Assembly (NCBI GenBank): GCA_009777815.1
Contig: WRLB01000016.1
Span: 1 to 32,362 of the forward strand
Length of the DNA: 32,362 bases
From: Bacteroidota bacterium
GTDB lineage: Bacteria > Bacteroidota > Ignavibacteria > Kapaibacteriales > UBA2268
Direction of reading: 5' to 3'
Shown here: positions 1-32,362 of the stretch, in pieces
How the letters are laid out: each line of letters starts with the position of its first letter
Position numbering within the stretch: the first letter of the stretch is position 1
Translations under genes and position numbers: made by a program
The notes under the pieces: generated by a model
Told to the model about the DNA's origin: nothing
The model's database searches: none
The model's input: only the letters and a program-made list of their open reading frames with translations

Positions 1-9
1 CATATAAAA

Positions 10-36
10 AAACCTACTGCCAAAGGCAGTAGGTTT
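10..36 (-). terminator. Rho-independent-type terminator downstream of secF
   Basis: Perfect 12-bp stem AAACCTACTGCC-AAA-GGCAGTAGGTTT, followed on the minus strand by a T run (TTTTTTTATATG), just after the secF stop. Confidence 0.85.
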
Positions 37-55
37 ATAATTGTAAAATAATATT

Positions 56-994
56 TTACGCTTTTTTTAATGAGGGTTTTTTCGCCTTTCTATCTTGGAA
101 CCAAATCACAAAGGAACTCGAAATGTATATAGAAGAATATACTCCGAACACCGTTCCAAGCGTCATAATTAAAGCAAATGGAAGTAACACAGGACCACCA
201 AATATAATCAACGTTATTAACACTAATAGCACCGTTGTTACAGTTATAACTGTTCTGCTTAGTGTTTCGTTTATTGATATATTAGCAATGTTAATGAATT
301 CCTTGCCTTTCATTAGACCTACATTTTCTCTAATACGGTCGAATATAATCACCGTATTGTTGATAGAATAACCAATAACTGTGAGCATCGCCGCCAGAAA
401 TGTTTGATTTATTTCTAATGTTACAAGTCCCGATTTGTGCAAAACAAGTGCGACAGTAAATGTCACCACAATATCGTGCAAAAGTGCAAAAACTGCACCA
501 AGACCATAAACAAACTCAAACCTAAATGCAATATAAATTAGCATCAATACAAATGCTATAATCATTGCTAATATTGCTTGATTTCTTAACTCTGCTCCAA
601 TTTTAGCACCAATCTCATCTACTTTTAATAAAGTCATCTCGGATTCAGGAGTGGCGTTATTGATAGCATCTGCAATAACTTTGGTTGCGTTTACTATATC
701 GGCTGTTGATTCAGAAGATTTTTTTACTCTGATAATATATTGGTTTTCGGCTCCGAAAGATTTAATTTCAGAACCTTGGATGCCAATTTCACTTACAGCA
801 GAACGGATTCGTTCTGTATTAATTGGCTGTTCAAACTTTACTGCTAACTCTATGCCGCCTTCGAAATCTATACCATAGTCCAAGCCCAAAAAAGCGGTCA
901 ACAGGATACCACCTGAAATAATTATTACAGATAAAGTTAAAAATATTTTTCTTTTTGATACAAAATCAAAATTGGTTTTATGGAATATTTGCAT
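56..994 (-). CDS. secF: Protein translocase subunit SecF
   Basis: 312 aa; LDYGIDFEGG motif, six-TM SecF pattern, IGYSINNTVIIFDRIREN motif; overlaps the secD stop (TAATG). Confidence 0.96.
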   Translation of the reverse strand: MQIFHKTNFDFVSKRKIFLTLSVIIISGGILLTAFLGLDYGIDFEGGIELAVKFEQPINTERIRSAVSEIGIQGSEIKSFGAENQYIIRVKKSSESTADIVNATKVIADAINNATPESEMTLLKVDEIGAKIGAELRNQAILAMIIAFVLMLIYIAFRFEFVYGLGAVFALLHDIVVTFTVALVLHKSGLVTLEINQTFLAAMLTVIGYSINNTVIIFDRIRENVGLMKGKEFINIANISINETLSRTVITVTTVLLVLITLIIFGGPVLLPFALIMTLGTVFGVYSSIYISSSFVIWFQDRKAKKPSLKKA

Positions 995-3138
995 TATTTT
1001 TTACCTCCGGCTGTTATTGGTTTATATTTTTGTGATTCGCCGAAACTCATCGTTCCGCGGCGTGATATATAGAGTTCTATTATTGATTTTGTAACAATTA
1101 TAGCGGTAAATAATGTTCCTATAATACCGATTATTAGTGTTAATGCGAAGCCCTGTATCGGACCACTACCTAAATAATAAAGAACTACAGCCGCTAAAAA
1201 TGTTGTAATGTTAGAATCTAATATCGCGCTCATTGCTTTAGCGAATCCTTCGTCTATTGCTGCTCTTGTGGTTCTACCTTTTAGTAACTCTTCCCTGATA
1301 CGTTCAAATATCAGGACATTGGCATCGACCGCCATACCCATAGTTAAAATAATACCTGCGATACCAGGCAAAGTAAGTGTGCCACCGAGTGCAGCAAGAA
1401 CAGCCAATATTAACATTACATTTATTATAACTGCTGTATCAGCAATTCCGCCTGCTCCTCTATAATACATTAACATAAATAAAATTACTAAAAGTGCTGC
1501 TCCAATAGTTGCTTGAAGACCATTCCTAATAGAATCTTCACCAAGCGAAGGACCAACAACACGTTCTTCTATAATTGAAACAGCAGTTTTCAAAGCACCT
1601 GATTTTAGAACTATTTCAAGTAAGTGTGCTTCTTCGGTATTTGCCATACCTGATATTTGCGAATTACCGCCCGTAATTTTTGCTTGAACGACAGGAGCAG
1701 AATATACTCTATCATCTAATACGATAGCAATTCTTTTTTTCAAATTAGCACCTGTAATTCTTGCCCAACTTTCAGCACCATCAGAGTTCATTTGCATAGA
1801 TACAACGGGTGCATTAGATGTCGGGTCAAATGTTGCACGAGCATCTGTAATTACTTCCCCCGTTAGTTCAGGGTCTTTTTTCAAAACATAAAAATCATAA
1901 ATTTCTACATTTTGTTTTAGTGCATTTCTATCAGGTTTTGCGTCAATACTAATAGATAAATCTATAGGCAAGAAGTTTTTAATATCAACTCTATTTAATA
2001 TAGCATTAAACTTATCTATTGATTCTTTTGGTATTCGGAACATATATTCGCCATCAGGTATTTCGTTCAAATAAGCAAATTGCTGAACTTGGCGATTTTC
2101 ATCAGTTCCATAATAATAGTATGTTAGAAACAAAGTAGTAAAAGGATGGTCTTCCCTATAACGCTTGCCTGCTTCTTCATCCGACAATCCTGAATATGGA
2201 TTGTTTGGGTCTTTTTCTGCTGTATCAACATCCGAAGTAGCAGTATCATCATTAGCAACATTAGCATTGCTTGCAGTATCTGTTGATGGTGGTTCTACTT
2301 GTTCGGTGCTGTTTTCAGCGACCATAGTCGTGTCGGTTGCGGTAGTATCTTCTTCAATTACCTCTATACCTTTTTTCTTTTTTTCGAGGTCGCTAAGATA
2401 CTTATCAATTTTAGCGAATGTCTTCACAATAGTTTCATTGTTGCGAACAAGATTGAACTCTAATCTTGCAGTAGTTTGCAACAGTGCCATCATTTCATCT
2501 CTATTTTGGACACCGGGTAACTCAAGCACTATACGTCTTGATCCGCTTTTATTGATATTTGGTTCGCTTACGCCGTATTGGTCAATACGTCTGCGAATTA
2601 CTTCTTGTGCTTGGTCAATTGCTTGTTCAGAGTTCTTTTTTAATTTTTCGATAATAGCAACAGAGTCGTCTTGATAATTTGCTGTTTCGAAATAATTCAA
2701 TAGATTTTTGCCTCTTGGATTAGCAATTTCTTTAAAGTTTTTTAAGAATATGTCAAGCACTGCTTCTTCTGAAATTTTTTGGTCTTCGAGTGTTTTGTTT
2801 ATAACTTCGTTAAATATATCGTCAATGGATTCGGGCTCAGCCGACTCTTGAATCAATTTAACTATATCTACTTCCATAGTGACATACATACCGCCACGCA
2901 AGTCAAGACCTAATTTCAGACGGTTCTTTTTAGCATCTGCTAAATCTTTACCGTATTGTTTGTAAAACTCGTCCATTATAGCAAGAGAATCTTCAGTGTT
3001 TCCTGTTTCACTTGCTAGCTTTTTTGCGGCGTTTTCTAATTCTTCTAAATTACTTGCGGTCATAGTAGGGTATAGAAGAATTATTGCAGCCGCAATAGGC
3101 AGGACGATTATTAGAATTTTTCCAAGGTATTTTTTCAA
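994..3138 (-). CDS. secD: Protein translocase subunit SecD
   Basis: 714 aa; KLGLDLRGGMYVTMEV, RRRIDQYGVSEPNI, GMAVDANVLIFERIREE; Thr/Asp/Glu-rich insertion between the periplasmic parts. Confidence 0.96.
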   Translation of the reverse strand: MKKYLGKILIIVLPIAAAIILLYPTMTASNLEELENAAKKLASETGNTEDSLAIMDEFYKQYGKDLADAKKNRLKLGLDLRGGMYVTMEVDIVKLIQESAEPESIDDIFNEVINKTLEDQKISEEAVLDIFLKNFKEIANPRGKNLLNYFETANYQDDSVAIIEKLKKNSEQAIDQAQEVIRRRIDQYGVSEPNINKSGSRRIVLELPGVQNRDEMMALLQTTARLEFNLVRNNETIVKTFAKIDKYLSDLEKKKKGIEVIEEDTTATDTTMVAENSTEQVEPPSTDTASNANVANDDTATSDVDTAEKDPNNPYSGLSDEEAGKRYREDHPFTTLFLTYYYYGTDENRQVQQFAYLNEIPDGEYMFRIPKESIDKFNAILNRVDIKNFLPIDLSISIDAKPDRNALKQNVEIYDFYVLKKDPELTGEVITDARATFDPTSNAPVVSMQMNSDGAESWARITGANLKKRIAIVLDDRVYSAPVVQAKITGGNSQISGMANTEEAHLLEIVLKSGALKTAVSIIEERVVGPSLGEDSIRNGLQATIGAALLVILFMLMYYRGAGGIADTAVIINVMLILAVLAALGGTLTLPGIAGIILTMGMAVDANVLIFERIREELLKGRTTRAAIDEGFAKAMSAILDSNITTFLAAVVLYYLGSGPIQGFALTLIIGIIGTLFTAIIVTKSIIELYISRRGTMSFGESQKYKPITAGGKK

Positions 3139-3340
3139 AAAATCCTCCAGTTTATATTATTAATCATTATCTTATATTGGTTCATTGCTACAAATTTGTT
3201 ATATATTTTGCTATTTAATTTTATTTAAACTTCAAAAATACACTTTTTTTTATAAAAAAAATTAAATAAATAATTGATGACCAATAAAAAATAAAATTTT
3301 ATGCATTCCTGCTATGCCGAACTTATTTTGCACATATAAA

Positions 3341-4159
3341 CTACATTTGTGAGCAATCAGAGTATTTAACTAATTGATGTTTTGGGAATTCTTTTTTCAA
3401 TCTCCTAAAAGTTTTATTTGCTTTACTTTTTTCACCTTTTATGCAATAGATTTGACCTAATTTGTGTAATATTAAAGGAGCAATATTCCTATTTAATTTA
3501 ACTTTAGATAAACGTTCAAAAACAATAGCTGCCTCGTCCAGATTGTCATTAAAAAAACAGCAATCACCATAATGATAAAGTGCTTTCTGCTGCAATGAAT
3601 CATTAAACTCAAACTGGTTAGAATACATTAAAAAATTAGCACAATCAAATATTTCCATTCTCTCGTATTTAAGAACATCTAAATCAAAGGACTTAATAAG
3701 TTTTTCGAAGTATTCTATATTTTTTGTTGTCCCAAAACCTGCAACTACATTAGTAATAATTTCAGTGGTATCGTCTTCCATTTTAATAATATAGTATGTA
3801 GTATCTATAAATCTGTCTGATTCTAAAGTTATATCTTTTAATTTTGTTTCTGCAGATAAATATGGATTTTTGTTATTGTTCGCATTATTTTTAGAAGTTC
3901 TATTTTGTGCTGTTCGTCTCCGAATAGCGGATTCTGCTAATCGTGTCACATTTGCGTTATATTCTTTTAATGCTAACTCTTCGGCACTATTAGTTTCTTT
4001 TTTTGATTTTTGTGCTGTTCGTGAACTAATTTGCTCGCGTTTGTTTTGTGTAGTTTCTTTATTTTTTTGCTTGTTCGTTGGCATACAAGAACAGAAAAAA
4101 ACAAAACAACTAATGAATATAAGTAAATAACTATTTTTCATATATTTCCAAAACTTCAT
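3341..4159 (-). CDS. Predicted lipoprotein with TPR-like C-terminus
   Basis: N-terminal signal and lipobox-like FFCSC; C-terminal DEAAIVFERLSKV...LHKLGQIYCIKGEKSKANKTFRRLKKEFP resembles TPR helices. Confidence 0.6.
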   Translation of the reverse strand: MKFWKYMKNSYLLIFISCFVFFCSCMPTNKQKNKETTQNKREQISSRTAQKSKKETNSAEELALKEYNANVTRLAESAIRRRTAQNRTSKNNANNNKNPYLSAETKLKDITLESDRFIDTTYYIIKMEDDTTEIITNVVAGFGTTKNIEYFEKLIKSFDLDVLKYERMEIFDCANFLMYSNQFEFNDSLQQKALYHYGDCCFFNDNLDEAAIVFERLSKVKLNRNIAPLILHKLGQIYCIKGEKSKANKTFRRLKKEFPKHQLVKYSDCSQM

Positions 4160-4301
4160 TTATATAAAGTATATACTTAATAATCGGCAGAATCTACATT
4201 TTCTTTAAAACACGTTGTGCATTAAAAAATTATCTTTATTTTGTTCCTACGCTATTTTACTGGCGTGCCGTTCTAAATTAGTTGCTATTTAGAAAAGTTT
4301 T

Positions 4302-5540
4302 TTACTTTTTAAATCTTTTTTTTCTGATAAGGTTTTCGGGTTCTAATGAAGTTGTATCGCCATGCAATAATGAAGCAACGCCATTGTATTTATTGCAATC
4401 ATCACACATACATTCATTAACATAATTTGTCGGTTGAGTGTATGCAGTTATGACACCTTCAAAATTCCGCAAAACAACTTTATCAGGACTTTGCGAAATT
4501 AAATATTGTGGCATAACAGGTATTTTGCCACCGCCACCTGGTGCATCAACAACAAAAGTAGGAACAGCAAATCCCGATGTATGTCCTCGCAAATATTCTA
4601 TAATTTCTATACCTTTTGACACAGGAGTTCTAAAATGTTCTAATCCCATAGATAAATCGCATTGATATATATAATAAGGACGAACGCGTATTTTAAGCAA
4701 CTCGTGAACCAAGTTTTTCATTAAATTAGGACAATCATTTATACCACGCAAAAGAACAGATTGATTGCCAAGATTTATCCCCGCATTAGCAAGTTTTTCG
4801 CAGGCAAGTTTGGATTCAGGAGTAATTTCATCAGAATGATTAAAGTGTGTATTAAGCCAAATTGGATGATATTTTTTCAACATATTACACAAATCTTCTG
4901 TAATTCTTTGCGGACAAACAACAGGAGTGCGTGTTCCAATTCTAATAACTTCTATATGCGAAATATCTGTTAATTTTGCAATTATTGATTCTAATTTTTT
5001 ATCACTTATAAGTAAAGCATCGCCGCCCGATAGCACAACATCTCTAATAGTAGGTGTATTTTTAATATATTCTATTGCATCATCTATTTTTTTGCTTGGC
5101 GATTCTGCATCGTGTTGTCCTGCAAATCGTCTGCGAGTGCAATGCCGACAATACATAGCACATTGGTCAGTAATAAGAAATAAAACTCTATCAGGATACC
5201 TATGAGTAAGCCCGGGAGTAGGCGAATCTTCATCTTCGTGCAAAGGGTCAAGCAAGTCAGCAGACGCATTATGCAATTCTGCGATAGTTGGAATTGCTTG
5301 CTTGCGAATAGGACAATTTATATTTTCTAAATCAATTTTGCTTAAATAGTATGGCGTAATCGCCATTCGCAGTGTTTTTAGTGATTGCTTGATGCCTTCT
5401 TCTTCTTCGGAAGTGATATTTATACATTTTTTTAGTGCATCAAGTGTTTCAATCCTATTTGCTACTTGCCATTTCCAGTCGTTCCATTGCTCGTCTAAAA
5501 CGTCAGGAAACATTATTTTTCTATTATCTTTTGCGTTCAT
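4302..5540 (-). CDS. kamA: Lysine 2,3-aminomutase (radical SAM, PLP)
   Basis: 412 aa; CAMYCRHCTRRRFAG radical SAM motif, DVVLSGGDALL, VVDAPGGGGKIPVMPQY. Confidence 0.93.
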   Translation of the reverse strand: MNAKDNRKIMFPDVLDEQWNDWKWQVANRIETLDALKKCINITSEEEEGIKQSLKTLRMAITPYYLSKIDLENINCPIRKQAIPTIAELHNASADLLDPLHEDEDSPTPGLTHRYPDRVLFLITDQCAMYCRHCTRRRFAGQHDAESPSKKIDDAIEYIKNTPTIRDVVLSGGDALLISDKKLESIIAKLTDISHIEVIRIGTRTPVVCPQRITEDLCNMLKKYHPIWLNTHFNHSDEITPESKLACEKLANAGINLGNQSVLLRGINDCPNLMKNLVHELLKIRVRPYYIYQCDLSMGLEHFRTPVSKGIEIIEYLRGHTSGFAVPTFVVDAPGGGGKIPVMPQYLISQSPDKVVLRNFEGVITAYTQPTNYVNECMCDDCNKYNGVASLLHGDTTSLEPENLIRKKRFKK

Positions 5541-5565
5541 ACATTACATTGTTTTAATCATTATG

Positions 5566-5573
5566 CAAAAATA
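5566..5573 (-). promoter_or_regulatory. TAnnTTTG-type -7 element upstream of kamA
   Basis: TATTTTTG on the minus strand, about 26 bp before the start codon. Confidence 0.5.
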
Positions 5574-5772
5574 AGAAATCTTTTCGAATTTTATATACTC
5601 ATAACTTACTCATATTTACCAATTTGCTAACACCAATATCCGTTATGCTGTTTTTATTTCTGCATCCCCTAATTTAAGTAAGGAGATGCAAAAATAAATT
5701 CAGTATGACAGCGTTAGAAGTAACCTATAACTTATATTCAAAAAAACATTATTTTTAACCTACTTTTACAAA

Positions 5773-6597
5773 ATGAATAACTATAATACTATACTAAAAA
5801 ATAATTATATATTTGGTCCAATAAAAAGTAGACGTTTGGGAGTTTCGCTTGGTATTAATGTTCTGCCGATTGAGAAAAAAATATGCACTTTTAATTGTAT
5901 TTATTGCGAATGCGGTTGGAATAATAATGATGTATGTAATGCTGTTCCGCACGAACTAATATCATATCCAAAACACGAAATCATAATAGCAGAATTAGAG
6001 CAAAATCTTATAAAAATTAATAATACTACTAAAATAGATAGTATTACTTTTTCAGGTAATGGCGAGCCGACACTTCATCCATTATTTCCTGCTATTATAT
6101 ATGATACAATAGAACTTCGTAACAAATATCTTCCAAACACAAATATTTCTGTTTTATCTAATTCTACTAATCTTTCTAATGATGCTGTGGTAAATGCTTT
6201 GAAAAAGATTGATAACGCAATACTAAAACTTGATTCAGCAAATATAAATACTTTTGAAAATATTAATTTGTATAACATTAATAACAAAAAATTAGATGGG
6301 ACAACTAAAATTTCAATAGAAAAAATAATTGATGGTATGAAAAAATTTGATGGCAATTTTATATTTCAAATAATGTTTTTAAGAGGGAAAATAAATGGTC
6401 AAATTATAGATAATACAACAGAAATAGAAATAAATGGACTAATAAATGCAATAAAAAAAACTAATCCTAAACAAATAATGATATATCCAATAGACAGAAT
6501 TACTCCTGCAGATAATTTAACAAAATTAGATGCCCACGAGATGCAAAAAATAGCAAATATAATAAGAAATGCAGGTTTTAATGTATTGTGTGTATAA
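5773..6597 (+). CDS. Radical SAM protein, COG0731-like Fe-S oxidoreductase
   Basis: FGPIKSRRLGVSLGINVLP and CTFNCIYCECGW (CxxxCxxC), SGNGEPTLHP. Confidence 0.85.
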   Translation: MNNYNTILKNNYIFGPIKSRRLGVSLGINVLPIEKKICTFNCIYCECGWNNNDVCNAVPHELISYPKHEIIIAELEQNLIKINNTTKIDSITFSGNGEPTLHPLFPAIIYDTIELRNKYLPNTNISVLSNSTNLSNDAVVNALKKIDNAILKLDSANINTFENINLYNINNKKLDGTTKISIEKIIDGMKKFDGNFIFQIMFLRGKINGQIIDNTTEIEINGLINAIKKTNPKQIMIYPIDRITPADNLTKLDAHEMQKIANIIRNAGFNVLCV

Positions 6598-6613
6598 GTA
6601 AATTAACATCTCC

Positions 6614-7726
6614 CTATTTTTCAAAATAACTACCCAATAGCAAAGATACAGCATTTGTTGGCGTAATTGCACCCGATAAAACATCTTTATTAACAGAAGG
6701 CAATATCTTTTCAATTGCATCATTATTATAAAATCTATGCAATAATTCTTCTTCTACCATTGATTTCACCCAATATAAAACCTGCTCGCGCCGTCTTTTA
6801 TCAAATGCTCCATTTTGTTTAGTTAAATCTGTAAAATAATTTATATCCGTCCAAATATCAGCGATACCTTTATTTTCAAGGGCAGAAAATGTTTTAACAA
6901 TAGTATTCCAACCTTCAGTGCTTCTGCTTAACATTCCTACTGCTTGACTATATGCTGATTTAGTAAGATTTGCGTATTGAATATTATCGCCGTCTGCTTT
7001 ATTAATTGCAATCATATCAGATATTTCTACAACACCTTTTTTAATGCCTTGCAACTCATCACCTGAACCAGGAATTAGCACCAATAAAAAGAAATCAACC
7101 ATAGAACGAACAGTTATCTCGCTTTGTCCTACTCCAACTGTTTCAATTAAAATAACATCATATCCTGCTGCTTCACACGCAAGTATTGTTTCGCGTGTCT
7201 TACGAGCAACTCCACCGAGAGTTCCCGCAGAAGGCGAAGGACGAATGTATGCGTTTTTTTCTCTACTTAATAATTCCATTCGCGTTTTATCACCAAGTAT
7301 AGAACCTTTTGTTAGTGTTGAACTCGGGTCTATTGCCAACACTGCAACCTTTAATCCTTGTTTGCATAGATAACATCCTAATGCTTCTATTGCTGTTGAT
7401 TTTCCTGCACCGGGAGGTCCTGATATACCTATTCTTATTGACTTTCCCGTATGTTGTAATATTTTTTTTAATACATCTTGTGCTTCTTCAATATATTGTG
7501 GCGCGTTGCTTTCTATTAGTGTTATTGCTTTTGAAAGTATTGTTAAATCTTTGTTCAAAATACCTTCAACATATTCGTTGGCGGTTAGTTTTTTTCTTTT
7601 TACTATTTGCAAAACAGGTGAGACCTGCATACCAACTTCAGCACCTGCGGGCATAATAGAAGTAGTAAATTCGTGTCCTGCATCTTTTGGCACCCATTCG
7701 GGTCTATTTACATTTTGTTTTAGCAT
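6614..7726 (-). CDS. meaB: MeaB/ArgK-family GTPase (methylmalonyl-CoA mutase-associated)
   Basis: GISGPPGAGKST P-loop, DPSSTLTKGSILGDKTRM, ETVGVGQSE. The track start (7747) overlaps a TAnnTTTG-like motif, so the start is placed at the internal Met at 7726. Confidence 0.9.
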   Translation of the reverse strand: MLKQNVNRPEWVPKDAGHEFTTSIMPAGAEVGMQVSPVLQIVKRKKLTANEYVEGILNKDLTILSKAITLIESNAPQYIEEAQDVLKKILQHTGKSIRIGISGPPGAGKSTAIEALGCYLCKQGLKVAVLAIDPSSTLTKGSILGDKTRMELLSREKNAYIRPSPSAGTLGGVARKTRETILACEAAGYDVILIETVGVGQSEITVRSMVDFFLLVLIPGSGDELQGIKKGVVEISDMIAINKADGDNIQYANLTKSAYSQAVGMLSRSTEGWNTIVKTFSALENKGIADIWTDINYFTDLTKQNGAFDKRRREQVLYWVKSMVEEELLHRFYNNDAIEKILPSVNKDVLSGAITPTNAVSLLLGSYFEK

Positions 7727-7768
7727 ATTATCATTATTATAACACAAATATACTAAATAAAAATTATT

Positions 7769-7924
7769 CTATTCTAACTCAATTTCAATTTTTTCAATTT
7801 TATTCAACTTTTCTAAAATACTTTTCTTTATTTGTTCTATTTTGCGATATTTTTCGGCAATTTGTTGTTGTAAGTATAAGTCAAATTCACCTGCAGAATT
7901 AATGGGAATAGGAATTTTAATATT
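7769..7924 (-). pseudogene. C-terminal remnant of a type I restriction-modification specificity (HsdS-like) gene
   Basis: Open minus-strand frame: NIKIPIPINSAGEFDLYLQQQIAEKYRKIEQIKKSILEKLNKIEKIEIELE*. It matches the usual HsdS tail pattern (IPIPI...GEFDLxxQxxIAxxYRKIExIK). There is an in-frame stop directly upstream and no start. Confidence 0.7.
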
Positions 7925-8065
7925 TTAAGTTATAATCTGACATTTTATTTAAGATATTTCGCAAGTAATGTCATTACAAAGTGCCCTCGTAAAAATAATT
8001 GAAGAACTTAGTCCATTAGCAATTATAAAAGTATAGTTGTTTTTTAATGCATTTATGAAAAAACG

Positions 8066-8073
8066 TATATTTG
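8066..8073 (+). promoter_or_regulatory. TAnnTTTG-type -7 element upstream of the PAP2 gene
   Basis: TATATTTG, 38 bp before the start. Confidence 0.5.
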
Positions 8074-8110
8074 TGTTTGTTTATAAATTATTTTTTTATA
8101 TTTTAATGTT

Positions 8111-8692
8111 ATGATTGAAGAAATATTACAAATAGATAGAAATTTATTCTATTTCATAAATATAAACCTTTCTAATCCAATAACAGAAATAATAATGCCA
8201 ATTCTAACACACATAATATTTTGGATTCCAATTTTTGGCATTTTTTGTTTATTTCAGATTTGGAATGCTTTTAAGTATAAGCAATACCGTGGGCTGTTTT
8301 GTATATTAGGTGTATTAGTAAGTATAGTAATTTGTGACCAAATTTCCTCTGCATTAATAAAAGAATTAGTATCCAGACCACGACCATGTCACACATTAAC
8401 AGATATTAATTTGTTTGTAAATTGTGGAGCAGGAAAATCTTTTCCATCTTCACATGCAGCAAACTCTATGGTTGCTGTAATTATAATTTTATTACATTAT
8501 AGGAAGCATAAGTATTGGTTGCTGTTGTTATCGTTATTAGTAGGTGTTTCACGAATATTTGTGGGGGTTCATTACCCTTTGGATGTGCTATGTGGCTGGC
8601 TATTAGGGATAGGGATAGGTTTTAGTGTTTATTTTTTTATGGGGTATTTAAACCGTGTTTATAAAAAACGAAAATCCGATAGTAAAAATTGA
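8111..8692 (+). CDS. PAP2-family phosphatase
   Basis: KELVSRPRPC, FPSSHAAN, SRIFVGVHYPLDVLCGW: the three PAP2 signature motifs. Confidence 0.93.
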   Translation: MIEEILQIDRNLFYFININLSNPITEIIMPILTHIIFWIPIFGIFCLFQIWNAFKYKQYRGLFCILGVLVSIVICDQISSALIKELVSRPRPCHTLTDINLFVNCGAGKSFPSSHAANSMVAVIIILLHYRKHKYWLLLLSLLVGVSRIFVGVHYPLDVLCGWLLGIGIGFSVYFFMGYLNRVYKKRKSDSKN

Positions 8693-8765
8693 CTAATAAA
8701 AAAGGAGATGCTGAACTTGTTTAGGTATTATATTCGTTGTTTATTTAGTTTAATAGAAAAAACCT

Positions 8766-8773
8766 TATTTTTG
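8766..8773 (+). promoter_or_regulatory. TAnnTTTG-type -7 element upstream of the cupin gene
   Basis: TATTTTTG, 29 bp before the start. Confidence 0.55.
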
Positions 8774-8801
8774 TAAAAATACAACTAAAAATATTTTAAT
8801 A

Positions 8802-9176
8802 ATGAAAAATGAACACAATTATGTGACCAATCTTGATATTAAATTTGAACATCTACAAAAAATAGATGTTCCCCAATTAGTAAAAGATTGTAAAGATAAA
8901 TGGTTTAATCAAACTTTAACAAAAGTTAATGATAGTGTTGTTCGGCTCGGAATTGTAGAAGGCGATTATCATTGGCATAAACACGAAAATGATGATGAGT
9001 TTTTCTTTGTTATTGAGGGCAAATTATTAATAGAAGTCGAAAATAATGAAACAATAGAACTAAATGCAGGACAAGGAGTTACTATTTCAAAAGGAATAAT
9101 GCATCGTCCACACGCTCCCATAAAAACAATAATGTTAATGGTTGAAACATCTATAATACAACCTACAGGTGATTAA
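8802..9176 (+). CDS. Cupin-domain protein
   Basis: HWHKHENDDEFFFVIEGKLLIEVE...GVTISKGIMHRPHAP metal-binding cupin motifs. Confidence 0.88.
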   Translation: MKNEHNYVTNLDIKFEHLQKIDVPQLVKDCKDKWFNQTLTKVNDSVVRLGIVEGDYHWHKHENDDEFFFVIEGKLLIEVENNETIELNAGQGVTISKGIMHRPHAPIKTIMLMVETSIIQPTGD

Positions 9177-9192
9177 TAAAAAAAATAAAACT

Positions 9193-12100
9193 ATGAGTGA
9201 ATTTGTCCATATACATAACCATACGCACTATTCGGTTCTTGATGCTATTGCCACCGTAAAAGAACTCGTCAGTGCCGCAAAAGAAGATAATCAAACTGCT
9301 ATAGCCATAACAGACCATGGCGGAATGTTCGGCGTAATAGAATTCTATTTAGAGTGTGAAAAACAAAACATAAAACCAATTATCGGCTGTGAAGTATATA
9401 TCGCAAACGGAAGTAGGTTAGAACAAGATGCAGGAAAACAAAAAACCAAAAAGAAAAATTATTTTCACCTATTGCTCCTCGCTAAAAATGAAATAGGATA
9501 TAAGAATCTTATAAAATTATCCAGTTTAGCACATACCGAAGGATTTTATTATAGACCGCGAATAGATAAAGAATTGTTAGAAAAGTATTGTGAAGGACTA
9601 ATTTGCTCTTCTGCCTGTATGGGAGGAATTATTCCAGCACTTATTTTAGATAATAGTTACGATGAAGCAAAAAAAGAAGCATTGTATTATAAAGGTCTGT
9701 TTGGAGATGATTTTTATATTGAAATACAGAATCATCACTACGATACAGATGAATATCTAATTAAAAAATTAGTAACATTAGCAAGAGAAATAGATGTTAA
9801 AGTCGTTGCTACTAATGATATTCATTACTTAAAAAAAGAACACGCTCTTGCACATAATGTTTATATGCTTATTAAAGATGCAAAAGGGAAAAATGATGTA
9901 AATATAAATGAATTGCGATATAAAACAAATGAATTTTATTTTAGAACACAAGAGGAAATGAAAGAACTATTTAAGAACTACCCCGATGCAATATCCAACA
10001 CGTTAGAAATTGCGGAGAAGTGTAATTTAAAAATAGAACTTAATACTACTCATTTACCTGATTTTATAATACCTGAAACATCAACTGCTGCAACACCTGA
10101 TGAGTATTTAAAAGAATTAGTTTTAGAAGGATTAGAAAAGAAATATGATGAGGTAACTGATGAAATAAGGCAAAGAGCAGAGTTCGAATTAAATGTAATT
10201 GCAAATATGAAATTTCCAGGTTATTTTCTAATTGTATGGGATTTTATTAGAGAAGCAAATAAATTAGGAGTTAGTGTTGGACCAGGAAGAGGGTCGGCGG
10301 CAGGTAGTATTGTTGCTTATGCTTTAAATATTACTAATATAGAACCATTAAAATATGGCTTACTTTTTGAAAGATTTTTAAATCCTGAAAGAGTGTCTAT
10401 GCCCGACATTGATATAGATTTTAGCGATGAAACAAGAGATAAAATTATTAAATATGTGCAAGATAAATATGGAACCGATGCGGTTTCGCAGATAATTACT
10501 TTTGGCACATTAAAGACAAAAAATGTTATTAAAGATGTTGGTAGGGTTTTAGGTTTGCCGTTAGATAAGGTAAATAAAATAACAAAAGAAATTGGTTTAA
10601 AAGACAAAATTATGCACGCAAAAAAAATGACATCTTTGCAATGGACTCTTACCGACCCTGACGAAAGATATAGACAATTATGGGAGTTCTGTTCTGTATT
10701 AGAGGATAAAAATAGAAATTTAGGCACACACGCTGCAGGTGTAGTAATTGCACCTGGCAATATTTCTGATTATGTGCCGTTATATAAGCCCGATAAATCA
10801 GATGATTCCGAAAGTTTATCTACGGTTACTCAATATGAAATGAAATTTTTAGAAAAGGCAGGTTTAGTAAAAATGGATTTTTTAGGATTGCGAACATTAT
10901 CTATTATAGATAGAACGTTAGAGATGATAAAAGAAAATTATAATAAAATTATAGATTTAGACAAAATTGATTTTGACGACCAAGAGCCATTTAAAATGCT
11001 CGGTAACGGACAAACGACAGGCATTTTTCAATTTGAAAGTAACGGAATGACAGAATATTTAAAGCAATTAAAGCCAAATAATTTAGACGAACTTACAGCA
11101 ATGAATGCACTTTATCGTCCAGGTCCAATGTCTAATATTCCTTCATTTATCAATAGAAAACAAGGTAAAGAAGCAATTAAATATTTACATCCATTGATGG
11201 AAAAATCACTAAAACAAACTTACGGTGTTATTGTGTATCAAGAACAAGTAATGCAATTAGTTCAAGATTTAGGTGGCTTTACATTAGGTAAAGCAGATTT
11301 AGTTCGCAGAGCAATGGGAAAAAAACAATTAGAAGAATTGCTTAAAGAAAGAAATAATTTTGCTGAAGGATGCGTCCAAAAAGGAATAAAAGAAAAAACA
11401 GCAATAGAAATTTGGGATTTAATAGAAAAATTTGCAAATTATGGCTTCAACAAATCTCATTCACTTGCTTATTCTTATCTTGCATTTCAGACCGCTTGGC
11501 TGAAAAGATATTATACCGCCGAATTCCTTGCTGCCAATATGACTGCATCTATGGATGATCAGGGATATCTTGTTGTATTATTTGATGAAGCAAAGCGATT
11601 CGGCATCAATGTTCTGCCTCCTGATGTAAATACGTCAGGAACTAATTTTATTGCTAAAAATAATAATATATATTTCGGAATGGCAGGTATTAAAGGCGTT
11701 GGAAGTGCAGTTGCTGATATTATACTTGAACAAAGAAAAAAGCAACCATTTAAATCTATTTTTGATTTTGCCGTTAGAGTGGAAAAAAATAATAAACGAA
11801 CTTTAGAAGCATTAATATGTTCAGGTGCTTTTGATTCTATACATTCTGTAAAAATGCGTTCGCAATTGTTTAATTCTATTGATTTGATATTAGAATATGC
11901 TAAAGGTATGTCCAGCAAAGATAGTAATAATATGGACGATATGTTCGGCGGAACTGAAGATATTAAACCCACAGAACCACAATTTATTTTTTCACCCGAG
12001 TGGAACTATATAGAAAGAATAAGTAAAGAAAAAGATTTTTTGAACTTTTATATATCAGGACATCCGTTAGATGAATATTATGCTGCTATAAAATCATTAA

Positions 12101-12711
12101 ATAGTGCGGACTTAAGTATTGGCAATGATGATGTTTTTGAAAATAACGATTACACGGGTTACGGCTTTGTTTCAGGCATTATAACTTCTGTTCGCACACG
12201 CGAAGATAAAAAAGGAAATAAAATAGCATTCGCTATTATTCAGAACTACGAAGGAGCAGGTGAGTTAATTTTCTGGAGCGATGCATACAACAAATTCCAC
12301 AATATTATTGTGAACGATGCTATAGTTTGTGCTATCGGAAAAATTGAAAAAGGTAATGGTGAACAAGCAAAAATAACCGTTGATAATCTATTAACACTGG
12401 ACGAAGCAATAAAGAAATATACTGTAGGCATTCAGATATACATTGACACCACAAAAACTAATATATCGCAAATAGATAAAACAAAAGATTTTGCTAAACA
12501 GCATTCACAAGTATTTTCGCTTAAAACGAATTTTATTTTTGTCGTCAATAACAAAGAAAACGACTATACACAAAAACTAATATCTGATACTTTAACTATC
12601 CCATATAATTTAGAGACAACCCAATACCTATCAGAATTATTTGCCAAAGAAAACGTATCTCTTATACTCCGCATTCCTTCCGCTCCCAATAACACACGAA
12701 GACGATGGTAG
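9193..12711 (+). CDS. dnaE: DNA polymerase III alpha subunit
   Basis: PHP domain FVHIHNHTHYSVLDA; VGPGRGSAAGSIVAYAL; PDIDIDFSDETRDKII; MGKKQ; FNKSHSLAYSYLAFQTAWLKRYY. Start set at the internal Met of the 9169 ORF. Confidence 0.97.
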   Translation: MSEFVHIHNHTHYSVLDAIATVKELVSAAKEDNQTAIAITDHGGMFGVIEFYLECEKQNIKPIIGCEVYIANGSRLEQDAGKQKTKKKNYFHLLLLAKNEIGYKNLIKLSSLAHTEGFYYRPRIDKELLEKYCEGLICSSACMGGIIPALILDNSYDEAKKEALYYKGLFGDDFYIEIQNHHYDTDEYLIKKLVTLAREIDVKVVATNDIHYLKKEHALAHNVYMLIKDAKGKNDVNINELRYKTNEFYFRTQEEMKELFKNYPDAISNTLEIAEKCNLKIELNTTHLPDFIIPETSTAATPDEYLKELVLEGLEKKYDEVTDEIRQRAEFELNVIANMKFPGYFLIVWDFIREANKLGVSVGPGRGSAAGSIVAYALNITNIEPLKYGLLFERFLNPERVSMPDIDIDFSDETRDKIIKYVQDKYGTDAVSQIITFGTLKTKNVIKDVGRVLGLPLDKVNKITKEIGLKDKIMHAKKMTSLQWTLTDPDERYRQLWEFCSVLEDKNRNLGTHAAGVVIAPGNISDYVPLYKPDKSDDSESLSTVTQYEMKFLEKAGLVKMDFLGLRTLSIIDRTLEMIKENYNKIIDLDKIDFDDQEPFKMLGNGQTTGIFQFESNGMTEYLKQLKPNNLDELTAMNALYRPGPMSNIPSFINRKQGKEAIKYLHPLMEKSLKQTYGVIVYQEQVMQLVQDLGGFTLGKADLVRRAMGKKQLEELLKERNNFAEGCVQKGIKEKTAIEIWDLIEKFANYGFNKSHSLAYSYLAFQTAWLKRYYTAEFLAANMTASMDDQGYLVVLFDEAKRFGINVLPPDVNTSGTNFIAKNNNIYFGMAGIKGVGSAVADIILEQRKKQPFKSIFDFAVRVEKNNKRTLEALICSGAFDSIHSVKMRSQLFNSIDLILEYAKGMSSKDSNNMDDMFGGTEDIKPTEPQFIFSPEWNYIERISKEKDFLNFYISGHPLDEYYAAIKSLNSADLSIGNDDVFENNDYTGYGFVSGIITSVRTREDKKGNKIAFAIIQNYEGAGELIFWSDAYNKFHNIIVNDAIVCAIGKIEKGNGEQAKITVDNLLTLDEAIKKYTVGIQIYIDTTKTNISQIDKTKDFAKQHSQVFSLKTNFIFVVNNKENDYTQKLISDTLTIPYNLETTQYLSELFAKENVSLILRIPSAPNNTRRRW

Positions 12712-12747
12712 GATGATTATGTTTAGTTTTGTAGACCACAAGAAGTA

Positions 12748-13089
12748 TTAGTAATTTAGCATATCGGTTAGTTCTTGGTATGATTCAAATACTTTGAAAA
12801 CGTTAGATAATCCGCTTATTTTAAATATTTCCATTATATGATGTGATAATGAAACAAAATATAATTGCCCTCCAACAGTATTAATATCTTTCATAGAATT
12901 AATAAATACACGGATTCCTGCACTACTAAGATAATAAACTCCTGCAAAATCAAGAACGATATTTTTGACACCAGAAGTAATTATTTCATCTAATTCGGCG
13001 CTTACTTGTTTAGATGTTAAACCATCTATTCTACCCTCTATCTTTATGATAATAGGGTCTGTTGAAGTGATTTTTGACATTGTTAACAT
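12748..13089 (-). CDS. STAS-domain anti-sigma-factor antagonist
   Basis: IEGRIDGLTSKQVSAELDEII...NIVLDFAGVYYLSSAGIRVFI; Ser in the LSSAGIR loop. Confidence 0.88.
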   Translation of the reverse strand: MLTMSKITSTDPIIIKIEGRIDGLTSKQVSAELDEIITSGVKNIVLDFAGVYYLSSAGIRVFINSMKDINTVGGQLYFVSLSHHIMEIFKISGLSNVFKVFESYQELTDMLNY

Positions 13090-13237
13090 ATATTCCTCTA
13101 AATAAATGATACAAACTAATAAAATAATAACACAAAAATAACTTTTTTAAATAACAAAACGTGTTTTTTTACTTTATGAATATATTTTAAATAACATTTT
13201 CTTTGTCATGCTGAATTTATTTAAGCATCTCATTTAA

Positions 13238-13257
13238 CACGGGGATGAATCCCCGTG
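13238..13257. repeat. CACGGGG palindrome
   Basis: CACGGGGATGAATCCCCGTG. Confidence 0.9.
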
Positions 13258-13449
13258 TTTTAATTTACCACCCCGTCATTTGCTTTAGCAAGCGTGGTGG
13301 TTCTTTTGTCATTCCGAAGTTGTTTCGGAATCCCGTAATTTTAGTAAGATATTAATCTTTTATGCCATATCACAAGGTATAAACACTAACCCCGCTACTA
13401 TAGTAGATTAGTGCGGGGTTGTGTTTTATCAAGTTAAATGATGTTTGCG

Positions 13450-15006
13450 TTAGAAATTAATTATTTTTTTGAAGTAATCGTTGCATATTACATCAAATAT
13501 TTCTTCTTTTGTTACGCCATTGTATTCAATACGAACAGTATATTGCCCAGGACAAAGTCCATCAGCAATATATAAACCGTTTACAAATCTTGGTTGTATT
13601 TTATGTATATTTCCATCTTTCCAAAAAGTAATTTGAGATTGAGCATCATCAATTATAAGTGTATCACCGTTTGGACTTGTTGTCAATAAACACATTTCTA
13701 TTTTACCATCACAGCAAGTATCACCATAATAGAGTTCTAACATTGTTAATTCCCATTCAAGTGTATCTTTACAAGAAAAAGTAGTTCCTGGATCATCAGT
13801 ATTTCCACTTGTAAGTTTTTCTGCTGGATATTTTATATTACAGCCGTTAATAGTAGTAGAAAAGTAGTATTTTGCATAATTGCACAACTCATTAAATGTT
13901 GCTGTTCCGTTAATTACATCTACTTGTTTGTTAAAACCACCTTGAGCATATAAACTTGCTTTTCCGCAGTTTATTGGATTGCCGTTTTTATCCTTATAAT
14001 GAACGATAATAACATTGTCACAACATTTTTTGAAAACAAAAATCTTTCCTTCTATTACATCATTACAAGAAACCCTATGCTGAAATTCGCCTGCCATAAA
14101 ATAGCCGTCTTCCGACACATTAATTGTATAATGACCATTACATAAATCAGTAAATTCTACCCAACCATTATAGTCGGTATTTTTTTCAATAATCTCTTTT
14201 TTAAAAACATTCATAAGCGTAACTTTGCAATTAGCAAATGGAACTGCCCCGCTTGAATCTAAATTAGTTGCTTGTAAAACTTGTATTTTAATAATGTTAT
14301 TACAACAAGTATCGTTGTATCCTAAAGAATCATTATTGCCGCCACTTGTATCTGTGTTTGATTTCAGTGTTAGCGGGAATGTAAATTTAAGTGTGTCCAT
14401 CCCTTCAGGGAATAATAATAAAAGGGATTCGTTGTAAGGTTTGTAATCGTTATGTGCTATGTAGATAGAATATCTACCAGGCACAATTTCAGGTAAATAG
14501 GCATAGCCCGTAGCATCTGTAGTTGCTTCAAATTTTGCATTCTCTGAAGTAGAAAGGCAAACATAAGCACCTTCAATAACTTCTAATGTGCTATCATCAG
14601 TAACTTTGATAGCAAACACCGCATTGTAATCGTATTCCTCGTTAAGAAATACGTCTGCTTTGCCCGACTTTTTAGCAATACCGAGCAAAGTATTTAACTT
14701 AATTTGTTTAATAATCGTTCCATCTTTTACAAATGAAACAAGTGCATTTTCAGTAATTTCAGGAATATTCGTTACTTCGAAACTACCTAAATTATTAGTA
14801 GTTGAAGAGGAGAATAAATTTCCATCTCCGTCAGTTGCTTCTACTATAGCATCGGAGATTGGTGTTCCTTCTTCTGATATAAAATAACCTACCACAGCGT
14901 TTGTGGATTCTGGGTTAACATTTCCTTCTTCGTTGCACGCAGTAGAAAATGCAAATACTACTATGCAGAAGGTTAAAATTTTGAGCCATATTTTGTTCAT
15001 TGGCAT
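13450..15006 (-). CDS. Lipoprotein with repeated carboxypeptidase-regulatory/CnaB-like beta-sandwich domains
   Basis: Lipobox STAC; repeats such as GYFISEEGTPISDAIVEATDGDGN..., IEGAYVCLSTSENAKFEATTDATGYAYLPEIVPGRYSI, CNGHYTINVSEDGY. Confidence 0.7.
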   Translation of the reverse strand: MPMNKIWLKILTFCIVVFAFSTACNEEGNVNPESTNAVVGYFISEEGTPISDAIVEATDGDGNLFSSSTTNNLGSFEVTNIPEITENALVSFVKDGTIIKQIKLNTLLGIAKKSGKADVFLNEEYDYNAVFAIKVTDDSTLEVIEGAYVCLSTSENAKFEATTDATGYAYLPEIVPGRYSIYIAHNDYKPYNESLLLLFPEGMDTLKFTFPLTLKSNTDTSGGNNDSLGYNDTCCNNIIKIQVLQATNLDSSGAVPFANCKVTLMNVFKKEIIEKNTDYNGWVEFTDLCNGHYTINVSEDGYFMAGEFQHRVSCNDVIEGKIFVFKKCCDNVIIVHYKDKNGNPINCGKASLYAQGGFNKQVDVINGTATFNELCNYAKYYFSTTINGCNIKYPAEKLTSGNTDDPGTTFSCKDTLEWELTMLELYYGDTCCDGKIEMCLLTTSPNGDTLIIDDAQSQITFWKDGNIHKIQPRFVNGLYIADGLCPGQYTVRIEYNGVTKEEIFDVICNDYFKKIINF

Positions 15007-15142
15007 TACCTGTAAATTATATTAGAAAAAAATTTAAAACTATATAAATATAACATTTTTTTATAAAAAAATGTATATACAAAAAAAATAAAAATATTTT
15101 TATTTTATAAGTGTTAACTTTTTTACACACAAATCTAAATAA

Positions 15143-15256
15143 TGTCATACAGAACTTGTTTCGGAATCCCATAAAGTTGTTAAATACGAGTAAAAAGTAG
15201 CACGGGGATTAATCCCCGTGTTAAAGGAGATGCTGAAACAAGTTCAGCAGGACAGA
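15143..15256. repeat. Composite dispersed repeat: outer inverted repeat, inner 21-mer, inner palindrome
   Basis: gtcatacagaacttgtttcggaatccc...agttgttaaatacgagtaaaa...CACGGGGATTAATCCCCGTG...ggagatgctgaaacaagttcagcaggaca. Confidence 0.9.
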
Positions 15257-15284
15257 AAAATTTGTTTATTTCATTTAAAAAAGT

Positions 15285-15292
15285 TATTTTTG
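15285..15292 (+). promoter_or_regulatory. TAnnTTTG-type -7 element upstream of murD
   Basis: TATTTTTG, 67 bp before the start. Confidence 0.5.
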
Positions 15293-15358
15293 TAATTGGA
15301 ACTTGTAACTGAAAACTTGTTTCAAAAATTAATAGCATAAAATAGAGAAGAAAATATA

Positions 15359-16804
15359 ATGAGATTCTGCATACTCGGAGCAGGAAAAAGTGGCACCGCT
15401 GCCGCTGTTCTTGCTAATACTATAAATATAATAAATAATAATTGTGCTAACAACAATTCTATAACTGATTGTGTTTTTGTCCGAGAAATACAATCTAACA
15501 AAAATTTCTCTAAAAAAATTAAAATGTTTAACTTGCTCGGCATTAAATACGAGTTCGGTATAGAATCGCAAAATCAAAAAAAAGCAGAAAAAACTTTGCC
15601 TAATTATGACGTATTAATTATTTCGCCGGGTGTTCCTGCTGATGCTCCTTTTATAGTAACAGCAAACAAGTTAGGAATACCCGTATATAGCGAAATGGAA
15701 TTTGCATCGCAATATATTACTAACCCTATTATTGCAATTACTGGAACAAATGGCAAAACTACTACTACTACATTAACAAATTATATTTTGAACAACAGTA
15801 ATGTTTCGTCTATTCAAGCAGGAAATATTGGTATTCCGCTGTCAGAAATTGCAACTGATATATTATCTAAAAAAAATAATATAAATAAAGATACAGTTTT
15901 AGTATTAGAAGTAAGTAGTTATCAATTGGAGTTTATTAAAAACTTTAAGCCAAATGTTGCTGTTATTCTAAACATCACACCTGACCACTTGCAATATCAC
16001 AAAACTATAGAAAACTATATAGCAACTAAATTAAAAGTAGCAACTAACCAAAATGAAAATGATATTCTAATACTTAACGCAGATGACGAAAATATCAACT
16101 GCAAAGATATAGAAAACTTTAAACAAAAAAACAATATAAAATCAAAAATATATTTATTTTCTTTGTCGCCTGTGAAAAGGGGAATATACGTAGCAGACGG
16201 CAAAATAATTAATTCATTATCATATAATAACGAGGAAGAAATAATGAAAACTGAAGAAATTAAAATACCTGGTATTCATAACCAGTATAATTCTATGGCT
16301 GCATCAATAGTTGCTAAAGTATGGCAACTTTCTAATGAAAATATTAGAGACGGCTTAAGAAAATTTGATGGCGTAGAACATCGTTTAGAATTTGTCAGAA
16401 CAATTAATAATGTAGATTACATCAACGACTCCAAGGCAACAAATGTTAATGCTACTTGGTATGCTCTTAATAGTTATGAACGTCCAATAGTTTGGATAGC
16501 AGGAGGAAGAGGAGATAATAACGATTATACAATGCTTGACAAATTAATATTGCAAAATGTGAAACAAATTATAACATTCGGGGAAGAAAAAGATGCAATT
16601 TATTCGCATTACAACAATGTTATTGATTGTATAAAAGTTGATAATTTGTTTTCTGCTGTTAAAAATGCTTATATGATTTCAAAACCGAACGATATAGTTT
16701 TGTTTAGTCCATCTTGCAAATCATTCGACCAGTTTTTGAACTTCGAGCAAAGAGGCGAATGCTTTAAACAAATAGTTCATCAATTAGTAACAATGCTGAA
16801 TTAG
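15359..16804 (+). CDS. murD: UDP-N-acetylmuramoylalanine--D-glutamate ligase
   Basis: AITGTNGKTTTTTLT, LEVSSYQLE, NITPDHLQYH, HRLEFV...INDSKATNVNAT. Confidence 0.95.
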   Translation: MRFCILGAGKSGTAAAVLANTINIINNNCANNNSITDCVFVREIQSNKNFSKKIKMFNLLGIKYEFGIESQNQKKAEKTLPNYDVLIISPGVPADAPFIVTANKLGIPVYSEMEFASQYITNPIIAITGTNGKTTTTTLTNYILNNSNVSSIQAGNIGIPLSEIATDILSKKNNINKDTVLVLEVSSYQLEFIKNFKPNVAVILNITPDHLQYHKTIENYIATKLKVATNQNENDILILNADDENINCKDIENFKQKNNIKSKIYLFSLSPVKRGIYVADGKIINSLSYNNEEEIMKTEEIKIPGIHNQYNSMAASIVAKVWQLSNENIRDGLRKFDGVEHRLEFVRTINNVDYINDSKATNVNATWYALNSYERPIVWIAGGRGDNNDYTMLDKLILQNVKQIITFGEEKDAIYSHYNNVIDCIKVDNLFSAVKNAYMISKPNDIVLFSPSCKSFDQFLNFEQRGECFKQIVHQLVTMLN

Positions 16805-16877
16805 TTGATAGAATTACATTGTAAACATATATTTGCGTGGCAATCTTAAAAATATAGGTTGCTATTCTAACTTTTTT

Positions 16878-18380
16878 TTATCTAACATTTCTTGCGTTTT
16901 TCAGCATAAAATGAAGACGATTATGGACATTTACATCACTTACGCCACTATCAAAATCTAAAAATAATAAATTCATTTTTGGATAATGTTCTTTAATTTT
17001 CTTTTCTATTCCTTTTGAAATAATGTGATTTGCGATGCATCCGAATGGTTGCAAACTTACTACGTTTTGCACATTATGTTTATCAAAATTGCCTATTTCG
17101 GCGGGTATTAGCCATCCTTCTCCGAATTGTGTTGCTAAACTAATTATCTTTGCTGCTTCGCGGGCATCTTCATTTATATCACCAAAATCTGTCCATAATT
17201 TATAATTTTTTGCTACATCAGATACTTTTTTCATTGCTCGCTTTAATTGTATTTGCAATATTTTTGGAACTATATCATTAAACACATTTCTTTCCACTAA
17301 ATTCAAATCAACATCTGCTTTTCTATTTACAAAATACTGCACAAAAAAACTTAAAAGTGAAGGCATAACTACCTCTGCACCTTGCTCCACCAACCAATTT
17401 ACAACACCTTTATGTCCCACATTATTATATTTTACATATATTTCGCCAACAATTCCTATTTTCGGCGGTTCTTTAGATAAATCCAGCACGTTGTTAAAAT
17501 CTTCTACAGCCGTTTCAAGCAATGATAATAGCCCTTTAGAATCTTTATTACGAACATAATTTTGAGATTTTTTTATATACTTATCTCTGATATTAGTAAT
17601 ATATTCTATCGTTGTCATTTCTTTTAATAATTCTTGCTTTAAATCCTTGCTATGAGCAACTGCACTATAATACATTTTAGAAATAGAATCAGCAAAAAGT
17701 ATAGCATACATAGCAATATTTATAAGTGGTTTCCAATCAAGCACAAACTCCTGCTGATTATTAATACCATCACTAAATGCAATACTAATCACAGGAATAT
17801 CATTATAATCGGCAGCAATCATTGCTTTTTTAATAAGCATAATATAATTAGTGGCACGACATTGCCCACCCGTCTGCGATATGCCAAGAACTATATCCTT
17901 CGTATCATAATCACCCGACCTCAAGGCACGAATAAAATCACCAATAACAAGTGTCGCAGGATAACATATTTCATTATTAGAAAATTGCAAACCAAGTTGA
18001 ATGGACTCATCATTACTTGGCGGAAGCGTCTTAATTTTGTAACCCATCATTTCAAAAAATGTTTCTACAAACGGCGAATAAAAATCGGAAAAATGCGGGA
18101 CAAGTATAGTTTTCTTTTTATCTGTTTTTTTGTATATAGGAGTTTGCGGTAGGGGTTCAGATTTAATATCTTCTGTTCTTAATTTAAGTGACTCAAGCAA
18201 AGAACGAACACGTAGTTTCAGCGAGCCGATATTATTTACGTCATCTACTTTAAGTAGTGTCATAGTTTTGCCTTTTGCTTTAAGAATTTCTGCTACTTCA
18301 TCTACAACAAAAGCATCAGGTCCGCAACCGAAAGAAGTAATTTCTACAAAATGTATATCGGGTTTATTATTTTTATTCAT
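16878..18380 (-). CDS. 2-hydroxyacyl-CoA dehydratase activase-like protein, C-terminal module only
   Basis: HFVEITSFGCGPDAFVVDEVAEIL...LLKVDDVNNIGSLKLRVRSL, QLGLQFSNNEICYPATLVIGD, GISQTGGQCRATNY; no ASKHA ATPase domain in the ORF or directly upstream. Confidence 0.8.
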   Translation of the reverse strand: MNKNNKPDIHFVEITSFGCGPDAFVVDEVAEILKAKGKTMTLLKVDDVNNIGSLKLRVRSLLESLKLRTEDIKSEPLPQTPIYKKTDKKKTILVPHFSDFYSPFVETFFEMMGYKIKTLPPSNDESIQLGLQFSNNEICYPATLVIGDFIRALRSGDYDTKDIVLGISQTGGQCRATNYIMLIKKAMIAADYNDIPVISIAFSDGINNQQEFVLDWKPLINIAMYAILFADSISKMYYSAVAHSKDLKQELLKEMTTIEYITNIRDKYIKKSQNYVRNKDSKGLLSLLETAVEDFNNVLDLSKEPPKIGIVGEIYVKYNNVGHKGVVNWLVEQGAEVVMPSLLSFFVQYFVNRKADVDLNLVERNVFNDIVPKILQIQLKRAMKKVSDVAKNYKLWTDFGDINEDAREAAKIISLATQFGEGWLIPAEIGNFDKHNVQNVVSLQPFGCIANHIISKGIEKKIKEHYPKMNLLFLDFDSGVSDVNVHNRLHFMLKNARNVR

Positions 18381-18448
18381 TGGTATAGGATTGTATTTTG
18401 CAAAAATAGTAAAATTAGTTAATATTTTTGTTATAGTTCCTATAAATA

Positions 18449-18600
18449 TGCCATACTGAATTTATTTTGGCATCTCCTTGTTTAATAAAGGGATTCCGAA
18501 ACAAGTTCGGTGTGACAGAAGCAAAAATTCGGTTATTCAGCAAGGGGGCAAGCCCCCTTGTTAAAATAACGATTGTTTAACACGGGGGCTTGCCCCCGTG
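18449..18600. repeat. Dispersed hairpin repeat followed by two 20-bp palindromes
   Basis: catactgaatttattttggcatctcc...gggattccgaaacaagttcggtgtgaca; CAAGGGGGCAAGCCCCCTTG (18541-18560); CACGGGGGCTTGCCCCCGTG (18581-18600). Confidence 0.9.
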
Positions 18601-18603
18601 CTA

Positions 18604-18729
18604 TTTTACTCGTATTTAACAACATTTTACTCGGACTTAACTAATTTTTACTTATTCTTAACAACTTTTTGCTCGGAATTAACAACTTTTTGCTTGGACT
18701 TAACAACTTTTTGCTCATTCTTAACTAAT
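18604..18729. repeat. Tandem array A: six consecutive 21-bp units
   Basis: Units: ttttactcgtatttaacaaca / ttttactcggacttaactaat / ttttacttattcttaacaact / ttttgctcggaattaacaact / ttttgcttggacttaacaact / ttttgctcattcttaactaat. Confidence 0.95.
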
Positions 18730-18798
18730 TTAATAACAAATTAATAATCTCACTTTACTAAATATATAAAAACTTTAATTAGATAAAAACTAAAATCA

Positions 18799-19024
18799 GT
18801 AGGATTTCCTCCTCATTAGGTAGGATTTTCTACTCATTGGGTAGGAAATCCTACTCATTAGGTAGGATTTTCTACTCATTAGGTAGGAAAACCTACTCAT
18901 TGGGTAGAAAAACCTACTCATTGGGTAGGATTTTCTACTCATTAGGTAGGATTTTCTACTCATTGGGTAGGAAAACCTACTCATTAGGTAGAAAAACCTA
19001 CTGGTTTTGGGAGGTAATCCTACT
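18799..19024. repeat. Tandem array B: about ten 21-bp units plus a degenerate end unit
   Basis: Units gtaggattttctactcattag / gtaggaaaacctactcattgg etc. The 14-bp inner element GTAG....CTAC is a near-palindrome; the linker TCATTRG is constant. Confidence 0.97.
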
Positions 19025-19077
19025 AATTTTTTAATGAAAAGTATTTGTCATTTTGCACTTATTTCGGCATCTCTTAA

Positions 19078-19176
19078 TTATTTATTAATTTCTTTGGCTA
19101 ATATTACTTTTTTGTATAATAATATATAAGCGAGCAAAATATAATATACTAACAATAATAATTTTCCGTCTGGCAT
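19078..19176 (-). CDS. Possible 32-aa single-TM small protein
   Basis: MPDGKLLLLVYYILLAYILLYKKVILAKEINK*; hydrophobic core with basic tail; no homology known to me. Confidence 0.25.
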   Translation of the reverse strand: MPDGKLLLLVYYILLAYILLYKKVILAKEINK

Positions 19177-19197
19177 ATAAATTGTGTAATATGAAAT

Positions 19198-19953
19198 ATG
19201 AAAGCAAAATATTTATTATTAATAATTTTTATATTCTTTGCATTTGGAAGCATAGAAGTATTTTCGCAAAATCTCTCGCTTCCAAAAATTTCATTAGGAG
19301 TAGATGAAACAAATAACTCGCCACAAGAATTTTCAACAACTATCCAAATACTTTTAGTACTTACTGTTCTTACGCTTGCTCCATCAATTCTTGTAATGAT
19401 GACTTGTTTTACGCGTTTTATAGTAGTATTTCATTTTTTAAGAACGGCTTTGGGAACTGCTACTCAACCGCCGAACCAATTACTTACCAGTTTTGCTTTG
19501 TTTCTTACTATATTTATTATGCAGCCCGTATTGAATGAAGCAAATGAAAATGGTTTGCAACCTTATCTAAATGACGAAATTACGCAATCGGTCGCTATTG
19601 ATAATATGATGTCACCATTTAGAGATTTTATGCTGAAACATACAAGGGAAGAAGATTTAGGACTATTTATTAAACTAACAGGCGGCGAACAACCTAATTC
19701 TATTGAAGATGTATCTATTTGGTCTATTATTCCTGCATATACAATCAGTGAATTAAAAATTGCTTTTCAAATAGGTTTTCTTATTTTCATACCTTTTTTA
19801 ATGCTTGATATGATTATTGCATCTACTCTTATGTCGTTGGGGATGATGCTTTTGCCACCTCAGATGATATCTCTTCCTATTAAGGTTTTGTTATTTATTT
19901 TAGTAGATGGCTGGTATTTAATTGTAGATTCATTAATTAAAAGTATCGGTTAA
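19198..19953 (+). CDS. fliP: Flagellar type III export apparatus protein FliP
   Basis: SILVMMTCFTRFIVVFHFLRTALGTATQPPNQLL; IIPAYTISELKIAFQIGFLIFIPFLMLDMIIASTLMSLGMMLLPPQMISLPIKVLLFILVDGW. Confidence 0.96.
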   Translation: MKAKYLLLIIFIFFAFGSIEVFSQNLSLPKISLGVDETNNSPQEFSTTIQILLVLTVLTLAPSILVMMTCFTRFIVVFHFLRTALGTATQPPNQLLTSFALFLTIFIMQPVLNEANENGLQPYLNDEITQSVAIDNMMSPFRDFMLKHTREEDLGLFIKLTGGEQPNSIEDVSIWSIIPAYTISELKIAFQIGFLIFIPFLMLDMIIASTLMSLGMMLLPPQMISLPIKVLLFILVDGWYLIVDSLIKSIG

Positions 19954-19996
19954 ATATTTTATTATTTCATTCTGTTATGCTGAACTTGTTACAATT

Positions 19997-20839
19997 TTAA
20001 TATGTTCTTATTCCGCCTGTCCAATATTCTACTTTATCATTGATAATTTGAATAACACCGATACCATATTCTTTTGCTTCTTTTATTGCGTCTTTATCAA
20101 AACTTGCTCCGCCAATACCTAAAATTATCTTATATTTTGCAAACTCTGAAAAAAGTTTTCTAAAATTATCTACTTGTTCTGTTGCAAGTTTAATAACATC
20201 TTGTATTCGGACTCTGTGCTTTGTTTCAATGAGGGAAATAGTATCGCAATTAGTTAAAACTATATCAAATTCACCTTCTAAATTAAGTGATTTTATTTTT
20301 TTATGTTTATTTATTTCTATGTAATGAAATTCAATTCCTGCGAATTTCATATCTTTTTCTAATGAATTATAAATCATTTGTTCTGCTGCAATTCCATTGG
20401 AATCGGCGACACCAGCGATATTGCGAGTAAGTTCTTTTATTTTTTTATTCGTTTCTGCGGAATTTTCTTTTATTTGTCTATCAGTTTCGGCGGATCTTTT
20501 ATCTGCCGCTGCAGCCATCTCTTTGATTTGTTTGTCGGTTTCGGCAGCCCTTTCTTTTATCATTTTGTCGGTTTCGGCGGATCTTTTATCTGCCGCTGCA
20601 GCCATCTCTTTGATTTGTTTGTCGGTTTCTGCGGCTCTTTCTTTTATCATTTTGTCGGTTTCGGCAGCCCTTTCTTTTATCATTTTGTCGGTTTCGGCGG
20701 ACCTTTTATCTTGTGCTACCTGCATTTCTTTTAATGATTTTTGGAATCTTGTATTCTCTTCACTTATTTTGATATTCTCTTCACTTATTTTAAGAATTGC
20801 TTGATTAATTCTATCAAGTATTGTGTTATTATCTGTCAT
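19997..20839 (-). CDS. Hendecad coiled-coil protein with C-terminal PD-(D/E)XK-like nuclease domain (DUF3782-like)
   Basis: Repeated (K)xIKERAAETDK units; then GEFDIVLTNCDTISLIETKHRVR (D...ExK) and KIILGIGGASFDKDAIKEAKEYGIGVIQ. Confidence 0.75.
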   Translation of the reverse strand: MTDNNTILDRINQAILKISEENIKISEENTRFQKSLKEMQVAQDKRSAETDKMIKERAAETDKMIKERAAETDKQIKEMAAAADKRSAETDKMIKERAAETDKQIKEMAAAADKRSAETDRQIKENSAETNKKIKELTRNIAGVADSNGIAAEQMIYNSLEKDMKFAGIEFHYIEINKHKKIKSLNLEGEFDIVLTNCDTISLIETKHRVRIQDVIKLATEQVDNFRKLFSEFAKYKIILGIGGASFDKDAIKEAKEYGIGVIQIINDKVEYWTGGIRTY

Positions 20840-20868
20840 AATTTTATTTTAATTTATTTAATTTTCTA

Positions 20869-20876
20869 CAAAAATA
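20869..20876 (-). promoter_or_regulatory. TAnnTTTG-type -7 element upstream of the coiled-coil nuclease gene
   Basis: TATTTTTG on the minus strand, 30 bp before the start. Confidence 0.5.
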
Positions 20877-20957
20877 ATAAAATATTTAAATACTTTACTA
20901 TTTCATTCTATTATGCTGAAATAAGCTCAGCATATTCAGATTTTAGTTTATCTAAAC

Positions 20958-21686
20958 TCATTTAAAATTATAATTGATAGAAAAAGTATAGCCAATAGGA
21001 TTAATATAATAATTCATTGTAAAAGAACTATCTTTTTTATTTGTGAATATAGCAACTAATTCATTGGCAGGATCAATCAAAAATGCAGCAAAATGACCTA
21101 AAAATTTACTATTTAATACTCGGTAATTATTTTTTACTATTCCTCGCTTCGCTAAATAAAATGCTTCGCCCATAACAGACCCCAACACAGGCGTAATAAT
21201 TAAATCCTGAGTTGAAGGAACTTCTGCTAACGCTTCAAAGCCATACTCCCACAAAAAAGTAGACATCGCAGCCGAATATAAAAAACAATAACCAGGATGA
21301 TAATCCAAAGAACGTGCAGACATATAAAAAACACCGCCCCAATAAGGATGTGCTAAATAATTCCAAAATAAAAGATCATTATCCTTTTTAGGACCTATTT
21401 TAACATTATTTAACCATTTATCAAATACATTTTTTGTATTCAGATTCTTTTTATCCCAACTTGTAACATTTTCAGGAAGCAAATATAATAAACCCATAAC
21501 ACTAACAGCCCCGCCCACAAATATACCTGTATTAAGCAAAAGCCCTTTTTCTGCTGAACAAGTATCAAACAATTTGTAATCTCTTTTATAAATATCTTGC
21601 TCGCAATCGCAATTACTATTATTATTTGCTTGCGATTGTGTTATAAAAGAAATAAATAAAAATATGATTGCTAATATATGTTTCAT
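20958..21686 (-). CDS. DUF3943-like exported protein
   Basis: Signal peptide; NYLAHPYWGGVFYMSARS...STFLWEYGFEALAEVPSTQDLIITPVLGSVMGEAF. Confidence 0.7.
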   Translation of the reverse strand: MKHILAIIFLFISFITQSQANNNSNCDCEQDIYKRDYKLFDTCSAEKGLLLNTGIFVGGAVSVMGLLYLLPENVTSWDKKNLNTKNVFDKWLNNVKIGPKKDNDLLFWNYLAHPYWGGVFYMSARSLDYHPGYCFLYSAAMSTFLWEYGFEALAEVPSTQDLIITPVLGSVMGEAFYLAKRGIVKNNYRVLNSKFLGHFAAFLIDPANELVAIFTNKKDSSFTMNYYINPIGYTFSINYNFK

Positions 21687-21701
21687 TTCTATTTTTTTTC
21701 T

Positions 21702-21811
21702 GTAATTCCGAACTTGTTTCGGAATCTCTTTTTATAATTATGAGATGCCGAAACAAGTTCAGCATAACGATGTTTAAATTTTTGTCATTCCGAACTTGTT
21801 TCGGCACCTCT
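21702..21811. repeat. Dispersed hairpin repeat plus a half copy
   Basis: gtaattccgaacttgtttcggaatctc...gagatgccgaaacaagttcagcataac, then gtcattccgaacttgtttcggcacctc. Confidence 0.9.
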
Positions 21812-21816
21812 TTTTC

Positions 21817-22002
21817 TTATCTATATGTCATTTCTTTAACATCAACAAATAGGTCATCTCGTCCCATTTTTCGTAATTGTTCGTTAAATTGGAGTTCTAT
21901 TTTTAATATTTCTTTTTTCTTTTCATAACCTTTTTTGAACTCCTTGTCTTGTAGTTGCTCATTTAAAAAATCATTAAAATCAATACAGCAATCGTTTAAC
22001 AT
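21817..22002 (-). CDS. Short putative antitoxin (HigA-like N-terminus without a recognisable HTH)
   Basis: 61 aa, FNDFLNEQLQDKEFKKGYEKKKEI matches the N-terminal leader common in HigA-type antitoxins; start is immediately after the toxin stop (TAAATG). Confidence 0.6.
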   Translation of the reverse strand: MLNDCCIDFNDFLNEQLQDKEFKKGYEKKKEILKIELQFNEQLRKMGRDDLFVDVKEMTYR

Positions 22003-22392
22003 TTATGCTCCTTTTATATTATCTATTTTATATCTATTTAGAAAATCGTTTTTATATTTTATTGCTTTTTTTATTTCATTTTCAGGCACTTTTTCTGTTT
22101 TTTTTATAAAAGTGTGAGTTAATACAATATAATTTTCATAACAAAAAAAGTATAATGTTCTAGTGTTATCGCCTGACAATTTAATTCTTAATTCATAAAT
22201 ATCATCACCTAAATAATCACATTGTGGTCGTCTTAATTTAAATCCTTCATTTTTTAATAATTCTATACATATTGTCATCCATTCTTTTTCATCTTTGGAT
22301 AATGTTTTCATAAAATCTTTTATTGGGCATTTACCATTTTTATCTTTATATAATTTTATGTTCCATTCTTTTTGTTTTATATCTTTTTTCAT
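22003..22392 (-). CDS. HigB/RelE-like (phage Gp49-like) toxin
   Basis: IKDFMKTLSKDEKEWMTICIELLKNEGFKLRRPQCDYLGDDIYELRIKLSGDNTRTLYFFCYENYIVLTHTFIKKTEKVPENEIKKA. Confidence 0.85.
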   Translation of the reverse strand: MKKDIKQKEWNIKLYKDKNGKCPIKDFMKTLSKDEKEWMTICIELLKNEGFKLRRPQCDYLGDDIYELRIKLSGDNTRTLYFFCYENYIVLTHTFIKKTEKVPENEIKKAIKYKNDFLNRYKIDNIKGA

Positions 22393-22535
22393 TTCATTTT
22401 AATTACACACAAAAATAACAAAATATTTAAATATTTTACTAAATACTTTACTATTTTTCTGTCATTCTGAACTCATCTCAGAATTGCCTTTTCTTAATTA
22501 GTAGATGCTGAAATTAGCACGACATAACAGATTTT
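22365..22535. repeat. Direct duplication, copy 1 (toxin 5' end + promoter + hairpin repeat)
   Basis: attctttttgttttatatcttttttcatttcattttaattacacacaaaaataacaaaatatttaa...ttttcttaattagtagatgctgaaattagcacgacataacagattt; near-identical to 22756-22914. Confidence 0.93.
22410..22417 (-). promoter_or_regulatory. TAnnTTTG-type -7 element upstream of the toxin; duplicated at 22801-22808
   Basis: TATTTTTG on the minus strand, 18 bp before the toxin start; identical motif in duplication copy 2. Confidence 0.55.
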
Positions 22536-22558
22536 TTATATAAAATCTTTAAAAAATT

Positions 22559-22748
22559 GCTCTATTTTATGGGGTTATTTCTCTATTTAGTCGAGTTATT
22601 TCTCTATTTTATGGGGTTATTTCTCCATTTATCGGGTAATAACTCCATTTTATGGGGTTATTTCTCTATTTAGTCGAGTTATTTCTCCATTCAGATTGCT
22701 AATAATTCTATTTTATGGGGTTATTTCTCCATTTTATGGGGTTATTTT
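22559..22748. repeat. Tandem array C: about nine units of 20-21 bp
   Basis: Consensus CYATTTTATGGGGTTATTTCT, with variants ctatttagtcgagttatttct, ccatttatcgggtaataact, ccattcagattgctaataatt. Confidence 0.93.
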
Positions 22749-22755
22749 TAAATCA

Positions 22756-22914
22756 ATTCTTTTTGTTTTATATCTTTTTTCATTTCATTTTAATTACACA
22801 CAAAAATAACAAAATATTTAAATACTTTACTATTTTTTCTGTCATTTCAAACTCGTTTCGGCATTACCTTTTCTTAATTAGTAGGTGCTGAAATTAGCAC
22901 GGCATAATAGATTT
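22756..22914. repeat. Direct duplication, copy 2 (vestigial toxin start + promoter + hairpin repeat)
   Basis: Same sequence as copy 1 with few changes; on the minus strand encodes MKKDIKQKELI* (toxin starts MKKDIKQKEWNI). Confidence 0.93.
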
Positions 22915-22929
22915 AGTCCCCTAATTTTT

Positions 22930-24063
22930 TCACACTTTTGCTATATCTTCTTGTTGTGGTATTTCAAAATAATTTGCTTTTTTAGAAATGTTTAGTAATA
23001 TCCCAACAGATACTGAATACATTATTATTGCTGTTCCACCATAACTAATAAAAGGTAAAGGAAGCCCTGTGGTAGGCACAATACCAACATTAATGGCTGT
23101 ATGCATTAAAAAATATACAGACAAAATTAAAACAATTCCTGTTGCTAAATAAAATCCAAATGTATCGGGTGCCCTTATAGCCACTTTAATTCCCCGCCAA
23201 ATAATTATGCTAAAGCCAATTATAATAGCCAATGAGCCAATAAATCCCCACTCCTCGCCTATTACTGCAAAAATAGAATCACCATATGATTCAGGTAAAA
23301 AAAGGTGGCTTTGTTTACTTTTGCCTGCCCCTAATCCTACTAAACCACCAGAACCAATAGATATTAGTGATTGAGTGGCATGATGTTCAGGTTCATTATA
23401 TCCTAAAAATGATAAAACTCTTTTAGCACTATAACCTTCGGACATTACCGCCACACCGCATAATAATATGCCCACTAAAAAAGCAACCAATAAGTATTTT
23501 TTATTTATCTTGCCTATAAACATTTGTGAAATTCCTATTATAAAAATTAAAATCATATTTGATCTGTTTTTTTGATAAAGTAGAACTAAACAAACTAATA
23601 ATAAACAAAGTATTAATGGTGCAAATGCTTCTTTGAAACTTTTTATACATTCCTGTTTTTTAGTTAGCATTGCTGCGAAAAAAATTACTAATGATAATTT
23701 AACTAATTCTACGGGCTGAAATAAAGGAAGAAAACCTATACTTAACCATCGCTTTGCACCATTATGTTCTGTTCCCCAGATGAGAACGAAAAATAGCAAT
23801 AAAAAGGAAATTAGCATAATCGGTTTTGATAATTTTTGCCAAGTATGATAGTTAATTCTGGAAAAGCAAATAATAGATAATATTGAAACTGATACCATTA
23901 AGATATGTCGCATAAATAAATATGTTTGGTCGCCGAATTTTGCGATTGAATATGGTGCACTGGCACTATATACAAAAACTACTGATAAAGTTAGCATTCC
24001 AAGAACAGGAAGCAATATCCACCAATCCAAATACGTTTTAATTTTGTTTAATTTTGTTTTCAT
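22930..24063 (-). CDS. ftsW: FtsW/RodA/SpoVE-family lipid II polymerase, FtsW-like
   Basis: HNGAKRWLSIG, QPVELVKLSLVIFFA, DSIFAVIGEEWGFIG, AINVGIVPTTGLPLPFISYGGTA. Confidence 0.88.
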   Translation of the reverse strand: MKTKLNKIKTYLDWWILLPVLGMLTLSVVFVYSASAPYSIAKFGDQTYLFMRHILMVSVSILSIICFSRINYHTWQKLSKPIMLISFLLLFFVLIWGTEHNGAKRWLSIGFLPLFQPVELVKLSLVIFFAAMLTKKQECIKSFKEAFAPLILCLLLVCLVLLYQKNRSNMILIFIIGISQMFIGKINKKYLLVAFLVGILLCGVAVMSEGYSAKRVLSFLGYNEPEHHATQSLISIGSGGLVGLGAGKSKQSHLFLPESYGDSIFAVIGEEWGFIGSLAIIIGFSIIIWRGIKVAIRAPDTFGFYLATGIVLILSVYFLMHTAINVGIVPTTGLPLPFISYGGTAIIMYSVSVGILLNISKKANYFEIPQQEDIAKV

Positions 24064-24124
24064 TTTATATATAATAGTTACTCTAAAAATAGATAAATGT
24101 TTAATTAAAAAACATATACACTAT

Positions 24125-24886
24125 CTATCTTTTATTTAAGAAATTTAATGTTTTTATAAAAAATGTTCTAGATTTATAAATAATATCAATCATTTCCTTA
24201 ACTGCGTTGTGAAGACCAACAATAACAGAACGAGCAACAATAGAATGACCTATGTTATATTCTTTTACTAACATATTTTTAGCAAATTCATCGATATTGT
24301 TATAATTTAAACTATGACCTGCGGCAACATAAATGTTGTTTTCTACTGCTATTTTAGAAGCATTTTCAATACGTTCCATTTCTTCTTTTACTTTTACTAA
24401 ATTGTTTTCTTTGAATGCAATAGCAAAAAGATTTGTATTAAATTCTACTCTATTTGTGCCGAATTGTATTGCTTTTTCTAATTGCTTTATGTCGGGTTCT
24501 ATAAATAAACTAACTATAATTCCTGCATCTTGTAATTGTTTTATTACTCCTTCTACATTTTTACTATTAACTACATCTAAACCACCTTCGGTAGTTATTT
24601 CATTATCATTTTCGGGAACTAATGTTGCTACAGTTGGTTGCACTTTACAAGCAAAATCAACAATATCTACGCACATTTCAAGGTTAAGATGTGTAGCAAT
24701 ATTATCTTTAAGATTAATGACATCATCGTCTTTTATGTGTCTTCTGTCTTTTCTAAGGTGTGCTACAATTCCTGCTGCACCTGCTAATTCTGCTTTTTGA
24801 GCGACAAAAACAATATCAGGATTTTTTTCACCTCTGGCATTCCGCAAAGTAGCAAAATGATCTACATTTACATTAAGTTTAATCAT
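24125..24886 (-). CDS. pdxJ: Pyridoxine 5'-phosphate synthase
   Basis: LNVNVDHFATLRNARGEKNPD, GIVAHLRKDRRHIKDDDV, LVPENDNEITTEGGLDV, AAGHSLNYNN. Confidence 0.96.
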   Translation of the reverse strand: MIKLNVNVDHFATLRNARGEKNPDIVFVAQKAELAGAAGIVAHLRKDRRHIKDDDVINLKDNIATHLNLEMCVDIVDFACKVQPTVATLVPENDNEITTEGGLDVVNSKNVEGVIKQLQDAGIIVSLFIEPDIKQLEKAIQFGTNRVEFNTNLFAIAFKENNLVKVKEEMERIENASKIAVENNIYVAAGHSLNYNNIDEFAKNMLVKEYNIGHSIVARSVIVGLHNAVKEMIDIIYKSRTFFIKTLNFLNKR

Positions 24887-24889
24887 TTT

Positions 24890-25171
24890 CTAAACCTTAT
24901 TAATCCCCGAAACAGTTAGTGTTAATTTATTACTATGCAACTCCGCAATACCTTCTTGGACTACATAACTAAAGGTTTTATCGTCATCATTAACTACTTT
25001 GACAACACCATTATTAGTAATTGCAGCAATTATAGGCGCATGATTAACTAAAACCTGAAAAGGTCCCGCCGCACTCGGAATATGCACAGATTTCACTTTA
25101 CTCGTAAGGTAAGTGTCGCTTGGTGTATATATCGTTAAATCAAAAAATTTGGAATCAGTAAAACTACTCAT
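24890..25171 (-). CDS. atpC: F1F0 ATP synthase epsilon subunit
   Basis: 93 aa; LTIYTPSDTYLTSKVKSVHIPSAAGPFQVLVNHAPIIAAI...YVVQEGIAELHSNKLTLTV. Confidence 0.9.
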   Translation of the reverse strand: MSSFTDSKFFDLTIYTPSDTYLTSKVKSVHIPSAAGPFQVLVNHAPIIAAITNNGVVKVVNDDDKTFSYVVQEGIAELHSNKLTLTVSGINKV

Positions 25172-25240
25172 ATTTTTATCTAATTTATTTATACAAAAAT
25201 AATAAAAATAGTAAAAATTTTATAATAGTGATATCTAAAA

Positions 25241-25325
25241 ATGTCATACCGAACTTGTTTCGGTATCTACCGATTACGGAATAATAAGCATAAAATAAGG
25301 GAATGCCGAAACAAGTCCTGCATAA
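25241..25325. repeat. Dispersed hairpin repeat
   Basis: gtcataccgaacttgtttcggtatct...ggaatgccgaaacaagtcctgcataac. Confidence 0.88.
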
Positions 25326-25330
25326 CATTT

Positions 25331-25756
25331 TTAAAAGCCCCTATAATAATCTATCACTTTAGGGTCGGATATATCAAGAAAAACAAATCCTTCTGTGTCG
25401 TTATATTTTACGTAATCGACAATTATCCCCATAAAATAAAATAAACTTTTATTATCAATTATTATTTTTATTTTTTTTAACTCAAATACTCTGTCAAAAT
25501 CATTAATTATATTATCTATTTTTATAGAATATTGTTTTGCACCAATTTCGGCAGGAAGCATACCAAAACGAATAAAAAAATTATCTTCATATAGCACCAC
25601 TTTTTTTATATTTTCATTTAATTGTTTGACCAAGACATCCATTGCGCTTGCAGTAATAATAATATCTTCGCTAACTTCTGCTCCTTCTACGTCAGGATGT
25701 ATATAATCAAAACCTTCTATGTTCCTAAAAATTATATCCATAATATATTTATACAC
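25331..25756 (-). CDS. Cys-less HesB/IscA (A-type carrier)-like protein
   Basis: FIRFGMLPAEIGAKQYSIKIDNIINDFDRVFELKKIKIIIDNKSLFYFMGIIVDYVKYNDTEGFVFLDISDP follows the IscA/HesB layout, without the GGCSG and C-terminal CGCG cysteines. Confidence 0.55.
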   Translation of the reverse strand: MYKYIMDIIFRNIEGFDYIHPDVEGAEVSEDIIITASAMDVLVKQLNENIKKVVLYEDNFFIRFGMLPAEIGAKQYSIKIDNIINDFDRVFELKKIKIIIDNKSLFYFMGIIVDYVKYNDTEGFVFLDISDPKVIDYYRGF

Positions 25757-25776
25757 TTTAGAGTATATTTTTTGTT

Positions 25777-26232
25777 TTATTTTAAAAGTGCTTTTTCTAA
25801 TAAAATAATCATATCAGTTATATATTCTGCACAAGGTTTATGTTTTATATTAGGATTTGCATCATCTATGCTACGCAATTCTTTACAAACCAAACTCCCA
25901 TTTTCTTTTCTAAATTGTTCTGCTATTTCATTAACTTTTGTGAATAATTTATTTTTTGTATCTTTATCTTTTACATCAGCGCTTCCCATATACATACCTA
26001 ACATAAGTGCCATAGCAGTAATTACTCCGCACACTTCTTTTAACGAACATATACCTAATCCCAATGGCTGTGTGAGTTTTATTGCAGTATTTTCGTCAAT
26101 ATCCAGTATGTCTGAAAAAGTTAATAATACCGATTGGGCACAATTATAACCTTCTTTTTTTAACAACTTTGCTTTTTCTACTCTACTTATTGTAGATGTA
26201 GCATCTGTTTTTGATAAGTTAATATCACTCAT
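25777..26232 (-). CDS. C_GCAxxG_C_C family redox-associated protein
   Basis: EGYNCAQSVLLTFSDIL...QPLGLGICSLKEVCGVITAMALMLGMYMG...CKELRS. Confidence 0.85.
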   Translation of the reverse strand: MSDINLSKTDATSTISRVEKAKLLKKEGYNCAQSVLLTFSDILDIDENTAIKLTQPLGLGICSLKEVCGVITAMALMLGMYMGSADVKDKDTKNKLFTKVNEIAEQFRKENGSLVCKELRSIDDANPNIKHKPCAEYITDMIILLEKALLK

Positions 26233-26306
26233 AAATATGTATACAATTTTATAGTAAAAAGTTTTTTATTTAAATTATGTTTAAAATAATTATAATTTTC
26301 AAAAAA

Positions 26307-26885
26307 TTACTTGCCGAATTGTTTATTTATTTCGTTTATCAATACACTTATTTCTTCCTTATTTGCATCTAAAGAAATATCAATTCTACTTGAAAATTTT
26401 ATTTCAATTTTAGAAAAAAGCATAGGAAGTATAAAATTGTCCCAACTTTTATTAAACACTTTTTTGCAATTAACAGAGCATTCAACAAAATATAATGGTA
26501 TTTGTTTTCTTTGTGCAATTATGAATGCACCTGGTTTACATTCATATTTTGGACCTCGCGGACCATCAGGTGTAATTAAAAAATAATTTATATTGGGTAG
26601 TTCTAATATTTCTTTAACTGCTTCTTTTCCTTCTTTTGATGATGAACCTCTAATTAACTTGTATTTCCATTTTTTTAGTAAGTATGATAATATTTCGCCA
26701 TCTTTGTTCTTGCTAATTAGCGTGGTAGCATTTTTGTTAGCGAACAACTTCCATAAAGGGAGCATATCACAATGCCAAAATGCAATAACTACAGGCGATT
26801 TTGGTATTTCATTTAATAATTTTATTCGCCATGTTAAAGATACTAATCTTAATACTAACAGTGATAAACGATACATTATTTTCAT
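26307..26885 (-). CDS. DUF374-like lysophospholipid acyltransferase
   Basis: VVIAFWHCDMLPLWKLFANKNATTLISKNKDGEIL, LIRGSSSKEGKEAVKEI, ITPDGPRGPKYECKPGAFIIAQ. Confidence 0.88.
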   Translation of the reverse strand: MKIMYRLSLLVLRLVSLTWRIKLLNEIPKSPVVIAFWHCDMLPLWKLFANKNATTLISKNKDGEILSYLLKKWKYKLIRGSSSKEGKEAVKEILELPNINYFLITPDGPRGPKYECKPGAFIIAQRKQIPLYFVECSVNCKKVFNKSWDNFILPMLFSKIEIKFSSRIDISLDANKEEISVLINEINKQFGK

Positions 26886-26931
26886 TTAACAATTTACAAT
26901 TTACATTATTTTTTTGATTGTTTTTATATCC

Positions 26932-27104
26932 TGTTATACTGAACTTGTTTCAGCATCTAAATAAAATTAGGAGATGCTGAAATGAATTCAGCATGACATA
27001 ATAAGATAAGCGGTCATACAAACGAAATATCCGTCATACTGAACTTGTTTCAGCATCTAAATAAAATTAGAAGATGCCGAAACAAGTTCGGAATGACAGA
27101 AATT
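26932..27104. repeat. Two tandem dispersed hairpin repeats
   Basis: gttatactgaacttgtttcagcatctaaataaaattaggagatgctgaaatgaattcagcatgaca, then gtcatactgaacttgtttcagcatctaaataaaattagaagatgccgaaacaagttcggaatgaca. Confidence 0.93.
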
Positions 27105-27117
27105 TTACAACAATACA

Positions 27118-29652
27118 TCACATATCTTCTTTCCATTGTTGGATTAGGTTAGAATACTTTGTCGTTAGTTTTTCTGCTGTTTCTAAATCACTGCTATCGC
27201 TTATAACAGTAAAACTTGCTGATTCCTTATCAGGATATAATAATACAGAATTATCGTCCATAAATATCTTTACTCCTTCTATTAGTTCGCGTTTCATACC
27301 TTCGGAATGCTCCATTGCTTTACGCATAACTAATCCTTTTTTCTCCCAAGGAACGTCTACTTGTTTAGTTTGCTGTATTGTTTTGGGAAGTATTTCATCT
27401 AATTCAGAAACTTTATATCCTGTTTTTGCAAGCATTTCAAGAACCTGTCCTACAGAAAACATAGCATCAGAAGCAAATAAAAACTCTCTGAAAATAAATC
27501 CACCATAACTGCCACCAATAAATAGCATCTTTTCATCGGAAGCAGCGACCATCATTGCTGAATGTGAGTTTTTTATTCTAACAATCTCTACGTTATAATC
27601 TTTTGCTATTTGTTCTATTTCGCCGCCTGCAAGAATAGATATTCCTATCTTATATGGCTCTAAATGTTTATGTGTTTCTAAAAATAGTTTTGCCGCTATT
27701 GATAACAATCTGTGATGTGTAATCCAAGTTCCGCGTTGGTCTATAATACTAATTTTTTCTGCTCCTGATTCTATTTGAAATCCTATTTCATAATTTAGAT
27801 TTTTTACTATTTTAGCGATTTCGTCATTTTGTTGCGATTCAACTTCTAATAAATGTTCTTGTCTTGCGGGAGAATATTTTCTTTGGTCTACATAATTATT
27901 TATAGATATTACTTCACAATCTAATTGTCCTAATATGTTCGGCAAAATAGTAGCAGACAAGCCGTAAGAATAATCTACTAATATCTTATATTTTTTATTG
28001 CGAATTAGTTCAACATCTATTTTATCTAAATACTTTTGAACATAAGTTTCTGTGGAACTGGAATTTAATCGAACAGTTCCCATCTCTGTTTCGTCCACGT
28101 GCATTATATCTTCGCCAAAGAAATATCGTTCTACTTTTTTTGCAATATCTGTTGTAATATCCTTGCCGTCTTTACTAAATAAAATAATGTCGTGCATTTT
28201 AGCATTACGAGGGCTTTTTCTAAAATGAATACCAGCACTAAAAATTCCACTTTTTAACTCTTGTCTTGCTTGTGGAATAGAACTAACCTGCATATTAGAA
28301 GTATTAACGCCAACAGAAGCAAGTCCTGTTATAAATGCTCTGTTCATAATTCGCGAGCAATTATCGGGAGCAGATGATGTTACTACGACTTTATTTTGTC
28401 CTATTGTAAGACCAAATGCGGCACCAAGTTTAGCACAGAATTCAGGATTTATTTCTATATTAGAAATACCTGATATACGTGCTTCCGAAAATAGTTCTCT
28501 TTGCCATTTTTCGCCTTGTATAAGTGAACGAGACAGAACAGCACCTTCTTCAACTATTTTATTAGGCCACAACTTGATATTAGCAAATAATTTAGCCGAT
28601 TTGCCGATATTACATCCATTAGAAATAAATACGTTTTCAGAAATTATTGTTCCTTGTCCTATTTCTACATCGCTACAAACAACGTCATCAGTCATTTTAG
28701 CAAAGTCGCCGACATTGACATTATCCCATAAAGTTACTCGGGTTAATTTTGCTCCACGTCCAACTTTCACATTATTGCCGATAACACAATCAATTAGTTC
28801 AGCGTGTTCGCCTATTTCTGCGTTATCACCTATCAGGACGTTACCTTTAATTTTTGCTGTAGAAGGTATTTTCACACTGTCACTAATAATAGCACCATCT
28901 TTTTCAATACCTTTACAATCTAATTTTAGTGAACCATTTAGTGCATCATTTTGCCCTATTTGGTATTCATCTAAATTACCTACATCTCGCCAATATCCAT
29001 CGGCAATATAACCGTATAAAGGCATATTTCTTTCCAACATTAATGGATATAAATCTTTGCTAAAATCAAACTCTTCTCTATAAGGAATAAGGTCTAATAC
29101 ATCTTGTTCAAGTATGTAGATACCTGTATTTATTGTATCAGAGAACACTTGTCCCCAAGATGGTTTTTCTAAAAAGCGAGTAATTTTTCCTTCTCCATCC
29201 GTCATCACGATTCCATATTGTAGCGGAGTCGGATGACGAGTTAAAAGTATTGTTGCCTTAGCACCTTTACTAATATGGAAATCTATTGCCTTACTTAAAT
29301 CAAAATCAGTAAGGACATCTCCACTAATAATAATAAATCTTTCAGCAAGATGTTCGTGTGCATTCTTAACACTGCCCGCAGTTCCGTAATCAGCAACGGC
29401 TTTAACATATTGCATTTTGATTCCAAAGTTTCCACCGTCTTTAAAATGGTTAATTATTATATCAGGTTGGAAATATAAAACAGACACAACATCTTTAATA
29501 TTGTGTTTTTTTAAGAGATTAACAATATGTTCCATCATTGGAACATTCATTATAGGAACCATTGGTTTAGGGATACTCATAGTTAGCGGTCTCAGGCGTG
29601 TTCCGAAGCCGCCTGCCATAATTACCGCTTTATTTAAAGAAGAGTTACTCAT
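27118..29652 (-). CDS. Sugar-phosphate nucleotidyltransferase (mannose-1-P guanylyltransferase-like) fused to a phosphomannomutase-like domain
   Basis: AVIMAGGFGTRLRPLTMSIPKPMVPI, left-handed beta-helix hexapeptides, then VVVTSSAPDNCSRIMNRAFITGLASVGVNT... mutase-like region. Confidence 0.88.
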   Translation of the reverse strand: MSNSSLNKAVIMAGGFGTRLRPLTMSIPKPMVPIMNVPMMEHIVNLLKKHNIKDVVSVLYFQPDIIINHFKDGGNFGIKMQYVKAVADYGTAGSVKNAHEHLAERFIIISGDVLTDFDLSKAIDFHISKGAKATILLTRHPTPLQYGIVMTDGEGKITRFLEKPSWGQVFSDTINTGIYILEQDVLDLIPYREEFDFSKDLYPLMLERNMPLYGYIADGYWRDVGNLDEYQIGQNDALNGSLKLDCKGIEKDGAIISDSVKIPSTAKIKGNVLIGDNAEIGEHAELIDCVIGNNVKVGRGAKLTRVTLWDNVNVGDFAKMTDDVVCSDVEIGQGTIISENVFISNGCNIGKSAKLFANIKLWPNKIVEEGAVLSRSLIQGEKWQRELFSEARISGISNIEINPEFCAKLGAAFGLTIGQNKVVVTSSAPDNCSRIMNRAFITGLASVGVNTSNMQVSSIPQARQELKSGIFSAGIHFRKSPRNAKMHDIILFSKDGKDITTDIAKKVERYFFGEDIMHVDETEMGTVRLNSSSTETYVQKYLDKIDVELIRNKKYKILVDYSYGLSATILPNILGQLDCEVISINNYVDQRKYSPARQEHLLEVESQQNDEIAKIVKNLNYEIGFQIESGAEKISIIDQRGTWITHHRLLSIAAKLFLETHKHLEPYKIGISILAGGEIEQIAKDYNVEIVRIKNSHSAMMVAASDEKMLFIGGSYGGFIFREFLFASDAMFSVGQVLEMLAKTGYKVSELDEILPKTIQQTKQVDVPWEKKGLVMRKAMEHSEGMKRELIEGVKIFMDDNSVLLYPDKESASFTVISDSSDLETAEKLTTKYSNLIQQWKEDM

Positions 29653-29762
29653 ATCTACCTCAAAATTATTTTATAACAGGTATATCTAATATGTAAAAAT
29701 AAGGTTTTTTTTATAGAAAAATCACAATATTTTAGATATAGGTAAGTTTTGTATAAAAAAAT

Positions 29763-29770
29763 TATTTTTG
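29763..29770 (+). promoter_or_regulatory. TAnnTTTG-type -7 element upstream of mreC
   Basis: TATTTTTG, 67 bp before the start. Confidence 0.5.
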
Positions 29771-29836
29771 TAAAGTTGCTTTCAAAAAAACATTAAAAAA
29801 ACGAATATATGTTTTATCATCATATAATATAAAATT

Positions 29837-30691
29837 ATGTATAAATTAATAAAAATAATAACAACTTATAAAGATTATTTTATATTTGCAGGACTAATAA
29901 TTATTAGTTTGTCACTGATTTATAAAAATACTAATAATGAAGTAGGTGGGTTTAGGACTTTAGCAGCAGTGACTTTTGGTTCACTAAGTAGTGTGTTTTC
30001 TTGGATAACAGATATGCAGGTATTAAGGATAGAAAACAAAGAATTAATAAATATGAATATTAATTTTTTTGCCGAAGTTACACAAATGCATAAAGCAATA
30101 TCTGAAAATAATGATTTAAGAACTATGTTAGATATGGGGAAAAATTATAGATATTCTCTGATAGTTTGTGATGTTACTAATAAGCATTCTGTTCAACTCC
30201 GCAATTATATAGTTCTAAACAAAGGATTAAAAGATAGTATTGACGTAGGAATGCCAGTAATTTCTTTAAAAGGTTTAGTAGGAAGCGTTTTAAGATGTAG
30301 CGAAAATTATGCTATTGTTGAAACGATAAATAATAAAAATGTTAAGATTCCTGCACTTTTATCAGAATCAAAACTAAATGGTATAGTGACTTGGAACGAT
30401 GATGAAAATCTTTATATGGAATATATAATGAATACGGCAGAAATAAAAGTAGGTGAACAAGTATATACATCTCTTTTAAATAGCAAATATCCAGAAGACA
30501 TATTAATCGGAAAAGTAATAGATATTGTTGACGAACCTGGTTCTTTTTTTTATAAGATTATTATAGAACCAGCGAATGCTTTTTTTGATTATAGGCAAGT
30601 ATTAGTAATACATTATATAAAAGACAAAGAAGAATTGGACTTAATAAAAGAATTAGATAATAGGTTAATAGAACTAAATAAAAAGAAGTAA
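29837..30691 (+). CDS. mreC: Rod-shape-determining protein MreC
   Basis: TM, coiled coil, then YIVLNKGLKDSIDVGMPVISLKGLVGSV...GEQVYTSLLNSKYPEDILIGKVIDI. Confidence 0.87.
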   Translation: MYKLIKIITTYKDYFIFAGLIIISLSLIYKNTNNEVGGFRTLAAVTFGSLSSVFSWITDMQVLRIENKELINMNINFFAEVTQMHKAISENNDLRTMLDMGKNYRYSLIVCDVTNKHSVQLRNYIVLNKGLKDSIDVGMPVISLKGLVGSVLRCSENYAIVETINNKNVKIPALLSESKLNGIVTWNDDENLYMEYIMNTAEIKVGEQVYTSLLNSKYPEDILIGKVIDIVDEPGSFFYKIIIEPANAFFDYRQVLVIHYIKDKEELDLIKELDNRLIELNKKK

Positions 30692-30783
30692 ATATGCATT
30701 ATTATCCTTTTTATAATAAGTAATTACAAAATATATACAAAAAAAGCCCCTCTGAACTTGTTTCGGAATCCCCACAAACAAAA

Positions 30784-30803
30784 CACGGGGGCAAGCCCCC
30801 GTG
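30784..30803. terminator. Palindrome between convergent mreC and LRR gene; possible bidirectional terminator
   Basis: CACGGGGGC-AA-GCCCCCGTG, 9-bp GC stem in the convergent intergenic gap; same family as the other CACGGGG palindromes. Confidence 0.5.
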
Positions 30804-30824
30804 CTAAAATGTCTTGCACCAATG

Positions 30825-31568
30825 TTACGGCTGTGGTGTTATTATCAACCTGCCTTTCTTCACATTTACTTTGTTAATGTGTGTTACTTTTTGCGGGATG
30901 CCAACTATATTCATCTGACCGAAAACAGGATGAGCAGCATATAAATCCACAGATTTCTCAGGAACATTTAACTTTATCAATGATAAGTCAGTGATGCCAT
31001 AAAATACAAATTCATCCATAGGAGTGCCATTTGGATATGTCGGAACTTGCTTTCCTAATGTTAATTCTCGCAAAGCATTGCAATTTTCAAATGCCAAAGT
31101 GCCAAGAACTCTACACTTTGGAAGCACCACCTTTTCTAACTTACTGCAACCTTGAAAAGACATATTAATAGAGTTCTCTATATCTTCTCCAATTATGCTG
31201 ATAACATTCTTACCTGCGAATGCACTTAATCCAATGGTTCTTATTCCTTCACCTTTTGGAATAATAGCGTGAAAATCATCAGTTGTGAGCAAACCCGCCG
31301 ATGTTAGAGCCGCATCAACTTCATCTGAATTAATAGTTCCGCCGGCGTTAATATCTAATATAGTTACCGTAGGAATTTGTGCTTTCGCACTAAAAGTGAG
31401 CACAAAAAGTAGTAAAACTACTACACGGCTTGTAGTAAGAATCCCCCCCCGTGTAGTGGTTTCTACTACATTGCTTGTAGTAATTTTACTACAAGCATCG
31501 GCATAGGAGGAGGTGTCGGTATTTTTTGCAAGGGTACCGTTCCCTTGATAATGTTTTGATTTAAACAT
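30825..31568 (-). CDS. BspA-like (LRR_5) leucine-rich-repeat secreted protein
   Basis: IRTIGLSAFAGKNVISIIGEDIENSINMSFQGCSKLEKVVLPKCRVLGTLAFENCNALRELTLG; signal-like VVVLLLFVLTFSAKAQ, but preceded by an unusual N-terminal extension. Confidence 0.75.
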   Translation of the reverse strand: MFKSKHYQGNGTLAKNTDTSSYADACSKITTSNVVETTTRGGILTTSRVVVLLLFVLTFSAKAQIPTVTILDINAGGTINSDEVDAALTSAGLLTTDDFHAIIPKGEGIRTIGLSAFAGKNVISIIGEDIENSINMSFQGCSKLEKVVLPKCRVLGTLAFENCNALRELTLGKQVPTYPNGTPMDEFVFYGITDLSLIKLNVPEKSVDLYAAHPVFGQMNIVGIPQKVTHINKVNVKKGRLIITPQP

Positions 31569-31650
31569 TGCTTTAATCCTTAATATTTATTTTAAAAAGT
31601 TAATATCAATTTTATTAGAATACAAAAATAAAGAAAAATATTTAAAATAA

Positions 31651-32067
31651 TTATACTGCAACTTGTGGTTCTTCAGTTAATACGTCTTTGTTTTTAAAAA
31701 CATCAGTTATTTTATTTATTATTTCTTTGAATGTATTTTGTTGTTCTTTAATTTCGGTTTTAGTTTCAGTTTCTAATTTATCTATTCTTTTATTAGTAGC
31801 AACGATATGGTCGTCTAATTTTTTATTAGTCGCAGTATTTCGTTCTTCTATTTTTTGATTAAGATTAGTATGCTTATCTTCTAATCTATCAAATTTAGCA
31901 TTTAGTTTTTCAAAACCAATTTTAGTTTCTATTTCTAATTTAGTTATTCTATCACTTATAGCATCAATTTTTTTAGATTGATTAAGATGCAAAGTAATTA
32001 TTACTGCGATTATACCTATAGCAATAGTGATGTTAGTTGAAATTATAATTATAGTGTTTATGTCCAT
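31651..32067 (-). CDS. Membrane-anchored coiled-coil protein
   Basis: N-terminal TM IIIISTNITIAIGIIAVIITLHL, then a long charged coiled coil (LEDKHTNLNQKIEERNTATNKKLDDHIVATNKRIDKLETETK). Confidence 0.6.
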   Translation of the reverse strand: MDINTIIIISTNITIAIGIIAVIITLHLNQSKKIDAISDRITKLEIETKIGFEKLNAKFDRLEDKHTNLNQKIEERNTATNKKLDDHIVATNKRIDKLETETKTEIKEQQNTFKEIINKITDVFKNKDVLTEEPQVAV

Positions 32068-32136
32068 AATAATATCTATTTAATTAACTTTTACAAAAAT
32101 AACTTTTTTTTTCTAATTTCCAAATTTTTTGTTTTT

Positions 32137-32362
32137 TTAATATATTCTAATTCCTTCTGTAAAATATTCAACATTTTCGGTAGTTACTTTGATTACAGCG
32201 ATGCCCTTCTCTTTTGCTTCTTTCTCTGCTTCTGCATCAAAAAAAATGCCACCGACTCCCAAAATTATATTATAATTCTCGTATTCTTTGAAAAGTTTTC
32301 TAAAGTTTTCTAATTGTGTTGTTATAAGTTTTAATATATCTTTTTTTCGGACTTGGTATTTT
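32137..32362 (-). CDS. C-terminal part of a second nuclease-like paralogue of the 19997-20839 protein, cut by the window edge
   Basis: Manual translation: ...KYQVRKKDILKLITTQLENFRKLFKEYENYNIILGVGGIFFDAEAEKEAKEKGIAVIKVTTENVEYFTEGIRIY*; parallels HRVRIQDVIKLATEQVDNFRKLFSEFAKYKIILGIGGASFDKDAIKEAKEYGIGVIQIINDKVEYWTGGIRTY. Confidence 0.8.
   Translation of the reverse strand, partial: KYQVRKKDILKLITTQLENFRKLFKEYENYNIILGVGGIFFDAEAEKEAKEKGIAVIKVTTENVEYFTEGIRIY

Follow-up and report, generated by a model that had tools for sequence, protein, structure and literature searches.

A 21-bp unit stands alone inside a dispersed hairpin repeat and recurs at the head of a tandem array, array A, elsewhere in the same window (the whole stretch of DNA analysed, 32,362 nucleotides). 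Has the array grown from such a single copy? The lone unit, at 15175-15195 (-), is AGTTGTTAAATACGAGTAAAA, and its reverse complement, TTTTACTCGTATTTAACAACT, equals the first unit of array A (18604-18624) save for the last base. The first-pass annotation had described this match one base further to the left, at 15174-15194. The exact 20-mer has two sites in the window, 15176-15195 (-) and 18604-18623 (+), and none in 100 dinucleotide shuffles. A CACGGGG palindrome was said to adjoin both places, and it does so, at 5 bp from the single unit (15201-15220) and at 3 bp from array A (18581-18600). A GAACTTGTTTCGG-type repeat had likewise been placed beside both. This is correct for the single unit, which is flanked on either side (15144-15170 and 15226-15254), but not for array A, where the nearest such repeat (18490-18517) lies about 90 bp off, with two palindromes between it and the array, and has no counterpart on the side away from the palindromes. 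Within array A, unit 1 is the dispersed single unit, and units 2-6 depart from it at 3-6 of 20 positions. The features of the window are collected in Table 1.

Table 1. Repeat features of the window, with their positions and strands.
Feature	Position	Strand	Remarks
Left REP-type hairpin of dimer, GTCATACAGAACTTGTTTCGGAATCCC	15144..15170	+	Tag (GTC) outward; family statistics from 190 copies
Single array-A unit, TTTTACTCGTATTTAACAACT	15175..15195	-	Unpaired in centroid fold of composite
CACGGGGATTAATCCCCGTG palindrome, hairpin within REP-dimer spacer	15201..15220	.	198 sites genome-wide, <=1 mismatch
Right REP-type hairpin, GGAGATGCTGAAACAAGTTCAGCAGGACA	15226..15254	-	Tag outward; pairs with left hairpin (DNA fold)
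Degenerate REP-type hairpin upstream of array A	18450..18477	+	
REP-type hairpin, partner of 18450-18477	18490..18517	-	Tags outward
CAAGGGGGCAAGCCCCCTTG palindrome	18541..18560	.	Start-to-start 40 bp before next palindrome
CACGGGGGCTTGCCCCCGTG palindrome	18581..18600	.	Immediately 5' of array A
Array A, six 21-bp units	18604..18729	+	Units at 18604, 18625, 18646, 18667, 18688, 18709
Array B, ~11 units of 21 bp, GTAGGA(TTT/AAA)CCTACTCATTAG	18799..19028	.	Sequence unrelated to A, period equal
Array C, ~9 units of 21 bp, ATTTCTCTATTTTATGGGGTT	22556..22747	.	Same 21-bp period as A, unrelated sequence
REP-type hairpin (13205-13231) and CACGGGG palindrome (13238-13257), without A unit	13205..13257	.	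Commoner, unit-free form
CACGGGG palindrome without A unit	30784..30803	.	

At 18541-18600 and at eight-odd other loci, two GC-rich palindromes have their starts exactly 40 bp from each other; these pairs are probably copies of one composite. A 228-bp direct repeat (19995-20222 and 32135-32362, 71% identity) has its second copy at the window end and its first at the end of an ORF of 280 aa, which contains coding repeats of 33 and 87 bp. Judged by eye from its translation, 19198-19953 encodes a FliP-like flagellar export protein, which would be unusual if the host is Bacteroidota-like. No Rfam family matched the window over its gathering score, and a known RNA family was rejected.

The repeats on both sides of the single unit are of REP type. 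Over 190 copies they carry a GTC tag (G85 T88 C69; TGTC in 97, CGTC in 11), A-T first pairs, an 8-bp stem (AT-TCCGAA / TTCGGA-AT) and a 5-nt loop (CTTGT), with flank frequencies of A81 T97 and A97 T95; the scan required the core, and the independent evidence comes from the outer stem pairs only. After the final AT follows a tail C-Y-C-C (C84, T58/C31, C72, C63). Since the tag is TGTC and not CGTC, and the tail CYC and not CCA, we call the repeat REP-like rather than a CGTC REP. Among 54 pairs of copies no more than 150 bp apart, the tags point outward in 37, inward in 13 and in the same orientation in 4. When 15141-15262 is folded as DNA (-22.7 kcal/mol, z -6.5, a stability reached by 0 of 200 shuffles), the REP halves form a 13-bp stem, the palindrome an inner hairpin, and unit A stays unpaired in the centroid. 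The element is a REP-type dimer, in which two outward-tagged hairpins enclose a spacer with the palindrome and one unit. The single unit at 15175-15195 is part of that spacer. The REP core is patchy across the family (96 in the genome G007, 64 in G016, 0 in several), and the CACGGGG palindrome, with 198 sites in the host at up to one mismatch and 0-1 in each of 60 relatives, is essentially confined to the host genome. The Y1 transposase/RAYT domain (PF01797) gave 0 matches in the host genome, which is 73% complete, and was found in control genomes; within that portion there is no candidate gene for mobilisation by a RAYT.

How often do unit and palindrome occur together? Unit A has 35 matches at up to 3 mismatches in the host assembly (1.94 Mb in 121 contigs, 73% complete), against 0 for a reversed-pattern control; counts in 100 related genomes lie at control level, with 0 in the same-genus genome. 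With a looser unit model, 30 unit-A clusters were located in 0.83 Mb of host stretches. The palindrome lies within 10 bp of 11 of these 30, every time at the 5' (TTTT) end and never at the 3' side, whereas random intergenic placement yields 0.2 such clusters on average and at most 4. At the 11 loci the palindrome is followed, after 2-8 bp, by one unit (seven loci), two, three, four or six. The palindrome-unit module is scattered over the host genome. The first-pass annotation had proposed to search for such loci with one, two, three or more units, and had named the lack of any further pairing of the 21-mer with the palindrome as the result that would speak against it. The 11 paired loci settle this point, and their ladder of 1, 2, 3, 4 and 6 units links the tandem to the dispersed forms, as had been supposed. 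The idea that the element normally contains the unit did not hold up: an A unit stands within 10 bp of only 11 of 74 CACGGGG palindromes, and the 63 without one indicate that it is an optional part. At L054:6846-6927, two A units lie 63 bp (3 x 21) apart with the palindrome between them, as if filling unit slots in register.

The ladder leads back to the origin of array A. First units beside the palindrome differ between loci by 2.5 of 20 positions, while distal units of the palindrome-adjacent arrays differ by 3.9 of 20 from their own first unit and by 4.3 from first units elsewhere. By these figures the palindrome and the first unit behave as one scattered module. The remaining units look older, or as though they had formed or joined separately. 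When units were shuffled among arrays, within-array similarity gave p=0.0004 with the C5 array and p=0.6 without it, so the homogenisation signal is due to the C5 array alone, which has seven near-identical (homogenised) units and no palindrome. Another A-unit array without a palindrome is found on contig C11. The number of units does change: the composites on contigs C5 (7 units) and C52 (4 units) have in common a flank of 74 bp, with 99% identity to the query in each case, and both arrays run into this 74-bp sequence and then into the same second array, which makes them copies of one composite. Of the in-situ expansion that had been proposed for array A, the ladder and the differing unit numbers of C5 and C52 stand, whereas the diverged distal units (3.9 of 20) and their chance-level similarity (p=0.6) tell against it. 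Nor is array formation special to the A module, as many unrelated sequences form arrays of 20-23 bp, most of them without a palindrome. Within the explanation that we prefer as a whole, and with no more assurance than it deserves, we take the units of array A not to be mainly recent copies of the palindrome-side unit.

The intergenic DNA of the host is a mosaic of non-coding modules that were repeatedly copied and joined, as shared partial composites show. At 12 places CAATTATATAATTG arrays with differing numbers of units come after the anchor TCTGTTGTTTAAGCGATTT, and at one place a different array does; homologous composites with this anchor differ in their numbers of 20-bp units. A 15-mer leader, AATTAGTAACGTTTT, has 70 copies genome-wide at up to one mismatch (control 6, relatives at background) and stands immediately 5' of arrays from several unrelated families (e.g. 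L052:5859, L056:19125, L067:12113, L069:9532). A-like units are joined in register to a REP half at L063 13250-13343 and L106 13952-14016. We read this as mosaic DNA of the REP/BIME type, in a variant not known before. The leader is itself tandem in places, at 21 or 42 bp, and at L069 9528-9732 it is present, inverted, at both array ends. At L099:15290-15727, a second array (AAACTTAATGAATTG) is bounded at both ends by A-type units in inverted orientation, which resemble terminal inverted repeats.

A further property is common to arrays of unrelated sequence. Tandem Repeats Finder, run on 0.43 Mb, reported many arrays of 20 and 21 bp. We then counted self-matches of intergenic DNA (15 of 16 bases equal) by lag. 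In 113 kb of pooled intergenic DNA, lags 20-23 accounted for 1732 matches, lags 10-19 for 2 and lags 24-39 for 12, counts that include overlapping windows and are therefore densities, not independent events; shuffled intergenic DNA gave 2 matches over all lags. Matches fall at 20-23 and its multiples and next to nowhere else, and a second, later sample agrees. In coding DNA nearly all matches are at multiples of three, and a coding origin of the intergenic arrays was rejected because periods of 20 and 41 bp keep no frame. The array statistics cover about 0.82 Mb of stretches, ~42% of the assembly; grouping by shared 9-mers gave 11 clusters, some merging visibly different units, and at least ten unit families. 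Almost all the tandem arrays, regardless of unit sequence, have a period of 20-23 bp, roughly two helical turns. Intergenic tandem repeats in bacteria are usually ascribed to slippage, which gives no reason to favour one unit length. A literal phrase search of the open-access literature found no description of periods restricted in this manner. A small sample of the same-genus genome, 11 kb of its intergenic DNA, contained no arrays of this kind. In G007, from the same family, there are several unrelated 20-21 bp arrays and others near 16 bp, and G016 has 7-bp-based arrays; given the arrays of G007, we do not claim that two-turn arrays are exclusive to the host species. Two adjoining, mutually unrelated 21-bp arrays are seen in G007 at L249:13937-14225.

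The explanation that we consider, on balance, the best is that the single unit belongs to the spacer of a REP element within a mosaic of two-turn duplications. The two REP hairpins, tags outward, form a long stem, with the CACGGGG palindrome as an inner hairpin and unit A as an unpaired stretch between. Pieces of the mosaic some two turns long would be tandemly duplicated and lost repeatedly, which would give the arrays of 1 to ~13 units with the observed period of 20-23 bp, and array A would be one family among those formed. Such duplications might result from replication slippage or from template switching, at sites rich in hairpins and free of selection; the limit to two turns may come from a step that depends on helix phase or has a fixed length. 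The ladder on the constant side of the palindrome, the C5/C52 flank, the REP anatomy, the fold of the composite, the lag analysis, the TCTGTTGTTTAAGCGATTT composites and the REP-half fusions all count in its favour. Two points count against it. Slippage alone predicts a broad spread of periods, making the two-turn restriction an added step, and distal units in palindrome-adjacent arrays differ as much from one another as from those at other loci, which means that expansion at these arrays was old or did not happen in place.

Other accounts of the common period have to be weighed. A process of the lineage, either an enzyme or a constraint of chromosome structure, might generate or retain tandem duplications only for units some two turns in length, whatever their sequence. 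We regard this as possible but rather unlikely; were it true, the palindrome-unit modules would be its seeds or products, some of them begun at the conserved 15-bp leader. The main rival to slippage or template switching is selection for protein sites on one helix face, the arrays being rows of sites for dimeric DNA-binding or nucleoid proteins set two turns apart. This would fit the 20-23 bp period shared by unrelated sequences, the dyad symmetry of units in some families (ACTGCTTAAGCAGT, TGTATAATTTTATACA, CAATTATATAATTG), the stems with p<=0.05 in 9 of 43 arrays against about 2 expected (related arrays counted more than once), and the presence of arrays in divergent promoter regions (13 divergent, 22 tandem, 5 convergent). 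Nevertheless, the units of array A lack a dyad (stem 2, p=1.0), the very many unit sequences of a 1.9-Mb genome would need many proteins, and arrays near promoters are not enriched beyond the promoter share of intergenic DNA, and we consider such selection unlikely. With 9 of 43 arrays at p<=0.05 and none in array A, a general hairpin rule for the units is unsupported, and a general role as tandem terminators was rejected because arrays are also found in divergent regions.

Doubtful, too, is a reading of the composites as non-autonomous mobile elements (MITE-like, or dependent on a single-strand transposase) by which ready-made arrays reach new sites. The same composite does occur in scattered copies, and the inverted A units at L099 and the inverted leader at L069 resemble element ends. 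These inverted ends belong to single loci, however; the ends of the composites are not constant over the set, no target-site duplication was established, and no Y1 transposase (PF01797) was found in the 73%-complete genome. Finally, a recent in-situ expansion of the composite's single unit as the source of array A is improbable: the ladder, the identity of the first units of the 2-unit and 6-unit arrays to the single-copy unit, and the unequal C5 and C52 copies are what it would leave behind, but the distance of distal units from their own first unit, the chance-level within-array similarity and the A-unit arrays without palindrome (C5 and C11) oppose it.

Whichever step would restrict the two-turn duplications of the explanation preferred here, at least ten families at 20-23 bp in two separate samples make it possible to test what determines the length of a repeat. 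The ladder, and near-identical composites differing in unit number, are ready loci for addressing it. The interest of the system thus lies in the period restriction more than in the single unit itself.

Among known systems, heptamer and other short prokaryotic tandem repeats (PMC6344855) are similarly intergenic, with a recurring period in unrelated sequences, and the 7-bp kind is present in G016; the host arrays differ in that their period is 20-23 and neither 7 nor 14 gives a signal. Borg tandem repeats (PMC9879509) also comprise many unrelated intergenic arrays per genome, often near 20 nt, and are virtually absent from other genomes examined. Borg units are perfect, A-rich and of variable length (PMC9879509), whereas those of the host are imperfect, in many cases belong to dispersed composites, lie on bacterial chromosomal contigs and have a period of 20-23 bp only. 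BIME-type mosaics of GTAG REPs with RAYTs are, like the host DNA, multicopy intergenic mosaics of palindromes and linkers; the host repeat has no GTAG tag, and a RAYT (PF01797) was not detected in the 73%-complete genome. In anatomy the element resembles CGTC-tagged REP dimers, in which HH dimers (tags outside) predominate, HT dimers are rare, and spacers of 20-100 bp may hold a small stem-loop (PMC3733652). These dimers, found in Bacteroidetes and Chlorobi and having no dedicated transposase (PMC3733652), are matched by the stem of 8 bp (8-9 bp in the CGTC class) with A-T first pairs and a 5-nt loop (4-5 nt in the class), of which the core but not the outer pairs was set by the scan, by spacers of tens of bp that may carry a small stem-loop, and by the mostly outward tags (37 outward, 13 inward, 4 same orientation). 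Only GTC of the terminal CGTC tag is common here (TGTC 97, CGTC 11 of 190), and the tail is C-Y-C-C instead of CCA. The host element also differs from these dimers in its spacer, which carries a species-specific GC-rich palindrome together with a 21-bp unit that is arrayed elsewhere.

Follow-up and report, generated by a model that had tools for sequence, protein, structure and literature searches.

Whole-array and end-unit inversion in a family of 20–21-bp tandem repeats from a Bacteroidota genome

Introduction

Tandem repeats of 20–21 nt, constant in size and variable in sequence, have been described in Bacillus and other bacteria (Subirana & Messeguer, PMC8161180). Their size corresponds to two helical turns, they generally do not code, and their function was left open in that work. 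Constant-size bacterial repeats have no agreed explanation.

Here we ask how one such array came to carry near-palindromic cores in both orientations, joined by linkers that all point the same way. An earlier note on this DNA had offered two answers: local inversion of cores at their GTAG/CTAC arms, or selection to keep a dyad. The window, that is, the whole stretch of DNA analysed (32,362 nt), is contig C16 of a draft Bacteroidota genome (1.94 Mb, 121 contigs, 73% complete). The array, array B, is found within the 817 bp that separate two divergently oriented genes. One of these partially matches DUF2229 (CoA enzyme activase; 16878–18380, minus strand), and the other is fliP of the flagellar export apparatus (19198–19953, plus strand; PF00813, E 6e-77). 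The closest FliP in the named collection, 80% identical, comes from an Ignavibacteria MAG, and the array is absent at the orthologous fliP locus of that relative. Positions 19997–20839 encode a 280-aa protein of 33-bp (11-residue) coiled-coil repeats without a Pfam match.

Results

Read directly in the sequence, array B consists of ten 21-bp units (18799–19008, plus strand), each a 14-bp GTAG....CTAC core followed by the linker TCATTRG. This is the layout that had been described, with three departures: the core of unit 1, GTAGGATTTCCTCC, ends in CTCC, that of unit 3, GTAGGAAATCCTAC, forms a third class, and the tenth core is followed by TGGTTTT. The strict GTAG/CTAC arms show one change in 80 sites. 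A-rich and T-rich cores do alternate irregularly, as reported, in the order T', T, A', T, A1, A2, T, T, A1, A2. The array lies outside coding sequence, with stop codons in the frame that encodes the heptapeptide GEIPTQR in relatives described below.

The A-rich cores differ by 1–2 mismatches from the reverse complement of GTAGGATTTTCTAC and by 3–5 from GTAGGATTTTCTAC itself. Summed over the three A-rich types this gives 4 mismatches inverted versus 12 direct (P = 0.0017, six inner letters shuffled), so the second core class is indeed close to the reverse complement of the first. A chance origin was rejected. The linker occurs nine times as TCATTRG and never as its reverse complement; because it forms part of a weak second dyad, CTACTC-ATT-RGGTAG, a flip would be visible at only three of its seven positions. 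A CRISPR array was rejected, as the linkers are near-identical and there are no spacers, and a phage or plasmid origin was rejected for want of a match in the phage or plasmid collection.

These observations within a single array would suit the flipping of individual cores by hairpin-loop inversion, in which a hairpin is extruded at the GTAG/CTAC arms and its loop alone is inverted by template switching, with the linker left in place. Besides the significant reverse-complement relation, the loop of unit 3 (AAAT) is the exact inverse of the loop ATTT in a second copy of the array, on contig C43, and small inversions between hairpin arms are reported for plastid and avian genomes. Comparison among copies nevertheless makes this account unlikely. 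Across five sister arrays, 40 cores outside the last two positions have similar arms and none is A-rich; inversions elsewhere in the family take in the linker; and A1 and A2 each lie one or two bases off an exact flip.

A composite present at three loci (C16, C43, and C89) includes array B, preceded by part of array A and a spacer and followed by a short right flank. In the window, array A occupies 18604–18731 (plus strand, 21-bp units TTTTTACTCGGACTTAACAAC), the spacer on array B's left spans 18720–18798 (plus strand; 94–96% identity to its C43 and C89 counterparts), and the right flank, kept at both other loci, spans 19025–19052 (plus strand). Array A is also present alone elsewhere in the genome (C5). 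Around the composite we read directly a hairpin at 18542–18559 (AAGGGGGCAAGCCCCCTT), a degenerate dispersed palindrome at 18466–18518 (GGCATCTCC...GAAACAAGTTCGGTGTGACAG), and a degenerate half of the same palindrome at 19046–19073 (TGTCATTTTGCACTTATTTCGGCATCTC). A further hairpin lies at 18581–18600 (CACGGGGGCTTGCCCCCGTG), and related hairpins adjoin the C43 copy; none of these four features is assigned a strand.

The three copies differ in orientation. Counts of TCATTRG/CYAATGA are 9/0 in C16, 8/0 in C43, and 0/6 in C89. With flanks aligned, the C16 and C43 interiors match directly (alignment score 98, versus 55 inverted), whereas the C89 interior matches in inverted orientation both C43 (101 versus 51 direct) and C16 (86 versus 45 direct). 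The ends of the C89 array were read from the alignment, since an automatic end search placed them poorly. Relative to both flanks, C89 has its entire interior inverted, and the linkers with it. The claim that the linker never flips thus holds within array B (9 versus 0) and fails in the family.

A degenerate inverted end unit, GGGAGGTAATCCTACT (19009–19024, minus strand), closes array B and matches its left end in reverse complement. Compared end to end as inverted repeats, the array is identical at 28 of 37 positions in C16 and 32 of 37 in C43; as regards the terminal inverted repeats typical of MITE- or BOX-like elements, the array ends are inverted repeats and the outer spacers are not. Many arrays of other families likewise terminate in one to three inverted units, and in inverted end units of the family the linker flips together with the core. 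Inversion in this repeat family is real, as the earlier note had supposed, and, where visible, occurs at the level of the array interior or of one to three end units with the linker included; flipping of individual cores is not needed. Two further loci show opposed orientations: at L156:15462–15689 arrays of one unit adjoin in opposite orientations, and at L157:1335–1766 a related unit occurs in both orientations and forms a 143-aa ORF.

Inverted end units also bear on the source of the A-rich cores. Among the 50 cores of the five sister arrays, four are A-rich and all sit at the last or second-last position (hypergeometric p ∼0.0009), a placement that fits an inverted end unit, with its core in reverse complement to the rest. 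Units 4–6 of array B carry the same three cores as units 8–10, and the A1–A2 pair that ends the run of cores on the right also makes up units 5–6, each time after a T unit. A1 and A2 are found only as this pair, twice (p 0.024, shuffling); the three-core block repeat taken alone gives p 0.10 (shuffling). These patterns suggest that the A-rich cores of the window derive from end units and were spread when blocks of units were duplicated, which appears to be their simplest account. The duplication is not clean, as the linker R sites of units 4–5 and 8–9 mismatch, and it leaves unit 3 (AAATC) without a partner.

We then place array B among the tandem repeats of its genome, sampled as stretches totalling 806 kb. 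Seventy-one of the 122 intergenic tandem arrays found by TRF have a period of 20–21 bp, and they represent at least 22 families with unrelated units: length is fixed and sequence varies between arrays. In relatives the share was 12 of 40 intergenic arrays (604 kb), a figure biased upwards by a sample partly chosen by hits, and in the genome of the FliP relative (G055) it was 2 of 14 (273 kb). A member of another genus of the same family (G071) also has long arrays of 21-bp units that differ in sequence from one array to the next, although some of these loci were located via a 7-residue protein repeat and that part is biased towards 21 bp.

The families are species-specific: array B has strong matches in its own genome only and weak matches in eight others. 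Elements with ends AATTAGTAACGTTTT...AAAACGTTACTAATT (L164:3120–3310 and other loci of G000) enclose different 20-bp arrays, of the GCGAAACGC and TTAACTCTAATA families, and have 28 matches in their own genome and none in 53 genomes of the same family. Informally, we observed that TTTTACTC recurs in several arrays; the motif TTTTACTC[GA] is common to 21-bp arrays in three genera (L031:1460–1680 in G107, L258:509–692 in G071, and window positions 18604–18731), and the rest of the unit differs. The window holds another array of 20–21 bp and unrelated sequence, array C (22556–22747, plus strand; ATTTCTCYATTTTATGGGGTT), which lies between direct repeats of ∼170 bp that are 85% identical (22380–22930), as though duplication had involved a larger block surrounding the array.

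Dyads are commoner in the units of several families than in shuffled units (combined p 0.001), and most families taken singly show no significant dyad against shuffled units. Over 20 dyad arrays, variation amounts to 9.1% in arms, 9.0% in loops, and 7.8% in linkers. With arms as variable as loops and linkers, selection to keep a dyad, the second earlier proposal, is not supported in general. Selection for phasing of A/T at one helical turn was also rejected, being weak (Fisher p 0.007–0.011, harmonic 2) and equalled by harmonic 3 of A/T content.

The same data bear on a functional binding platform, in which each unit would bind one symmetric protein dimer on one helix face, serving to structure the nucleoid or to regulate the divergent genes. 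The constant two-turn spacing and the dyad enrichment in some families are in keeping with it, and a protein polymerising on constant-size repeats has been proposed (PMC8161180). Set against this, different arrays have unrelated unit sequences, a significant dyad is missing from most families, conservation of the arms does not exceed that of loops or linkers, and copies occur in every gene orientation and within genes. We regard such a platform as improbable, somewhat more so than the flipping of single cores. A role for the array, once transcribed, as a structured or small RNA seems very improbable: a fold of −126 kcal/mol (z −13.9) is obtained for the 281-nt stretch, and transcription of 52-nt repeats is discussed in PMC8161180, yet such fold strength is expected of any tandem palindromic unit, the shuffle control is weak, and all Rfam matches fall far under the curated cut-offs, so that identity with an Rfam RNA was rejected.

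Relatives of array B also occur within ORFs, at C12, C67, and C32, as GEIPTQR or KPTQKVE heptapeptide repeats. From their Pfam domains we take the ORFs to be MutS2, SppA (by its peptidase S49 domain), and RNase R (by its RNB and S1 domains). Residues 420–620 of MutS2 have no counterpart in 11 relatives, whose matches stop at ∼419 and resume at ∼620, and SppA residues 317–427 are absent from four relatives. By these alignments the MutS2 and SppA repeats are in-frame insertions absent from relatives. The N-terminal part of RNase R that contains the repeat is poorly conserved, and the comparison does not show an insertion there.

In MutS2, encoded at L020:12092–15085 (C12, minus strand), the insertion of ∼200 residues has the Walker A and Walker B regions on either side and consists of palindrome peptides and two heptapeptide arrays. 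The peptides beside the arrays, CHAELVSAS and MPKQVRHD, are the translation of the dispersed palindrome, degenerate copies of which border array B. In-frame insertion in conserved genes, as known from Rickettsia palindromic elements, is thus seen in relatives of array B but not in array B itself; in the intergenic copies the heptapeptide frame is broken by stop codons, including six TGA in C89. An isoleucyl-tRNA synthetase-like ORF at L161:11752–14961 (C34, minus strand), with a class I synthetase domain match over residues 21–1054, contains a very large insertion of coiled-coil and heptapeptide (EKPLMQS) sequence. Among arrays of at least 2.8 copies, all 15 coding ones have a period of 21 bp and none a period of 20 bp, and the intergenic ones divide into 20 with 21 bp and 22 with 20 bp (p 0.0002), a contrast that is partly a product of ORF calling.

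Discussion

We consider it probable that array B is a minisatellite of constant size (20–21 bp) and variable sequence, set between inverted end units in a three-copy composite, with its A-rich cores spread by block duplication. Most likely it is tolerated repeat DNA and not a switch. Such arrays would gain and lose length through slippage or unequal recombination, with a step of roughly two helical turns. The quasi-palindromic nature of core and linker alike would allow an end unit or the whole interior to be inverted, through recombination or template switching between the array's inverted ends, and in the window a later block duplication may have carried the A-rich end-unit core inwards, producing the irregular order of A-rich and T-rich cores. 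Two points weigh against this account: the genome is a draft (121 contigs, 73% complete), and arrays of 21-bp units can be collapsed or scrambled when assembled from short reads.

Slippage at 20–21 bp alone leaves the preference for that size unexplained. A broader and more speculative possibility, which we hold to be rather unlikely, is that a genome-wide process duplicates DNA in two-helical-turn steps regardless of sequence and inverts units at palindromes; it would have filled intergenic space and written 7-residue repeat inserts into core proteins, and constant-size satellites would then be the signature of a mechanism and not of a function. The occurrence of one family both between genes and in frame in MutS2 and SppA helps to tell these hypotheses apart, since a binding platform or small RNA is not expected in coding regions and size-locked duplication is. 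Flipped end units provide markers for following array growth and inversion.

REP/BIME arrays consist of tandem palindromic units with linkers in intergenic regions and are mobilised by RAYT (Y1) transposases. Array B shares the intergenic tandem palindromic units with linkers; unlike RAYT-associated REP/BIME, it has no accompanying Y1 transposase (PF01797) in the 73% complete genome, and RAYT mobilisation was rejected. In layout, the composite resembles pneumococcal BOX elements (boxA-boxB(n)-boxC, PMC3049150), being dispersed, with conserved flanks and a variable tandem core, although boxB is one conserved module and here the unit sequence varies among families with size alone kept. Rickettsia palindromic elements (PMC10969869, PMC3767692) are likewise dispersed repeats in frame in unrelated metabolic genes, but they are single palindromes of ∼100–150 bp, whereas here tandem arrays adjoin palindromes.

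A close parallel is offered by the repeats of Subirana & Messeguer (PMC8161180), which share the 20–21 nt unit, its length of two helical turns, the unrelated sequences, the several families per species, and the absence from relatives. Unlike those repeats, one family here is both intergenic and in frame within housekeeping genes, and arrays show inverted end units and whole-array inversion. Array B is a member of this known class, to which its genome adds three features that we did not find in the cited literature: inverted end units, whole-array inversion between copies, and a family that extends into core genes.
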